A stretch of 64,000 nucleotides of DNA from Desertivirga arenae (lineage in GTDB: Bacteria > Bacteroidota > Bacteroidia > Sphingobacteriales > Sphingobacteriaceae): positions 310,001-374,000 of the forward strand of contig NZ_JAFEWE010000005.1 of assembly GCF_017355785.1 (NCBI RefSeq). Direction: 5' to 3'. Within the stretch, counting starts at the first letter, position 1. Every line of letters starts with the position of its first letter. The position numbers and the translations under genes are program-made. Of this stretch, positions 1 through 64,000 are shown piece by piece. The notes beneath the pieces are model-generated. The model did not search any database, was not told the origin of the DNA, and worked only from the letters and a program-made list of their open reading frames with translations.

Positions 1-765
1 AGCTACCTTTTTCAATAAAGCAGAGGGAATCATGGTTATACTTTCAGAAAGAAAAAGCTTTACGCCTCCCGTAAGATAATAGTGAGGCACACTTTCACTC
101 TGATAATTTACAGAAGTAGAATTATTGTTATAATCCTGTTTCAGCAATTGCTTGACTGATAGACCCAAGTAATAGCCTGAAGTATACGCCCATAACCCTA
201 AAGAAAGATCGGGCTTAATCTGCCGTACATTGTTACTGGCAATTGCTGGATCAATGGCACTAGAGCCAAGGGTTATATCCTGAACATTTAAACTATTTGC
301 ATTTATACCAGCAGCTACACCTACAGCAAGATTTAATTTATAGCTGATGCCCAAATGGTAAGCGTAACTTAGGTTGATATTAGTTTGAGATATTTGTGCG
401 GCTTTATCCTTCATAATAGATATTCCCACTCCATGATGAGGCTCTGCGGCCCTGTAATTTAGAGTAAAAGATCTGCTCATTGGATTGGAATAACTCCCTG
501 CAGACATAGACGCAGCGTCGCCTTGCAAAAATCGGCGACCTATAGGTAAATTAGCAGTAAAAAAGGAAGTTACAGGAGCTCCCTCCAGTCCTGTCCATTG
601 TTGCCTGTGACCAACTTTTACGTCTGCATAATTCTCAATTCCACTCACTGCAGGGTTGAGCAGATAATTATTCAGTACATATTGGGTGTATTGAGGCAGC
701 TGCTGAGCTTTAGCAGAAAGCTCAAGAACCAGAGTAAATACGAATAGAATTAATAGCTTTCTCAT
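1..765 (-). CDS. PorP/SprF-type outer membrane protein, 5' part (gene runs off the left edge)
   Basis: The leftward frame is open from an ATG at 763-765 to base 1, 255 codons with no stop, so only the C-terminus is missing. It begins with a signal peptide (MRKLLILFVFTLVLELSAKA) followed by QQLPQYTQYVLNNYLLNPAVSG, the usual start of PorP/SprF proteins (QDPQYTQYMFN.L..NPA.AG). Further in come GHRQQWTGLEGAP and the LSYAYHL stretch expected of this barrel family. PorP/SprF proteins sit in the outer membrane and take part in type IX secretion or in anchoring its surface products. Family members are about 300-340 residues, so roughly three quarters of the gene is here. The neighbouring substrate gene, if there is one, would lie outside the window. 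The family call is strong; the partner protein is unknown. Confidence 0.87.
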   Translation of the reverse strand, partial: MRKLLILFVFTLVLELSAKAQQLPQYTQYVLNNYLLNPAVSGIENYADVKVGHRQQWTGLEGAPVTSFFTANLPIGRRFLQGDAASMSAGSYSNPMSRSFTLNYRAAEPHHGVGISIMKDKAAQISQTNINLSYAYHLGISYKLNLAVGVAAGINANSLNVQDITLGSSAIDPAIASNNVRQIKPDLSLGLWAYTSGYYLGLSVKQLLKQDYNNNSTSVNYQSESVPHYYLTGGVKLFLSESITMIPSALLKKVA

Positions 766-1077
766 TTACATCAAATATTCGAAACGGCTCCTGCTATAAT
801 TATTCGGGAGCTGTACATAAGGAATCCAATATTTTCCTCAATCACCTTGGTTAGTTACAATGTTTCTACCCTCCTAATGTAATGAATATCAATAGAAAAA
901 CAGCCATTAAAACCTGATTTCAGGTATTTTATTCAAGCCCACGAATTAGAATAATTTCGGTTTAAGAACATCAACGGTACTGTTAAGTTTTCTGGTGCTA
1001 TAATTGTATTAAAAATTTGAACTGATATTTCGTTTTCATCATTTTTTCATCTTTACACTCTACCTTGGCACCCTCAT
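766..1077. other. Intergenic region between divergent genes
   Basis: This 312-base AT-rich spacer separates the leftward PorP/SprF gene from the rightward unknown gene, so it must hold both promoters. The best -7-like match for the rightward gene is TACCTTGG, about 20 bases before the ATG, one base off TAnnTTTG. I see no RNA gene, strong hairpin or repeat in it. Confidence 0.4.
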
Positions 1078-1560
1078 ATGGCTAATACTTCTCAAATACT
1101 GCAGTTAAACCGGTTTCGATTTCGGGAAAAATTCTCGGTAGAGGACTGGATAAGAATAGGTTTTATTCCCTCCAGGTTCAGTAAATTGAAACAGCTTGAG
1201 GACTATATCAACAACTGCATTGGAGACATTATGATCCTTCCTGAAATTCCGGCAGTCAGAAGAAAAATAATTTCCCATTATATTGTAGAGTTGGAAAAAG
1301 TAGGAATTAATAATCAAGAGCGTTTACTAGCCTATATTTACATGAATGAGGTGGGCAGGATTTGCGGATTGAATCTGGAAAAGAAATTAGATTACTGGAT
1401 TTTTGGATTGCGAGGCCTCGCATTTTATTATTTGAAGCCTCTATTCTATAAACGAAAGAAGAAAATCAGGGATTTGATGAATGCTGCCTCTCCTCAATTC
1501 GAAAATTATTTCGAATTGGTGCGAAAAAAAGCGCTTCTACTTGAGGAGATAGGCTTGTAA
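1078..1560 (+). CDS. Hypothetical protein, 160 residues
   Basis: I do not recognise this protein. It has no signal peptide or clear membrane segment, is rich in Lys, Arg, Leu and Ile, and looks mostly helical. Its C-terminal half is strongly basic (FYKRKKKIRD around residues 122-131) and ends in an acidic-hydrophobic helix. This could suit a nucleic-acid or protein-binding role, but that is a guess. The ATG at 1078 sits close to a -7-like TACCTTGG. It is a single-gene unit between a PorP/SprF gene and a tRNA pair. Codon use resembles the neighbours, so I think it is a real gene. Confidence 0.6.
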   Translation: MANTSQILQLNRFRFREKFSVEDWIRIGFIPSRFSKLKQLEDYINNCIGDIMILPEIPAVRRKIISHYIVELEKVGINNQERLLAYIYMNEVGRICGLNLEKKLDYWIFGLRGLAFYYLKPLFYKRKKKIRDLMNAASPQFENYFELVRKKALLLEEIGL

Positions 1561-1676
1561 AAGGCCTTTAAAAACGTAAATTGTTCTTCTATCTCCCATA
1601 TTTTTTCTTTTAAAAAAATTAAACTTCTCTTTTTCAAGCAATAAGAAATCGACTGGTCCACTTTTTCAAAAAACCC

Positions 1677-1706
1677 TTGACTAGTGTATTATTATATCTA
1701 TATTTG
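1677..1706 (+). promoter_or_regulatory. Bacteroidota-type promoter for the tRNA pair
   Basis: TTG at 1677-1679 is followed after 19 bases by TATATTTG at 1699-1706, a perfect match to the TTG/TAnnTTTG consensus of the Bacteroidota primary sigma factor. It ends 32 bases before the tRNA-Gly 5' end. This is the best promoter match in the window on the plus strand. Confidence 0.8.
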
Positions 1707-1738
1707 CACTCCCAATCGCGTTAAACGGTAGGGAAAAT

Positions 1739-1814
1739 GCGAAAGTAGCTCAGTTGGTAGAGCACAACCTTGCCAAGGTTGGGGTCGCGAGTTCGAATCT
1801 CGTCTTTCGCTCCA
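1739..1814 (+). tRNA. tRNA-Gly(GCC)
   Basis: The acceptor arms GCGAAAG (1739-1745) and CTTTCGC (1804-1810) pair perfectly. The D-arm sequence AGCTCAGTTGGTAGAGC is canonical, the anticodon arm is CAACC-TTGCCAA-GGTTG with anticodon GCC, and the T-arm contains GTTCGAATC. Discriminator T is at 1811 and CCA is encoded at 1812-1814. It is the first gene of a two-tRNA transcript. Confidence 0.97.
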
Positions 1815-1847
1815 AAAGGTTCTTCTTCCGATCTTTCGGAAATACCT

Positions 1848-1936
1848 GCTCGGGTGGTGGAACTGGTAGACACGCAGGACTTAAAATCCTGTGACCCTTA
1901 AAGGTCGTGCGGGTTCGATTCCCGCCCCGAGTACCA
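1848..1936 (+). tRNA. tRNA-Leu(TAA)
   Basis: The acceptor arms GCTCGGG and CCCGAGT pair with one G-U. The anticodon arm is CAGGA-CTTAAAA-TCCTG, giving anticodon TAA. A long variable arm (GACCCTTAAAGGTC) marks a class II tRNA, as expected for leucine, and the T-arm has GTTCGATTC. CCA is encoded at 1934-1936. It starts 33 bases after the tRNA-Gly CCA and shares its promoter and terminator. Confidence 0.97.
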
Positions 1937-1939
1937 GTA

Positions 1940-1980
1940 AAACGGGAAAGTTTGTTAAAGCCGGCTTTCCCGTTTTTTTT
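1940..1980 (+). terminator. Rho-independent terminator of the tRNA pair
   Basis: An 11-base-pair stem (AAACGGGAAAG at 1940-1950 with CTTTCCCGTTT at 1965-1975) closes a 14-base loop and runs into eight T residues at 1973-1980. It begins four bases after the tRNA-Leu CCA. Confidence 0.9.
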
Positions 1981-2066
1981 ATCAATACTCATTAATATTT
2001 TTCCCCCTTCAACTGCATCTCTGGATTATCGAAATTTTGGATCAATCAAAAACACAGCGATAATGC

Positions 2067-2108
2067 AAAAAAATTCTCCTTACGCTTTTACACAGCATAA
2101 GGAGAATT
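2067..2108 (-). terminator. Rho-independent terminator of galK
   Basis: Arms at 2072-2085 and 2095-2108 form a 14-base-pair stem with one mismatch around a 9-base loop. Read leftward, the stem is followed by a T run (A run at 2067-2073 on the plus strand). It lies about 30 bases beyond the galK stop. Confidence 0.8.
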
Positions 2109-2140
2109 ACTAATACTATTTTGGATTAAATTCCCTTAAA

Positions 2141-3310
2141 TTAAGCCATTGCCATTTCCGCTACAGCAGAACCTCCACTTATAGCAGTATGATATACCTT
2201 GGGCTCCTTGCCAAATTGTTGCTTGTAGGCATGTTTGGTCTGATCGATAACAAATTGAGATGTTGCCTTTTCGACTAATGCAATAATGCAACCTCCAAAG
2301 CCTGCTCCCATCATCCTGGCGCCTAAAACTCCTTCATTTTTTCGCACTATGTCTACAAGGTAATCACATTCTTTACAACTTACTTCATACAGATCTCTTA
2401 AACCCTCATGGGTTAAAGACATCAGACCTCCAAGTCTTCCAAAGTCGCCAGCTATCAGAGCTGAACAAGCTTGCTCAACTCTTTTCATTTCCTGCACTAC
2501 ATAGAGACACCTGTTATATACCTTCTCTGATAATTGCCCTTTAAATTGAATAAGAGCCTTTTCATCCAGATCAGTAAACCTGACAACATTTGGAAGTGTA
2601 GCTTTGATAGCCTGTAAACCCTGCTGGCATTCCTCCCTTCTCGTGTTATACTCCGAGGAAATAAGATGATGTTTAACACCTGAATCAAAAAGTACGAATT
2701 CCAGCCTTTCGGATTCGAAAGGTACATATTCATGTTGCAGACTGTCACAATCCAACTTAATAAAATGATTCTCCTTTCCAAATAGACTCGCGTACTGATC
2801 CATGATGCCGCACTTTACTCCAACAAAATCATTTTCTGATTTCTGAGCAATTCTCGCAAGCTCAACTTTAGTAAAGCCCGACTGATATAACTCGTTAAGA
2901 GCAAAAGCAGCAGCGCACGCCAGCGCAGCTGAAGAAGACATTCCACCCGCCAATGGTATATCGCCGCTAATAACAATGTTCATTCCCGACAATTCCTTGC
3001 CCGAGCGTTGAAACTCCTTCACCACGCCCAGGACGTAGTTCGGCCAAAGTTTCCATGCAGGCTTGAGGTCGGATAGTTGAGTTGAAACTTCATCTTGAAA
3101 ATCGAGGGCACAAACATTGATCATATTGTCCTCCCTTTTTCCTACTGCCAGGTAGATATAGCGGTTAATCGCAGCGGGCAATACAATTCCAGAGTTGTAA
3201 TCGAGGTGTTCGCCAAGCAAGTTAATTCTTCCCGGTGATGTAACTACCAAAGGTTGGCCTTTAAACTTCTCGGCATAAGCTGCGATAAGCTTTTCTAACT
3301 TTCTCATCAT
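2141..3310 (-). CDS. galK: Galactokinase
   Basis: This 389-residue cytoplasmic enzyme phosphorylates galactose at O1 with ATP, the first committed step of the Leloir pathway. All GHMP-kinase landmarks are present: the galactokinase signature GRINLLGEHLDY at residues 27-38, the ATP-binding GGMSSSAAL near 121-129, GIMDQYAS carrying the catalytic Asp, and the C-terminal MGAGFGGC. Length is normal for the family. Two Met codons sit side by side at the start; either works. It appears to be a single-gene unit with its own terminator. No galT, galM or transporter gene lies next to it, so its partners are elsewhere. The GH2 enzyme of the nearby polysaccharide block could supply galactose, which is only an inference. 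Confidence 0.96.
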   Translation of the reverse strand: MMRKLEKLIAAYAEKFKGQPLVVTSPGRINLLGEHLDYNSGIVLPAAINRYIYLAVGKREDNMINVCALDFQDEVSTQLSDLKPAWKLWPNYVLGVVKEFQRSGKELSGMNIVISGDIPLAGGMSSSAALACAAAFALNELYQSGFTKVELARIAQKSENDFVGVKCGIMDQYASLFGKENHFIKLDCDSLQHEYVPFESERLEFVLFDSGVKHHLISSEYNTRREECQQGLQAIKATLPNVVRFTDLDEKALIQFKGQLSEKVYNRCLYVVQEMKRVEQACSALIAGDFGRLGGLMSLTHEGLRDLYEVSCKECDYLVDIVRKNEGVLGARMMGAGFGGCIIALVEKATSQFVIDQTKHAYKQQFGKEPKVYHTAISGGSAVAEMAMA

Positions 3311-3593
3311 AAAATTTAGTGTTTGGGTTTAAATTGATTTCCAAATGGTTAGGATTTGAAAACTTGCAGCAAGTTAACAAAAAACATTTTAAAGAAGCAG
3401 ATTAGATTTAGTTAAGCTTGCCCTGGGATTCATTTTCTGTTCAGATAGACAATTTTAGAAGTAAAATGGGAAAAAGTATTTATTTGTAAAATCCTTTTTT
3501 ATCTAAAGCTCAACTCTTTCCCTACCGGAATTAATTATAGTAGGCCAAATGGAATAGTTATTGCACAATTTCCAATACACACACCTTAGATAT

Positions 3594-3986
3594 ATGAAAA
3601 ATTTTAATGTTAAAAATCCATTGGCAAGGCCATGGCTTTTTGCAATTTTATTGACCAGCTTTGCCTTTGGTCAATTGATTTCAACTCTATTGCTAGCTAT
3701 ATTTAACTCTTCCCCTGATCTCGTAATTCTCAATCCTTCTGTTAATTTTTCCATGGTATTATGGGCTGTGGCGATTGCTACCACTACACCTGAATTAAGG
3801 GGAATAAGAATTATTCAGATTCCTGTTTATCTTTTTATGGTCCTTCAAATGTTAGTGAGTCTTATACCACATCCACATCTTACAGGGTTAACAGCCCTGC
3901 TACAAGTACCTCAACTATTTGGCATGATCTCAGGCTTTACGGCCCTTATTCAAATAACTATTTTAGGTAAAAAGTACTTGTCTTAA
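3594..3986 (+). CDS. Small integral membrane protein of unknown function
   Basis: I do not recognise a named family. From the ATG at 3594 it is 130 residues with about four hydrophobic segments (roughly residues 15-40, 52-66, 74-92 and 100-125), so it is probably a small inner membrane protein. The reading frame could be extended to a TTG at 3561, but that adds a polar 11-residue tail with no sign of selection, so I prefer the ATG. It lies 56 bases before a receiver-only response regulator in the same direction and could share a transcript with it. No charged motif or binding site is visible. Confidence 0.6.
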   Translation: MKNFNVKNPLARPWLFAILLTSFAFGQLISTLLLAIFNSSPDLVILNPSVNFSMVLWAVAIATTTPELRGIRIIQIPVYLFMVLQMLVSLIPHPHLTGLTALLQVPQLFGMISGFTALIQITILGKKYLS

Positions 3987-4042
3987 GTTTTGGATTACTA
4001 TTTGCATAAGGTACAGCGTTTGAAAACCTAAAACTTGAGAAC

Positions 4043-4423
4043 ATGCAAGGAAGAATAGTAGTGGTAGAAGACGATGAAATGACCCGGGAAACAATCATTT
4101 TGCTGCTTGAGCATAGAGGTTATGAAGTCAGCAGCAGTGCAACTGGTAAGGATCTGATCCAACTTGTTACTAGTTTTGAACCCCACTTAGTTTTGCTCGA
4201 CATTAATCTGGGTGAATTAAATGGCCGGGATATTTGCAGGGATTTTAAGCAAGATCCAATTCTCTGTTCTATCCCAATAATTATAACATCCGGGGAAGAT
4301 GATTTATACAATAGCATTCCCTTCGAGGGTGCTAATGACGTTCTTTTAAAACCATTTGAAGAAACAGCCTTGATCAGCAGGATAGAAAGGCAATTAGAGA
4401 ATTGCAAACATTCGCAAGTCTAA
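4043..4423 (+). CDS. Single-domain response regulator (receiver only)
   Basis: A 126-residue CheY-like receiver with nothing attached. The acidic pair is D10-D11, the phospho-acceptor is D53 in LVLLDINLG, the switch residue lies in IIITSGEDD (about 84), and the conserved Lys is in LLKPFEE near residue 104. It should relay phosphate from a histidine kinase to a partner rather than bind DNA. No kinase gene is adjacent; the nearest upstream gene encodes a small membrane protein. The gene ends close to a strong shared terminator. The family is certain, the pathway is unknown. Confidence 0.88.
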   Translation: MQGRIVVVEDDEMTRETIILLLEHRGYEVSSSATGKDLIQLVTSFEPHLVLLDINLGELNGRDICRDFKQDPILCSIPIIITSGEDDLYNSIPFEGANDVLLKPFEETALISRIERQLENCKHSQV

Positions 4424-4442
4424 GATCTTCACGGTTATATAA

Positions 4443-4482
4443 AAAGCAAAAGCCCGGCTATGAATAGTCGGGCTTTTGCTTT
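4443..4482. terminator. Bidirectional terminator
   Basis: Arms AAAGCAAAAGCCCGGC (from 4443) and GTCGGGCTTTTGCTTT (to 4482) form a long GC-rich stem with A/T-rich flanks on both sides, so it can stop the rightward response regulator and the leftward GH76 operon. Confidence 0.8.
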
Positions 4483-4512
4483 CTATAAAAGTTCTAATTG
4501 AAATGTCTTTGA

Positions 4513-5670
4513 TCAATTCAAGTAGCCTTTCTGATCAAGAAGGGCCATTGCCTCCATTAGCATACTCCCACTAAGCTCAGCTCTCAATCCAGCTTTTGTA
4601 CCGGGAGCTTCCCACCAGTGGTAGTTGAATAAAATGACCGGATTTTTAGACGTTCCCTTTGTCCAGAGAACTTCAGCATTATGTTTCAGGAAATTAACAT
4701 ACCTTTTTCTTGTCGACTCCGGTAGGTCATCTAAAAGAATCAATTGAGTAAGGTAACGAACAAGAATACCCTTAAAAAGGTTGACGTCGTGGTCGGGTTG
4801 CTCCGCCCAGTCGCTCATAACCTTATTAGAGGTATTCACTAAGGTACTTGTAGCCCAATCAGCTGTTTTTATCGCATCGTTAAGATAAACCTTGTTCTTG
4901 GTAATCTTATAATACTCCACGGCAGCTCCAATATAGGTCCCTGCATTGTAAGTCCAGTCTCCGTTCTTGTCGTTGAGTTTCTCAAATACCCTACCTGATT
5001 GAGGGATTACACGATTTTCCTTTATCCAGCCATATATTTTGGAAAGCCAGTACAAGTTATTGTGGCCATTTATAACTTCACTCTCGCCGTATTTCTGCCA
5101 GCGCCGGGCAGCAATAATAGCTGCAGGCCCGTTAGATGGTACACCTTTACCCCGGCCTTCGGGTGTGTTTTCATGGTTCCAGGGGATTCCGCCTCCACCC
5201 TGCTCGTCCCATCCATCTATGATAAACTGCCATAATTGTTTAGCTGATTGCTCATAACGAATATCCCCTGTGGCTTCCAAAGCTCTAAGATGAGCCATGC
5301 CGTGCCAGCCCATATCATCGTAATAATTATTATAAAACCGCCCGCCATTCTTCGCCTTTACCCCCTCATAAAAATCAGAGATCTTTTGTTTATAAGTTTC
5401 ACTTTTAGTCCTGTTATAAGCATCTACCATAACATCTAAGCCATGGGCCTCCGGCCAGTAGTCAAACTGTGCTATAGCCCCAAGGTTGTCATTATTAAAG
5501 TGATTTCGGGTAGAATTCCAAAACACATTGGTTAAAGCTGAACTGCTGCTATCAGCAGCAGCAGCCCAGTTTATCGGATAGATCGCATTGCTAGCAATGT
5601 ATTCGTCTTCAATTTTCCCACAGGAGGCCATTATTGTAGCCAAGCCGAGAATTGATAGTATCTTTTTCAT
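4513..5670 (-). CDS. Glycoside hydrolase family 76 lipoprotein (endo-alpha-1,6-mannanase type)
   Basis: Residues 1-17 form a lipoprotein signal ending in ASC, so the mature protein is probably on the cell surface or periplasmic face of the outer membrane. The rest matches the GH76 all-alpha barrel: the catalytic aspartate pair is D118-D119 in NNYYDDMGW, followed by GGGGIPWNHE and WTYNAGTYIGA, which are typical family blocks. GH76 enzymes cleave internal alpha-1,6-mannoside bonds in yeast or bacterial alpha-mannans. Length (385) is normal. It is the last gene of the susC-susD-susE operon, beginning one base after the preceding stop, so it is probably translated together with it. Substrate is inferred from the family only; other GH76 specificities cannot be excluded. 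Confidence 0.85.
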   Translation of the reverse strand: MKKILSILGLATIMASCGKIEDEYIASNAIYPINWAAAADSSSSALTNVFWNSTRNHFNNDNLGAIAQFDYWPEAHGLDVMVDAYNRTKSETYKQKISDFYEGVKAKNGGRFYNNYYDDMGWHGMAHLRALEATGDIRYEQSAKQLWQFIIDGWDEQGGGGIPWNHENTPEGRGKGVPSNGPAAIIAARRWQKYGESEVINGHNNLYWLSKIYGWIKENRVIPQSGRVFEKLNDKNGDWTYNAGTYIGAAVEYYKITKNKVYLNDAIKTADWATSTLVNTSNKVMSDWAEQPDHDVNLFKGILVRYLTQLILLDDLPESTRKRYVNFLKHNAEVLWTKGTSKNPVILFNYHWWEAPGTKAGLRAELSGSMLMEAMALLDQKGYLN

Positions 5671-5671
5671 C

Positions 5672-6805
5672 CTAGTTTTGAACGTTATCTATTTTGTGGA
5701 AATAATTAGCCTGTATAGTATTAAGGTTTACAGTGATAGTGCAGCTCTTAATAGTTCTGTTCGGAAATTTGAATGAAAAATCCCATCTATTCTTATCCGT
5801 CGGATACAGATAAGTATCAAAATATGCGCCTGTAGCCGTTGATGGAGGAGAATTGTCCTTATTTTTACTACCCAGTTTCTGCTCTGCACCTCCCATTGTG
5901 ATCCAGAAGAAATATCGGTCATCAGAGAATCCTCCATTTGTAAAATCTGGTACAACATTGTCAGCTTTCCAAACGCCTTTACCCTGGTAACTCAACGCAG
6001 TACGCTTTTGAGGGGTGCACATAAAGAATTCTAATTTGGTAACCGGTTCAATAGTTATGTTAGAAGTATTAAAATCAAGCTTTATCCTGTAAACCCCATC
6101 CGCTGTTACCGTTGCTCCATCCCCATTTTCTTTAAAAGTGGCGCCTGAGGGATCAGTGGAGAATGTTCTGGAGACTTTGGTTTTTGAATCAACAAAAGAA
6201 TATTTTTTACCTGCAATCAATCTGGTGTATATTTCAAATTCGCTGCCTCCTTCTAAACCCTTAACAGGTAAGGCTTCAGCAAGGGTTGCTCCAGCCTCAG
6301 TACCTTCTCCAGTTAAGTACAAGGCTGCCGGAGCCTCTATCCCGCTTAAACGGGTAAGGTTAATTTTTCGGCTTTTTGAAGAAACTACTTTCGTTAATCC
6401 TCTTGAAGAAACAATTGTCCATTTTAAAACACCTTCTGCAGCAGCGGGAATTCCTGCAAGCCCGCCTATACGATTCAGAATCTTGTGTGTTATACTAGCT
6501 CCATTGCTTAGTCCATTATTATCAGCAGGTACTACGTAAAGGGGATTTGAGAAATCACCATTCTCTTTATCAAAAACTACATCATAGTACACAAGGCCAT
6601 TATCCTCTGCGGTAGCTCTCTCCCATTCGAAATACAAGCTCGCAGTACTTGACGTTTGTAGAGGCACATTCCTGCCTTCGTCAGGGGAATAAAGGGTATT
6701 AACTTCTGTTACTTTTACTTCTTTAAATTCCTCTTCTTTTTCGCAACTTGCAAGGACAAGGAGCATCAAAAAGGAAAAAACGGTGGATATAATATTTCTT
6801 TTCAT
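5672..6805 (-). CDS. SusE/SusF-like surface glycan-binding lipoprotein
   Basis: Starting at the ATG at 6803-6805 gives a clean lipoprotein signal (FLMLLVLASCEK, Cys 21) and 377 residues. An upstream extension to 6886 would overlap susD by 64 bases and bury the signal, so I reject it. Residues about 30-130 form a SusE-type immunoglobulin-like domain (YFEWERA, VVFDKENGDFSNPLY, LKWTIVSSRG), and the C-terminal part (FFMCTPQKRTALSYQGKGVW, KLGSKNKDN) looks like the SusE/F starch-binding-like domain. Such proteins bind polysaccharide at the surface and help the SusCD transporter. It sits between susD (17 bases upstream) and GH76 (one base downstream) in one operon. Confidence 0.82.
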   Translation of the reverse strand: MKRNIISTVFSFLMLLVLASCEKEEEFKEVKVTEVNTLYSPDEGRNVPLQTSSTASLYFEWERATAEDNGLVYYDVVFDKENGDFSNPLYVVPADNNGLSNGASITHKILNRIGGLAGIPAAAEGVLKWTIVSSRGLTKVVSSKSRKINLTRLSGIEAPAALYLTGEGTEAGATLAEALPVKGLEGGSEFEIYTRLIAGKKYSFVDSKTKVSRTFSTDPSGATFKENGDGATVTADGVYRIKLDFNTSNITIEPVTKLEFFMCTPQKRTALSYQGKGVWKADNVVPDFTNGGFSDDRYFFWITMGGAEQKLGSKNKDNSPPSTATGAYFDTYLYPTDKNRWDFSFKFPNRTIKSCTITVNLNTIQANYFHKIDNVQN

Positions 6806-6822
6806 CTTATTTGTTCTAATGG

Positions 6823-8454
6823 TTAGTATCCTGGATTTTGAGTTAAGTTTGGATTGGCAAGGAGTTCCTTGCGGGGAATAGCCCACAAATAATCACGGTC
6901 TTTACTAAAATTACCGCCTGCAAGCTTAATGTACTCATAGGAGCCACTGCTCTTGTCGAACTTTGCACCATGGTGCTCTGCGTTTAGAACGGTTTCGGCA
7001 ATGCCCCACCTACGAATATCGTAGATCCTAAGACCTTCTAAAGCCAGCTCCACACGTCTCTCATTACGAATAACTTCACGCAGCTGATTTTTATCATTCG
7101 AGGGCAGGTCAACTGCAGTTGCCACATTATCAAACCCGGCCCTTTGCCTCAAAAGTTTAATTGTTTGGTTCCATATCGTTGCGTCCATCAACCCAAGCTC
7201 ATTCTTCGCTTCTGCGTACATCAGTAGAACATCTGCATACCTTATCAATGGAAAGTTTAGATTTGAAGCCCAACCTCCACCTGTATAGGTTGTCGAACTT
7301 GGGTCTGCGTACTTGCGGTAATAATAACCAGTAGATGTTTGAGCAGTACCAATACCTGTAAATTTATCTGAAACCTTTCCAGCAGGAACAGTTCCGTCAG
7401 GGTGAATAACGATTGTATACTCGGCACCTGTACGATCAATCCATTTAGAGCCGTCATAAGCAATAGTTGCATTCAGGCGAGGATCACGGTTTGCGTAAGC
7501 AGGATCGGCAGCAGTCCATTTTTGGCCATTCTTCATCAAATAAGAATCAACCAATTCCTGGGTAGGACCGGCAAGATTCAAACGAGCCCCTGCAGACATC
7601 GGAACAAGATCAACAAGTTCTCCCCAGGTTCTTACCTCAGGAACAAACTCCAGACTTAATATAATTTCACTGTTGTATTCGTTCCTTGCCCAGAACAATT
7701 GTTCGTAATTATTGAAAAGGCTGTAAGATCCATATTTTGTCGAATTAATGAGCTTTCCTGAATATTCTGCGACTTTATCCCAGTTGTTCTCCCATAGGTA
7801 TGCACGGGCATTCAGGGCTACTGCTGCACCACTTGTGATACGACCATTATCTGCCGGCGCATATCCTTGTTTCGAAGGTAATATTTCTGCGATTTCATCT
7901 AATTCCTGATGGATCCAGGCTAATATTTCTGCTTTTGGCTTACGAACAAGTTCCTTCGACTCAGAGTAGTTGATGTCTTTTACGAAATGAGGAACGTTGC
8001 CGAACCAGTTTGTTAAATTAAGATAATGCCATGCCCGGATAAAACGAGCCTCCGCCTTACGTTTGGTACGCAGATCTTCTGGCATTGTTGCTACCCGGTC
8101 TACATTCTCAAGAAATAAATGGCAGGTTTTAATCCCTGAATAAGCATCATTCCATTCACTTTGAAATCTTCCGTTTGAAGCATCTGCAAGGCCTGTTGCT
8201 ATAATTTTTTCATTTGTTGTGCCATATGCATTGTACACGTTATCACTAAGGATTTCGTTAGCGAGTGTACGATTAGTAGTAGCCATCTGACGATAGGCCA
8301 TATTTAATACAGAGTTCGCTTTATCTTCCGAAGTCCAATAGGTTACGTCTGTAAATTTATCATAAGGTGCAATATCCATTTTTACACATCCTGTGAAGCA
8401 CAGTGATATTGCCAGATAAAAACCGGTGCTATATTTTAAAAGTATCTTCTTCAT
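6823..8454 (-). CDS. SusD/RagB-family nutrient-binding outer membrane lipoprotein
   Basis: A 543-residue SusD-type lipoprotein with signal ending FTGC (Cys 23). Typical family blocks are visible: YDKFTDVTYWTSEDKANSVLN near the N-terminus, AEARFIRAWHYLNLTNWFG around 130-150, the TPR-like helices ALNARAYLWENNW, and the C-terminal FPLIRYADVLLMYAEAKNELG and RNERRVELALEGLRIYDIRRWG. SusD caps the SusC channel and captures glycan for import. It starts 20 bases after the susC stop and ends 17 bases before susE. Binding specificity cannot be read from the sequence. Confidence 0.95.
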   Translation of the reverse strand: MKKILLKYSTGFYLAISLCFTGCVKMDIAPYDKFTDVTYWTSEDKANSVLNMAYRQMATTNRTLANEILSDNVYNAYGTTNEKIIATGLADASNGRFQSEWNDAYSGIKTCHLFLENVDRVATMPEDLRTKRKAEARFIRAWHYLNLTNWFGNVPHFVKDINYSESKELVRKPKAEILAWIHQELDEIAEILPSKQGYAPADNGRITSGAAVALNARAYLWENNWDKVAEYSGKLINSTKYGSYSLFNNYEQLFWARNEYNSEIILSLEFVPEVRTWGELVDLVPMSAGARLNLAGPTQELVDSYLMKNGQKWTAADPAYANRDPRLNATIAYDGSKWIDRTGAEYTIVIHPDGTVPAGKVSDKFTGIGTAQTSTGYYYRKYADPSSTTYTGGGWASNLNFPLIRYADVLLMYAEAKNELGLMDATIWNQTIKLLRQRAGFDNVATAVDLPSNDKNQLREVIRNERRVELALEGLRIYDIRRWGIAETVLNAEHHGAKFDKSSGSYEYIKLAGGNFSKDRDYLWAIPRKELLANPNLTQNPGY

Positions 8455-8474
8455 CTTCTTATTATCAATTCGAT

Positions 8475-11400
8475 TTAGAATTCTATATCGATGCCTCCAC
8501 CAATGTATTTCAGTGTCGGATAATTACGCGCGCTGTTAGCGCCCCCAGCAGACATGTTACTGTTAAACTCACTTGATTCAGGATCAATAAATGAGTTTTT
8601 AGAAAGTGTGAGAAGGTTCTGACCATTCAAGAAGAAGCGCGCTCTGTTCATCCCAAGCTTTGTAGATACCTTTTTGGGAATGGTATATCCTATCTGAATA
8701 TTCTTTAATCGCAGATACGCACCATCAAAAATGTTAAAGTTCGATCCTTTACCATAATTGTTGATAGTAGAGGAAGTACCCGGAGCCGTAAGTCGCGCCC
8801 ATTTTGCATCAGTATTTGCAGGAGTCCAATAATCAAGCTGATGTTCAAACATTACAAAAGAATAGCCACCATGAAAGGGCTCGATTAATTCGCCCCTTAG
8901 TGCCATATCCCTTTTACCCACACCTTGCCATAACGTGCCTAAATCAAACCCCTTCCATTCAACATTATAATTAAAACCGAAGTTGAATCTGGGAAATGCA
9001 TTACCCAGTAGGTATCTGTCATTGTCATCAATAATTCCGTCGCCATTCCTGTCCCTGTATCTCACATCTCCAGGCTGCGGTTGCACACCAATGGGCAAAG
9101 CAGAGTTTTTGATCTCTTCCTCGTTCTGGAACAAGCCATCTCTGATATATCCATAGTAACTTGCAAGAGGAAGTCCAACGCGAGTAATGCGTTCTATCTC
9201 GTCAGATTTGTTAATTATCTGATTACCTACCAGCTTTGTAACTTTATTCCGTGAATCTCCAACGTTAAATGCAAAGGAATGATTGAATGCGCGATGGCGA
9301 AGATTGTAATTCAATGATAGCTCCCAACCTCTATTATTCATAGCACCCGCATTTTGTTCAGGAACAGCACCACCTAAGGCTCCCGGGGGCTCTATAGATA
9401 AAAGAAGATCGCTGGTAGTTTTATCAAAGTAGTCTAGCATCAGATTCAATTTGCCTCGGAAAAAGCTCAGATCTGCCCCCAGGTTTAATGTAGTATTTTT
9501 CTCCCATTGCAATTCGGGATTTCCAAGCGTAAAACCGGTACCTGCTACCGGGGTATTATTGAAGCCGTATTGATTGGTGTAAATATCATACGTAGTGAAA
9601 GTCTGGTAATCTCCTACGTTCTGATTTCCTAGCTGACCAAAAGATGCACGCACTTTTATGTCACCAACTTTCTGTTGATAAGTATCAAGGAAACCCTCTT
9701 CAGTTATGCGCCAACCGGCAGATATAGATGGAAAAAATCCCCAGCGATTATCTTCAGTGAAACGTGTTGAACCATCGTAACGGAAGTTCGCTTCAGCATA
9801 ATAGCGTTGATCATAGGCATAGCCGAATCTGCCAAACCAGGAGCTCAGGCCTCGTTCGGTGGTTCCATTTGCAGAATTGGAGCTACCCGCATCGATTATA
9901 GTACCAGTAATTGGCGTACCTAAAACTGGATCAACAAAACGTTTTCTAACTTCATGATTTATCCTTCTGAATGATTCATTAGAATATGCCGCGAGTGCTG
10001 TAACGTTATGTTTCCTGGCAAACGTTCGTTTAAAATCGAGAAGAAATTGTGTGTTTAGCTGCGTAGTTTTTCCAGAAAAATCCTCGATGCTGTAATTATT
10101 GGAATTCTGCTGATTAACTGGCGTTTCATCACCAGAAAGGTTGTAAAGCGGCCAGTAAAATCGTCTAATCAAACGGTAATCGGGACGAAGGTCAAACCCT
10201 ACTAATGCCTTTGCAGATAAACCTTTAAGAATCTCAAATTCGCCGTTCAAATTAGCAAGGAAGTGATCATTGGCTGATTTTATGTATCCACCTTGCTCAA
10301 GGCTCGCTAACGGATTGCCACTCGTGAGAACATCGTTTGTATAATATCTGCCATTGTCGCCTTTAAGAACATAGTTATTATAAACAGGTAACCGTGAAGC
10401 ATCTGCAATTATAAAACCATTATCTCCCTGGTAAGATTTTCCATCATTACGATCGTAGGACAGCAGAGAGGATAATTTTAAACGACCAATGTTAGACGTA
10501 AGGTTACTGCGGAAGTTATAACGTTTAGCTCCATAATCGGGGCCTCTAAAATTACTCTCCTGATCATAATAACCAAAAGAAACCAAATAGGTTGTATTAC
10601 TTGAACCTCCCTGCACACTAAGGTTATAATTCTGTTGCAGCCCGTCTTTCATTATCCCCTTTAAAAAATATTCGCTATCACCGCTTGCAAATTGCTGGAT
10701 CTGCTGCGATGAATAAATAGGGTTCGAACCGGAATTCACATAAGCATCATTGCGCAGCAGGGCATTTTGATATCCTTTTACCGGAGTAACCAGAATAGTA
10801 GGTTGTTGTGAACCAACTATACCACTAAACCTGATCGCAGGTTTCATATTAAGCTTACCTTTTTTTGTGGTAATAAGAATAACACCATTTGCAGACCTTG
10901 AACCATAGATAGCAGCGCTGCCCGCGTCCTTTAGAATAGAAATATTTTCTATATCATTCGGGTTAAGGTTGTTCATTTCCCCCACACCCTCCATAATCAT
11001 CCCGTCAATAACCAAAAGTGGCGAATTGTTACGCCAGGTACTTATCCCCCGGATATTCAAATTCAAAGAATTATCGTTGGGATTCATACTGCGTTGCTGG
11101 ATAACAAGACTTGGAGAAGTTCCCTGAAGGGCTTGTGTAAGGTTGGCAACTGGTCTTTCCTCAATTTGGCTTGCTTTGATCTGGTCAATTGCACCTACTA
11201 CGTCTCCACGGCGCTGCGTCCCATATCCAACAACTACTACCTCGTTTAATAACTTATCATCCGGCATCAATTTAATTGAAAGTGTTGATTGCCCATTCAC
11301 AGGAGTTTCCCTTGTGCTATATCCAATAAAGGAAAACACCAGAATACTGTTATCTGTAGGAACAGAGATCCTAAAACTGCCATCAGCTCCGGTAACTACT

Positions 11401-11675
11401 CCGGCAGTTCCACCTTTAACTTTGACACTAACGCCAGGTAAAGGTTCCCCTTTTTCATCTGTGACTCTTCCTGAAACATCTGCACGATTTACAGCAGCTT
11501 TTACTTTAGTTATCATCGAGGCAGAGCGGTTGATAATATTTTCCGAGCCTTTGACCGCACTGGCATGCAGAAATGCGGTAACAGAGAAAACAACGGTAAA
11601 TTTTATGGTCCGAAGGATTTTTAAAGGTATACAGCTCCTGTCACTGCATGTACATTGAGTATAAAATTTATACAT
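8475..11675 (-). CDS. SusC/RagA-family TonB-linked outer membrane transporter
   Basis: A 1066-residue TonB-dependent channel that works with the SusD protein downstream. After an N-terminal export region comes a carboxypeptidase-regulatory-like domain (VSGRVTDEKGEPLPGVSVKVKG, about 69-90), the TonB-box region with LNEVVVVGYGTQRRGDVVGA (about 143-162), a plug domain containing the SusC motif NPNDIENISILKDAGSAAIYGSRSANG, and the 22-strand barrel ending in IGGGIDIEF. The N-terminus is longer than usual and contains several Cys before the hydrophobic stretch, so the start could lie at an internal codon. It is the first gene of a four-gene operon (susC, susD, susE, GH76). The 728-base spacer upstream should hold the regulated promoter. 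Confidence 0.95.
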   Translation of the reverse strand: MYKFYTQCTCSDRSCIPLKILRTIKFTVVFSVTAFLHASAVKGSENIINRSASMITKVKAAVNRADVSGRVTDEKGEPLPGVSVKVKGGTAGVVTGADGSFRISVPTDNSILVFSFIGYSTRETPVNGQSTLSIKLMPDDKLLNEVVVVGYGTQRRGDVVGAIDQIKASQIEERPVANLTQALQGTSPSLVIQQRSMNPNDNSLNLNIRGISTWRNNSPLLVIDGMIMEGVGEMNNLNPNDIENISILKDAGSAAIYGSRSANGVILITTKKGKLNMKPAIRFSGIVGSQQPTILVTPVKGYQNALLRNDAYVNSGSNPIYSSQQIQQFASGDSEYFLKGIMKDGLQQNYNLSVQGGSSNTTYLVSFGYYDQESNFRGPDYGAKRYNFRSNLTSNIGRLKLSSLLSYDRNDGKSYQGDNGFIIADASRLPVYNNYVLKGDNGRYYTNDVLTSGNPLASLEQGGYIKSANDHFLANLNGEFEILKGLSAKALVGFDLRPDYRLIRRFYWPLYNLSGDETPVNQQNSNNYSIEDFSGKTTQLNTQFLLDFKRTFARKHNVTALAAYSNESFRRINHEVRKRFVDPVLGTPITGTIIDAGSSNSANGTTERGLSSWFGRFGYAYDQRYYAEANFRYDGSTRFTEDNRWGFFPSISAGWRITEEGFLDTYQQKVGDIKVRASFGQLGNQNVGDYQTFTTYDIYTNQYGFNNTPVAGTGFTLGNPELQWEKNTTLNLGADLSFFRGKLNLMLDYFDKTTSDLLLSIEPPGALGGAVPEQNAGAMNNRGWELSLNYNLRHRAFNHSFAFNVGDSRNKVTKLVGNQIINKSDEIERITRVGLPLASYYGYIRDGLFQNEEEIKNSALPIGVQPQPGDVRYRDRNGDGIIDDNDRYLLGNAFPRFNFGFNYNVEWKGFDLGTLWQGVGKRDMALRGELIEPFHGGYSFVMFEHQLDYWTPANTDAKWARLTAPGTSSTINNYGKGSNFNIFDGAYLRLKNIQIGYTIPKKVSTKLGMNRARFFLNGQNLLTLSKNSFIDPESSEFNSNMSAGGANSARNYPTLKYIGGGIDIEF

Positions 11676-12403
11676 TCGAATAGGTTTAATTTTAAGACGT
11701 TATTTATAAAAATAAGATGGTTAGCTTCATTTCCAGGAATTCAACCTATCCTGGCGCTTAACTTTTAATATGATGCAACTCATTTCCTCATAGAGGTTCC
11801 TCCTTCCTTGCATTTTTATATAGTATCCGGGGTTAGTTTTATGTTGCGGTCATTTCCGATAAGTGCTATTACTCTTTTACAGGCATTCGAACGATCAAAA
11901 GTGATAATAGGTAAAGCCTCCATACATGAAGAATGGAGGCCCCCAACCAATATAACCAATCTTAAAATGTGATGCATTTGTTTCCTTAATAAGGCCAGAG
12001 CTGTGTATATATAGAGCTAATGATAAAATCATTTGGTCAGTTAATCCTCCATTAATTGGTTCAATTCTCAAATTTCACTTCATCATATTCATTTTAGAAC
12101 AATGTTTTTACGTTGAATTTGATAAATCAAAGAAAGGGGATTTTGAGGTTGACAGTTGGTCGATTTGTATCAATATTTGATTAAAAAGTGTCAAATTTGG
12201 CTTGCTAAAACGTTAAACTGACAGGTTTGAAAGTTTAGGTTCAAAGGAGGTTTGGTATTAATTTGACTCTTACAGCCTGCCGGATTTGTTAATAAAAACG
12301 AAATCCGGCAGGCTAATTTGAAGGTCAGAGGGTTTAGGTAGGACTAATTACTCATCTCTTAATAGGTTCATGACACCCGCTATAAACGCAATCGCCTTTC
12401 TAT
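11676..12403. other. Long intergenic region upstream of susC
   Basis: This 728-base spacer separates the GH2 stop from the susC start; both genes run leftward. It holds a perfect 14-base-pair hairpin (listed separately) near GH2 and an AT-rich part nearer susC. A short inverted repeat ATCAA-TAT-TTGAT lies at 12169-12181, followed 8 bases later by TCAAATTTGG. I found no perfect TAnnTTTG on the minus strand. It is the likely target of the response regulator encoded at 21916-22695, but no operator is proven. Confidence 0.45.
12274..12314 (-). terminator. Perfect 14-bp hairpin after the GH2 gene
   Basis: Arms AGCCTGCCGGATTT (12274-12287) and AAATCCGGCAGGCT (12301-12314) pair without mismatch around a 13-base loop. 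It lies 90 bases beyond the GH2 stop on the leftward transcript. There is no T run after it in either direction, so it is either a weak terminator or a 3'-end structure that protects the mRNA from decay. Confidence 0.5.
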
Positions 12404-14227
12404 TCACTTGGTGTATAAGCCCTTATGAAGATCCATCATCTTCGAAACCGGAAACTTGATAACCTTACGATCATAGGTCATTAATCCATTAGTTTCCACC
12501 TCTACGTCTGTTGTTTGAGTGTAAACTGCAGCAGAAAGCCCTGCTTCGATCAGCTCTTTGAGTCTTGCTATAAACTCGGAATATTTGCCGAACATTTCTT
12601 CTTCATTCTTGAAGGTTTGATAACCCCAGTTATCTGCCGGTTTCCATAGATGATTCTTAACTGGAAGCCCCAGCCCGCCAAACTCCCCAAGTACCAATGC
12701 TCTCTTATCTCCGTAAAATGCGGGATCCGGCATTGCAGGATGTGGATAATTATGAATATCGATAATATCACCTGCGGGAACAAAGTTTCCTCCACTGGCT
12801 GCATTTACTAATCGAGAAGGATCTTTCTTTTTTGTCCAATCAACAATTTCTGCAGTTTTGAATTGTCCCCAGGATTCGTTAAATGGTGTCCATACCACAA
12901 TGGAGGGGTAATTGTGCAGTGATTCCATGATTGCGTTCCATTCCTTCTTGTAAATAGCCTCAGATTCTGGTGTCCTCTTACGATCAGACTGTTTATCGAG
13001 TACTCCGAGACGGTTTTCCCAACCGTTCTCACCATTATCACCACTCGGCATGTCTTGCCAAACTAGCATCCCGGCTTTATCACAGAAGTAATACCAGATT
13101 GCCGGCTCAACCTTGATATGTTTGCGGATCATATTGAACCCCATCTCTTTCGTTTTCTCAATATCAAACCTTAGAGCTTCCGTTGTAGGTGCGGTATACA
13201 ATCCGTCAGGCCACCAACCCTGATCAAGCGGACCATATTGAAATACAAACTTGTTATTCAGAAGTATCCTCTGGATTCCGTTTGCATCTTTGCCCAGAGA
13301 TACCTTTCTCATCGCAAAATAGCTCTTCACCTGATCTACAACTTTACCTTCCTCAAGTAGTTCCACTTGCAGATCGTAAAGAAATGGGCTCCCCGGCGCC
13401 CACAGCTTTGCATTCTTGATTGGAAGTACTGCCTGTCCATTAGCTGCAATTTCCTGTTCAGCTATTTTTGTAGTACCGTCCCAAGCGGATACACGTACGA
13501 GGCTACCTTTTTGAGATACTGAAGGTTGGATAGTAACAGAACCAGCATCAATATCTGGAGTTATCCTTATTTTTTCTACATAAGAAGGGTTTACTGCTTC
13601 AAGCCACACCGTTTGCCAGATTCCCGTAACTGGCGTATACCATATTGAACCTGGCTTACGAACTTGCTTACCTCTTGGCTGTGGGCCTTCATCGGTCGGA
13701 TCCCAAACCTTAACCGTCAGAGTCTGACTCCCACTGCCCTTTAAATACTTGCTGATATCAAAACTGAAAGGATCATTGCCTCCCTCGTGCTCTCCGACCA
13801 TCTTTCCATTGAGTGAAACAGTTGTTCGCCAATCAGATCCTCCAAAATGTAGCAATACTTTTTTCCCCCTCATTCCTGCAGGAAGACTAAAAGAGGTATT
13901 ATACCATAACACATTATCTTTTCCCACATTTCTTCCTACTCCCGACAGGGCTGATTCAACAGCAAAAGGAACTAATATTTTACCCTCCTTCCTGAAGGAG
14001 CCTTGTCTAACAGGTGTAATGCCATAATCCCAGAGACCATTCAAATTTAACCAGTTACCCTGGCGAACAAATTGAGGTCTGGGATACTCGGGAAGAGGCT
14101 TCTTTGCGTTAAGGGCCTCTCCCCATTGAGTTTTTATACGCCCATCAATAGCTTTCCAGTTTTGGCCTTGTACCGTTATAGAAAGCACTAATCCCAGAAT
14201 GCAGCTAAGAGTTAATTCTTTAATCAT
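12404..14227 (-). CDS. Glycoside hydrolase family 2 enzyme (beta-galactosidase/glucuronidase type)
   Basis: A secreted 607-residue GH2 enzyme with signal peptide MIKELTLSCILGLVLSITVQ. Domains in order: sugar-binding beta domain (PRPQFVRQGNWLNLNGLWDY, VLLHFGGSDWRTTVSLNG, about 45-200), immunoglobulin-like domain (about 200-310) and TIM barrel. The acid/base Glu is E451 in TPFNESWGQ and the nucleophile Glu is E515 in VLGEFGGLG, both in their usual contexts. It hydrolyses a beta-linked sugar, probably in the periplasm; galactose, glucuronic acid or mannose are all possible in this family. It is the last gene of a three-gene leftward operon with the sulfatase (49 bases upstream) and the glutaminase-A-like gene. 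Confidence 0.9.
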   Translation of the reverse strand: MIKELTLSCILGLVLSITVQGQNWKAIDGRIKTQWGEALNAKKPLPEYPRPQFVRQGNWLNLNGLWDYGITPVRQGSFRKEGKILVPFAVESALSGVGRNVGKDNVLWYNTSFSLPAGMRGKKVLLHFGGSDWRTTVSLNGKMVGEHEGGNDPFSFDISKYLKGSGSQTLTVKVWDPTDEGPQPRGKQVRKPGSIWYTPVTGIWQTVWLEAVNPSYVEKIRITPDIDAGSVTIQPSVSQKGSLVRVSAWDGTTKIAEQEIAANGQAVLPIKNAKLWAPGSPFLYDLQVELLEEGKVVDQVKSYFAMRKVSLGKDANGIQRILLNNKFVFQYGPLDQGWWPDGLYTAPTTEALRFDIEKTKEMGFNMIRKHIKVEPAIWYYFCDKAGMLVWQDMPSGDNGENGWENRLGVLDKQSDRKRTPESEAIYKKEWNAIMESLHNYPSIVVWTPFNESWGQFKTAEIVDWTKKKDPSRLVNAASGGNFVPAGDIIDIHNYPHPAMPDPAFYGDKRALVLGEFGGLGLPVKNHLWKPADNWGYQTFKNEEEMFGKYSEFIARLKELIEAGLSAAVYTQTTDVEVETNGLMTYDRKVIKFPVSKMMDLHKGLYTK

Positions 14228-14276
14228 TTTGTATGTGTTATGTGCTTTTTATTTTGATGTAATAAATCCATCGCCA

Positions 14277-16001
14277 TTAGTGACCAGCTCTTGATGGAGT
14301 TCCCGGCTTAGGGAATACCTGATTCTGTACAGCCCAGGAGAGCCATCTCCTGCTCATTTCTTTTACTTTTTCAGGATACATTCGCGACAAGTCCTTCATT
14401 TCGGCCTGGTCTTCACTTATTTTATAGAGGTGCCAGGTTGAATCCCTGCCACTTTTCGAAACGATCTTCCATTCCCCGTACCTGGCATATCTCGCGCCGT
14501 AATGCTCATTAAATAAAGCCTCATGTCCTGCAGAACGTAAACCCCGAAATGCAGAAACTAAGCTTTCACCTTGCATAGGAGTAATTCTATGCCCTCTGTA
14601 AGTAGTCGGATACGTAGCATTGGCAAGTTCAACGAAGGTTTTCATAAAGTCGGTAATATGACCAAGCTGATCAATGAAGCTTCCTTTCCTTGCTTTAATT
14701 CCACGGGGCCAGTAAGCGATCATCGGAGTTCGGACACCTCCCTCATAGGATTCCATTTTAGCGTATTGATAAGGGGTATTGGCAACATTTGCCCATCTCC
14801 TTCCAATGGAGGCAAAAGTTGTTTGGGGCCCTGGTAAGACTTCTTTTTTCACTGGATAAACTATTTTCCGCCCTTCCCGTGTTTGTGAGGGCCGGTCAAA
14901 GCCCGGGCCGTAAGCCGAAGCATCTTCGGGACTTGCGCCATTATCGCTTAAAAAGACAATTAGGGTATTTTCAAGTTCTCCGGTCTCTTTTAAGGTTCGA
15001 AGAATACGGCCAATGCCCTGATCCATTGCATCGATCATCGCTGCATGGACAGCCATTGCCCTTGCATCCCAATCTTTATCAAGATTTTTATCCCAACTTA
15101 ACTGAGCATCGTCAGGGGGTGATAATTCGGTTTTCCGGGAATCAATTAATCCCATTTTAACCATTCGCTCATACCTCCTCTTCCTGATCTCATCCCATCC
15201 TGCTTTGTACGTATCCTTATATTTTTCTATATCCTCATTTTTGGCCTGCAAAGGCCAATGGGGAGCATTCTGAGCAACGTAGAGAAAGAAAGGCTTATCC
15301 CCTTTCGAAAACTCGCGAATATATTCACAGGTAGTATCATTTATAGCATCAGTATGGTAATAGTCTTTAGGAACCTGGGTAATTGGAGTAGTTCCACTAA
15401 CGAGGCTAAATGGATCATAAAAATCAATAACTCCCCATAAGGTACCGAAATACTTTTCAAAACCCCTGTTAGTGGGATACTGATCTAAAGGTGAGAAAGC
15501 GGGATAAATGGTCTTATGATTGAGCCAATCCAACTGCGCTTCCCCAGTCGACTGCTCTACTGTATTAGAAACATGCCATTTACCCGTCATTGCTGTTCTA
15601 TAACCTGCTGTCTTGAGCACCTCTGCCAAAGTTACAGTATTCTCGGTCAGGTATCCTCGATAACCCGATTCTACCCTGGAAGCAGTCATTTCTCCTATTC
15701 CTGCATTATGGTTATAAATACCTGTCAGGAGTGATGCTCTAGTAGGACAACACCTGGAGGTATTATAAAAACTTCTGAATCTGATGCCCTCTGCTGCAAG
15801 ATAATCAAGATTAGGGGTTTCAACTTCTCCTCCGTAGCATCCAAGATCTGAGTACCCAAGATCATCAGCCAGAATTACAATAATGTTAGGTCTTGTATCT
15901 TTCTGTTGAATTGCAGTGCCCGGATTTTGTTTAAAAGCAAACAGAGACGCAGAAGTAATAATTCCAGCAGCAATTATAATACATAGCGCTTTTTGACTCA
16001 T
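14277..16001 (-). CDS. Arylsulfatase family enzyme (S1 type, Cys-type formylglycine)
   Basis: A 574-residue exported sulfatase. The metal-binding ILADDLGYSD (D46-D47) and the formylglycine motif C84-C-P-T-R in SRCCPTRASLLTG are intact; Cys 84 must be oxidised to formylglycine by a maturation enzyme that is not encoded in this window. GKWH (about 140-143) and SDNGASPED (about 352) complete the active site. Hydrophobic residues 7-23 serve as signal or anchor. Sulfatases of this kind remove sulfate from polysaccharides before glycosidases act. The gene lies between the glutaminase-A-like gene (20 bases) and GH2 (49 bases), so its substrate is probably the same glycan. Confidence 0.93.
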   Translation of the reverse strand: MSQKALCIIIAAGIITSASLFAFKQNPGTAIQQKDTRPNIIVILADDLGYSDLGCYGGEVETPNLDYLAAEGIRFRSFYNTSRCCPTRASLLTGIYNHNAGIGEMTASRVESGYRGYLTENTVTLAEVLKTAGYRTAMTGKWHVSNTVEQSTGEAQLDWLNHKTIYPAFSPLDQYPTNRGFEKYFGTLWGVIDFYDPFSLVSGTTPITQVPKDYYHTDAINDTTCEYIREFSKGDKPFFLYVAQNAPHWPLQAKNEDIEKYKDTYKAGWDEIRKRRYERMVKMGLIDSRKTELSPPDDAQLSWDKNLDKDWDARAMAVHAAMIDAMDQGIGRILRTLKETGELENTLIVFLSDNGASPEDASAYGPGFDRPSQTREGRKIVYPVKKEVLPGPQTTFASIGRRWANVANTPYQYAKMESYEGGVRTPMIAYWPRGIKARKGSFIDQLGHITDFMKTFVELANATYPTTYRGHRITPMQGESLVSAFRGLRSAGHEALFNEHYGARYARYGEWKIVSKSGRDSTWHLYKISEDQAEMKDLSRMYPEKVKEMSRRWLSWAVQNQVFPKPGTPSRAGH

Positions 16002-16021
16002 TTTTCTGGTTTATGGTATCT

Positions 16022-18478
16022 CTACTTTTTATTGAATAAAAATCTACCTTCCAACATTTTTATAAAATATCCTCCAACTACACTTCTTGCCTGAAAACCT
16101 ACATTTTTACCATCTGTGGTTTCATGCCAATCACTTAAAGGCACCCTTCCTTTAGTATCGGTCGCAAAGCGATAAACCGGGCTTACAAACTTTTGAAAAT
16201 CCTCGGGTTTATCAGCAAGTGTAGCAGTCCAAACTATCCAGTCGGACTTAGTATAGGTTCGGCGACTGTCAAGAGGCAATCCAAAAGGATTTTGTTTTGT
16301 GAGGTAAAAAGCTATCTCCTTTTCTATTACTTCTTTGGGAAAGATATTATATCCTAATAATTTATCCCACACCAAATTATACTTCTGACTCCAGGTATTC
16401 TTGTTGTCAAAAGTAAGAGCAAAATGATCTCCTGCCTCTGCTTTATCAACCCATTTCAAAGCCATTTCTTCCGAAATCTTTCTATAATTCTCCGCATCCG
16501 CAGTTTTACCAAGCATTTCTGCAAGCAAAGCGTAGGAACGAATTCCCAAAATTGCTTTAACAGAAAGATTTGCATTCCGGGCCAGATGGCCGGCAAAATC
16601 ATCTGTACAAAGCTGATTTGAGGGGTCAAACCCTTCCTTTCTTAAATATTCGGCCCAGGTACTTAACACCACCCAATGAGCCTTTGCGTAATTCGCGTTT
16701 CCCTCTGCCTTTGCTATCGCCGCAGTCAAGATCAGCATATTACCTGATTCTTCCACGGGCATATCTTCACCATAAGTTTGTCCGTTAGCGAGAGGATAGG
16801 TGCCCAGGTCGTGTGCTGCAAATGGCTTCTTCCACTTCCCGCTCTCGCTGTAATAGAAAATCCCGTTTAGCATACCCTTCAAAAGCTCAGGATTGTAGTA
16901 TAAGTACATTGGTGCAGAGGGATAAGTCACGTCAACAGTATTGATAGATCCATTACTAAAGTTCTCTTTGGAAAGGAATAGGAGATCTCCCTGGGGGCTC
17001 GTAACCAATTTGTGGGCGGCAATACTTTGACGGTAAGCAAGCACACACAGCTTGGCATACTCCTCACCGCCTGATTTAAATGCTTCATTGTATAATTTAC
17101 CGTCTAAGCTATCGCATTTCCTGACTATAGATGGATATTGCTGAGAAGCAAGGTTAAGGACATCCAGGATCTTTGTACTACCATTGGCATTCCACCAGGG
17201 CCGTAAATTGGATCCAAAGTATTGAACAGAAAAGATATCATCATATCCTAATAAGGTATAAAATCTCTTTCCTCCGGAACCAACTCTACCTGCGGGAATG
17301 ATTGTTCCAAGCACAAGGTTTTTACCAGTCACAGAAAGGCCCTCTGATTTTGAGTTGAATGGATCCGCTTGAGCATTGGATAAAATAAGTGACTTTGCAT
17401 TATAGGTTGTCGGAACAGCCAGGTACATATGCCCCCAGTCAATCCTCAAATCATCACCTCTCTTCTTTAAAATAGGTTGCTCAACGGTTCCGGCTTTTAA
17501 AACCGCCAGATTTCCTGTCTTAAGCTTTTCTGCTTTTACCATTTGAGAGGGGACATTTACACTCAGATTTGTAGATGCACCAAAGAATAGATCCACGGAA
17601 TGGTCCTGCCCGTCATTGGCACTTACAGAATAACTTATATATGAAACAGGACGGGAAAGAATACTCAGATCGCTTGTAAGCAAAGGAGAGCAGAAGGTTA
17701 GCTTGAGATCAACCTTGCCACAAGTAAGATCGTAAGTAGTTTGCGTTGCAGTTACATTTACACTTTTTTGAGAAGCAAGTAAAGACTTAGTTTCTGGCAG
17801 AGGACCATCTGATATCCCAGCATCAAGATAGCTATCTCCTCCCGTGTTCCTAACATAGATAGCCATTACATTACCGCTTCTTTTAAGCTTGGAAATTACA
17901 GAGGAAGATAAAGGTGTATAAACATAATTGCTTGAATTACCTTTTTTTGAATAAACAAGTTCTCCATTTATCCAAACCATGGCATCATCGTCGTGTTGAA
18001 TTCGTAAAGCTGGTTTCTGGCCTGCTTCTGCCTTAAAATCAAAAATTCTTCTGGTCCAAAGCTCCTTACTTTTCCACAGTGTGGATCCAAGATTAGTATC
18101 GTGGCTAAAAGGCTCTTTTCCTTTTTTCCAGCTACTCTCCTCATAATCCAAAAGCTTCCAATCTCCCTCTGGTTCTGTTTCTGTGTACCTTACTTCTACA
18201 TTCGCCTCATCACCACAAGGCACAATAGCCCTGTAGGAGGCTGGATTCCTTCCAAGGAAGCGATAGATTACATTATCAACTTTAATAAATCCTGTGAGTG
18301 AATGATCTGTATTAGTCCAATGAGAGGTGCTGATCTTATTTAATGTATCTCCGGCAGACCAAATACTAAAATAAGGGTCATGAGCAATAAGAGGATAAGC
18401 AGGAGCTTTAGACACCTGCGCTCTGCTATGAACAGAGACAATCAGAAAGAGGATTAACGGAAAAAAATTTAATTTCAT
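16022..18478 (-). CDS. Glutaminase A-like secreted protein (DUF4964/DUF5127/DUF4965/DUF1793 type)
   Basis: An 818-residue exported protein with signal peptide ending SVHSRAQ. The N-terminus (YPLIAHDPYFSIWS) and the C-terminal block (YPSAPMYLYYNPELLKGML, then PFAAHDLGTYP, MPVEESGNM, VPLSDWHETTDGK) match proteins annotated as glutaminase A or by the DUF names above. The C-terminal half is an alpha/alpha toroid like many glycosidases, with conserved acidic residues EES and D in SDWHE. A domain at about 95-215 (LRIQHDDDAMVWINGELVYS) resembles the galactose-binding-like domain of GH2 enzymes and looks like an insertion. In Bacteroidota polysaccharide loci such proteins often accompany glycosidases, so an unproven glycosidase role is as likely as a glutaminase role. 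First gene of the operon with the sulfatase and GH2. Confidence 0.8.
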   Translation of the reverse strand: MKLNFFPLILFLIVSVHSRAQVSKAPAYPLIAHDPYFSIWSAGDTLNKISTSHWTNTDHSLTGFIKVDNVIYRFLGRNPASYRAIVPCGDEANVEVRYTETEPEGDWKLLDYEESSWKKGKEPFSHDTNLGSTLWKSKELWTRRIFDFKAEAGQKPALRIQHDDDAMVWINGELVYSKKGNSSNYVYTPLSSSVISKLKRSGNVMAIYVRNTGGDSYLDAGISDGPLPETKSLLASQKSVNVTATQTTYDLTCGKVDLKLTFCSPLLTSDLSILSRPVSYISYSVSANDGQDHSVDLFFGASTNLSVNVPSQMVKAEKLKTGNLAVLKAGTVEQPILKKRGDDLRIDWGHMYLAVPTTYNAKSLILSNAQADPFNSKSEGLSVTGKNLVLGTIIPAGRVGSGGKRFYTLLGYDDIFSVQYFGSNLRPWWNANGSTKILDVLNLASQQYPSIVRKCDSLDGKLYNEAFKSGGEEYAKLCVLAYRQSIAAHKLVTSPQGDLLFLSKENFSNGSINTVDVTYPSAPMYLYYNPELLKGMLNGIFYYSESGKWKKPFAAHDLGTYPLANGQTYGEDMPVEESGNMLILTAAIAKAEGNANYAKAHWVVLSTWAEYLRKEGFDPSNQLCTDDFAGHLARNANLSVKAILGIRSYALLAEMLGKTADAENYRKISEEMALKWVDKAEAGDHFALTFDNKNTWSQKYNLVWDKLLGYNIFPKEVIEKEIAFYLTKQNPFGLPLDSRRTYTKSDWIVWTATLADKPEDFQKFVSPVYRFATDTKGRVPLSDWHETTDGKNVGFQARSVVGGYFIKMLEGRFLFNKK

Positions 18479-18631
18479 ATGGAAATTGTGTGTTTATAAC
18501 AGTTTTATTTAAATAGATATCAGAAGCTAATTGGCGCTGTCTTAATACTGCGAGGGTCAAAATAAGGCAATCTTCAGATGTCGATTTAATCAAACTTTAA
18601 TCGAAACGTCTCAATTTGGAAAGGAAAGCTC

Positions 18632-18686
18632 AACGTAAAGTGCAGTTAAAGTGAGTAATGAGGCACTTTAGCTTTTTTGTTACGTT
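18632..18686 (+). promoter_or_regulatory. Nested inverted repeats upstream of the sensor kinase
   Basis: Two left arms, AAAGTGC (18637-18643) and TAAAGTG (18647-18653), compete for one right arm containing GCACTTTA (18663-18670), which is followed by six T residues. An outer pair AACGTAA (18632-18638) with TTACGTT (18680-18686) encloses them. It lies in the 266-base divergent spacer, between the glutaminase-A-like operon and the kinase gene. It could be an operator or an attenuator-like terminator. Confidence 0.4.
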
Positions 18687-18725
18687 TTCGGTATTCGAAC
18701 ACTTTAAACCAAATGTTTGAATCTA

Positions 18726-18733
18726 TATCTTTG
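18726..18733 (+). promoter_or_regulatory. -7 element of the sensor kinase gene
   Basis: TATCTTTG matches TAnnTTTG perfectly and ends 11 bases before the ATG at 18745, implying a leader of only a few bases. No TTG is found at the usual -33 distance, which would suit an activator-dependent or weak promoter. Confidence 0.6.
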
Positions 18734-18744
18734 ACCTGCTAGCC

Positions 18745-21700
18745 ATGCTTCTTATAATTAAGCGAAGTATTATTTTATTAACTCTGCTCCTTACAGTGCT
18801 GTCTGCAAGCGGGCAAGCCTTTTATTTCAGACATTTTCAGGCAGAGAACGGATTAACTCACAACACAGTATTTAGCCTACTGCAAGACAAAAATGGTTTT
18901 ATCTGGATTGGAACAAAAAGCGGCCTAAATCGCTTTGACGGCTATAGTTTCAAATCCATCAGTAATAGTAATTCCATTGGATCCCTTTCGGATATTACTA
19001 TTAATTCAATCTGTGAGGATCTTAATGGCCTCATTTGGATAGCTACAGGTTCAGGTCTTTTCAGGTATGATCAGACGGATGAGTCGCTGCATAAAATTTA
19101 TAAATCTGAGGATTTTGATATCAGCTACCTGAGATGCGACAGAGAGAATAACTTATGGTTCATTTCAAGGGAAAAGCTTTTCAGATTCAATTATAAGACA
19201 CGATTATTTACTTACAAAGGTGTTTTAGCTACATGTTTTTCCATTGACAGTCTCGGAGACATGTGGCTGGGAGACAGCAAGGGTTTTCTGAAAAAACTAA
19301 ATATCAAAACCAATAACCTAAGCCAGTTCGAAATATTTGATAAAAGTATCGGCCAGAACTTAAAGGCAATAAGCAAGGTATTTTGTTCAGGTACTGAAGT
19401 TTTAGTGGGAACCACAAAGCAAGGATTGCAAAGTTATGATGTGCAGGCTCGTAAATTAAAACCAGTGATTAGCAAGAATAAAGACGGAACAGAGGTTTAT
19501 ATAAGGGATATAATTGGCGGAGAAGGAAATAACTGTTGGATCGCTTCAGAAAGCGGAATTTACCGGTATAATGCAGAAACAGGTGAAATTATAAACTTAA
19601 AAAAAAGGCCGGATGATCCTTACTCTATATCAGATAATGCGGTCTACGCTCTTTGTAAAGATAAAGAAGGAGGAATTTGGGCAGGTACTTTTTTTGGAGG
19701 TCTAAACTACTTCTCACGTGAAACAAGTAAGTTCGAAAAGTACTATCCGCTTAGCTCAAAGAACTCCTTATCGGGTAGTGCCGTAAGGGAGATTCATAGC
19801 ATTGACGGGAAAGAGATTTGGATTGGAACGGAAGATGCAGGATTAAATAAATTTAACATTAATACTGGTCAGTTTAGTATTTACACATCTAATGGACAAC
19901 CGCTTAGCCTTTCGTACCCCAATATCCATGGCCTGCTTGCCGACAAAAGAGCTATCTATGTTGGGCCTTATCTTCACGGGCTTGAAGTAATAAACCCCGC
20001 AACAGGCAATGTCAAAAACCGCTTTACTTTACTTAAATCAACTGGCAGCAACTCGAGCGATTTTGTGATGTGCATCTATAAGACAGCCGAAAACACCATC
20101 CTGATCGGGACTGTTGGTGGAGGCCTTTTAGCGTTCGACGAAAAAGGGAAAAGGTTTAATAAATACCCTTACTTTCCAAAGAGTGACTTTATCTATTCTA
20201 TCACCCAGGATCATAAAGGTTTTGTCTGGGCAGGTAGTTTGACCGATGGTGCGTACTTTTATCATCCGGTTACGGGTGAAAATGGTAACATTCGGTTTTA
20301 TGGTCGCCGCGATAGAGGGAAAGAATCAGATTTTCTGATTCAGGGTATAATGGAAGACAGCAACGGCCGGCTGTGGTTTTCAACTGAAGGAGGAGGTCTG
20401 ATCCGTCTGGAGAAAGACCGTAAGACCTTCAAAAAGTTTTCTACCAAAACTGGTTTTCCTACAAATAATGTTTACCGTGCACTCGAAGACAAGAGGGGTC
20501 GTCTCTGGATCAGTTCTTTAAAGGGCTTGATCTGTTTTAACCTTGAAAATGATCACTTCAAGGTGTACACCCAGGCAAACGGATTGTTAACTGATCAGTT
20601 TAACTACAATTCGGCTTATAAAGCTCCGGATGGAAAGATGTATTTTGGCTGCGTAAAAGGAATGATCTCCTTCAAACCGGAATCTTTTAATGGCTCGCAT
20701 AATCCTCCTGCATTATATTTCACCGGCTTCCAGATCGATAACCGGGAAGTTATACCCGGGCGCTCCTCAATATTAAAAAAGTCTATTAATTATACAGACA
20801 CTGTCATTCTAAATTACAATCAATCTAACTTTAATATTGAATTTGCAGCTCTAAGCTACTCTTCGCCTTCTGTTGTAAAGTATAAATACAAGATGACCGG
20901 TCTTGATAAGAACTGGACTTATTTATCTAGCAACAGAAGGGCTTATTTCACAGACCTTTCTCCCGGCAATTACTCTTTTACTGTTATTGCAGAAAGTAAC
21001 GTTGGAAATTGGCCTGCCCAGGAAAAGGTTTTACACATTAAAGTATTGCCACCTATCTGGAAAAGTAAATGGGCTTACCTGATCTATACAATTTCCCTCG
21101 CCCTCTTGGTCTATTACTCCATCAGGTACTATAAGATAAGAATGGAAAGAAAGAATCGAAGCAAACTTCAACTTTATGAATTGGAGAAAGAAAGAGAAGT
21201 ATATCAGGCCAAAATTGAATTTTTCACAACTATCGCCCATGAAATACAGACTCCTCTTACCCTTATACAAGGTCCGACAGAACGGGCTCTGAAAAGAATT
21301 GAGGAAGTACCTTCCATCAGAAAGAACCTGCTGATGATAGAAAAGAACACGATGCGGCTGCTGGAACTAACCCGTCAGCTTCTTGATTTTAGGAAAGCAG
21401 AGATCAACCAGTTTGAACTCAATTTCGTAAAGGTTGACCTGATTTTATTACTTAAACATCAGGTAACTATCTTTAAAGAAGATGCGGCAAAAAAGGCGAT
21501 TAACATCGTTGAAAACCTGCCAAAAGAACCGTTTTACGCATTCGTTGACCGCGAAGCCTTAATTAAAATCACAAGTAATTTGTTATCAAATTCAGTAAAA
21601 TATTGTCAGGCCCTTGTTGAGGTTAAATTCATTGTGCCACAAGTCGATGAGCAAACCTTTACTATAAGGTTCATTAACGACGGTCCTGGTATTTCAAACG

Positions 21701-21906
21701 CTGAGCGTTTGAAGGTGTTCGAACCTTTCTACCGAGCTGCAAATGGAAGAAATAAACCAGGTACTGGAATTGGCCTATCCCTGGCAAAATCATTAACTGA
21801 TTTGCATGGGGGAAGTCTTAAATTATTAAATACACATAACGAACTAACAATTTTTGAACTAACCTTGCCGATAAGACAGAAATTTGAATTCGTACTCGGC
21901 AAATAA
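18745..21906 (+). CDS. Periplasmic-propeller sensor histidine kinase (HTCS-like, without its response regulator)
   Basis: A 1053-residue inner-membrane sensor. After a signal peptide (to about residue 25) come about a dozen Reg_prop beta-propeller repeats (LQDKNGFIWIGTKSGLNRFD type) to about residue 650, a Y_Y_Y domain (KYKYKMTGLDKNW, about 710-775), one membrane segment (AYLIYTISLALLVYYSI, about 780-800), HisKA with His 832 in IAHEIQTPLTL, and HATPase with N-box SNLLSNSVKY and G-box GTGIGLSLAK. This is the architecture of hybrid two-component systems that sense oligosaccharides in Bacteroidota, but here the polypeptide stops after the kinase and the receiver plus AraC domain are on the next gene. 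The H-box has Gln where Arg is usual (HEIQTP). It faces away from the glycan operons it probably controls. Confidence 0.93.
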   Translation: MLLIIKRSIILLTLLLTVLSASGQAFYFRHFQAENGLTHNTVFSLLQDKNGFIWIGTKSGLNRFDGYSFKSISNSNSIGSLSDITINSICEDLNGLIWIATGSGLFRYDQTDESLHKIYKSEDFDISYLRCDRENNLWFISREKLFRFNYKTRLFTYKGVLATCFSIDSLGDMWLGDSKGFLKKLNIKTNNLSQFEIFDKSIGQNLKAISKVFCSGTEVLVGTTKQGLQSYDVQARKLKPVISKNKDGTEVYIRDIIGGEGNNCWIASESGIYRYNAETGEIINLKKRPDDPYSISDNAVYALCKDKEGGIWAGTFFGGLNYFSRETSKFEKYYPLSSKNSLSGSAVREIHSIDGKEIWIGTEDAGLNKFNINTGQFSIYTSNGQPLSLSYPNIHGLLADKRAIYVGPYLHGLEVINPATGNVKNRFTLLKSTGSNSSDFVMCIYKTAENTILIGTVGGGLLAFDEKGKRFNKYPYFPKSDFIYSITQDHKGFVWAGSLTDGAYFYHPVTGENGNIRFYGRRDRGKESDFLIQGIMEDSNGRLWFSTEGGGLIRLEKDRKTFKKFSTKTGFPTNNVYRALEDKRGRLWISSLKGLICFNLENDHFKVYTQANGLLTDQFNYNSAYKAPDGKMYFGCVKGMISFKPESFNGSHNPPALYFTGFQIDNREVIPGRSSILKKSINYTDTVILNYNQSNFNIEFAALSYSSPSVVKYKYKMTGLDKNWTYLSSNRRAYFTDLSPGNYSFTVIAESNVGNWPAQEKVLHIKVLPPIWKSKWAYLIYTISLALLVYYSIRYYKIRMERKNRSKLQLYELEKEREVYQAKIEFFTTIAHEIQTPLTLIQGPTERALKRIEEVPSIRKNLLMIEKNTMRLLELTRQLLDFRKAEINQFELNFVKVDLILLLKHQVTIFKEDAAKKAINIVENLPKEPFYAFVDREALIKITSNLLSNSVKYCQALVEVKFIVPQVDEQTFTIRFINDGPGISNAERLKVFEPFYRAANGRNKPGTGIGLSLAKSLTDLHGGSLKLLNTHNELTIFELTLPIRQKFEFVLGK

Positions 21907-21915
21907 AATTTTGAA

Positions 21916-22695
21916 ATGGCAGACACAATTTTAGTTGTTGACGATCATGAAGATATCCTTGATTTCCTAACCGAAATCCTCTCGGATACCTATGAGGTAG
22001 TTACAGCTTCCGATGGATCAGAGGCTCTAACGATCCTTGACGCACAATTAGTAAGTTTAATAGTAAGTGACATAATGATGCCGGGGATTGATGGTTTTGA
22101 ATTATGCCAAACGATTAAATCGAACGTGGAATATTGCCACATACCCCTAATACTCCTGACGGCGAAAAACACATATAAAGCTAAGGTTGAAGGCTTGGAA
22201 GTTGGTGCAGATGCTTATATCGAAAAGCCTTTTTCTCCCGAATACCTTATAGCTCAAATAAACAATCTTTTAAAGAACAGAGCAAAGATCAAGGATCACT
22301 TTGCCCATTCGCCATTTGAAGATGTGCGAGTAATGGCTTATTCAAAAACAGACGAACTTTTCCTTAAAAAGCTGGATGAGCATATTCAGAAGAATTTGAA
22401 GAATACGAATCTGGACATTGATACGTTGGCGGACCTAATGAACATGAGCCGCCCAACTTTCTATCGGAAGATAAAGTCGCTATCTTCACTATCGCCTAAA
22501 GAGCTTATAAACGTAACGAGGTTAAGAAAAGCTGCAGAACTTCTTGCAACCAGGGATTATAAAATTTACGAGATAGCAGATATGGTTGGCTATGCCTCGC
22601 AGTCTGTGTTCGGGAAGAACTTTCAGAAACAGTTTAAGATGACTCCGATGGAATATGTTGCATCTTTGAAGCCGAAGGATCGAGATAAGGGCTGA
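21916..22695 (+). CDS. AraC-family response regulator, partner of the upstream kinase
   Basis: A 259-residue response regulator with an N-terminal receiver (D9-D10, phospho-acceptor D52 in LIVSDIMMPG, Lys in YIEKPFSPEYL) and a C-terminal AraC DNA-binding domain (about 150-255; LMNMSRPTFYRKIKSLS, then IADMVGYASQSVFGKNFQKQFKMTPMEY with its two helix-turn-helix units). These are exactly the C-terminal modules of a hybrid two-component sensor. The ATG lies 9 bases after the kinase stop, so the two are co-expressed. It should bind the promoters of the leftward susC and glutaminase-A-like operons and perhaps the PL11 gene. Confidence 0.93.
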   Translation: MADTILVVDDHEDILDFLTEILSDTYEVVTASDGSEALTILDAQLVSLIVSDIMMPGIDGFELCQTIKSNVEYCHIPLILLTAKNTYKAKVEGLEVGADAYIEKPFSPEYLIAQINNLLKNRAKIKDHFAHSPFEDVRVMAYSKTDELFLKKLDEHIQKNLKNTNLDIDTLADLMNMSRPTFYRKIKSLSSLSPKELINVTRLRKAAELLATRDYKIYEIADMVGYASQSVFGKNFQKQFKMTPMEYVASLKPKDRDKG

Positions 22696-22760
22696 TTAGA
22701 TAAATCATTTAAGGAGAATGACCTGGTTTGAGTATTTTTGTAAAGTTCAACTATTTAAAC

Positions 22761-23360
22761 ATGATTGTAATCAACGAAAATCACTCATTTGCTCCTGAAA
22801 ATGTACTCTTTACTTTTGCCCTTGCTTCTGAAGCTGCAGACGTATTTGAAGACTACAATAAGTTGATTACAGGAATTGGTAAAGTAAATGCAGCTTACGA
22901 ACTTACTAAAGCTATTCAGGATAAAAGGCCCGAAGTGATCATTAACCTTGGTTCTGCAGGAAGCGCCTTTTTTCAAAAAGGGGATGTCGTGTGTTGTACT
23001 GAATTTGTTCAAAGGGATATGGATGTGAGAGGTTTAGGTTATGAACAATATGAAACCCCTTTATCAGGAATTCCTGCCCAACTGAATTATGGTCTTGACA
23101 TGGCCAATCTAAAGAAGGGTGTATGTGGCACAGGAGATAACTTCGAAATGGCGCATCTTACCAAGGCCTACAATGTTGTAGATATGGAAGCTTATGCTTT
23201 GGCTATGATCGCAATGAGGGAAAATATTCCGTTCGTTTGTCTTAAGTACATCTCTGACGGAGCAAACGAAGATGCAGCCGATGACTGGACGGTACAAGTA
23301 CACCATGCTGCCGCCAGGTTCGGAAAAATTCTTCAGCTTCCTTTTAGAGCACTCGTGTAA
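22761..23360 (+). CDS. Nucleoside phosphorylase-family nucleosidase (MTA/SAH type)
   Basis: About 200 residues of the PNP/UDP phosphorylase fold. Visible blocks are FALASEA at the N-terminus, GIGKVNAAYEL and INLGSAGS (ribose/phosphate region), the active-site VVDMEAYALA with the conserved Glu, and KYISDGANEDAADDW with the catalytic Asp. These fit 5'-methylthioadenosine/S-adenosylhomocysteine nucleosidases, which hydrolyse adenine from the thio-nucleoside and feed purine and methionine salvage. It is slightly shorter than the usual 230 residues. A TTG at 22728, eight bases after AAGGAG, would add 11 residues; I prefer the ATG because homologous sequence begins there. It follows the response regulator by about 65 bases and may be co-transcribed by chance. 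Confidence 0.78.
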   Translation: MIVINENHSFAPENVLFTFALASEAADVFEDYNKLITGIGKVNAAYELTKAIQDKRPEVIINLGSAGSAFFQKGDVVCCTEFVQRDMDVRGLGYEQYETPLSGIPAQLNYGLDMANLKKGVCGTGDNFEMAHLTKAYNVVDMEAYALAMIAMRENIPFVCLKYISDGANEDAADDWTVQVHHAAARFGKILQLPFRALV

Positions 23361-23394
23361 TCAACTTTTTACCAGCACTTCCCAAAAGCTCCCT

Positions 23395-23402
23395 TATCTT
23401 TG
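23395..23402 (+). promoter_or_regulatory. -7 element upstream of the PL11 gene
   Basis: TATCTTTG is a perfect TAnnTTTG match 74 bases before the PL11 ATG and shares all eight bases with the element before the sensor kinase. No clear TTG is found at -33. The implied leader is about 65 bases. Confidence 0.5.
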
Positions 23403-23476
23403 GTTTTGGCAATGATCGCAGGCATCCTGAAACGTCCTGCATTAGATGCTTTTAGAATCTCTTATAATAACCAATT

Positions 23477-25345
23477 ATGATGAAGTATTTCTCTTATTTA
23501 CTCTTTGTGTTTATAAGTCTGGACGTTTATGGACAACGTGTGATGGAAGACCTGGACCGGGGTGTCGTAGCCGTTCGCTATGCGGCTGATTCAGTTTTCG
23601 TAAGTTGGCGTCTCTTGGGAACAGAACCAACTAATCTTCCTTTCAATATCTATAGAAAGACAGGGAACAGCAGACCGGTAAGACTAAATAACCATCCAAT
23701 AACAGGAGCAACTCACTTCATCGACACCTGGGCTGGTTTTAGTCAAAGCATTTCTTATGATGTAAGAGCGATCATTAATGGCAAAGAAGCAGGCGAAGAT
23801 AAACCCTTCGAATTACTGCCCAATGCAGCGGTACGTCAATTTCTATCTCTACCCCTTAACACTCCAGGCGGATATCGACCTCACGATATATCTGCCGGCG
23901 ACCTTGATGGAGATGGGGAATATGAGCTTATAGTTCACCAAACAGGGAAAGGACTGGATAATTCCTTTAATGGAATAACCGATAAACCTATACTCCAAGC
24001 TTATAAATTAAATGGTAAATTATTATGGACTATAAACCTTGGTAGAAACATTCGCGAAGGGGAGCACTATCTCCAGTTCATCGTTATTGATATGGATGGA
24101 GATGGAAAAGCTGAAGTAGCCATGAAAACTGCTGACGGGACTGTGGACGGAAAAGGAAAAGTAATTGGAGACTCTACCAAAGATTTCAGGAGTAAGGAAT
24201 CAAGAACTCTTGGGAAAGTACTTGAAGGACCTGAGTTTTTTACGGTATTTAACGGTGAAACAGGAGCAGCCCTGGCGACTACGGATTATATCCCTTCACG
24301 ATATCCTACAGATGGCTGGGGTGGCCCGGGGGGAAATGGTGGTAACGATAACAGTGGGAACCGTGTTGATCGCTTCCTTGCCTGTGCGGCCTATCTTGAT
24401 GGAAAGTTACCGAGTGTGGTAATGTGTAGGGGCTATTACGGACGAACTGTTCTTGCAGCATGGGACTATCGGAATGGAAAACTTAGCTCCCGGTGGGTTT
24501 TCGACACCAAAGATGGGAAAAATCCATTCTCCGGGCAGGGTAACCACAACCTGACGGTTGCAGACGTAGACGATGACGGAAAGGACGAAATTGTTTATGG
24601 AGCAATGGTGGTTGACGATAATGGAAAGGGCCTTTTCTCTACTGGCTTTCGTCATGGAGATGCGCTGCATGTAAGCGACCTGGATCTAAATAAACCGGGA
24701 CTTGAAGTATTTGGGCCTCATGAAATAGAAGATCACTCAAAAGGAGACTCAGGATATGTAGCAGGTGCCGGCCCCGGAGTAGCTGTATATAGCGCTCGTA
24801 CAGGAGAAGTATATTTTAAAGGCTCTATGGATACAGATGTTGGCGGGGGCGTTGCAGAAAATATCGACCCCTCAAACCCAGGCGCGGAGATGTGGTGGTC
24901 TAATTCTGGCGGTTTATACAATATGAAAGGAGAAAAGATTGGTGATACACCAACAGGATCATGGCCGATCTGGTGGGACGGAGATTTTACCCGGGAACTG
25001 GTAGGCCGGGGAGCTATTCATAAATATAAGGTTGGAACGATCTTTAACGTTCCAAACGGAGAAAGAGGCAACGGGCGTGGGGTTCCAAATCTATCTGCAG
25101 ATCTGTTCGGCGATTGGCGTGAGGAGATGGTGCTTGCTGCTGGTACAAATGAACTACGGATCTTTACTACTACCATTCCAACCAGCCATCGGATGTATAC
25201 GCTCATGCATGATCCCCAGTATCGTCTCAGCATTGCCTGGCAGAATGTATCATACAACCAACCTCCTCATCTAAGCTTTTATCTTGGTGAAGACATTAAG
25301 AAAACACCCAAACCAAATATTATATTAGCCAAAAGAAAAAAATAA
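23477..25345 (+). CDS. Rhamnogalacturonan lyase, polysaccharide lyase family 11
   Basis: A 622-residue exported enzyme (signal to VYGQ) of the PL11 type. It cleaves the alpha-1,4 bond between galacturonic acid and rhamnose in the rhamnogalacturonan I backbone by beta-elimination. It starts with a fibronectin-like domain (VMEDLDRGVVAVRY, VSWRLLGTEP) and continues as an eight-bladed propeller with calcium-binding Asp loops such as DLDGDGEYEL, DMDGDGKAEV and DVDDDGKDEI, and the family block FRHGDALHVSDL followed by PGLEVFGPHE. The size matches YesW/YesX-type lyases. It is 13 bases upstream of a dienelactone hydrolase gene. No glycoside hydrolase for pectin side chains lies next to it, so the pectin pathway must be completed elsewhere. 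Confidence 0.93.
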   Translation: MMKYFSYLLFVFISLDVYGQRVMEDLDRGVVAVRYAADSVFVSWRLLGTEPTNLPFNIYRKTGNSRPVRLNNHPITGATHFIDTWAGFSQSISYDVRAIINGKEAGEDKPFELLPNAAVRQFLSLPLNTPGGYRPHDISAGDLDGDGEYELIVHQTGKGLDNSFNGITDKPILQAYKLNGKLLWTINLGRNIREGEHYLQFIVIDMDGDGKAEVAMKTADGTVDGKGKVIGDSTKDFRSKESRTLGKVLEGPEFFTVFNGETGAALATTDYIPSRYPTDGWGGPGGNGGNDNSGNRVDRFLACAAYLDGKLPSVVMCRGYYGRTVLAAWDYRNGKLSSRWVFDTKDGKNPFSGQGNHNLTVADVDDDGKDEIVYGAMVVDDNGKGLFSTGFRHGDALHVSDLDLNKPGLEVFGPHEIEDHSKGDSGYVAGAGPGVAVYSARTGEVYFKGSMDTDVGGGVAENIDPSNPGAEMWWSNSGGLYNMKGEKIGDTPTGSWPIWWDGDFTRELVGRGAIHKYKVGTIFNVPNGERGNGRGVPNLSADLFGDWREEMVLAAGTNELRIFTTTIPTSHRMYTLMHDPQYRLSIAWQNVSYNQPPHLSFYLGEDIKKTPKPNIILAKRKK

Positions 25346-25358
25346 AACTCCTTTATCT

Positions 25359-26246
25359 ATGAGCGAAATTAAAAAAGAAGATGTTAAACAAGAGATCTTT
25401 GATTTGTATGATGACTATGCTCACAGTCGCATCAACAGGCGCGATTTTATACAGAAACTTGGCCTTTATGCAGTAGGAGGATTAACGGTTCCTTCTTTGA
25501 TGAGCTTTTTAATGCCCGATTATCAGGATAGGATACAGGTAAAATCGGATGACCCGCGTTTGAAATCGGAATATATCACTTATAATTCGCCAAAAGGAGG
25601 AGGAAATATTAAAGCCTTATTATCTAAGCCGGTGGATGCGAAAAAGAAACTGGGTGGAATCATTGTTGTTCACGAAAACAGAGGACTTAATCCCCATATC
25701 GAAGATGTTGCGAGGCGAGCTGCACTTGCAGGATTTATTTCTGTTGCCCCTGATGCTCTTAGCCCCCTGGGCGGTTATCCGGGCAATGATGACGAGGGAA
25801 GGAATCTGCAAAGTAAGCGTAACCGGGATGAAATGCTGGAAGACTTCATTGCTGCCTACGACTATTTAAAAGAGCACAAAGATTGTAACAGCAAAATTGG
25901 TGTGGTTGGTTTTTGTTTCGGGGGATGGATATCAAATATGATGGCAGTCAAGGTTCCTGGTCTTGATGCAGCTGTACCGTTTTACGGAGGTCAGCCTCCG
26001 ATAGAAGAAGTTTCTAAAATAAAAGCCCCTCTCCTTCTGCATTATGCTGAACTTGATACACGCATTACAGAAGGTTGGAAGGCGTATGAAGCAGCACTTA
26101 AAGAGAACAAAAAAGAGTATGATGCTTATATTTATCCTAAGGCAAATCATGGTTTCCATAACGACACTACTCCTCGTTACGATAAAACAGCTGCAGAGCT
26201 TGCCTGGATTCGTACTATAGACTTTTTTAAAGAAAAGTTGAAATAA
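25359..26246 (+). CDS. Dienelactone hydrolase-family protein, possibly Tat-exported
   Basis: A 295-residue alpha/beta hydrolase. The nucleophile is Cys in GVVGFCFGGW (about residue 188), the acid is Asp in YAELDTRI and the base is His in PKANHGFHND, the Cys-Asp-His triad of dienelactone hydrolases. The N-terminus has SRINRRDFIQKLGLYAVGG, which looks like a twin-arginine (RRDFIQK) signal after a 25-residue lead, so export is likely. Family members hydrolyse lactones or esters; in this position, 13 bases after a rhamnogalacturonan lyase, it could remove esters from pectin fragments. That role is inference. Confidence 0.85.
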   Translation: MSEIKKEDVKQEIFDLYDDYAHSRINRRDFIQKLGLYAVGGLTVPSLMSFLMPDYQDRIQVKSDDPRLKSEYITYNSPKGGGNIKALLSKPVDAKKKLGGIIVVHENRGLNPHIEDVARRAALAGFISVAPDALSPLGGYPGNDDEGRNLQSKRNRDEMLEDFIAAYDYLKEHKDCNSKIGVVGFCFGGWISNMMAVKVPGLDAAVPFYGGQPPIEEVSKIKAPLLLHYAELDTRITEGWKAYEAALKENKKEYDAYIYPKANHGFHNDTTPRYDKTAAELAWIRTIDFFKEKLK

Positions 26247-26381
26247 GTTCAGATACAACAGAGGCTGGAGCGACTTAAGCAGACAGTCTCTGTTAAGCCA
26301 TTCGTCTCCCCCTCTTTTTGCTCCTATGCCTGTAGCGTTTTTCTAAGTACTACCGTAATTCAATAAACGCAATATTTTTAC

Positions 26382-27188
26382 ATGAAAACCCGAAACACTT
26401 TATTTTCCATTCTCACAGCTGCTACCTTCATTACAAGCTCTTCTTGTAAAAAAGAAAGTTCGCCGCAAATCATTACCGATCCTATATATACAGTAGATCT
26501 GGTTAAAACGATTAGATGGGCAAACTCAGGAACAGAAACCTACTCCTATAACGCTGATAGTACACTGAAAAAAACTATTGCAGGAAGTACAGGCGCAACC
26601 ACAATGACAAGGGATTTTAATTATACCAACAAGAAACTAACCCAGGTTATTAAATCAAACTTGATGGAGGAAAATTATGAGTATAACAGCCATGGACGTA
26701 TTAGCAGCATTGTTGAAAAACTAGTGGGAACTTCTTATCCTGGTACTAAACTCGAATTTGACTATAATACCGACGGGACATTAAAGACGATGAAGTATTA
26801 CGAATTCGATGATCTCAGAAGTAACTTAAAAAGCACCTCTACTTATGAATACGATAATCAAAAGAGGCCTTATAAAATCACTACAATAGGCCAGTCCAAC
26901 CCAGGAACGAAAGTGATATTTGACCTGGAGAACTACTCGGGTAATTTCTATATAAATCCCTTTTCTCTTCTTGAACCCTGGCATCTGGTTGCAGAAGATT
27001 ACCAGGTCTACAATTTTGCCCTGCTAAGTTCTTTAAATCGGTTACCGGGAAAAGTCACACGAAAGATAGAAGTTAACGGAACTGTCCAGGAAACAGAATC
27101 AGAAACGTTCACTTACGAAGTTAAAAACAACAGACTGGAGTCAATACTGCATCATTCCAATAATTTTAAGATAAGCTTAGAGTACTAG
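26382..27188 (+). CDS. Lipoprotein with YD/RHS-like repeats
   Basis: A 268-residue lipoprotein (signal ending SSSC, about Cys 22). The body is a series of short beta-hairpin repeats of the form Y.YN.DG.L..: TYSYNADSTLKK, DFNYTNKKLTQ, NYEYNSHGRISS, EFDYNTDGTLK and TYEYDNQKRPY. Such repeats resemble YD/RHS strands and occur in secreted Bacteroidota lipoproteins of unknown role. It is probably anchored in the outer membrane. It follows the hydrolase by 135 bases and precedes a LacI regulator; no function can be assigned. Confidence 0.7.
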   Translation: MKTRNTLFSILTAATFITSSSCKKESSPQIITDPIYTVDLVKTIRWANSGTETYSYNADSTLKKTIAGSTGATTMTRDFNYTNKKLTQVIKSNLMEENYEYNSHGRISSIVEKLVGTSYPGTKLEFDYNTDGTLKTMKYYEFDDLRSNLKSTSTYEYDNQKRPYKITTIGQSNPGTKVIFDLENYSGNFYINPFSLLEPWHLVAEDYQVYNFALLSSLNRLPGKVTRKIEVNGTVQETESETFTYEVKNNRLESILHHSNNFKISLEY

Positions 27189-27290
27189 GCATCGTCGTCG
27201 CATTTACCTTGATTCATGTAAAATACTTTGTATACTTTTATGCTTTCTGAAATAGTATTGTAAAAGAGGATAAAGGGGATACACTCTGAC

Positions 27291-28328
27291 ATGAAAAAAG
27301 ATTCTGAAAAAGTTGATCTGCGCACTTTAGCTAAGCAGTTGAATTTGTCTGTCTCGACCGTATCAAGGGCATTGAATGATAGTTACGAGGTAAGTCCGGT
27401 TACCAAAGAGAGGGTTTGCGAACTAGCCAGGAAGTTAAACTATCAGCCTAACCCCTATGCAAAAATGCTGAAGGAAAAGAGCACTAAGACGATTGCGGTA
27501 GTTATTCCTGAGATTGAAAACAGCTTTTTTGCTGCCTCCATAGATGGCATTCATAGTGTAGCCAATCAGTATGGGTATCATGTTCTGATCTACATCACTC
27601 AGGATAGTCACGATAGGGAAACAGCAATTATTAAACTCTTGTCGGGAGGAAGAGTGGATGGGGTGCTAATTTCTCTATCATTAGATGCCAAAGAACTGGA
27701 TCATCTTTCCTGCCTTACTTCTGATATTCCTTTTGTATTGTTTAACCGGGTTGGGGTAGACGGACCTTCCTCATTCAGTCGTGTAACAGCTGATGACTTT
27801 GATGCCGGCTTTAAGGCTGGTCAACACCTGTTAGAGCAGGGATTTAAAAATATTCTCTACTTGGGTATTTCACCTAATACATCAACTGATACCGCGCGCA
27901 GGCAGGGGCTTTTACATGCGCTGGTACGGAACAATGACGTGAATTATGAGATGATGTATTGCAACCAGCAAACCAGGGAGGAGAATTTACAGGAGATAAA
28001 GAAAAAGTTGCATTCTGCCCAGTTCGATTCAGTTTTTGTCTCAGTTGAAAACCTGGTCCTCCCCTGTTATGAAGCTTGCGCAGAATTAGGATTGAAAATT
28101 CCCCAGGATTTAGGCATACTTGCCTTTTCAAACTCTCCTGCTACCGCTGTTTTCAATCCAGCCTTAACAACCGTCGTACTTCCTGCCCGCGAAATTGCAG
28201 TACTGGCGACTCAAAATCTGATTTTTCTGCTAAAAGGGAAACCCGACAATGTAAAACAGAACGAGCGCTTACCTTCAAAACTTATTGTTCGTGCCTCAAC
28301 GATAAAAAAGCATTCAACAAAAAAATAG
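27291..28328 (+). CDS. LacI-family transcriptional regulator
   Basis: A 345-residue LacI/GalR protein. The N-terminal helix-turn-helix is DLRTLAKQLNLSVSTVSRALN (about 9-29) with hinge sequence NPYAKMLKEKSTKTIAVVIPE, followed by a periplasmic-binding-protein-like sensor domain (SFFAASIDGIH, GGRVDGVLISLS, DDFDAGFKAGQHL, TTVVLPAREIAVLA). Such proteins bind palindromic operators and respond to a sugar or sugar phosphate. It lies downstream of the PL11/hydrolase genes and may control them or sugar metabolism elsewhere. It has its own terminator shared with the convergent outer membrane protein gene. Confidence 0.95.
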   Translation: MKKDSEKVDLRTLAKQLNLSVSTVSRALNDSYEVSPVTKERVCELARKLNYQPNPYAKMLKEKSTKTIAVVIPEIENSFFAASIDGIHSVANQYGYHVLIYITQDSHDRETAIIKLLSGGRVDGVLISLSLDAKELDHLSCLTSDIPFVLFNRVGVDGPSSFSRVTADDFDAGFKAGQHLLEQGFKNILYLGISPNTSTDTARRQGLLHALVRNNDVNYEMMYCNQQTREENLQEIKKKLHSAQFDSVFVSVENLVLPCYEACAELGLKIPQDLGILAFSNSPATAVFNPALTTVVLPAREIAVLATQNLIFLLKGKPDNVKQNERLPSKLIVRASTIKKHSTKK

Positions 28329-28352
28329 GAGCCCTTTTGGAGCTCCTATTTT
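28323..28352. terminator. Bidirectional terminator
   Basis: Arms AAATAGGAGC (28323-28332) and GCTCCTATTT (28342-28351) form a 10-base-pair stem around a 9-base loop. T or A runs flank both sides, so it stops the rightward LacI gene and the leftward outer membrane protein gene. Confidence 0.88.
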
Positions 28353-28368
28353 CATACGCTTGATTTTC

Positions 28369-28986
28369 CTAGAAGTGGAACTGAACACCAATTTGTGGGG
28401 TAAAGAAACTCGTACCTACAGCGAAAGTTTCTCTTCCTGCTCCTTTGATTTTATCGTCATTCTTATCTTTCACAGTTAGGTTGTTGTAAGATGCGCCCGC
28501 GAAAGAGAATTCAATTGCAACCTTTTTTGTTGGAAAATAAGCAAAACCCGGAGAAAGAGCCACCCCAATAGAAGTTGATGTGCCTGTTTTATCACCAGCT
28601 TCACCATTTGCGTCAGTAGCTTTCACAGTACCGAAGGCCATTGGTACAGCTGCCTGACCGAAAAATTTAAACTGCTCAGAGAGGTTTACGTAGTAACGTC
28701 CAAAAGGACTAACAACAAAGGCTTCATTTTGGCCCGAAGAGCTTGCGCCAGCTATTTTGGAATAGTTATATCCAATTCCTGTACCTACAGCAATATTATT
28801 AGCTACAAAATAACCAATGTTAGGAACTAAAGAAAGATTCTCTGCAGCCTTTGCTCCTGAAGCATCCGATTTTGAAGATGTATAAGAAGCTGTACCGCCA
28901 ACAATGATTTTTCCTTTTTCGGTCTGAGCTTTCGAAGAAAATGCAAGACCTGATAATAATGCGATTGATAAAATTAACTTTTTCAT
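28369..28986 (-). CDS. Outer membrane beta-barrel protein
   Basis: A 205-residue exported protein (signal MKKLILSIALLSGLAFSSKAQ) of the small 8-stranded outer membrane barrel type. Alternating hydrophobic strands (IIVGGTASYTSS, NIAVGTGIGYNYS, PFGRYYVNLSEQFKFFGQA, VALSPGFAYF) and the final TPQIGVQFHF ending in aromatic Phe are typical. It is transcribed from a strong promoter at 29025-29054 that is spanned by an inverted repeat, opposite a TetR gene, so TetR is the likely regulator. Role is unknown, perhaps envelope stability. Confidence 0.87.
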   Translation of the reverse strand: MKKLILSIALLSGLAFSSKAQTEKGKIIVGGTASYTSSKSDASGAKAAENLSLVPNIGYFVANNIAVGTGIGYNYSKIAGASSSGQNEAFVVSPFGRYYVNLSEQFKFFGQAAVPMAFGTVKATDANGEAGDKTGTSTSIGVALSPGFAYFPTKKVAIEFSFAGASYNNLTVKDKNDDKIKGAGRETFAVGTSFFTPQIGVQFHF

Positions 28987-29012
28987 ATTTTCTAAATTTT
29001 AGTATTAGTCTA

Positions 29013-29037
29013 TCGACTATGAAACAAAATTAGTCGA
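29013..29037. promoter_or_regulatory. Candidate operator over the outer membrane protein promoter
   Basis: TCGACTA (29013-29019) and TAGTCGA (29031-29037) form a perfect 7-base inverted repeat with an 11-base spacer, which contains most of the -7 element of the leftward promoter. A further half-site TAGTC is at 29006-29010 and AGTCGA touches the start of the TetR gene at 29282-29287. Position and symmetry suit a TetR-type repressor. Confidence 0.55.
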
Positions 29038-29054
29038 ATATTCCATCAAATCAA
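29025..29054 (-). promoter_or_regulatory. Bacteroidota-type promoter of the outer membrane protein gene
   Basis: Read leftward, TTG (29054-29052) is followed after 19 bases by TAATTTTG (29032-29025), a perfect TAnnTTTG with the same spacing as the tRNA promoter at 1677-1706. The start codon is 39 bases further on. Confidence 0.78.
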
Positions 29055-29286
29055 TACGGGCTGCAATCTTACAAACAAGGAAAAAATACAATTAGCTGAT
29101 CTATAAGCAAAGCAATTTTAGAATGACTTTTTTCTTACTCAGCTTTGACTATATCGCTCTAGTAGATTTTAAGTAATAACTTATACACATCCATAAATAA
29201 TTCTTATATTTATTGAAAAGGCAAACGATTACTGCTGTTTTCCCGTTAACACTTATAAAAAGTAGAATAATAAATCCATTCAGTCG

Positions 29287-29883
29287 ATGAATCCAAATCA
29301 AAGAGATGAAAAAATAATACAGGAGATATTAGTAGCAGCCAGGAATGTCTTCACTCAATACGGATTCAAAAAGGCGACTATGGAGGATGTTGCAAAAGCT
29401 ACAGGTAAAGGGAAGAGCACTTTGTATTATTACTACCCGGGCAAGACTGAGCTTTACGAGGCTGTAGTGCGGGATGAAGTAGAAAAGCATATTAAGGCCA
29501 TCCGGGAGGAGGTCAATAAGGCTATAGGATCTGAGGGCAAACTAAAAGCCCTTTTATCTAAGCGACTGGAATTAAAAAAGCAGATGCAAAACCTTGGGCA
29601 CGTTATACAAGAGAGCATGTTTGACAACTTCGACACCTTTTGCCGTATCAAACAAGAGTTTGAAGAGACACAGGTAGGATTTGTAAAAGAAATTGTTCTT
29701 GGCGGTATTCAGCTAGGTGAATTTAAAAAGCTTTCGGCGGAGGAAATAAGTTTCTTTTCCCATTGGGTAATCGCAGGTTTTAGCAGCCTTTCACAACCCA
29801 TATACCCCTCACAATGGCTGAAGGAAACAGATGAATTTTGTGATAAAGTAGTGGGTTTTATTATTGAGGGGGTAAAAAAATAA
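29287..29883 (+). CDS. TetR-family transcriptional regulator
   Basis: A 198-residue regulator. The DNA-binding domain (about 8-55) has NVFTQYGFKKATMEDVAKATGKGKSTLYYYYPGKTELYEAV, a textbook TetR helix-turn-helix with the YYYYPGK turn. The C-terminal helical ligand domain is not diagnostic of a ligand. It is divergent from the outer membrane protein gene and separated by 300 bases carrying an inverted repeat, and it converges with the LytTR gene with only 5 bases between. It probably represses the barrel gene and itself. Confidence 0.93.
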   Translation: MNPNQRDEKIIQEILVAARNVFTQYGFKKATMEDVAKATGKGKSTLYYYYPGKTELYEAVVRDEVEKHIKAIREEVNKAIGSEGKLKALLSKRLELKKQMQNLGHVIQESMFDNFDTFCRIKQEFEETQVGFVKEIVLGGIQLGEFKKLSAEEISFFSHWVIAGFSSLSQPIYPSQWLKETDEFCDKVVGFIIEGVKK

Positions 29884-29888
29884 TAATC

Positions 29889-30653
29889 CTACTGATCCAA
29901 CCATGCTTTAAATAGAGGGGTTCGTTGACTGCTTACAATAACTTCTTCATTTAATCCGGGTTCCAGTACCAGCTTAAGTCGCCCCTTAAAATAAGGGTGA
30001 ATTTCCTTAGCCGAATCGATATGAATTATAAGTTTCCGATTGACATGAAAAAACCACGTGGGATCTAAAAGTTGAATAAGTTCTTCCAGCGAATAATCAA
30101 CAGGATATTGATATCCATCTCGGGTTACCAGGAGATTCAATTTATCATGAGAATAGAAATAGGCGATTTCCTCTACCTTTATAGCCTTTATTTTTGCGCC
30201 GAGCTTTACCATAAACCTTGATTTGTAAGTGATATTTCGCGCATTCATCATACTGATAAAACCGTCTATTTTTGGTTCGGTCAGAGGCCTGGCGCTGCCC
30301 TTCATTTCCTCCAGTTTTTGCAAGCTTTGTTCCAGCATTGAATATTTAACCGGTTTAAGAAGATAATCTATACTGTGATATTGGAATGCTTTCAATGCGT
30401 ATTCCTCATAGGCCGTACAAAAAATCACAGGGCACTTTACCTTAGCTTTTTTAAATATATCAAAGCAAAGCCCATCAGCAAGGTGTATATCCGTCAGGAT
30501 CAGATCAGGCAAGACATTAGCAAGAAGCCACTCCGCTGCTTCCTCGACAGAAGGGATAATAGCCATAACCTGAACTTCTCTGTTATATTCATTCAACAGC
30601 TTTACCAAACGTTCTGCGGCTAATGGTTCGTCTTCAAATATTAAAACCCGCAT
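29889..30653 (-). CDS. LytTR-family response regulator
   Basis: A 254-residue response regulator with receiver domain (FEDEP at 6-10, phospho-acceptor D55 in LILTDIHLADG, Lys in LLKPVKYSML) and a C-terminal LytTR DNA-binding domain (about 145-250; MVKLGAKIKAIKVEEIAYFYS, FFHVNRKLIIHID, VIVSSQRTPLFKAWLDQ). LytTR regulators bind direct repeats and often control envelope genes. The gene starts 23 bases after the kinase stop, in one leftward operon with the kinase and a secreted triple-repeat protein. Confidence 0.93.
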   Translation of the reverse strand: MRVLIFEDEPLAAERLVKLLNEYNREVQVMAIIPSVEEAAEWLLANVLPDLILTDIHLADGLCFDIFKKAKVKCPVIFCTAYEEYALKAFQYHSIDYLLKPVKYSMLEQSLQKLEEMKGSARPLTEPKIDGFISMMNARNITYKSRFMVKLGAKIKAIKVEEIAYFYSHDKLNLLVTRDGYQYPVDYSLEELIQLLDPTWFFHVNRKLIIHIDSAKEIHPYFKGRLKLVLEPGLNEEVIVSSQRTPLFKAWLDQ

Positions 30654-30676
30654 TATTTATTCCTTTTCTTGTGTTC

Positions 30677-31723
30677 TTAATACATTTCCAAAAGTGGTAA
30701 ACTAACTTTAAAGTGAGCACTATCCTCCCCCACTTCTACTTGCATATCTGAGAGGTAAGCATACCTCTTACGTATGTTTTCCAGTCCTGTTTTGATCATC
30801 CCTGTTTCCACTGTAGCTTTAGGTTGAAAGGTATTTTGCACCAACAACCGGTTATCCCCTAGCATATAGATGCCGACAAATAAAGGATTATAAACCGAGA
30901 TCTTATTATGCTTTATTACATTTTCCACTAGCAATTGTAGTGTAAGAGGCGGGATACAAACCCCGTCAGATAAATTATTGGGAATAGAAATTTCAAATAT
31001 CAATTGTTCTCCAAATCGCTTTTTTAAAAGAAAAATGTAGGAATGAATGAATTCAACCTCAACGTTAAGGGGCACCAGTTCCTCGCTTTTGTAACGTAGA
31101 ACATAACGGTAAACATCTGCAAACCTGTCAAGAAAGTCTTGAGCCACTTGTGGATTTAATTCTATAAGTGAGGATAATACATTTAAATTATTAAATAAAA
31201 AGTGCGGATCCAGCTGCATCTTAAGCGACTCTAACTGAGTGCGTAAATTCTCCTCCCGCAACAGATCAGACTGCAAATGCGCCTTTTTCCATTTATTCAT
31301 AAAATACAAAGCAAAATTGATGGACAGTACAGGAATGATAAAAAGCAGGCCGTAAACGTTCAACACCAGCATCTGCTCGACAGCAGGTCTTTCTGAGCTC
31401 TGCACTTTAAATAAATAATAGGTAGAATTAATACACCCCAAAGAATAAACACAACTTAATAGAAGCTGGGTAAAAAAACGCTTTGTAGTTGGCCCTGCCC
31501 AGGGCAACCAACGATCCAGTAGATTAAACAAATAATTGTTACCAATCCAAAGCAGAGTAAGAACTGTAATAATCCAAAGAAATGCAACAAGATAATAGAG
31601 TTCGACACTTGCCTTGATTAAGCTAAACCCTAAAGAAAAGATGAGGAGTACTCCAATAAAGCAAGCAAAGGCAAAGAATCTCCCGTCACTTTTATCCTGA
31701 TCTGATTTACCTGGCTTTAACAT
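30677..31723 (-). CDS. LytS/YehU-type sensor histidine kinase
   Basis: A 348-residue membrane kinase. Starting at the ATG at 31721-31723 puts the start codon on the last base of the previous stop (TAATG), the sign of translational coupling; an upstream ATG at 31804 would add 27 residues that only read through the coding end of the neighbour. Four hydrophobic segments fill about residues 17-135. A coiled stretch (KKAHLQSDLLREENLRTQLE) leads to the His_kinase domain with QLDPHFLFNNLNVLSSL (phospho-accepting His) and HATPase blocks LLVENVIKHNK and TGLENIRKRY. Partner of the LytTR regulator downstream. Confidence 0.92.
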   Translation of the reverse strand: MLKPGKSDQDKSDGRFFAFACFIGVLLIFSLGFSLIKASVELYYLVAFLWIITVLTLLWIGNNYLFNLLDRWLPWAGPTTKRFFTQLLLSCVYSLGCINSTYYLFKVQSSERPAVEQMLVLNVYGLLFIIPVLSINFALYFMNKWKKAHLQSDLLREENLRTQLESLKMQLDPHFLFNNLNVLSSLIELNPQVAQDFLDRFADVYRYVLRYKSEELVPLNVEVEFIHSYIFLLKKRFGEQLIFEISIPNNLSDGVCIPPLTLQLLVENVIKHNKISVYNPLFVGIYMLGDNRLLVQNTFQPKATVETGMIKTGLENIRKRYAYLSDMQVEVGEDSAHFKVSLPLLEMY

Positions 31724-32952
31724 TACTTGAATGAAATCTCCCTGACTTTTGACCAGGGAATGTATCTGTGCTTTGAATTTACCAGCAAAACAACAATTCC
31801 CCAATTATTACTTGTAACATCATTATGATTGTGTAAAGTCAACACTTTTTCATCTTTTAATGTAACTCTAGACTCCTGGTCACTGATAACTTTTATATTG
31901 CTTATATAATTAAAAGGAATCTGATAACTTATGCTATTACTCCTGCCTTCTAATAGCTCAACGTTCCATTGCTCATCCAGATCGAAAATACAATTACCTT
32001 TAACTACTTCCCCTTCGTTAGTTTTTACGACCGCATATATTCTCTTGGGTGAACGGTAAGAGGCGTACCCGAGATCTTTCGGCATTTTGGAGAATCGGAC
32101 AGAGTTAAAGGCTTCCCAATCAACAATAGCCCTTCCCCAAGCAGGGTGCATTACTACTATTCCGTGATTTGAGGCATTAACATCCCTGTTATTTTTCAGA
32201 AAGACCTTTTTTTCAGAATCAAACTTGATTATAGCCCCCTTGTCTCTTTTTTCTATGGAAGCAATCATATTAAAGGGATATTCTGTATCTGTCCTTTCAA
32301 CATCATTAAGTTTACCTTCGAGCCGCTGGCTCGTAAGGAACTTAATCTTATCCCACTGGATAAATCCACTTAGCTCCCCCTGGCTCGTCGAGATGGTGCC
32401 ATAAAGAAGATCAGCATTGAAAGGATTGAAGTTATCTGGAGAAGATTTGAAAATTACGCGACTAATCGAATTCCAGGCAACTTTTCTAGACTGAGGACTA
32501 AAAACAGTAATATCCTTACCTAAATGGCGGTTTTCCCTGCTATCAGTAACTACTCTCAACTTAGAGCCATTCTTGAGAAAAATTTGAGCATCCATCGCCC
32601 CTGTAACATGTATTGAGGCTATATCACCGAAACGACATAGTAGCTCCGTCCTTCTTTCAGGCAATTTATCCTTCCATAAGTTCATGAACTCCCAGTCAAT
32701 CCCCTCGTCCTGATCACTTAGCGCATTGATCTGATTTCGGGTAAGATATTTTAGAGCATACTGTTCTTTCTTCGAAACAAGTAAAATATCAGTCCAAAGC
32801 AATTGCCCTCCACTCCACCGAACTGCTCCACTTACGATACTACGGTCCTTCAAAATCACGTCGGCGTAAATAATTCCTTCATATTGGCCTTTAGCTACCT
32901 TAGTAAGAGACAGCAGAATTAACAAGAGGAAGCACCGAAAAAAACAAACCAT
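31723..32952 (-). CDS. Secreted protein with three tandem beta-rich repeats, unknown
   Basis: I recognise no named family. With the ATG at 32950-32952 it has 409 residues and a signal peptide (CFFRCFLLLILLSLTKVAKGQ); an earlier ATG at 32994 adds 14 residues before the signal. The mature part repeats a unit of about 110-130 residues three times. Each unit begins with a G-rich strand pair (SGAVRWSGGQLLW; GTISTSQGELSGFIQW; YAVVKTNEGEVVKGNCIF) and ends with a conserved block (LGKDITVFSPQSRKVAWNSI; HGIVVMHPAWGRAIVDWEAF; WGIVVLLVNSKHRYIPWSKV). It is translationally coupled to a LytS-type kinase, suggesting it is a periplasmic or surface input to that sensor, an inference from position. Confidence 0.75.
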   Translation of the reverse strand: MVCFFRCFLLLILLSLTKVAKGQYEGIIYADVILKDRSIVSGAVRWSGGQLLWTDILLVSKKEQYALKYLTRNQINALSDQDEGIDWEFMNLWKDKLPERRTELLCRFGDIASIHVTGAMDAQIFLKNGSKLRVVTDSRENRHLGKDITVFSPQSRKVAWNSISRVIFKSSPDNFNPFNADLLYGTISTSQGELSGFIQWDKIKFLTSQRLEGKLNDVERTDTEYPFNMIASIEKRDKGAIIKFDSEKKVFLKNNRDVNASNHGIVVMHPAWGRAIVDWEAFNSVRFSKMPKDLGYASYRSPKRIYAVVKTNEGEVVKGNCIFDLDEQWNVELLEGRSNSISYQIPFNYISNIKVISDQESRVTLKDEKVLTLHNHNDVTSNNWGIVVLLVNSKHRYIPWSKVREISFK

Positions 32953-33103
32953 AACATGCACTAGTTCCAGGGCGGAAAGTATTGAAAAGAACAAATAAAA
33001 ACAAGGAAGAGCAGATGAAGCCAGACTTTGAACTAATAAAAGAGGAATAAGAGGGAATGAATACCCACCTTACTCCTTTTAATTTTTTTTTAATATCTGT
33101 CTC

Positions 33104-33111
33104 TACCTTTG
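33104..33111 (+). promoter_or_regulatory. -7 element of the lipoprotein/antiporter unit
   Basis: TACCTTTG is a perfect TAnnTTTG match 45 bases before the ATG at 33157. It follows an A/T tract (33079-33094) but no clear TTG at -33. Confidence 0.55.
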
Positions 33112-33156
33112 TATCTAACCCATACTATCCAACAACACTAGTTAAAATTCATCTGA

Positions 33157-33717
33157 ATGAATATCAAGCCTCTTGTATTAATTCTTCTCATAACGCTAGT
33201 CTTTAATGCTTGCAGCTCTGATAACAAAATCAAAGCTATACAAGATTCTCTCGCGATCCGTGATAGCCTCATTGACTCATTAACAATCCAGCTGAAGATA
33301 AAAGAGGATTCACTTTTACTTCTTAAAAACGCTACAGATACAACAAAAGTTCTAACGGATACTGCAGGAGATTATAAGCCTGAATTGATTGGCCGCTGGA
33401 CCGTGAGCATGCAATGTATTGAAACATCATGCGAAGGTTCAGCAATAGGAGATGTTAAAAATGAACAATGGGAAATTTCTTACGAAGGAACGTCTATTGT
33501 TGCCAAAGTCCTTAACCAGAAAGAAGTTACCAGAACGTATAAAGGAGTTTTCAGGAATGAACATATTGAACTAAAAAACCTGGAAGCGACGGCTAATACC
33601 CAAATGATCGTAACTCTTCAGCAAAAGAATAGTGAAGGATCTCTGGAGGGTATTCGTGAGATAATAAAAGCAGATGATTGCCGCATTCGGTACTCGGTAA
33701 AACTGACAAAGCTGTAA
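33157..33717 (+). CDS. Lipoprotein of unknown function
   Basis: A 186-residue lipoprotein with signal ending VFNAC (about Cys 19). A short coiled coil follows (IKAIQDSLAIRDSLIDSLTIQL, with DSL repeats at heptad spacing), then a beta-rich C-terminal domain (LIGRWTVSMQCIETSCEGSAIG) of about 110 residues that looks like a lipocalin-like or DUF-type fold. A pair of Cys (MQCIETSC) could form a disulfide. It is 19 bases upstream of the cation/proton antiporter and likely co-transcribed. No function is visible. Confidence 0.72.
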   Translation: MNIKPLVLILLITLVFNACSSDNKIKAIQDSLAIRDSLIDSLTIQLKIKEDSLLLLKNATDTTKVLTDTAGDYKPELIGRWTVSMQCIETSCEGSAIGDVKNEQWEISYEGTSIVAKVLNQKEVTRTYKGVFRNEHIELKNLEATANTQMIVTLQQKNSEGSLEGIREIIKADDCRIRYSVKLTKL

Positions 33718-33736
33718 ACCTTTAACTACAATTAAA

Positions 33737-35884
33737 ATGTTGATCCTTTCTGCAGTTGATCTGTCACTTCCCTTACAAAATCCAGTGATTATTTTTTCAC
33801 TGGTTTTATTTATTATCCTTTTTGCACCAATACTTTTCGATAAGATCAGGATTCCGCATATCATTGGCCTTATCCTTTCAGGAATTGTAATCGGACCTTA
33901 CGGTCTAAACCTGCTCCTGCGCGATAGTAGCATTGTGTTATTTGGAACAGTTGGGCTACTTTATATAATGTTTACAGCGGCGCTGGAAATCGACATGGAG
34001 GAGTTTAAAAAAAACAAAATGAAAAGCCTGGTTTTCGGACTTTTCACCTTCATAATTCCACTCACCTTTGGTTCCCTATCAGCCTTTTATCTTTTGGGCT
34101 TCAATATTCCCGCATCTTTCTTAATTGGCAGTATGCTATCTACACATACTCTTCTGGCTTATCCTATTGTAAGCAAATACGGGATAGCACGAAATAAGGC
34201 TGTGACCCTCACTGTCGGGGGAACAATTATAGCCGATGTACTCGCTCTTTTAGTTCTTGCTGCTGTAACAGGAATGACTAAAGGGGATATCGGACCTTCC
34301 TTTTGGTTAAAGTTAGGCATCGGTTGCTTGCTGTTTGGAGCTGTTGTCTTTGTAATCTTCCCTTTAATCGCCAGGTGGTTCTTTAAAAATTATGAGAACC
34401 ACGTTTCACAGTACATATTCGTTCTGGCAATGGTATTTCTTGGTTCTTTTCTTGCGGAACTTGCAGGTCTTGAACCTATTATAGGAGCATTCCTTTCGGG
34501 CCTGGCACTGAACCGTTTTATCCCGCACGTCTCGCCTCTTATGAACAGGATCGACTTCATTGGCAATGCTATTTTTATTCCATTTTTCCTTATAGGAGTG
34601 GGCATGCTTGTAGATATTAGTGTACTTTTCAAAGGATTGGGAGCCATAAAAGTGGCAATTGTAATGATTATCTTGGCCGTAGCAACCAAGTTTATAGCTG
34701 CTTACATAACACAAAAATCATTTAAATTAAGTAATCTCGACCGTAACCTTATCTTCGGATTGAGCAATGCTAGAGTAGGTGCAACACTGGCCATCGTACT
34801 CGTTGGCTATAATATTATTCTTACAGAGACTGAAACAGGAGATCCAATTCGCTTATTAAGTGAAGATGTGTTAAATGGAACTATCCTTTTAATCCTCATA
34901 TCCTGTACTATTAGCTCCCTTGCTGTTGAGAAGGCTGCACAAAAACTTGCACTTAAGAATGAAAACATCGGAGATAAGGATGAAAGTTCCACCGATCGTG
35001 TACTTGTATCTCTGGCCTATGAAGACACCGTTGGTGATCTGATAGATTTCGGACTGATGCTGAAGTCGGGCACAGACAGTGCTGATATTTACGCATTACA
35101 TGTGAATGGAGATGATAAAAGCGATTTAACGGCAGGAACATTTGGAAAAAAGCTTTTAAATAAAGCAACTGTACATGCGACAGCAACGGCAAGTCAGATC
35201 ATACCCTTAAACCGGCACGACGTTAACATAAGTCACGGGATAATTTACACCGCGAAAGAATACAACATTACCGACCTTGTAATTGGTTTGCATCGGAATG
35301 CTGAGGAAAATAATTTCTTCGGGCCTACAGCAGAGCCAATTCTAAAAAGGATAACTGAAACTGTCTACATTTACAAACCTTGCCAGCCCTTCAACACATT
35401 GAAAAAAATTCTGGTTGTAGTGCCCCCTAAAGCTGAATTTGAACCCGGCTTCCTGTATTGGTTTACTAAAGTGGTCAAAATATCCCGGGAAGCAGGCATC
35501 CCTCTCCATTTTTATGCAAATGCGGAGACCACCAACGAACTGAAACGCGCATCAGAAATAATGGAAGGATCTATTAAATTAGTATTTAATGAATTCGCGC
35601 GGTGGGAAGACTTTCTGATCTTTAGTCGCGAACTTAAGCAAGACGATCTTTTTGTAATTATAAGCTCAAGGCAGGCAAAGATATCTTATAATGAACAGCT
35701 CGGAAAGTTACCTTATTACTTAAGCAATTATTTTCAAGAGAATAGTTATATAATAATTTACCCCCGTCAACTCGAGCAGGGCGACCTTTCAGATATTCAA
35801 CATTCCAACTCCTATCTTGTACAAGCCTTTACAGATAAGATACAGGCAGTGGGACAAATAGGCAGCGTTTTTAAAAAACCTTGA
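33737..35884 (+). CDS. Cation/proton antiporter (CPA2 type) with universal-stress-like C-terminus
   Basis: A 715-residue inner-membrane exchanger. Residues about 15-400 hold 12-13 membrane segments of the Na+/H+ exchanger fold, including LFDKIRIPHIIGLILSGIVIGP, MLSTHTLLAYPIVSKYG and GLEPIIGAFLSGLALNRFIP. The C-terminal ~300 residues are soluble, with two blocks like universal stress domains (VLVSLAYEDTVGDLIDFGLM; LKKILVVVPPKAEFEPGF) and LVIGLHRNAEENNFFGPT, a nucleotide-binding-like turn. This architecture is common in Bacteroidota exchangers for Na+ or K+. It follows the lipoprotein gene closely. Ion specificity cannot be told. Confidence 0.92.
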   Translation: MLILSAVDLSLPLQNPVIIFSLVLFIILFAPILFDKIRIPHIIGLILSGIVIGPYGLNLLLRDSSIVLFGTVGLLYIMFTAALEIDMEEFKKNKMKSLVFGLFTFIIPLTFGSLSAFYLLGFNIPASFLIGSMLSTHTLLAYPIVSKYGIARNKAVTLTVGGTIIADVLALLVLAAVTGMTKGDIGPSFWLKLGIGCLLFGAVVFVIFPLIARWFFKNYENHVSQYIFVLAMVFLGSFLAELAGLEPIIGAFLSGLALNRFIPHVSPLMNRIDFIGNAIFIPFFLIGVGMLVDISVLFKGLGAIKVAIVMIILAVATKFIAAYITQKSFKLSNLDRNLIFGLSNARVGATLAIVLVGYNIILTETETGDPIRLLSEDVLNGTILLILISCTISSLAVEKAAQKLALKNENIGDKDESSTDRVLVSLAYEDTVGDLIDFGLMLKSGTDSADIYALHVNGDDKSDLTAGTFGKKLLNKATVHATATASQIIPLNRHDVNISHGIIYTAKEYNITDLVIGLHRNAEENNFFGPTAEPILKRITETVYIYKPCQPFNTLKKILVVVPPKAEFEPGFLYWFTKVVKISREAGIPLHFYANAETTNELKRASEIMEGSIKLVFNEFARWEDFLIFSRELKQDDLFVIISSRQAKISYNEQLGKLPYYLSNYFQENSYIIIYPRQLEQGDLSDIQHSNSYLVQAFTDKIQAVGQIGSVFKKP

Positions 35885-35911
35885 GAGGTTTAACTCTGTA
35901 CGATGAGGCTA

Positions 35912-35957
35912 CCAGGTTTGCAGTAATGGCACTGGCAATAGAACCGGACAAACCTGG
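35912..35957 (+). terminator. Inverted repeat after the antiporter gene
   Basis: CCAGGTTTG (35912-35920) and CAAACCTGG (35949-35957) pair perfectly across a 28-base loop, 28 bases after the antiporter stop. There is no T run behind it, so it may be a terminator without a tail or a 3' stabilising hairpin. The rest of the 299-base gap (35885-36183) is AT-rich with an A tract and no gene. Confidence 0.35.
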
Positions 35958-36079
35958 CAAAGCTTTCTAACATAGAACTACACCTGTCTACAAGCAAATG
36001 AAACTCTAAGCCTCCCCACCGAAAAAAACACAAAGAAACTAAAGAAAAACTATAAATAGCTTCTACGCTATCAGCTATT

Positions 36080-36115
36080 CAAAGGATGAAATAAAATGTT
36101 AAAAAAAAATTAAAA
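36080..36115 (+). repeat. A-tract upstream repeat, copy 1
   Basis: A 36-base sequence starting CAAAGGATGAAATAAAA and ending in TT-A9-TTAAAA recurs, with four differences, at 36577-36612. Both copies lie about 75-110 bases upstream of a rightward gene. It may be a promoter upstream element or protein-binding site. Confidence 0.5.
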
Positions 36116-36183
36116 CCACGTAATATAGAAACAGAAAAGATTGTCAATAGTAATTTATCTATTACTATTAAATACACCTGCAC

Positions 36184-36414
36184 ATGAGCATACTTAAAGA
36201 ACCGTTTAAAATTAAGGTTAATATGAGAGGGCAGTCTGTTAGTCTGCAAATCCTTCATAAAACAGAAACATTCGATTTTGAAATGGAAGGTAACAAGGTT
36301 TCGATGATTAACAATGGAGACAACTCCTGGAGTATTGTAAGTGGTAATATAAGTCAGGAAGAAGCAAATTTGATAGGCGCCGAAATCGAAGAACATTTTA
36401 AAAGGATACTTTAA
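36184..36414 (+). CDS. Small hypothetical protein, 76 residues
   Basis: I do not recognise it. It has no signal or membrane segment. The N-terminal part is beta-like (FKIKVNMRGQSVSLQIL) and the C-terminal part is an acidic helix (QEEANLIGAEIEEHFKRIL). It lies alone between the antiporter and the OmpR-type system, and its upstream region shares a 36-base A-tract repeat with that of the OmpR gene, which suggests common regulation. The composition resembles small, single-domain cytoplasmic proteins. Confidence 0.6.
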   Translation: MSILKEPFKIKVNMRGQSVSLQILHKTETFDFEMEGNKVSMINNGDNSWSIVSGNISQEEANLIGAEIEEHFKRIL

Positions 36415-36576
36415 TCTTTACATATCCTCGATCGGAAAAAAAGCCCTGACGCTATGGGAGCACCAGGGTAACCTAAACCTTATCACAATTGATCTTGAAA
36501 GATAACTGAAGAGCTATCTTGTTATAATAATTATCCAAAACAAATGGTAAAGGCTATAAAGCCCTTATTTCATATA

Positions 36577-36612
36577 CAAAGGATGTAATAAAAAATTAAA
36601 AAAAAATTAAAT
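36577..36612 (+). repeat. A-tract upstream repeat, copy 2
   Basis: Second copy of the 36-base sequence at 36080-36115 (CAAAGGATGTAATAAAA, then TT-A9-TTAAAT). It lies 75 bases before the ATG of the OmpR-type regulator at 36688, in a 273-base gap that has no other recognisable feature. Confidence 0.5.
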
Positions 36613-36687
36613 TGCCAGGCCTTCTCGCAGCGGTATTTTAAAACAACTAATTTAATCGAGAATTTAAAGCAATGAATTATCTACTGG

Positions 36688-37377
36688 ATGGAGCAGGCAA
36701 AAGTATTATTATTAGAGGATGATAAAACCGTAGCATCGCAAATTAACTTATTCCTGACTAATAATGATTTTAGCTGTGATGTCATGGAAGACGGGCTTAG
36801 CGTGTTGAAGTCGGATTTGAGTGATTATAAGCTCTTTATCCTTGATATAAATGTACCTATAATAGATGGCATACAAGTTTGCAGAAAGATCAGGGAGATC
36901 TGCAGAGAAACTCCGATCCTGATGCTGACAGCATACGGCTCCTTATCGGATAAATTGCAGGCATTTAATCTTGGTGCAGATGATTATATCATTAAGCCCT
37001 TCTACTTCGAAGAACTACTTGCGAGGATACAAGCCTTGTTGCGCAGGTACACCAAACAGCCTTTGCAAGAAAATCAGTTTATAAAAATAGATGATCTGGA
37101 GGTGAACTTGATTGACAAAACGGTTTTTAGGGCGGGGAGAAGAATTGATCTTACGTTGAAAGAATATAAACTTTTGGAACTTTTATTAAATGCAAAAGGG
37201 AGGATCCTTTCAAAGCAATTTATTGCATCTAAAGTTTGGGACATCAATTTTGAAACCGGAACCAATACTGTTGAAGTATACATTAATTTTCTCCGGAGCA
37301 AAATAGATAAAGGCTTTACAAAAAAACTTATTCATAATAAATCCGGCTTTGGTTACTGTCTAAAATTGCAGGATTAA
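36688..37377 (+). CDS. OmpR-family response regulator
   Basis: A 229-residue regulator. The receiver has E10-D11-D12, phospho-acceptor D53 in LFILDINVPI and Lys in YIIKPFYFEELLARI; the C-terminal winged-helix DNA-binding domain (about 128-228) ends with FETGTNTVEVYINFLRSKIDKG and KSGFGYCLK, the typical OmpR wing. The stop overlaps the kinase start (TAATG), so the pair is translationally coupled. The target genes are not evident; the nearby acetyltransferase or the 76-residue gene are possible. Confidence 0.95.
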   Translation: MEQAKVLLLEDDKTVASQINLFLTNNDFSCDVMEDGLSVLKSDLSDYKLFILDINVPIIDGIQVCRKIREICRETPILMLTAYGSLSDKLQAFNLGADDYIIKPFYFEELLARIQALLRRYTKQPLQENQFIKIDDLEVNLIDKTVFRAGRRIDLTLKEYKLLELLLNAKGRILSKQFIASKVWDINFETGTNTVEVYINFLRSKIDKGFTKKLIHNKSGFGYCLKLQD

Positions 37378-38741
37378 TGAATCTAAAACGGCGCTTTTCC
37401 ATCTACTTCAGCCTGCTCTTCTCTCTCGTACTGGCAACGGTGCTGATTGCTGTTTACCTCCTTTTTTCAGAATACAGACGAGATGATTTTCGGACGCGCC
37501 TATTTCAAAGAGGAGAAACGTCCATTAAGTTTCTCGTAAGGGTTGGAAAAATGAATCCTGCTCTGTTAGACATGTTCGACCAAAACAGAGCCAACAAGCT
37601 GATGGACGAGAAAACCACCATATACAATAAACATTATCAGCCGGTATACACCAGCAATAACAACGATTATTACCCCTGGACTTTGGCCGACTTTGATAAG
37701 CTTCGGGTTAAAAGCCATCTTGCTTTGCGTAGAAATGGGCATCATATAGTTGCCAAAGCCTATTACTTCAACAACAAACCTTATTATGTGGTTGTCTCGG
37801 CTTTGGACGACTTTGAAGCGAATAAGGTTCCCTACCTAAAGTATCTTCTTTTTCTGGGCTTTATTTTTGGCACAGCCTCAGTTCTCATCCTTTCATTTTA
37901 TGTTAGTAAGGCGGGACTTAAACCATTAGACAGCTTAAGGTCTCAGATGCTGGAGATATCCGAAAAGAACCTTCAAACGAGGATAGACCTGCATCCAAGG
38001 AATGATGAGATCGCACAATTGTCAAAAGCGTTCAATCAGATGATGGACCGTATTGATTCAGCTTATCAACGACAAAAAGAGTTTACAGCAAATGCTTCCC
38101 ACGAATTAAGAACTCCTCTTGCCAGGATCACCTCAGTCATCCAAAATTCAATAATGCCCGGGCAATCACAGCAGGAGGAAAATCAAAAAAAAATATTACA
38201 CGATATTCACCAGTTATCAGAGATTGTGACCTCACTTTTATTGCTTTCAGAGATTGAAGGAGTATCAGAAAGAAAGGCTTTCAAGATGATCCGGCTGGAT
38301 GAAGTAATCTTCGCTGTTGTTCAGGACTTTTCGCTGATCCATCCAGAACTTAAGTTCAGCTTCGACATTGTTAACAACTCCGAGTCGATCGGTGTAGAAG
38401 TCCAGGGAGATGAGATCTTGTTGAAGGTAGCTTTCTCAAACCTTATTAAGAACGCCTATTTCTATTCCGAAGATAAATCTGTTCGCTCTATAATAACTGT
38501 ATTTGATCATACCCTCACTGTTAGCTTCATTAATAATGGTCCGGTTCCAGAAATTGATAATCCCAACCTATTATTCAACACCTTTGCACGCGGAAGCAAT
38601 AGCTCCGGAAAAAGCGGTAGTGGTGTCGGTTTAAGTTTGACTAAACGTATTCTAAAAACCCACGACGCCATTCTTTACTATCAAACCAAAGGCGATAAGA
38701 TTAACGAATTGACGGCGACTTTCAAACGTGTAAAATTTTAA
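37377..38741 (+). CDS. Sensor histidine kinase, partner of the OmpR regulator
   Basis: A 454-residue membrane kinase. Two hydrophobic segments (about 8-29 and 157-177) flank a periplasmic sensor region; a HAMP domain (about 180-232) follows; HisKA has His in FTANASHELRTPLARI (about residue 242), and HATPase shows N-box LIKNAYFYSED and G-box GSGVGLSLTKRIL. The start overlaps the regulator's stop by one base. The layout resembles metal or envelope-stress sensors such as CusS, but the input is unknown. Confidence 0.94.
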   Translation: MNLKRRFSIYFSLLFSLVLATVLIAVYLLFSEYRRDDFRTRLFQRGETSIKFLVRVGKMNPALLDMFDQNRANKLMDEKTTIYNKHYQPVYTSNNNDYYPWTLADFDKLRVKSHLALRRNGHHIVAKAYYFNNKPYYVVVSALDDFEANKVPYLKYLLFLGFIFGTASVLILSFYVSKAGLKPLDSLRSQMLEISEKNLQTRIDLHPRNDEIAQLSKAFNQMMDRIDSAYQRQKEFTANASHELRTPLARITSVIQNSIMPGQSQQEENQKKILHDIHQLSEIVTSLLLLSEIEGVSERKAFKMIRLDEVIFAVVQDFSLIHPELKFSFDIVNNSESIGVEVQGDEILLKVAFSNLIKNAYFYSEDKSVRSIITVFDHTLTVSFINNGPVPEIDNPNLLFNTFARGSNSSGKSGSGVGLSLTKRILKTHDAILYYQTKGDKINELTATFKRVKF

Positions 38742-38782
38742 TAAGATTCCAAGTAAAACCACGCTTGTATTTCCCCTACAAA

Positions 38783-38790
38783 TAACTTTG
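38783..38790 (+). promoter_or_regulatory. -7 element of the acetyltransferase gene
   Basis: TAACTTTG is a perfect TAnnTTTG match 49 bases before the ATG at 38840. A TTG lies at 38765-38767, only 15 bases upstream, shorter than the usual 19. Confidence 0.55.
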
Positions 38791-38839
38791 CAAAAAATCC
38801 TTTGAAATTTTAAGCTTATTAATTTAATAATAACAACCT

Positions 38840-39397
38840 ATGAAAAATAAAACCGAACTTCAAAGAATGCTTGATGGCGAGTTATATCAGGCATCAGATA
38901 AGGAATTAGTTGAGATGAGAGATAAGGCGAGAGCCCTCTTATCTAAATATAATCTAATGATCGCAGCTCCGCTGGAAGACCGGAAGACTGTTTTAAAAGA
39001 CTTACTGGGAAATTGCTCAACTATTGACATACAGCCACCTTTCTTTTGCGACTATGGTTCTCATATTTCTGCAGGTAAAAACTTCTTTATGAACTTTAAT
39101 TGCGTTATCCTTGATTGCGCAAAGGTAACCATAGGAGATAATGTAATGTGTGGCCCCTACGTTCAAATTTATACGGCCTATCATCCGGTCATTGCAGCAG
39201 AAAGAATCAAAGGTCCTGAACTGGCTGCCCCTATTACCATCGGAGATAATGTATGGATCGGGGGAGGTGCTATTATCTGTCCAGGTGTTACCATTGGAGA
39301 TAACACAACCATCGGAGCTGGTAGTGTAGTGACGAAAAATATTCCAGCAAATGTGTTTGCGGCAGGTAATCCTTGTAAGGTGATACGGGAACTTTAA
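38840..39397 (+). CDS. Maltose O-acetyltransferase-type hexapeptide acetyltransferase
   Basis: A 185-residue protein with an N-terminal Maa domain (TELQRMLDGELYQASDKEL) and a left-handed hexapeptide-repeat helix. The catalytic His is in IYTAYHPVIAA (about residue 115), and the repeats VWIGGGAIICPGVTIGD and TTIGAGSVVTKNIPANVFAAGNP form the acetyl-CoA site. Such enzymes acetylate maltose, galactosides or related sugars with acetyl-CoA, often for detoxification. It is a single-gene unit with its own promoter. The name maa would be reasonable but the acceptor is not proven. Confidence 0.9.
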   Translation: MKNKTELQRMLDGELYQASDKELVEMRDKARALLSKYNLMIAAPLEDRKTVLKDLLGNCSTIDIQPPFFCDYGSHISAGKNFFMNFNCVILDCAKVTIGDNVMCGPYVQIYTAYHPVIAAERIKGPELAAPITIGDNVWIGGGAIICPGVTIGDNTTIGAGSVVTKNIPANVFAAGNPCKVIREL

Positions 39398-39414
39398 ATA
39401 TCCTAATTAAGATG

Positions 39415-39464
39415 TAGCTGGAGTAGCGCACCAAGAGCTTACAGGAGTTCTCCAGCTATATTTT
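39415..39464. terminator. Hairpin between convergent genes
   Basis: TAGCTGGAG (39415-39423) pairs with CTCCAGCTA (39450-39458), followed by TATTTT. It lies between the rightward acetyltransferase and the leftward hybrid kinase, and probably ends one or both transcripts. Confidence 0.45.
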
Positions 39465-39480
39465 CCAGCTACTTCACGCC

Positions 39481-42414
39481 CTATCTTTTCACCGGAACTG
39501 ATTCAAGCACTTTTATCAAAGCATCTAAATTTATCGGTTTCGAGATGTAATCGTCCATGCCTGCTTCTATACATCTGATCCGGTCTTCAGTTAAAGCATT
39601 TGCAGTCATCGCTACAATATGAGGCTGAACAATTGAAGCGTTCTCTCTTATTACCTGAGTAGCCTCAAGACCATCCATTTCCGGCATTAGCATATCCATA
39701 AAGACAAGATCGTACTGTTTGCTATCTACCATTTCAACCGCATGCTTTCCGTTAGGTGCTACCTCAGGCTCATATCCTAACTTATTCAATATCCTTACCG
39801 CCAGTTTTTGGTTGATCAGGTTGTCTTCAGCAATTAGAATCTGTAGAGGAAACCGTTCTGCAAAATCTTCCGATAATAAAGGAGCTTTCTCTTTTGATAT
39901 CTGAGGTTCATCCTTCTTTTGCTTTAGCTGCGTCTGCACTACTTTATACAATTGCTGTTGTTTTACAGGTTTTGTAAGCACAGCACTAAAAAGGTGCGGA
40001 TACTTTGACATACTTTCATCTCCTATTGAACTGAGCAAAATAATGGTCTGAGAAGGAGCTATTTGTTTTATTAACTGAGCGAGCTCCACCCCGTCCATTT
40101 CAGGCATTTGCATATCTGATATAACGAGGTCAAAACTTTCTGTTTTAAGAACACTAAGAGCTTCAGCCGCAGAAAGCGCTACCTTCACCGACAACTTCCA
40201 TAGTTCCAGCTGGTTTCTAAGGATAGTACAATTGTTCAAGTTATCGTCAACCACCAAAATTCGCTTACCTTCTGTTTCACGTCCAAAAGTGATATAATGC
40301 TTAACCGCACTTTCAGCTGCCTTAGATAGTATGTTGAAATAGAACGTAGTTCCCTCTCCTTCTTTACTCTTCACACCAATTTCACCGCCCATAAGTTCTA
40401 CAAGCCGCTCACTTATTGCTAAACCCAAACCAGTGCCTCCATATTTCCGCGTTGTAGAGGAATCAACCTGAGAAAACGCTTTAAAAAGTTTGTTAAGTTT
40501 ATCTTCAGGTATTCCAATCCCAGTATCGGACACCTCGAAGGTTATGTTCAAACTAGAATCATTACTCATTTGTTGGTATACCTTAATAAAAACCTCGCCT
40601 TCCTTCGTAAACTTAACCGCGTTACTTACCAGGTTGATAAGGATTTGTCTAAGCCTTAAACTATCGCCAATAATTGTTGCAGGTAAACGATGGTCTATTT
40701 GATAGATCAGGTCTATTCCTATCTGAGCAGCTTTTCCTGCAAATACGTCCATTACGTTCTCTACACATTGACGTAACTCAAACTCATGATGTTCTATTTC
40801 CATGTGTCCTGACTCAATCTTCGAGAAGTCTAATATATCATTTATCACACCCAGCAGTGCCTCACCACTTGTATTGATAACTTGCACATACTCTTCCTGC
40901 TCCTCACTCAGCTCGGTCTGAGCTAGTAATGAAGCCATTCCGATAACTCCATTCATAGGAGTTCGAATTTCATGACTCATAGTAGCCAGGAAAATGCTTT
41001 TCGCCTTGTCAGCTTTCTCTGCTTCTGCCTGTGCCAATTCTGCCTCATAACGTTTCGCATGAAGTTGCTCGTTCAGCAGGAGTAAAGTTTCTGACTGGAC
41101 TTGTAGATCCTCCGACTGGACTTGCAACTCTTCTGACTGTGCTTGTAATTCCTCAGCCTGCGATTGCAGTTCCTCATTCATATTCTGCAAGGTTTGTGAT
41201 TGCGCAAGCAGCTCTTCGTTTACCTCTTTAAGGTGCTCGGACTGATCATGTAATTGTCCGTTAAGACTAAGTACCTCCGAGTTTTTACGTTCCAGCGCTT
41301 TATTTGCCTTTTTAGCCCGGATCCATTGTCTTAATGCAACTATTCCAAGTAGAATCGCCAGAAAAAGTATTACTACAATTACCCTTAAAGTAAACTGCTG
41401 GCTTTTATAGATTTCCTGTTGCGACTCCATCAAGCGCTGTTGCCGGATGATATCTTCCTGTTGCCCACTGATCACCTTCCATTGAAGCTGCATCAGGTGA
41501 ACATTAGAGGAGTCGATAACAAGCGTCGGCAGTTTATTCTCCTTTATATAAGGTCGTTTTTTTAAAATGTTGACAGCTACTTTAATTACTTCCTTTCCCC
41601 CGGTTGGATATAAAACAGAAGCATCTATCTTTCGTTCCGCTACCATCTGAATACCTCCATTCGCAGTGGGAAGCGCATCAATGCCGATAAACTTAGCATT
41701 CCGGTTTATTCCTAAAGAATCAAAAACCTGGCGGGCAGCAAAGGCCATCTCATCATTGTGAGCATAAACGGCATCTATGTTTTTTAACAATGAAAGGTTT
41801 TTAAGTAACTGATCCTTTGCCACAGACCGGTGCCAGGCACCGGATATTTTGGAAACGATCTTTATCCCAGGATAAGCCTTTACTCCTTCAGAAAATCCCT
41901 TGCCTCTATCCCTCGCAGGAGATGAATGCTCAGTTCCTGTAATTTCCAAAACCCTCGCTTTAGGCTTCAAACTTCCTAAATACTTACCGGCTATTTTTCC
42001 TATTTCAAGATTATCTCCACCTACGAAAGCAGTGTAATGATTAGATGTAGTCCTGCGATCCAATACTATAACAGGGATCCCTTTTCTGTAAGCAGCCTCC
42101 ACAGCAGGAGTAAGTGGCTCAGTCTCATTAGGAGAAATTATCAAAAGGTCTAGCTTTTGAGAAGCTAGTTCTTCAATCTGACGGACTTGTGTAGCACTAT
42201 TACCGTTGGCATCGCGGTAGATCAGATCAATATCCGGGTTGAAGGATAACTCCATCTGTACATCCTCCATCATCTTCTTTCGCCAATCGTCAGCACCTGT
42301 ACATTGAGAAAAGCCAACAGTATATCTTACTTCCTGCATATCTCCACAGCTGAAAAGACAAAAAAACAAATACACGCAAAGGAGCCGAAAGAGCGAACGT
42401 TTTAGATCTGGCAT
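39481..42414 (-). CDS. Hybrid histidine kinase with a sugar-binding sensor domain and two receivers
   Basis: A 977-residue protein from the ATG at 42412-42414 (an earlier start at 42477 only adds 21 residues before the signal). It has a Cys-rich signal segment ([13 protein letters not shown]), a periplasmic binding-protein domain of the ribose/galactose type (about 30-315; [54 protein letters not shown]), one membrane segment ([17 protein letters not shown], about 350), a long coiled coil with repeated QSEELQVQ units (about 370-470), HisKA ([13 protein letters not shown]), HATPase ([10 protein letters not shown]) and two receivers ([24 protein letters not shown]). There is no DNA-binding output, so the phosphate must pass to another protein. 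Confidence 0.93.
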
Positions 42415-42513
42415 AATAAATGGAGATGGTCTTAGTAAGTTGCCTAAGGCCTTCCTTGTTATACTGACCACCTCCACAATATGTTTCAGCTAAAAAAGCC
42501 TTTAATACCTCAT

Positions 42514-42918
42514 CTAGGAATAAATTTTTGAAGTCCCTTCTATTCTGCTTACAGACAAAATTTTAAACCTTTCGATTTCATCACCGAACTCCCATTCAAT
42601 TATGCTCCCCTCCCTGTATCCCAGAAGGGCAACGGCCAGGGGATCATAAGAAGATATTTCTATGCTTTTATCTGAACCTGTGGGTACAAGCACAATTTTA
42701 ATTGTAAAATTTTGTCCTTTACTCATGTTCCATAGTAATACCTTTGAAAATAAAGAAACAACATTTGACGGAAGATTATTCCGATCTACAATCTTTGGAT
42801 TAGACAATTCATTACATAACCTGTTTTGGTTGTGCGGTGTTAATAGAGTGCTTTTTTTGTAAGATTCCTTCAGAATGTGAAACTCGCTTTCAGAAAGAAT
42901 GAGAGGATCATTAGTCAT
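42514..42918 (-). CDS. GreA/GreB-family protein (Rnk-like), copy 2
   Basis: A 134-residue protein whose C-terminal half (about 60-130) matches the GreA/GreB C-terminal domain (IEISSYDPLAVALLGYREGSIIEW). The N-terminal coiled-coil finger of true Gre factors, with its acidic tip, is replaced by a short helical region (SESEFHILKESYKKSTLLTP), as in Rnk and similar proteins. Such proteins bind RNA polymerase through the secondary channel region or act as regulators of transcription. It lies 82 bases downstream of a clearly related gene, a tandem duplication. Confidence 0.78.
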   Translation of the reverse strand: MTNDPLILSESEFHILKESYKKSTLLTPHNQNRLCNELSNPKIVDRNNLPSNVVSLFSKVLLWNMSKGQNFTIKIVLVPTGSDKSIEISSYDPLAVALLGYREGSIIEWEFGDEIERFKILSVSRIEGTSKIYS

Positions 42919-43000
42919 AAAATTTGATAAAAAGTATTAATTAAACTTGAATGATTTCTTCAATCACCTTTAACGTTTGCCAATGCTTGAGACATGAACG

Positions 43001-43399
43001 TCATTCAACTTGCTGTTCAATTGCGTTCTGTACTACCTTCAAAATTTTAAAGCTTTTTAACCCTCCTGGCATTTCCCACTGAACTTCGGCTCCAACCAAA
43101 TATCCTAAAAGTGCTATACCCATAGGCGCAAATACCGAGATCCTATTTTTCTTCAGATTGGCTTCTGCTGGTGCTACCAGTGTAAAGCTGAACTTTTGCT
43201 TGCTGACCAGGTCTAATACTTCAACAAAAGAATTAAGCGCAACTGCATCATAGGGAAGCTTTTCCAAGGGTACCACCCTAGCATGGTGGAGTTCAAGTAG
43301 TAATTTCTTCCTGTTAAAATCCGAAAGAACAGCTTTTTGAAGATGCTGACTTAATAGGTCCATATCCTTTTGAAGGATAATTAATTGGGAATCTTTCAT
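43001..43399 (-). CDS. GreA/GreB-family protein (Rnk-like), copy 1
   Basis: A 132-residue paralogue of the next gene. Shared layout: a short N-terminal helix (DSQLIILQKDMDLLSQHLQK), a central beta segment (VALNSFVEVLDL), and the GreA/GreB C-terminal domain (ISVFAPMGIALLGYLVGAEV, then VQWEMPGGLKSFKILKV). The acidic Gre finger is missing. Its ATG is only six bases after the stop of the glutamate-synthase-like gene, which ends in a variable dinucleotide repeat; changes in the repeat would move that stop onto the ATG (see findings). That makes its translation potentially phase-dependent. Confidence 0.8.
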   Translation of the reverse strand: MKDSQLIILQKDMDLLSQHLQKAVLSDFNRKKLLLELHHARVVPLEKLPYDAVALNSFVEVLDLVSKQKFSFTLVAPAEANLKKNRISVFAPMGIALLGYLVGAEVQWEMPGGLKSFKILKVVQNAIEQQVE

Positions 43400-43405
43400 T
43401 TGATC

Positions 43406-44650
<1,245 letters not shown>

Positions 44651-44692
44651 AAAACTTTATTAAGACAGTAAAAAAACTTTCGTTTAGAAACT

Positions 44693-44737
44693 GGCCCCGA
44701 GCCTGATCCTGGTCGGGGCTTAATTAATAAAGTCTTT
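44693..44737 (+). repeat. Tandem leader-like repeat, copy 1
   Basis: A hairpin GGCCCCGA (44693-44700) with TCGGGGCT (44713-44720) is followed by TTAATTAATAAAGTCTTT. The same arrangement recurs at 44920-44962. In both copies AAGGA lies at the same place and an ATG begins 28 bases after the final T. Here the ATG (44765) opens a frame of only 17 codons. The 515-base gap 44651-45165 holds both copies and no long gene. Confidence 0.7.
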
Positions 44738-44919
44738 GCTTGCTGTTCTAAAGGAGTAACCGAAATGAGAGTAAGCAGAAACCAACGTACAATACAAAGC
44801 CAGAAGAGCTCGCATTAATACTTGAAAGATTATAGCAATTTGACGTAAATAAGAGATGTACTGTATTTGGTTATTCATAAACATTTATTAATCAGCAGAT
44901 AACATGAAAATATCTCGCC

Positions 44920-44962
44920 GGCCCCGAACCATTCTGGTAGGGGCTTAATTAATAAAGTCTTT
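44920..44962 (+). repeat. Tandem leader-like repeat, copy 2
   Basis: Hairpin GGCCCCGA (44920-44927) with TAGGGGC (44938-44944), then TTAATTAATAAAGTCTTT (44945-44962), identical over 18 bases to copy 1 located 225 bases upstream. A strong Shine-Dalgarno-like GGAGGAAGGA follows at 44971-44980, then an ATG at 44990. Confidence 0.7.
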
Positions 44963-44989
44963 ACTGCATTGGAGGAAGGAATACATCAA

Positions 44990-45094
44990 ATGGTTGAAAC
45001 ACTTCCTCAAGCCTGCATTCTTTATAAATGCAGATTCCTTAGAAGCTGTATGTTTCAGATGTACCAAAGACAATTCCCGTTAAGTTTTTTATAA
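44990..45094 (+). CDS. Possible small protein, 34 residues
   Basis: An open frame of 34 codons (MVETLPQACILYKC...) begins nine bases after GGAGGAAGGA, an unusually strong ribosome-binding site for this genome, and follows the second leader-like repeat. It contains four Cys (residues 9, 14, 20 and none later except by frame end: C9, C14, C20 are certain). There is no homologue I can name and the length is too short for coding statistics, so it may be chance or a leader peptide. Confidence 0.2.
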   Translation: MVETLPQACILYKCRFLRSCMFQMYQRQFPLSFL

Positions 45095-45165
45095 TAATTT
45101 CATCTATAACGCGAAGTTCTGAAAATTATTGTGAGAATGATTTCAATTTTAAGGAATACAGCCTG

Positions 45166-46401
45166 TTAATGCTGTATAAGAAGCTTATCCACTTCTTTAT
45201 TAAACTCTTCTATAAACTCATCGTAATACTTACCCGTAGCAGGGCCATTAAATCCCGTATGAATTTTAGAAACATTTCCGCTCCTGTCGATAAAAATGGT
45301 TGTTGGATAGCTCACAAAGTTATCCAGCGCTGGAAGCGATTCAAAAATTGATTTTTTATCCGTAAGTCCCCCAACTAGCTGTTCATACTCGATCCCATAT
45401 TTTTCCTTAACACGGCTTAGTACTTTCTTAAGGTAATCCGGATCTACTTTTCGTTCGTAGTGTATCGAAACCACTTCTATTCCGCGGACCTTGTTTTTCT
45501 TATACCATGGAGCAAGGAAAGCAGCTTCATCCATACAATTAGGGCACCATGTACCTGTAAGTGTTAGAATGAGGGGTTTATTCTTGAACTTTTCATCTTT
45601 AATGGAAACCATTTCCCCACTTGCATTGGGAAGGCTAAAGGTGAATCCTTGATACCCCTGTTTAAGGTGGGTTAAGGAATAAGCATCAGGTAGTTTGGCA
45701 CCAGAATTCCTGGTTCCCCTAATTCTTGATGTACTTGAAGGAGTTTTTGATTCTCCGTTAAAGGTATTTGAATCAAGGAAAGATCCGGTTATCAAATTAG
45801 GCGCTATACCAATAAAAGAGGACAAGCTAAATTCCTTTCCGGAAACATCGCCCTGAAGAAAACGAGCGTCTCCCGTAGTTTTGAGAAAAGTGCCAGTAAG
45901 GCGGGATCCTTCCTGTTTAAATACACCAACTGTTTTGGTTTCCACTCCATCTGCGTTAGTAAAGACCACATCCCAAGTCCCATTCAGATCAACTTGTTGC
46001 TTAGCCGGCGAAGATGTGAAGCGATATGTTTTTCCGAATTCTGCAATAACTTCCAGAGCTTGTCCAGATTTGTCTTGCCTTCGAAAGCTCCCTGACAACC
46101 TATCCTTTCCTTCAACCTTGAAGGCCAATTCATTGTCAAATTGATCAATAGGAATTATAATAGAGTCTTTTTTAAAGATCACACGATCAGCAGGTAGACG
46201 TTCATCTCCGTTAATCAGGTAAACCTTAGGACTAGAACGACTACCTGTTACTTCAAAATTGAAGGGCACTTCCGATCCGTCCTTAAAAGAGAATGTTCCT
46301 CGCCACTTCCCTGCCTGCAGGGTGGATTGAGCATTAGAGACACTTACAGAAAAGATAAGAGAAAGGCAGCTGGTATATCTAAGAATGGAAATAAATTTCA
46401 T
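45166..46401 (-). CDS. TlpA-like thiol-disulfide protein with N-terminal beta domains
   Basis: A 411-residue exported protein (signal to SNAQ). Residues about 25-235 form two similar beta-rich domains (GKWRGTFSFKDGSEVPFNFEV; GTWDVVFTNADGVETKTVGVF), and residues about 250-405 form a thioredoxin-like AhpC/TlpA domain with the redox pair C286-P-N-C289 in TGTWCPNCMDEA. TlpA-like proteins act in the periplasm as reductants or in cytochrome maturation. The cis-Pro region is YPTTIFIDRSGNV. It appears to be a single-gene unit; the role of the duplicated N-terminal domain is not known. Confidence 0.9.
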   Translation of the reverse strand: MKFISILRYTSCLSLIFSVSVSNAQSTLQAGKWRGTFSFKDGSEVPFNFEVTGSRSSPKVYLINGDERLPADRVIFKKDSIIIPIDQFDNELAFKVEGKDRLSGSFRRQDKSGQALEVIAEFGKTYRFTSSPAKQQVDLNGTWDVVFTNADGVETKTVGVFKQEGSRLTGTFLKTTGDARFLQGDVSGKEFSLSSFIGIAPNLITGSFLDSNTFNGESKTPSSTSRIRGTRNSGAKLPDAYSLTHLKQGYQGFTFSLPNASGEMVSIKDEKFKNKPLILTLTGTWCPNCMDEAAFLAPWYKKNKVRGIEVVSIHYERKVDPDYLKKVLSRVKEKYGIEYEQLVGGLTDKKSIFESLPALDNFVSYPTTIFIDRSGNVSKIHTGFNGPATGKYYDEFIEEFNKEVDKLLIQH

Positions 46402-46514
46402 GTTGTATTAAAACTTTATAACGTTTAACTGATACAGGAGATTACATTAAATCCACCCTTAGGAAAATATTTTCTAAGCTATTTCCCACGGAATGTTTTA
46501 GTGGCATATATACG

Positions 46515-46542
46515 AAAAAAGGTTGCCAGAACGCTGGCAACC
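46515..46542 (-). terminator. Rho-independent terminator of the HC1 gene
   Basis: GGTTGCCAG (46521-46529) and CTGGCAACC (46534-46542) form a 9-base-pair GC-rich stem with a four-base loop; read leftward it is followed by six T residues. It lies 24 bases beyond the HC1 stop. Confidence 0.88.
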
Positions 46543-46565
46543 TCCCAAAACAATTGTTATTGTTC

Positions 46566-46748
46566 TTATTCTTTTTCTTTATTTTTCAGCTCACTTACCT
46601 CTGCCCTACCTTCTTGCGCTGCATTCTTGATTTCTAAATAGGCCTTACGTAGACGAGTACCTGCAGCCTTGTTTCCTTTTTCGTAAAATGCAGTTGCATC
46701 AGCCTCTGCTGCAGCAATTAGTTCTTTTAGTTTTGCAAATGATGACAT
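46566..46748 (-). CDS. Histone H1-like protein HC1 family
   Basis: A 60-residue, highly charged helical protein (FAKLKELIAAAEADATAFYE, then KGNKAAGTRLRKAYLEIKN and AEVSELKNKEKE). The central KGNKAAGTR(L/V)RK block is typical of the HC1-like proteins found in most Bacteroidota, named for chlamydial histone H1-like Hc1. These are thought to bind DNA or to affect nucleoid structure. Short, single-gene unit with a strong terminator, as for an abundant protein. Confidence 0.9.
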   Translation of the reverse strand: MSSFAKLKELIAAAEADATAFYEKGNKAAGTRLRKAYLEIKNAAQEGRAEVSELKNKEKE

Positions 46749-46848
46749 AGTTAATTTTGTTTTAATACCCCTAAGGTAGTATTTATCGCGGAATTAGAGG
46801 AATTATTGAAATTTCTGATGAGATAATCTTAATTTTTTTCATTCGCGA

Positions 46849-47667
46849 CTATCCATCCAGGCAATTACTATTGAAAATGATGATCGGCAGATAAGTTTTC
46901 AAGGCGAAATCCTTGGTTACGCTTTTGTGAAATAAACGCTGCAGGAAGCCGTGTTTTTTACCAATTACCGAGATTATTTGAACTTGCTGGCAAGTTGCAA
47001 ATTCCAGTAACCCCTCCTTTATATTCGAAACATTGATATAGTGATATTCTGGTTGCTCGCTTTCAAACATCCGCTGTAAGGTAGCCAGTTCGGAATTAAC
47101 ATCCGGATCGGGCTCTTCCGAAAACCAAACGTTCACGATAAGTAGTTGTGCTTTGAGCTCTTTAACAAACCATTTAACAGTGGTATCAGGGGTAAATTTG
47201 GTTACTTCATTCAGGTCTGTTGCAAGGGCAACTTTCCTGATTTCTTCAAACTTAACATTTTCTGGAATTAATATTACCGGGATAGATGATTTGGAAATAA
47301 TATGCAAAGTATTACTTCCTGCTATGGCTCTTTCTATTCTGCCTTTTCCTGTTGTCGACATAACAATTAACTCTACCTTATGCCTTTGAACTAGATCTGA
47401 GACCCCATCAATAAGAAGAGAATCATTTAAGTAGGTTTCTATACCTGTACCCTTTTTCACATGAGGTATAAGCCTTTCTTTAAATCCTTCTAATAAAGTT
47501 TTTGTTTGTTTATGTACGAGAGGTAACTCGGTAGCCCGGGAGGGCAAGGCTTTAGAATGGTATAAGAGGATAGACGAAATCTGTATTGTGTTGCTCAGAT
47601 TGACAGCCCAAAGAGCTGCATTGAAAGACGATTCTGAAAAATCTGTTGGGATTAAGATAGCTTTCAT
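46849..47667 (-). CDS. Universal stress protein, two tandem domains
   Basis: A 272-residue cytoplasmic protein made of two USP domains (about 1-145 and 150-270). The first opens with ILIPTDFSESSFNAALWAVNL and carries the nucleotide-binding-like STTGKGRIERAIAGSNT near 100-118; the second opens with KVALATDLNEVTKF and ends with IGKKHGFLQRLFHKSVT. Only the first domain keeps a clear glycine-rich ATP motif. Such proteins are induced by starvation or low oxygen. It lies alone between HC1 and the aspartate kinase. Confidence 0.93.
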   Translation of the reverse strand: MKAILIPTDFSESSFNAALWAVNLSNTIQISSILLYHSKALPSRATELPLVHKQTKTLLEGFKERLIPHVKKGTGIETYLNDSLLIDGVSDLVQRHKVELIVMSTTGKGRIERAIAGSNTLHIISKSSIPVILIPENVKFEEIRKVALATDLNEVTKFTPDTTVKWFVKELKAQLLIVNVWFSEEPDPDVNSELATLQRMFESEQPEYHYINVSNIKEGLLEFATCQQVQIISVIGKKHGFLQRLFHKSVTKDFALKTYLPIIIFNSNCLDG

Positions 47668-47813
47668 ATCAGTTAAATGAGGAGGAACAAACCTGTAGGT
47701 AAACAGTAGCTACTTCTAAATTGATTTCGGAGGTAGGAGTTTGACTAATGTTATACCCAATATTTTGATCCTCCCTTTACTTCCGGATCTGCTAATCCGG
47801 TTGATAATCTTCC

Positions 47814-49190
47814 CTACCCCACTGCATCATTCAGTGCGATTATAGCAGTTTTAAATTGCTCACGGGCAATAATAAATTGAATATTTACCTTCCTTAAGGC
47901 CACCCCCGCACTGATTATATTAATCTCATTTTTAGCAAGAGCGGTAGCACTTTTTGCCAGGAGGCCAGGCTGATCCATATTTGTCCCTAGAAGACAGACC
48001 ATGGCAACAGGCTCAACGGCAGTCTTCTCAAAGGCTTGTTCCAGGTCTTCGATCAATTGCTTCTTAAAATCCGATTCCCATATAACGATCGAAATGCTGT
48101 TTGCGCTTGTCGTTTTAAACGTATAACTAACATTGTGCTTTGCAAATAGTTGCATGATCTGCAGGTCGCTACCTACATTACCAACCATCAAGGGATCATA
48201 AACATCGATCAAAAGAAATTTATCAATCCCGGTGATCACTTCTACCCGCTTTAGAACAGATACATATTCCCTTGTTATAAGTGTACCTGGATGAGCAGGC
48301 TCAAAAGTGTTCTTTATTCTAAGGTTGATGCCACTAATTTCAAGAGGTTTTGAAGCTTTAGGATGGATGGCCTCCATGCCTACATCCGCTAACTGATCTG
48401 CAATATCGTAATTAGTATATCCCACAGGCTTCACGTTGTCTATTCCAACAATACCAGGATCCGCAGTAGATAAATGGTACTCCTTGTGTATAATGGCCTC
48501 TTCAGGTTTAAGAATTCCTGCAATTTTACTGAAAGTAACTTCCGAGTAGCCACGGTCGAATTCGCGCATAATACCTTCAGTTCCTTTTGCGTAACCCGTA
48601 ACAATACATAAGCAGCTATTCAGATCTATTGAAGAGAAAGTCTCTTTTATGCGTTGATCAATAGTGAAAGGGCGCTGGTCACCGAAGCCGCCGAGGTCTA
48701 CAAATATTGCATTGATATCCCTTTTTCTTAGAATATTACTCAGTACAAATGCAGAATGCGTTTCTCCTATTGAAGCTAGAATCTCGCGTGCGGCAAGTAA
48801 GATACCCTCCCGGCTAACATATCCAGAAGCGAGAATGTTAGCAAGGTTTTCGAGATAACCCTGCGCGGTTAGTACGTGGCTTTCAATGAATGTATTTGCT
48901 GCAGCAAGATCGAGTCCGAGATGAGAATAAGACTGGTTGATCTCCTTCAATCGTACAACCAATTGTTGGAGCGGCTGATGGAAGTCTTCATTATTAGCCA
49001 GACGGTGATAAACGCCCGGCTCAGCGGTTTTCTTATCTTCGAGGAGCAGGTTAGTAACACCGGAAAATGCCGATACAACAAAGACACGATTGTAAAGCTC
49101 TTCGCCAGACCGATTGTACAAAATGATATTATCAATCACCTCAGAAAGAGCACTCATTGAAGTACCCCCAATTTTTTCTACTGTCAACAT
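47814..49190 (-). CDS. Aspartate kinase (similar to the ectoine-type subfamily)
   Basis: A 458-residue enzyme that phosphorylates aspartate, the first step to lysine, threonine and methionine. The N-terminus TVEKIGGTSMS differs from the usual KFGGTSV and, with YNRVFVVSAFSGVTNLLLE and KKTAEPGVYHRLA, resembles the Ask_Ect proteins that accompany ectoine genes, as far as I recall. Other blocks: GETHSAFVLS, TGYAKGTEGIMREFDRGYSEVT and VGMEAIHPKASKPLE. Two ACT domains follow (about 310-455). No ectABC genes lie here, so it may supply another aspartate-derived product. metA, which uses the same pathway, lies about 13 kb away. Confidence 0.9.
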   Translation of the reverse strand: MLTVEKIGGTSMSALSEVIDNIILYNRSGEELYNRVFVVSAFSGVTNLLLEDKKTAEPGVYHRLANNEDFHQPLQQLVVRLKEINQSYSHLGLDLAAANTFIESHVLTAQGYLENLANILASGYVSREGILLAAREILASIGETHSAFVLSNILRKRDINAIFVDLGGFGDQRPFTIDQRIKETFSSIDLNSCLCIVTGYAKGTEGIMREFDRGYSEVTFSKIAGILKPEEAIIHKEYHLSTADPGIVGIDNVKPVGYTNYDIADQLADVGMEAIHPKASKPLEISGINLRIKNTFEPAHPGTLITREYVSVLKRVEVITGIDKFLLIDVYDPLMVGNVGSDLQIMQLFAKHNVSYTFKTTSANSISIVIWESDFKKQLIEDLEQAFEKTAVEPVAMVCLLGTNMDQPGLLAKSATALAKNEINIISAGVALRKVNIQFIIAREQFKTAIIALNDAVG

Positions 49191-49304
49191 AATTAACCTT
49201 GAAGGGGCGAAGCTATTAAATATATTCCTATTATTCCATCAGAAGCTTGTACTAGAGTAAAATGCACCTTATACAGTAAAATGTATAAGGTGCACACTTC
49301 CCAA

Positions 49305-50099
49305 CTATATGATTGTTTTTATCGTTCCGCCTTCAACCCTGATAGCAGCTCCATTGATGGCAGATGCCAAAGGGCTAACATAATAAGCTACGGTATTGGC
49401 CACCTCCTCCACTGATGCGAAACGTTGAATCAAAGATGTTGGCCTGATATCTTTGAAGAAGTTCTGCTCGGCTTCCGGTGCTGAAATCCCAGCAGCTTCA
49501 GCCATTTCAGAAATAAAGCTTTCAATTCCTCTTGATTTTGTTGGTCCGGGTAAAATAGAATTTACTGTCACTCCTGTACCCTTTGTAAGCTCGGCCATAC
49601 CGCGGCTGACTGCTATCTGCGCAGTTTTTGTCATTCCGTAATGAACCATCTCACTTGCCACCGAAACGGCCGTTTCACTTGAAATAAAAATCACCCGTCC
49701 CCAGTTGTTTTTTAACATTTTAGGGAACAGGTATCGCGATAAGCGTACACCGCTCATTACGTTCATATCAAAAAAGCGGAACCAATCCTCATCTGAGATA
49801 TCTTCAAAGGGTCTTGGTTCAAATATTCCTGCATTATTTATAAGGATATCAATAGGAGGAAGATTTCTGAGTAAATCGTTTATCTCATCTACCTTTAAAA
49901 AATCGGCAGCAATACCTGAAACATTATTATTAGATGATGTTTTTTTCAAAGCTAGAACAGCTGCATCAACCGCACCCTGAGTTCTTCCATTGATAATGAC
50001 TGTGGCACCTTCTGCAGCGAGGCGCCCGGCTATTGCGTAACCGATTCCAGCTGTTGATCCGCTAATGAAAGCAGTTTTATTTTTTAATTGTAAATCCAT
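49305..50099 (-). CDS. Short-chain dehydrogenase/reductase
   Basis: A 264-residue classical SDR. The cofactor site is FISGSTAGIGYAIAG (about 9-23), NNAG (about 88-91) in DILINNAGIFEPR, and the catalytic Ser, Tyr and Lys are in FISSETAVSVASEMVHYGMTKTA (Y-x-x-x-K). The C-terminus lacks any extension. It is 15 bases downstream of the DJ-1/PfpI gene, one transcript. The pair may belong to carbonyl or oxidant detoxification. The substrate is unknown. Confidence 0.94.
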   Translation of the reverse strand: MDLQLKNKTAFISGSTAGIGYAIAGRLAAEGATVIINGRTQGAVDAAVLALKKTSSNNNVSGIAADFLKVDEINDLLRNLPPIDILINNAGIFEPRPFEDISDEDWFRFFDMNVMSGVRLSRYLFPKMLKNNWGRVIFISSETAVSVASEMVHYGMTKTAQIAVSRGMAELTKGTGVTVNSILPGPTKSRGIESFISEMAEAAGISAPEAEQNFFKDIRPTSLIQRFASVEEVANTVAYYVSPLASAINGAAIRVEGGTIKTII

Positions 50100-50114
50100 T
50101 TTATTTTTGAAAAT

Positions 50115-50900
50115 TTATTTGTTTATAATCTCTAAAATCGCCTTCCCCACACTACTGGCAGACTGTGGGTTTTGTCCAGTAATCACTCTTGCGTCAATAG
50201 CTACATGAACTTGCCAGGGTGCAGACTTCTCAAACTTTGACCCTCGCTCTATCAATTTCGTCTCGAGAGAAAATGGCACAATCTCATTCATTTTAACTTC
50301 TGTCTCTTCTTCGTTGGTAAATGCGTTGATCTTCTTCCCCTCAATCAGATATTTGCCGTTGCTAAGCTTGATATTTACAAGACCGGCTGGTCCGTGACAA
50401 ACAGCAGCCACTACTCCCCCTCTCTCGTATATATCCCGGGCAATGGCTGCCAATTTTGTATCTTCTGCTAAATCCCACATGGCGCCATGCCCTCCTGCAT
50501 AAAAAATTGCATCGTATTCTGCTGCCTTCACTTGAGCAGGACTCAAGGTATTATTAATCTTATCAGAATAAACCTTATCATTCCAAAACCGGGCATTAAT
50601 CTCATCAGTTAAATCGAATCCGTCTATGGGCGCCTTTCCCCCCTTCGGACTTACAAAGTCGATCTCAAATCCCGCATTTCTCAACACCTCCCAGGGATGG
50701 GAGACTTCAGATAAATAATATCCCGTAGGTTCTCCAGTAGATCCCTTTTTGTCGTGGCTAGTCACCACGAATAAAATTTTCTTTTTCATAGCTTTTGATT
50801 TTTTGATGTGGGTATTTCCTTGTGAAAGTACTGCAACTGGTGTCAGAAACAGTATAAGCGCCGTGGAGAGGCGGCGTAGAACCTTAAAATTTATATTCAT
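50115..50900 (-). CDS. DJ-1/PfpI (class I glutamine amidotransferase-like) protein, exported form
   Basis: A 261-residue protein of the Hsp31/YajL type. The nucleophile Cys is in AAVCHGPAGL (about residue 167) with the conserved Glu in the early YYLSEVSHPWEVL block and DAIFYAGGHGAMWDL nearby. Members act as glyoxalase III or chaperone-like enzymes. The first 29 residues (FKVLRRLSTALILFLTPVAV) look like a signal or membrane anchor, so this form is probably periplasmic; an internal Met at residue 38 (KAMKKKILFVVTS) would give a cytoplasmic form. It shares a transcript with the SDR, 15 bases apart. Confidence 0.92.
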   Translation of the reverse strand: MNINFKVLRRLSTALILFLTPVAVLSQGNTHIKKSKAMKKKILFVVTSHDKKGSTGEPTGYYLSEVSHPWEVLRNAGFEIDFVSPKGGKAPIDGFDLTDEINARFWNDKVYSDKINNTLSPAQVKAAEYDAIFYAGGHGAMWDLAEDTKLAAIARDIYERGGVVAAVCHGPAGLVNIKLSNGKYLIEGKKINAFTNEEETEVKMNEIVPFSLETKLIERGSKFEKSAPWQVHVAIDARVITGQNPQSASSVGKAILEIINK

Positions 50901-51077
50901 AGTCTTGCTTTATTTCCTTCGCAAAATTGTAGCTAAGGCAAGACTTAGCACAGGAATGAGGTCACTAATTTGATGTGAGGTAAGTCACACCTTAAAGGGC
51001 TCCCAATCGATGGAAAAAAGATCGTTGAAACTGAAAGGTGACTAAAAGATGCTAAGGCTATCACAAAAGGAAGCCCT

Positions 51078-51640
51078 TTAACTGGTTAAACGACTTAAAG
51101 TCTCGCGCGAAACTCCGAGATAAGCTGCAATAAGAGATTTGGGAACGCGCTGAATTAAAGAAGGATGTTGCTGCATAAGTTGCTCATATCTCTCTTTCGC
51201 GTTATTATTCATTAATGATAAGATTCTTTGTTGAAGGGCAATATAGCCTCCATTTGATTTCCTTCTGAAGAAATGCTCGACTTTATGTATTTCGGCACAC
51301 AACTTCTCGCGGTTTAAAAGCGAGAGGCAAAGTACTTCAACATCTTCAAGGCAAACTATATCAAGAGTAGCATTAGTTTGGTTGAAATAGGCTTGGTAAT
51401 CGCAGATCCACCAGTCAACCATTGCAAATTGGAGGATATGTTCCTTACCGTCGGAATTAGTGAATGAAGCTTTTAGCAACCCCTTTAAAAAAAAAAATCA
51501 TTAAAAACAGGGCTATCAGCTTGAATTAGAAACTGATGCTTTTTAAACTTACGCGACGTAAAATGGGATAAAATGTACTCAAATTCCTGATCCGTAAGGG
51601 GGCTGAATTTCTCTATATGACTGCGCAATTCAATGCTCAT
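51078..51640 (-). pseudogene. Crp/Fnr-family regulator gene split by a frameshift in a poly-T tract
   Basis: From the ATG at 51638-51640 the frame encodes MSIELRSHIEKFSPL and continues through FKKHQFLIQADSP to NDFFF, then meets a stop in a run of 11 T (plus-strand A run 51487-51497). One more T would give NDFFFLKGLLKASF and join the remaining frame, which holds the rest of a cyclic-nucleotide-binding domain (WWICDYQAYFNQTNATLDIV) and the Crp helix-turn-helix (SLIAAYLGVSRETLSRL). Without the shift the protein would be about 188 residues, normal for the family. The downstream part alone begins only at a TTG. It lies 177 bases from the DJ-1/SDR operon, a likely target. Confidence 0.85.
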
Positions 51641-51644
51641 CCAA

Positions 51645-51652
51645 CAAATTTA
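51645..51652 (-). promoter_or_regulatory. -7 element 4 bases from the Crp/Fnr start codon
   Basis: Read leftward, TAAATTTG (51652-51645) is a perfect TAnnTTTG match followed by TTGG and then ATG. The transcript would begin at or near the ATG, i.e. be leaderless. The same arrangement precedes the LLM gene at 62215. Confidence 0.55.
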
Positions 51653-51665
51653 GCTAAACTTGGTC

Positions 51666-53105
51666 CTATTGAAACTTAATCACTACAAGTTTCTTATCCT
51701 GCTTGTCATAATAGGCAAACTGATGATAATTGTTAGCAACAAATACAGATGAACCATCCTCTGGAATTTTGATGGACTCTGAAAATTCTTGTATTTGCTC
51801 TGCTACAGAAAGCTTCATTTCTCCTTCAATATGTTGCCCGGAAGAAGGATTAGCAAGTGCCTTAAAGCGGGTAACTCGATTCCAGGATGCACCTCCTCCA
51901 AAAGTAGGGTAAAATGACATGCTTGCACCTCCCATTGGCATAAACCCCCCGGTTGTCTGGGTTATTTTTTTATAAGCGCCAACAGTAATTTCGTCCTGGC
52001 CATAAGAATTCCTCACAGCCGTAATAACCGGATCTCCGTTGGTAACTTTTCTCAGAAACTGCTTTGTTTTTGAAAGCTCTCTACTGGCGTTCATAGAATA
52101 TACCGTTCCACCCCCATCTTGGGTTATAGGCGTGTTTCTAAAGTGAATAAGGTCTTCTGCTGCTGTATAAAATTTAGCGATTTGCTCACCAGTATTAAAG
52201 TCGTTAATGGTGATACCAAGACCTTCGGAACTGGCAAGGACAGAATACAGGCGGTCTTTTAACAGAAAAGAATTAAACTTAGAAAAGTATTCATTCTCCT
52301 GATCACTACATTTTCTTTTTACTTCCCTAATGCTTACCTCACTATTACCCAAATTAAATATCAACAACTTTAATGATTCTGGATCTTTATCCATTAATAA
52401 AATTAAGCTATCATTCCTCAAGTATAATTTATTAGGCGCATCAGCAATATCTGCTTCACACTCTATCTCTGGGTCAACTATTGCTATGTCAGCAGATTTT
52501 GATAAGCCAGAATATGAAGACAGTTCGTTCCATAAACTCCCATTTCGTAGATTTTTGTTTATTCCGTTTACTGTCAGGTCAAAGCGTACCTTATTTATTT
52601 TATCAGCTCCGGCAAATTTATAAACATTGAAGACGGCGGATTTTTTGGAGGCAGTGATGTAGAGAAAATTATTAGGAGAATTGAGTTGTCCTAGTATCTT
52701 TTCACCCTTGAATTCCAATGGCAATGTATATTCCTTAACTACCCCGGTCACCACATCTACCTCCTTATTAATTAAATTACCGAGATAGGTCGACTTTAAA
52801 TAAATCTCTATTTTATCCTTGTTAATAAAGCCGCCTAGAAATTGCTCATCTCCAGCTGTCGTTTCAACGTTTTTTATGGCCTGCATCTTACTGTCAAACA
52901 AAAACACTTTCAAGCGTTCATCATTTTTCAGCAACACGCAACTGCTACTTTTGGTGGAATCGGAAATACTTTTAATCCTTATTGGGCCATGCCCTCCGCG
53001 CCAGCCAATAATCTGCTCAAAAGGTTTATCCTGACTAAATGCAAATTGACTAAAGAAAATGCATAGGGAGGTAATTAGAATTCTAATAAAAATGTGAGGG
53101 TTCAC
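51666..53105 (-). CDS. Hypothetical exported protein, 479 residues
   Basis: I recognise no family. It has a signal peptide (FIRILITSLCIFFSQFAFSQ) and a beta-rich mature part, with repeated strands of the form K.YLF.....I that suggest a propeller-like or barrel-like fold (VVTGVVKEYTLPLEFKGEK; LKLLIFNLGNSEVSI; YHQFAYYDKQDKKLVVIKF). A Gly/Met-rich stretch (TTGGFMPMGGASMSFYPTFGG, about 395-415) is unusual. It is probably periplasmic or on the surface. It ends 25 bases before the Crp/Fnr start codon and could be the first gene of that transcript. Confidence 0.7.
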   Translation of the reverse strand: MNPHIFIRILITSLCIFFSQFAFSQDKPFEQIIGWRGGHGPIRIKSISDSTKSSSCVLLKNDERLKVFLFDSKMQAIKNVETTAGDEQFLGGFINKDKIEIYLKSTYLGNLINKEVDVVTGVVKEYTLPLEFKGEKILGQLNSPNNFLYITASKKSAVFNVYKFAGADKINKVRFDLTVNGINKNLRNGSLWNELSSYSGLSKSADIAIVDPEIECEADIADAPNKLYLRNDSLILLMDKDPESLKLLIFNLGNSEVSIREVKRKCSDQENEYFSKFNSFLLKDRLYSVLASSEGLGITINDFNTGEQIAKFYTAAEDLIHFRNTPITQDGGGTVYSMNASRELSKTKQFLRKVTNGDPVITAVRNSYGQDEITVGAYKKITQTTGGFMPMGGASMSFYPTFGGGASWNRVTRFKALANPSSGQHIEGEMKLSVAEQIQEFSESIKIPEDGSSVFVANNYHQFAYYDKQDKKLVVIKFQ

Positions 53106-53184
53106 GGCTATTAAATTTATAGGGTAAAGATAAGAAGATTCTCGTAAAGATTCGATTTAAGAAACGTAGACCCGCCATTTAACA

Positions 53185-53228
53185 GTTTCATTGCATATTT
53201 TATCTCCTTTCATGTTTCATTGCATATT
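53185..53228 (+). repeat. Direct repeat of 15 bases upstream of the second susC
   Basis: GTTTCATTGCATATT occurs at 53185-53199 and again at 53214-53228, period 29 bases. It lies about 210 bases before the susC ATG in a 333-base spacer (53106-53438) that otherwise shows a -7-like TAACCTTTG near 53407 (one base longer than consensus) and CTGTCATTAA near 53418, which recalls half a Pho box. Direct repeats of this kind are typical of regulator-binding sites. Confidence 0.55.
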
Positions 53229-53438
53229 CCCCAATTGAGAACTACTTGCACACTCCTCCTAAATATTTAATTATAAACCTAAAAACAGCCGGACATTACG
53301 TTGCTGTAATATCTTTATTAATACAACTTAAACACTTAATAATTATCAGTATTTAAAGTAACATAAGGATAAAAAACCAAAAGCTAATTCCTTAACCTCC
53401 ATCTCTAACCTTTGCCCTGTCATTAATCAAGCTCTTAT

Positions 53439-56400
53439 ATGATGAATTTTCTACTTACCTACGTAAAGGGTATCCTTTTACTCTTCTTTCTTTTATCGGG
53501 CGTAGCTCAAGCACAAACAGCACTGGTAAAAGGCCAGGTACTCTCTCTCGAAACTAATAAACCTTTAGCAGGGGTTTCAATAAAGGTTAAAGGTACAAAT
53601 CGGGGAACCTCCTCTGATCTTGAGGGGAAATTTTCAATTAATGCTAACTCCACCGAAACCCTAATCGCTACCTTTATTGGCTATACATCGGAAGAGGTTT
53701 TAGCAAGGGAAGCGTCTGTTATCTACATGGCTTCTGAATCAAAAGCACTTAACGAGGTAGTAGTAACAGCCTTAGGTATTAAAAGAGAGGAGAAGTCCTT
53801 AGGATACGCTGCACAAAGCCTAAAAAACGATGCAGTTACCGATGCAAGAACCACTAACTGGGTGAATTCCCTTTCAGGCAAAGTTGCAGGACTCAACATT
53901 CAGGGAACTGGGTCGGGTCCTGTGTCTTCATCGCGAATTACCTTAAGAGGGGAATCTTCGCTCAACCTTGACAATAATCAGGCGCTTATTGTCGTGGACG
54001 GTATCCCTGTCAGTAATAAGATAACCGGTACTGGTTTTAAAGCTCACCTTGCTACAGACAGTCCTGTGGATTTTGGTTCAAGTATGTCTGATATCAATCC
54101 TGATGATATAGAAACCGTCACTGTACTTAAAGGCGCAGGGGCTACTGCTTTGTATGGAAGCCGTGCAGCATCAGGAGCTATTATTATCACTACTAAGTCT
54201 GGTAAAGCACAAAAAGGTATTGGTGTTACCTATAACACTACAGTAAGTTTTGACCAGGTAAATCGCTGGCCCGATTATCAGTTCGAATACGGTGAAGGTC
54301 GGACAGATAGCTATTATTCGTATGGCAACACTGCCGATGGTATGAATACCAGTACAACGGCCTCAGCAGGCCGGGCCTGGGGACCAAAATTCGATGGCCA
54401 GATGTATTATCAATACAATCCTTCTGCTGCGGATGGAATTTCAACTGAAAGGACACCTTGGGTGGCAGACAAAAATTACATTTCAGACTACTTTAAAACA
54501 GGAAGAACGCTTACTAATAGCGTAAATCTTGAGGGTGGCTCTGATAAGGGTTCGATCAGGGCGTCAATTACTCATATGACGAATGACTGGATCGTGGAGA
54601 ATACTGGTTTCAAAAGATTGACTACTGCCCTATCTGCTAACTATAAATTAACAGATAAATTAAAGGTTTCAGCTAAAGCAAATTACACCAACAAGAAAAG
54701 CGATAATCTTCCATCAGCGGGTTACAATAATCAAACACTGATGTATTTCCTGATCATCGGAACGGCACCAAACATTAAGGCAGATTGGTTTAAACCCATG
54801 TGGAAACCAGGTTTGGAGGGCGTTCAACAATTCCAGCCATTTAACCCTGGACCAGATAATCCTTACATTGAGATGTATGAGGTTTTAAATACCATGAACC
54901 GTCATGGTATTGTCGGAGGTCTTACTGCAAACTATACTTTTTCCCCTAAGCTGGAACTGATGGTAAGAAGCGGACTGGATTTGGCCTTTGAATATCGTTC
55001 TCAACAACGTCCGTATAGCATTACCCGCTATCCACGAGGAATGTACAGGGAGCAAAACGTTTTTTCGAATGAGATCAATACAGACGCATTACTAACCTTT
55101 AAAGATAAGATCGGCTCCGATGTTTCCTTTAGCATTTCAGGAGGAGGAAATATAATGTCTCAAACCTATGATTTCGCTGGCATGTACGCTGATCAACTTG
55201 CACAGCCCGGCATTTATCAAATTTCGAACAGCTTAGACCAGGCCGTTGCAGATCCTCTTAAGACACGAAAGTCAATCCATAGTGCATATGGTTTGGCCCA
55301 GTTTTCATTCAAAGATAGGATCTTTGTTGATTTGACCGGAAGAAATGATTGGTCAAGCGCCTTGCCATATAAAAACAATTCTTTCTTCTATCCTTCAGTT
55401 AGTACGAGTTTCATCGCTAATGAAATATTTAATCTTCCGAAAGCTATTTCTTATGCAAAGCTTCGTTTGTCGCTTGCACAGGTAGGGAATGACACACGGC
55501 CTTACCAGGATCAGAAATACTATGACCGGATCTATAGTAACAGCTTTACCAACCCTTCTACACTTTACAATCCGGATCTTCAACCAGAAATCACTACTTC
55601 CACCGAAGCGGGTCTTGATGTACGATTGTTTCAAAACCGTCTTGGCCTGGACCTGGCAATATATAACAACAACAGTAAAAACCAAATCCTTGCTGTGCCT
55701 TTGGATCAGACTTCCGGGTATTCAAGTGCTTTGGTAAATGCAGGATTGATAAATAGCCGTGGATTGGAAGTTTCACTAAACGGAAAACCTGTAAAAGGCA
55801 AAAAGTTTAATTGGAGCACGACTTTAAACTGGGCTGCTAACAGAAGCTACGTGCGTGAATTGAGGGAAGGTATTACTAGTCAGATCCTGTATTCACACGA
55901 ATCCAATGTGAGTATAGAGGCCAGGGTTGGAGGACGAATGGGAGATCTTTACGGAAAAGGATTTCAAAGAGCTCCTGACGGACAGATCATTTACACTACG
56001 GAAGGAGTTCCAGCTACACCCGACCCGCTTCTTCGTAAATGGGGAAACGCATTTCCAGATTGGAAGGCAGGTTTGATGAACGAATTTTCGTTTAAAAATG
56101 TAAGAATAAGTGCATTAATTGAGGGTCAGGCAGGCGGAAGTATGTACTCTCAAACTAATCATAAGAATAATACATTAGGAAAAACAATGGTAACCTTACC
56201 TGGCCGGGATGAAGGGATCATTGGGTTAGGAGTTGTAAAGCAGACTGATGGCTCTTTTGTTCCAAATACTACACGGGTAAAGGCAATGACCTATTATGAC
56301 AACTATTATCAAATAGGTAATGCCGAGACTAACATATTCAGTACTGACTTCCTGAAATTGCGGGAAGCACGTATAGAATGGGACTTGCCTAAAAAATTAT

Positions 56401-56588
56401 TAAATAAGGTTCATCTGAATGCAACCACCCTTGCATTGTATGGAAGAGATCTCTTCGTTATCACCAAATTCCCAGCCTTTGATCCTGAGGGTGGAAACCT
56501 GAACGCGGGTACACTTACTCCAGGCGTAGAACTGGCGCAGTTTCCCTCCGCACGCACTTTTGGTTTAAACGCAACCTTCAAATTCTAA
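53439..56588 (+). CDS. SusC/RagA-family TonB-linked outer membrane transporter (second locus)
   Basis: A 1049-residue transporter. After the signal peptide (to AQAQ) come the regulatory-like domain (VKGQVLSLETNKPLAGVSIKVKG, about 28-50), the TonB region LNEVVVTALGIKREEKSLGY, a plug with NPDDIETVTVLKGAGATALYGSRAASG and a barrel ending RTFGLNATFKF. The motif LGIKREEKSLGYA places it in a different SusC subgroup from the first locus. It is followed after 5 bases by a SusD gene and two phosphodiesterases in one operon, so the imported substrate is probably a phosphodiester rather than a plain glycan. Confidence 0.95.
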   Translation: MMNFLLTYVKGILLLFFLLSGVAQAQTALVKGQVLSLETNKPLAGVSIKVKGTNRGTSSDLEGKFSINANSTETLIATFIGYTSEEVLAREASVIYMASESKALNEVVVTALGIKREEKSLGYAAQSLKNDAVTDARTTNWVNSLSGKVAGLNIQGTGSGPVSSSRITLRGESSLNLDNNQALIVVDGIPVSNKITGTGFKAHLATDSPVDFGSSMSDINPDDIETVTVLKGAGATALYGSRAASGAIIITTKSGKAQKGIGVTYNTTVSFDQVNRWPDYQFEYGEGRTDSYYSYGNTADGMNTSTTASAGRAWGPKFDGQMYYQYNPSAADGISTERTPWVADKNYISDYFKTGRTLTNSVNLEGGSDKGSIRASITHMTNDWIVENTGFKRLTTALSANYKLTDKLKVSAKANYTNKKSDNLPSAGYNNQTLMYFLIIGTAPNIKADWFKPMWKPGLEGVQQFQPFNPGPDNPYIEMYEVLNTMNRHGIVGGLTANYTFSPKLELMVRSGLDLAFEYRSQQRPYSITRYPRGMYREQNVFSNEINTDALLTFKDKIGSDVSFSISGGGNIMSQTYDFAGMYADQLAQPGIYQISNSLDQAVADPLKTRKSIHSAYGLAQFSFKDRIFVDLTGRNDWSSALPYKNNSFFYPSVSTSFIANEIFNLPKAISYAKLRLSLAQVGNDTRPYQDQKYYDRIYSNSFTNPSTLYNPDLQPEITTSTEAGLDVRLFQNRLGLDLAIYNNNSKNQILAVPLDQTSGYSSALVNAGLINSRGLEVSLNGKPVKGKKFNWSTTLNWAANRSYVRELREGITSQILYSHESNVSIEARVGGRMGDLYGKGFQRAPDGQIIYTTEGVPATPDPLLRKWGNAFPDWKAGLMNEFSFKNVRISALIEGQAGGSMYSQTNHKNNTLGKTMVTLPGRDEGIIGLGVVKQTDGSFVPNTTRVKAMTYYDNYYQIGNAETNIFSTDFLKLREARIEWDLPKKLLNKVHLNATTLALYGRDLFVITKFPAFDPEGGNLNAGTLTPGVELAQFPSARTFGLNATFKF

Positions 56589-56593
56589 TATTC

Positions 56594-58081
56594 ATGAAAA
56601 CTTTTATTAATAAAATAGTTCTAATTGCAATTCCGTCATTCCTGCTGCTGTCGTGTACCGATAACTTTCAGGACATCAATACTGACCCCAATCGCCCAAA
56701 AAAAATTACTCCTGGTGTTATGTTGGGACAAATGCAGTATAAGATGGTAAACACGACTATTAATTCGGCCTATTCATTCGGCCATGAATTGATGCAGTAT
56801 ACTGCGCCTCGCAATAGTACTAGTGGGGGCGTACATCGTTATATCCTTCAACCTTCTACAGCTACCAGCTTATGGAATAACTTATACAGCCAGTTGACCG
56901 ATGTGGAAGATATGTATAATATCTCCAGCCAGCTTGGGGAAGATAATTACAAAGCCATTTCGCTAATCTACAAGTCATGGAGCTACTCCATTCTCACTGA
57001 TTGTTTTGGAGACATCCCCTACTCTCAGGCAAGCAAAGCTACTGAAGGCGTATTAACACCTGCCTTTGATGCTCAAAAAGATATTTACACTAATATACTT
57101 GCAGACCTGGACAGAGCTAATTCTTTATTAAATAGCTCTAAAGCTCTCACTTACGGCGGCGATATCCTTTACAGTGCAAATTCCCTTAGTGGCGCAAATA
57201 ACCCCGGTATAACCAAATGGAAAAAATTTTGCAACTCCCTTCGGTTAAGGTTACTGCTTCGTATCTCAAAGCGAAATGCTGAGATAAATGTGAATGAACA
57301 GATAAATTCAATTCTAGCAAATCCTGATAAGTATCCAATATTCACAAGTAATGCAGATGAGGCTATACTTAAATATCCGAATACACTGCCTTATTACAAT
57401 CCCTACTTCAATGCCCGTCAAAGTGATTGGCGCGCAGACAATTCTTATACACGCTTCTTTATAAATAAACTTAACGCAGATTCTGACCCACGCCGCACGG
57501 TCTGGGCTTATACTGTTAAGGTTGGAGACCAACAGGTTTATCAGGGAATTGAAAGTGGGTATCCTGGCTCACAGCAAAATATCCCAGAAGGTAATTCCGG
57601 TTATAATGATGGCCTGAAATCACTGCCTCAACTGGGAATAATGATGAGTTATGCCGAATTACAATTCATCCTGGCAGAGCTTGCTCTAAAAGGTTTTAAT
57701 ACCGGAAACACCGCAAAAAACCATTACAATGCTGGAATTACGGCTTCTATGATACAGTGGGGTGTTACCCTTCCAACCGGTTATCTTGCTAAAGAAGGAA
57801 TTGCGTATGATGAGGCGGCAACACCTGAAAAACAGCTGGAACAGATCATGCTTCAAAAATGGCTGGCCTTGTTTTTCACCGACCTTCAGGCATGGTACGA
57901 AAAACGCAGAACCGGATTACCCGCAATGCCAAGAGGATCAGGAATTCCAGCACAAAACACCTTCCCCTCCAGGGCTCTCTACCCTACTTATTTACAGTCC
58001 TTAAACAATGACAACCTGCAAAAAGTATTGCAAACAATGGGAGGAGACCAAACAACGGTAAAGGTTTGGTGGGATAAATAA
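56594..58081 (+). CDS. SusD-like outer membrane lipoprotein (SusD_like_2 type)
   Basis: A 495-residue lipoprotein (signal ending LLSC, about Cys 21) with TDNFQDINTDPNRPK at the start of the mature part, ALISLIYKSWSYSILTDCFGDIPYSQA-like helices (residues about 120-150), LQFILAELALKG and the C-terminal LQKWLALFFTDLQAWYEKRRTG. These match the second SusD-like family, whose members bind non-starch nutrients. Five bases after susC and 13 bases before the GDPD gene, it caps the second transporter. Confidence 0.92.
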   Translation: MKTFINKIVLIAIPSFLLLSCTDNFQDINTDPNRPKKITPGVMLGQMQYKMVNTTINSAYSFGHELMQYTAPRNSTSGGVHRYILQPSTATSLWNNLYSQLTDVEDMYNISSQLGEDNYKAISLIYKSWSYSILTDCFGDIPYSQASKATEGVLTPAFDAQKDIYTNILADLDRANSLLNSSKALTYGGDILYSANSLSGANNPGITKWKKFCNSLRLRLLLRISKRNAEINVNEQINSILANPDKYPIFTSNADEAILKYPNTLPYYNPYFNARQSDWRADNSYTRFFINKLNADSDPRRTVWAYTVKVGDQQVYQGIESGYPGSQQNIPEGNSGYNDGLKSLPQLGIMMSYAELQFILAELALKGFNTGNTAKNHYNAGITASMIQWGVTLPTGYLAKEGIAYDEAATPEKQLEQIMLQKWLALFFTDLQAWYEKRRTGLPAMPRGSGIPAQNTFPSRALYPTYLQSLNNDNLQKVLQTMGGDQTTVKVWWDK

Positions 58082-58094
58082 TCAGACATAAAAT

Positions 58095-58922
58095 ATGAAG
58101 AACTTCTTAATACTCTTACTATTAGCGAGCTTTACATGTATTGAGGCTCAGACTTCCATTCAATTACCTCAAAAAGGCCTTTGCGCTCATCGGGGAGCAA
58201 TGGACACCCATCCGGAAAATACGCTACCAGCTTTCAAAGAGGCAATAAGACTTGGAGCTCAAATGATAGAGTTCGATGTCCAGCTAAGTAAAGACGGCAA
58301 GCTGGTGATCATGCATGATGATTCCATTGATAGAACTACCAACGGAAGTGGTTTAATAGCAGAGATGAACTACTCGGATATAAGGAAACTGGATGCAGGA
58401 ATTAAAAAATCCGAAGCATTTAAGGGGACCAAAGTTCCAAGTTTTGAAGAAACCCTGGCCCTGATGCCAAAAAACATTTGGCTTAATTGCCATTTAAAGG
58501 GACATGCGAAACTTGGAGAAATGTGCGCGAAGGTACTTAAATCTACAGGCAGACTGCATCAGGCTTTTTTAACTTGTAATGAAGAAGCTGCCGACGCTGC
58601 TGTTAAAGCAGTTCCTCAAGTCTTGATTTGCAATGCCGACAATAAATACAGGAATCAGACGGAAACTTATGCAAAGGCAACTATAGCCAGGAAAGCACAA
58701 TTTATTCAGTTGTTAAGGCCAGCCAAAAACGAAGATCAGAAAGAGATTCTCCAGTTATTAAAGCAAAACGGGGTGAAGGTGAACTTCTTTTATGCTAAGT
58801 CACCAGAGGAGCTCGCATCACTATTTACCAGTGGAGTGGACTTTGTGCTCGTAAATAATCTTTCTGAAATGATGCCTGCCGCTCTCGCCACTGGAATTAA
58901 ACCTGTCATTAAATCGAAATAA
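58095..58922 (+). CDS. Glycerophosphodiester phosphodiesterase, exported
   Basis: A 275-residue GDPD-family enzyme with signal peptide (to IEAQ). It hydrolyses glycerophosphodiesters to glycerol 3-phosphate and an alcohol. The catalytic set is complete: HRGAMDTHPENTLPAF (His, Arg, Glu), EFDVQLSKDG (metal ligands Glu and Asp) and MHDDSIDRTTNGSG (His). The TIM-barrel end is FVLVNNLSEM. Start 13 bases after the SusD stop and end one base before the next gene, so all four genes form one transcript. Probably acts in the periplasm on substrate brought in by the SusCD pair. Confidence 0.94.
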   Translation: MKNFLILLLLASFTCIEAQTSIQLPQKGLCAHRGAMDTHPENTLPAFKEAIRLGAQMIEFDVQLSKDGKLVIMHDDSIDRTTNGSGLIAEMNYSDIRKLDAGIKKSEAFKGTKVPSFEETLALMPKNIWLNCHLKGHAKLGEMCAKVLKSTGRLHQAFLTCNEEAADAAVKAVPQVLICNADNKYRNQTETYAKATIARKAQFIQLLRPAKNEDQKEILQLLKQNGVKVNFFYAKSPEELASLFTSGVDFVLVNNLSEMMPAALATGIKPVIKSK

Positions 58923-58923
58923 A

Positions 58924-60462
58924 ATGAGAACACCCTTAATCTTGATATTCTTTTCATTCCTTGCATTCTTTTCTAAAAGTAATGCTCAAGACACCAGTAA
59001 CAATAAAAGTTGGCGTACTTTGATCGTGTTCTTTGATGGCTTGAGGCCGGACTATATTACACCTGCAATTATGCCAAATCTTCACGCCTTTAAACAGAAA
59101 GGTGCTTACGGGAATCAGCATCACAGTGTTTTTCCAACTGTAACTCGTGTCAATTCATCTTCCTACTCTACCGGCTCTTATCCGGAAAAACATGGTTTAA
59201 TGGGAAATACGGTATACTTCCCCGAGGTGAACCGGACTAAGGGGCTCAATACAGGCGATGCCGAGAACCTCAACAAGATAAATCAAGCAAGTGGTGGCAA
59301 ACTGCTCACCTCCGTTTCTATAGGGGAAGTGCTGGCTAAAGCAGGTCAAAAAATGATGGTGTTTAGTTCAGGCTCTACCGGTCAGGCTCTTCTTCAAAAT
59401 CACACCCTGAGCGGAGGTGCTATTATCAACCCGGACATGATACTACCGGCAGAAATAAAAGAAAGTGTAATACAGCAAATTGGTGTTGTTCCTGGAACAA
59501 AAGCAGAAAGGCATAGATGGGTTGCAGATGCACTTATTCATTATGGATTCGCAAATGATGGCCCTCTCGTAAATGCGATCTGGTTTTCAGATCCGGATGG
59601 AAATGCACATGAACATGGTATAGGATCACCCGAGGCTATGGCATCAATCAAAGAGGTCGACAAACAGTTTGGCAGAATAATTAATACACTAACGAGCTTA
59701 GGGAAGATTAATAACTTTAATATCTTAATCTCTACAGATCACGGTTTTGTTACTTACATCGGTAAAGAAAACTTGACAGAGTTTTTAGTAAAGCAAGGAT
59801 TAAAGGAAAGCGCAGAAAGCGAGGATGTAATTGTTTCAGAAGGTGCCATTTATGTAAAAGACCACAAGGAAGAAAAGATTCGCCAGATCGTTTCAATTCT
59901 ACAGCGGCAGACCTGGATTGGTGGGATCTTTACAAAAGCATCTTCTAAAGATCCATTAAAAGGCTTCGTGGATGGAACCCTATCTTTCGAATCCATTCAT
60001 TGGGCCCATCCCGAGAGGGCTGCAGACATTCTCGTAGATAAAAACTGGAACGATGATAAGAATGCCTTCGGTTATGCAGGGTCCTCCTATTCAAAGGGAG
60101 TTGCAGGACATGGAAGTTTAAGTCCCTACGAAGTCCACATTCCATTCATCGTATCTGGTCCTGCTTTTAAACGCTCTTTTACCTCAAAGCTGCCAACTTC
60201 AAATGTAGACATCGTGCCTACGGTTTTAAATCTTCACGGTCTTCAGATACCGGCTTCTATGAATGGTCGAGTAGTAACGGAATTAATGAAAGGTGGGCAC
60301 GCTGTTCCGAAATTCCATAAAGAAGAAATCTCTGTGCAAGCCTCTAGCTTAGAGGGTACTTATTCCCAAACGCTGTACCGGACTGTTTCTGAGAAGTATC
60401 AGTATGTAGATAAGGTCAAAGTAAGTCGGGAACCATCGCAGACGATGGGAATAAAAAAATAA
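58924..60462 (+). CDS. Nucleotide pyrophosphatase/phosphodiesterase (NPP/alkaline phosphatase superfamily), exported
   Basis: A 512-residue enzyme with signal peptide (to SNAQ). The alkaline-phosphatase-superfamily site is complete: first metal Asp in VFFDGLRPDYI, nucleophile Thr in FPTVTRVNSSSYSTG, the Asp/His ligands DPDGNAHEHG and STDHGF, and GHGSLSPYEVHIPF near the C-terminal end of the fold. NPP-type enzymes split phosphodiesters such as nucleotides, lysophospholipids or glycerophosphocholine. It begins two bases after the GDPD stop. With GDPD it suggests release of phosphate and a sugar, glycerol or head group from an imported phosphodiester. Substrate is inferred. Confidence 0.9.
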   Translation: MRTPLILIFFSFLAFFSKSNAQDTSNNKSWRTLIVFFDGLRPDYITPAIMPNLHAFKQKGAYGNQHHSVFPTVTRVNSSSYSTGSYPEKHGLMGNTVYFPEVNRTKGLNTGDAENLNKINQASGGKLLTSVSIGEVLAKAGQKMMVFSSGSTGQALLQNHTLSGGAIINPDMILPAEIKESVIQQIGVVPGTKAERHRWVADALIHYGFANDGPLVNAIWFSDPDGNAHEHGIGSPEAMASIKEVDKQFGRIINTLTSLGKINNFNILISTDHGFVTYIGKENLTEFLVKQGLKESAESEDVIVSEGAIYVKDHKEEKIRQIVSILQRQTWIGGIFTKASSKDPLKGFVDGTLSFESIHWAHPERAADILVDKNWNDDKNAFGYAGSSYSKGVAGHGSLSPYEVHIPFIVSGPAFKRSFTSKLPTSNVDIVPTVLNLHGLQIPASMNGRVVTELMKGGHAVPKFHKEEISVQASSLEGTYSQTLYRTVSEKYQYVDKVKVSREPSQTMGIKK

Positions 60463-60520
60463 GTATAATCCGGAGCCTTGGAAAAGGGCCGCCCCAAAAG
60501 AGGCCTTTCGTTTCAAAATA

Positions 60521-60560
60521 AAAAAGATTGAGTGAAAATGGATTTCACTCAATCTTTTTT
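60521..60560 (+). terminator. Strong rho-independent terminator of the second SusCD operon
   Basis: A 17-base-pair stem (60521-60537 with 60543-60559) and 5-base loop, rich in A at the start and T at the end, with six T residues at 60555-60560. It lies 58 bases after the NPP stop. Confidence 0.9.
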
Positions 60561-60734
60561 ATTGATCATCATCTTTATTGCGCTTGCTATAGGTGAGTAA
60601 CAGCTATCGAAAGTAAGGCAAAAACAGCGAAGAGTGTTGCTGCAAAATATCTTCCAACAAACATATCATCGAATTCAAACTTTTATCAGGCAAGTTTGTT
60701 AAGGCTGCATTCTATTCATATTCAAAAAAAGCGG

Positions 60735-61109
60735 ATGGCTTTATATCAACTTATTTATTCCAGTATTCCAACCAGAATTTTATCTGATCATGAGCTCGAG
60801 GAATTGCTAAACACGTCTAGGGATGCAAATTCAAAGCACGGTATTACGGGCATGCTGATCTGTTTTAAAAGCCTGTACGTGCAGTTGATAGAGGGAGAAG
60901 ACACCGAGATAAAGCAGCTTTATAACAAATTGCTGGTTGATAACCGGCATTACCGGGTTCAAACTTTAAAAGAAGGAAAGATCGATAAGCGACAATTTCC
61001 GGATTGGACAATGGGTTTCGAACGCAAAGAAGTAAGTCCGGAAGAACAGAAAGAATCGCTTGATGTGTTTGCTGATAAAAGCTTGTCCCTGCTTTCCCTG
61101 TTGAGGTAG
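60735..61109 (+). CDS. BLUF-domain blue-light photoreceptor
   Basis: A 124-residue single-domain protein that should bind FAD and sense blue light. The BLUF landmarks are present: QLIYSSIPTRILSDHELEEL with the flavin-contacting Tyr, SRDANSKHGITGML with the conserved Asn, LYVQLIEGED with the Gln that flips on illumination, DNRHYRVQTL and FPDWTMGF with Trp and Met. An upstream ATG at 60696 would add 13 residues; the start at 60735 begins exactly with the domain. No output domain is fused and no partner gene is adjacent (the LLM gene converges). It must act through protein contact. Confidence 0.9.
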   Translation: MALYQLIYSSIPTRILSDHELEELLNTSRDANSKHGITGMLICFKSLYVQLIEGEDTEIKQLYNKLLVDNRHYRVQTLKEGKIDKRQFPDWTMGFERKEVSPEEQKESLDVFADKSLSLLSLLR

Positions 61110-61192
61110 CAGCTAAATAAGTAAGAACCTTCGCCTTCGGAATCTGTCCCGCAGTTTGCGAAGGCTCCTCTTAAGCTTATATACAATTATTT

Positions 61193-62215
61193 TTACCTCC
61201 ACCCCAGTCCAGGAGCTACATGTTCCAGGATTGATGACAGAACATGAACGTTGTATTCCACGCCGAGGGTATTAGGTATGGTCAAAAGCAGGGTATCAGC
61301 TTCCTGTATGGCTTCATCCTCTGCAAGTTCCTTAATCAGTTGATCCGGGTCTGCTGCATAACTCTTTCCGAAGATCGCTCTTTTATCTCTTTCGATGTAA
61401 CCAAATTTATCACTGCCTCGTTCCTCCTGCCCGAAGTAGTACCTGTCAAGATCATTAACTAAAGCAAAAATAGAACGGCTTACAGAAACACGACCTTCAT
61501 GTGGATGTCCAGCCTTCTTCCAGGCTTCTTTATAAGCCCTTATCTGTTCTGCTTGCTGTACATGAAAGGGCTTGCCATTTTCGTCAAATTTCAGAGTAGA
61601 GCTTTGCAAATGCATACCATTTTCTGCAGCCCAAACCGCTGTAGCATTAGATGCAGCCCCCCACCAGATGCGTTCTCGCAATCCTTCCGAGTGCGGTTCT
61701 AAGCGTAGAAGGCCGGGGGGATTGGGAAACATGGGGTATGGATTAGGCTGAGCAAACCCAACACCTTTGAGTTTATCCAGGAATTCCAAAGCCTTTTTTC
61801 GTCCCATATCTGCATCCGTTTCACCTTCGGCAGGCTCATAACCAAAATGACGCCAACCATCGATCACTTGTTCCGGTGAACCTCTGCTTATTCCCAGTTG
61901 TAAACGCCCTCCAGAAATAAGATCTGCAGCGCCGGCATCTTCAACCATATAAAGGGGATTCTCGTAACGCATGTCGATCACACCCGTTCCAATCTCTATT
62001 TTGCTTGTTTTTGCACCGATTGCGGATAGTAAAGGAAATGGCGATGCGAGTTGAGCAGCAAAATGGTGAACACGGAAGTAAGCTCCGTCTAATCCAATTT
62101 CTTCCGCCGCAACAGCAAGGTCGATAGATTGAAGTAAGGTATCAGCAGCTGTGCGGGTATTATAAGAAGGATGCTTGGACCAATGTCCAAACGATAGAAA
62201 ACCAATTTTCTTCAT
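61193..62215 (-). CDS. LLM-class flavin-dependent oxidoreductase (luciferase-like)
   Basis: A 340-residue bacterial-luciferase-like TIM barrel. Family features: FLSFGHWSKH at the start, AAEEIGLDGAYFRVHHFA (about 33-50), IGTGVIDMRYENPLYMVEDA (about 77-96) and LQLGISRGSPEQVIDGW (about 105-120). These enzymes use FMNH2 to oxidise varied substrates. I start at the ATG at 62213-62215; a TTG three bases earlier is possible. A -7 element is only four bases upstream, implying a leaderless transcript. It is divergent from metA. Confidence 0.92.
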   Translation of the reverse strand: MKKIGFLSFGHWSKHPSYNTRTAADTLLQSIDLAVAAEEIGLDGAYFRVHHFAAQLASPFPLLSAIGAKTSKIEIGTGVIDMRYENPLYMVEDAGAADLISGGRLQLGISRGSPEQVIDGWRHFGYEPAEGETDADMGRKKALEFLDKLKGVGFAQPNPYPMFPNPPGLLRLEPHSEGLRERIWWGAASNATAVWAAENGMHLQSSTLKFDENGKPFHVQQAEQIRAYKEAWKKAGHPHEGRVSVSRSIFALVNDLDRYYFGQEERGSDKFGYIERDKRAIFGKSYAADPDQLIKELAEDEAIQEADTLLLTIPNTLGVEYNVHVLSSILEHVAPGLGWR

Positions 62216-62219
62216 CAAA

Positions 62220-62227
62220 CAAATTTA
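62220..62227 (-). promoter_or_regulatory. -7 element 4 bases from the LLM start codon
   Basis: Read leftward, TAAATTTG (62227-62220) is a perfect TAnnTTTG match, followed by TTTG and ATG. It repeats the arrangement found before the Crp/Fnr gene at 51640. Confidence 0.5.
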
Positions 62228-62375
62228 GCAAATACCCCTACCATTTTTGTCAGCCCTCCCTTGTCCCTTTATCAGAATAAAGTAAGATCTGTGGTTCGAG
62301 GATAAGGCAAAGTATTAGAATTGCCATTTAATAGTCAGAGACGTTGCTAAGTTTAGAGTTCATGCGTATTATTCT

Positions 62376-62383
62376 TATTTTTG
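62376..62383 (+). promoter_or_regulatory. -7 element of metA
   Basis: TATTTTTG matches TAnnTTTG perfectly, 30 bases before the metA ATG, with GGGAGAGG just before the start. No TTG is found at the usual -33 distance. I see no SAM riboswitch in the 197-base spacer. Confidence 0.55.
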
Positions 62384-62412
62384 CAGCCTTAATAAAAACA
62401 AGGGAGAGGTAA

Positions 62413-63357
62413 ATGCCAGTTAAGATTCCGAATAATTTGCCAGCGATAGAGCTTTTAAAGAAGGAAAATATATTTGTAATGAGTGAGCTGAGAGCGAATA
62501 CACAAGATATTCGCCCTATGCGTGTCCTTATCCTCAATCTAATGCCTCTAAAAATTACTGCAGAAACGGACTTCGTTCGCTTATTGTCTAACAATCCTTT
62601 GCAGGTTGAAGTGGAGTTTTTAAGATTGGATTCGCACACTTCTAAAAACATTTCCGAAGAACACCTGGAGATGTTTTATAAAGGCTTTGGTGAAATTAAA
62701 GAGAACTTCTACGATGGTCTCATCATTACCGGTGCTCCTGTGGAAATGCTCAGATTTGAAGAGGTTACTTACTGGAATGAGATCACTCAGATCTTCGACT
62801 GGGCTAGAAAACACGTTACTTCGACGCTGTATATCTGCTGGGCATCTCAAGCGGCGCTATACCACTTCTATGGTGTAGAGAAAAAGCCGTTGGAGAAAAA
62901 ATTGTCTGGAGTATTTAAGCATACTGCTACTGAAAAAGGTCATTCCCTGTTAAGAGGGTTTGATGACGAGTTTTTCATTCCACATAGCAGGCATACTACT
63001 ATTGCAAAATCTGATCTTTCCGGCAAGGACGATCTTCGCATTCTTGCTGAATCTCCTGATGCAGGGGTTGCTATTGTATATTCCCGGGGTGGCCGGGAAT
63101 TTTATCTTACCGGTCATTCAGAGTACTCTCCTCTGACCCTTCATGAGGAGTATGTGAGAGACGTGAAGAAAGGCCTTGAGGTTCCGGTTCCGAAGAATTA
63201 TTACCGGGATGATAATCCAGAGAATACACCACTCGTTTGCTGGACCAGCCATGCGAACTTGTTGTTCAATAACTGGCTCAACTATTTTGTTTATCAGGAA
63301 ACTCCGTATGATTTGGAAGATGTTGCCAAGCTTGGTGATATTTCTCAGAACGGTTAA
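62413..63357 (+). CDS. metA: Homoserine O-acyltransferase, predicted to use acetyl-CoA
   Basis: A 314-residue MetA-family enzyme that acylates homoserine at the hydroxyl group in methionine synthesis. The catalytic Cys is in YICWASQAALYHFYG (about 142), the His in HSRHTT and Glu in LTGHSEYSPL. In the family, residue 111 decides the donor: Gly gives succinyl-CoA, Glu gives acetyl-CoA. Here it is Glu (TGAPVEMLRF, E111), so it is better named an O-acetyltransferase despite the usual MetA succinyl label. It begins the plus-strand gene of a divergent pair with the LLM gene. Confidence 0.93.
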   Translation: MPVKIPNNLPAIELLKKENIFVMSELRANTQDIRPMRVLILNLMPLKITAETDFVRLLSNNPLQVEVEFLRLDSHTSKNISEEHLEMFYKGFGEIKENFYDGLIITGAPVEMLRFEEVTYWNEITQIFDWARKHVTSTLYICWASQAALYHFYGVEKKPLEKKLSGVFKHTATEKGHSLLRGFDDEFFIPHSRHTTIAKSDLSGKDDLRILAESPDAGVAIVYSRGGREFYLTGHSEYSPLTLHEEYVRDVKKGLEVPVPKNYYRDDNPENTPLVCWTSHANLLFNNWLNYFVYQETPYDLEDVAKLGDISQNG

Positions 63358-63472
63358 AAATATAAGTGAAAGAGAAGTAAAAGTGACGAGAATCATCTAG
63401 GAATTTAGATGAGAGCTCAATAGGTTTGACTCATTATTCAATTCGTCAGAATTTTGATATAGGTATAGGTAG

Positions 63473-63502
63473 ACGCCGCACTCTCATAGTGTGGCGTTTT
63501 AT
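63473..63502 (+). terminator. Terminator downstream of metA
   Basis: ACGCCGCACT (63473-63482) pairs with AGTGTGGCGT (63488-63497), one G-U, around a five-base loop, followed by TTTTATTTA. It lies 115 bases after the metA stop. Confidence 0.75.
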
Positions 63503-63562
63503 TTATGGAGCTAATTCTGCACAGAAGAATATTAATGGTCTTAGAAGTTCTCACCTTCCACT

Positions 63563-64000
63563 TCACATTTCCGAATGCTCCTTAAGTATCTCCCTGTAGG
63601 TGTTTAAAAAAGTGGATTTAGATATAAATCCAACGAACCGGTCATCTGGATTAAGCACGGGTAAAACCCAAACCCCTGATTGGTCAAACTTATCGGCCAC
63701 TACGGTCATATCCTCATCCTCATATACTACCACCGGAGGAAACTTTACGAGTTGACCCAGACCGATTTCCGAGCGTTTAATTTCATCAAAAAGAATGGGA
63801 CGTAACTCGTCCACTGAAATAGTTCCAGCAAGGTGTTGATTTTCATCCAAAACTGCAACCAAATTTCTCCTTCCGGATTTAATAACTTCTATTAAGTCAT
63901 TTACTGAAGAATGAATAGCAATCTTTGAAACGTCCTTCTCAAGTAGTGATGATATATTAATGAGGAGCAACAGGTTCTTATCATACTCGTGCGTAAAGAT
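63563..64000 (-). CDS. ClC-family chloride channel, C-terminal CBS part (gene runs off the right edge)
   Basis: The leftward frame is open from base 64000 to the stop at 63563; the TTG at 63970 is inside the gene, since the frame continues upstream as TFHEYDKNL-like sequence without a stop. Visible is the C-terminal CBS-domain pair: VLDENQHLAGTISVDELRPILFD and VLPVLNPDDRFVGFISKSTFL, typical of the cytoplasmic end of Bacteroidota ClC chloride channels or transporters (EIRPIMFD and FVSKSSIF.TYR in relatives). The end SKSTFLNTYREILKEHSE matches too. Membrane part lies beyond the window. Confidence 0.8.
   Translation of the reverse strand: MFTHEYDKNLLLLINISSLLEKDVSKIAIHSSVNDLIEVIKSGRRNLVAVLDENQHLAGTISVDELRPILFDEIKRSEIGLGQLVKFPPVVVYEDEDMTVVADKFDQSGVWVLPVLNPDDRFVGFISKSTFLNTYREILKEHSEM

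Follow-up and report, generated by a model that had tools for sequence, protein, structure and literature searches.

A recent one-base deletion has probably broken the reading frame of a Crp/Fnr-type regulator gene in Desertivirga arenae, at a run of 11 T (T11) in the 64,000-nucleotide stretch of DNA analysed here (the window). The gene lies on the minus strand at 51078-51640, and its two parts are a single base out of register, as judged from two overlapping open frames and from an intact counterpart in a relative. The frame break is a real feature of the assembly, of an ordinary kind, and we infer that the mutation is genuine in the cells and recent.

The regulator gene is split at an 11-T tract

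The upstream frame (51485-51640, minus strand) begins with an ATG at 51640 and runs for 51 codons, ending in ...PVFNDFFF, to a TAA stop at 51485-51487; it covers the N-terminal part of the ligand-binding domain. The downstream frame (51078-51491, minus strand; 137 amino acids plus stop) is open from the T tract to a stop at 51078-51080, reading ...FLKGLLKASFTNSDGKEH...ETLSRLTS, and holds the rest of the cNMP-binding domain and the putative helix-turn-helix. The two halves are offset by one base (modulo 3), and the site of the break is T11 itself, at 51487-51497 on the minus strand (A11 on the plus strand). An earlier reading of this DNA, made from the sequence alone, had placed the break at this tract, and the two frames and their offset agree with it.

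T11 is the sole run longer than 9 in the window, where the next longest is 9. The whole genome (6.19 Mb in 43 contigs) contains 10 A/T runs of exactly 10 (24 matches, minus two for each eleven), seven of exactly 11 and none longer, and the longest A/T runs in two congeners are 12 and 13. In a genome with seven such runs, an A/T run of 11 is in itself not very unlikely. Two of the seven elevens overlap a stop-to-stop ORF of at least 80 codons: the T11 of the regulator and L066 (G000:C34:22690-22700), a T11 run within a 221-aa stop-to-stop ORF (...SSGNLFFFGLALLSI...), which is apparently in frame and has weak coding scores.

The window also carries a perfect (GT)18 dinucleotide repeat at 43414-43449, (AC)18 on the minus strand, which looks at least as slippage-prone as T11. 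The (AC)18 encodes the THTHTHTHTHT tail of the ORF at 43406-44650 and ends 14 nt upstream of the ATG of a GreA/GreB-domain ORF (43001-43399). Such dinucleotide arrays number five in the window's genome (15-19 units) and one in each congener (11 and 22 units), and 5 of these 7 have AC/CA on the sense strand, 0-41 nt ahead of the first ATG of an ORF of at least 100 aa.

A relative carries the regulator intact, within the same gene module

The closest relative found, L018, shares 81% identity over 136 residues of the downstream part and comes from a contig of a metagenome-assembled genome (MAG) labelled uncultured Flavobacterium; named matches in the same search include Pedobacter and Mucilaginibacter. 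The L018 regulator is an intact ORF of 187 aa whose start, MSIELR, is identical to that of the window copy, and the C-terminal ends correspond (ETLSRLAN in L018, ETLSRLTS in the window). When the two genes were aligned with MAFFT, a single one-base gap appeared, at T11, and no other gap was found within the gene. The existence of this intact counterpart indicates that the regulator gene is real.

The assignment to the Crp/Fnr family, already proposed by the sequence-only reading, was upheld by domain and structure searches with L018. The cNMP-binding domain (PF00027) is recognized in the intact L018 regulator at 39.1 bits, above the cut-off of 27.5, and reaches 23.3 bits, below that cut-off, in the downstream fragment of the window alone. 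For the Crp-type helix-turn-helix (PF13545), the L018 score of 18.6 bits and the window fragment's score of 19.3 both fall short of the cut-off of 27, and the upstream 51-aa frame alone has no Pfam or NCBIfam match. By sequence, the solved structure nearest to the L018 regulator is 3dn7, with CAP/CRP much weaker, and these near full-length phmmer matches support a putative Crp-type helix-turn-helix.

In both the window and L018, the regulator is followed on the same strand by a DJ-1/PfpI-family gene and a short-chain dehydrogenase (SDR) gene, in that order. In the window both are intact and on the minus strand, the former at 50115-50900 (PF01965, 70.1 bits) and the latter at 49305-50099 (PF00106, 137.8 bits; 78% identical to the SDR of L018). 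In at least 12 of the 58 homologous loci examined, L018 included, the regulator homologue has a DJ-1 gene downstream of it and in the same orientation, a count that is a lower bound since most loci had just 1.5 kb of flank; the spacing from the end of the match to the DJ-1 gene is 88-118 nt in 11 loci and 715 nt in L037, and in 3 further loci a DJ-1 gene is close by on the opposite strand. The regulator and the DJ-1 gene thus form an old association. The window copy groups with L018 in a tree that included two rows of the window's own copy (L068, L070), with mixed support (98/28).

The whole module (window 49305-51640) is common to the window and the Flavobacterium-labelled MAG, and at E <= 1e-40 DJ-1 matches are absent from congener G001 and number one, at 40%, in congener G002. 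Horizontal transfer, differential loss or a mislabelled MAG contig are each possible explanations of this sharing. Among plasmid records, best identity was below 60% in all 42. Upstream of the regulator, the neighbouring ORF at 51666-53105 has no match in Pfam; further along, two adjoining plus-strand ORFs of 1049 and 495 aa (53439-58081) look by eye like a SusC/SusD-type pair.

Four nucleotides before the ATG of the regulator sits a promoter-like TAnnTTTG element (TAAATTTG; 51645-51652, minus strand), which we take to be the Bacteroidota -7 motif. L018 has the same kind of element (TATCTTTG), likewise 4 nt from its ATG, so the promoter may have been kept. The element is present in 10 of the 57 loci in which the start could be placed (of 58), as against 2.4% of shuffles, and is absent at that place in the next-nearest relatives, L034-L038.

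The tract appears to be new in the window's lineage

The 58 homologous loci were drawn from a set of 62: L001 and L003, both representing the window's own copy, were left out, as were L002, which coincides with L006, and L013, a distinct but near-identical second copy of L010. The 58 include 6 paralogues from the window's own genome. L010 and L013 are two Crp/Fnr-type genes 9 kb apart in congener G002 (G002:C3:118473-118874 and G002:C3:127884-128285), identical at 391 of 402 bases and differing in the N-terminal sequence just upstream.

Within 21 nt around the site, the longest T run among the homologues is 7 in one locus (L018), 6 in one, 5 in two and at most 4 in the other 54. The reading frame is open across the site in all 58, from 35 codons before it to 100 codons after. 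At the position where a twelfth T would give a third Phe, 47 loci have Val, 9 have Ile and 2 have Leu, and no homologue has Phe. Because none of the 58 has a T run above 7, a frame break at the site or any residue but these three, the tract is not an inherited switch. The sequence-only reading had suggested a reversible switch, for which the lack of conservation (no T run above 7 in the 58 loci) gives no backing; it had also noted that the gene would be continuous at 12 T, and with Phe in none of the homologues a prior 12-T state need not be assumed, the loss of one non-T base being just as simple a history. In the comparison with relatives that it had proposed, all 58 loci are open across the site and lack the tract. 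By the loci examined, then, T11 appears as a new feature of the window's lineage and not as an inherited contingency locus.

Two histories could have produced T11, namely slippage in a longer T run that had itself just arisen, or the loss of a non-T base that joined two shorter ones; either would be a one-base deletion costing the gene its frame. At the site, L018 has T7 and then GTG GTT, with the alignment gap falling exactly at the first G. The codon pair GTT TTA occurs at the site in 3 of the 58 loci (L005, L023, L027), and when placed behind an L018-like T7 and stripped of its G, it would give exactly 11 T. Thus, it is plausible that a single non-T base that had kept two shorter T runs apart was deleted, T11 being the scar of that event. 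It is also plausible that a change from Val to Phe lengthened the T run, which then lost one base by slippage, and once a long run exists, mutation rates favour slippage, which points to this second history. The conservation of the residue would favour the first. Of note, a deletion can leave a long run at a frame break instead of being caused by it, and the presence of a slippery tract is therefore, by itself, a poor argument for phase variation.

Neither half of the gene shows clear decay

We compared the two halves of the regulator with L018 and with the neighbouring genes. Nonsynonymous divergence (pN) from L018 is 0.136 for the regulator (0.165 for its N part, 0.125 for its C part), 0.130 for the SDR gene and 0.221 for the DJ-1 gene. 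Unique amino-acid changes in the window copy and in L018, counted with eight outgroups, were 14/11, 14/14, 14/13, 13/11, 9/14, 10/12, 8/13 and 3/14, so that across the eight the window copy shows no surplus relative to L018. Of the 23 strongly conserved columns (at least 90% of the 58 homologues), 22 are kept in the window copy, and the one that is lost is changed in L018 too. Among the 111 positions that do not vary across L034-L037, 10 differ in the window copy and 6 in L018, a weak hint that the window copy may have taken on extra change. Besides the break at T11, neither the frames nor the L018 alignment revealed a further stop or gap in the gene.

The absence of a second lesion, the absence of a rate excess and the 22 of 23 columns kept give no support to an old pseudogene. 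Since synonymous sites are saturated between the window and L018 (pS 0.93), any bound on the age of the lesion is rough; as a rough estimate, a small part at most of the branch since L018 would have been unconstrained. The lack of clear decay in either half means that the lesion is recent or that the consensus is in error. Both points had been anticipated by the sequence-only reading, which described the halves as well preserved and the change as recent or an error, and the neighbour-like pN, the retained columns and the uninterrupted frames agree with it.

Run lengths in the assembly and the case for a sequencing error

If the assembled consensus were one base short, the gene would be intact in the organism, an explanation that we hold to be unlikely, yet the most serious competitor of a recent mutation. 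It would account for a frameshift that is confined to a single copy and falls at the greatest run length of the genome, with neither half clearly decayed, and for an assembly that has 10 tens and seven elevens and no run of 12 or more when the congeners reach 12 and 13. In an excerpt of the GeneTack work (PMC3711429), frameshifted genes outside clusters are attributed to likely indel mutations or sequencing errors, which suits the mutation reading as well as an error; BLASTp-validated singletons are expected there to be sequencing errors and not genuine indels, which counts against the mutation reading. However, an in-frame T12 requires Phe where all 58 homologues have Val, Ile or Leu, and a survey of runs in 1.264 Mb (1.2 Mb of genome stretches plus the window) found the scorable coding runs in frame, 33 of 33 at length 8 and 3 of 3 at length 9.

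At these scorable runs of 8-9, all 36 in frame, there is no sign of systematic run-length errors, which, for lengths 8-9 only, speaks against a technology prone to such errors. Unscorable in the survey were 93 runs of 8, 19 of 9, both runs of 10 and all four of 11, one of which is the T11 of the regulator, classed as 'uncertain'. In a separate comparison the best frames of its two flanks differ and score low, and the label given for this ('diff') was also given to runs outside genes. Among runs of 6-7, 737 were in frame and nine were called 'shift', of which the one at window position 42360 is a gene junction.

Switching and recoding at the tract

The slipperiness of T11, noted in the sequence-only reading, accords with an excerpt of PMC1088944, in which long A/T runs are likely hypermutable via replication slippage and selection against such runs shows, in a large share of the bacterial genomes surveyed, at a length of nine bases, which T11 exceeds. 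Such slippage, together with the preservation of both gene halves, could suit a phase-variable switch in which changes in tract length turn the regulator on and off. We consider this very improbable: none of the 58 homologous loci has the tract, their longest T run being 7, and 5 of the 6 other A/T elevens of the genome lie clear of any stop-to-stop ORF of 80 codons, which means that the genome has no group of genes bearing tracts of this kind.

A maintained recoding, in which transcription slippage at T11 or -1 ribosomal slippage yields a functional protein under selection, is likewise improbable. The lack of clear decay would fit a gene kept functional through slippage, and precedents are found in the excerpted literature: insertion in a U run links two frames in Shigella mxiE (PMC1088944), transcript insertions, which occur in A or T runs, increase exponentially as the run lengthens (PMC5574713), and no unusual acceleration is seen in four Blochmannia genes with frameshifts in tracts of this type (PMC3017870). 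Yet the T run is not conserved (none above 7 in the 58 loci), no homologue has a frame break at the site, and there is no RNA structure above chance around it. In the latter analysis, a pseudoknot-free folding of the 101 nt from the tract onward, z was 0.60 and 142 of 200 shuffles were equally or more stable. The tract-free, unbroken relatives, together with the lack of RNA structure beyond shuffles, give no support to conserved programmed recoding. The PMC5574713 survey saw no instance in which such transcript slippage restored a frame.

A narrower proposal is that T11 is in use, slippage either setting a low, noisy level of the regulator or toggling it, such that DJ-1 and SDR would vary within a clone. 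It is narrower than the switch and the recoding because an effect on the module is also required, and we give it a slim chance.

Consequences of the probable deletion and comparison with known systems

With a recent one-base deletion at T11, translation would end after 51 residues, within the ligand-binding domain and ahead of the putative DNA-binding helix, and a product that stops before this helix should be inactive as the main product. The regulator presumably acts on its DJ-1 and SDR neighbours, which may now be without their usual regulator, and in annotation the gene is to be marked as frameshifted in the assembly. A little full-length protein might arise incidentally, if RNA polymerase inserts an extra U or the ribosome slips by -1; low-level slippage at T11 is likely, and probably incidental.

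In Campylobacter, flgR is a phase-variable regulator with a homopolymer tract. The window gene resembles the flgR type as a regulator gene bearing a slippery tract, but it gives no sign of two states, and its relatives lack the tract. With the GeneTack singletons, as far as the excerpt of PMC3711429 describes them, the window gene shares a single break and intact relatives (0 of the 58 loci frameshifted); it differs in that its break falls on a T run as long as any in its genome. Shigella mxiE, also a regulator, has a break in an A/T run that can be bridged by an added U (PMC1088944, in part), and endosymbiont genes have breaks in A/T runs thought to be rescued by transcriptional slippage (PMC3017870, in part). 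In these excerpted cases the run is used or possibly corrected, whereas the window run is not conserved. As for the Crp/Fnr regulators themselves, the 187-aa L018 protein combines their cNMP-binding domain with a putative Crp-type helix-turn-helix, whereas in the window a frameshift divides the gene.
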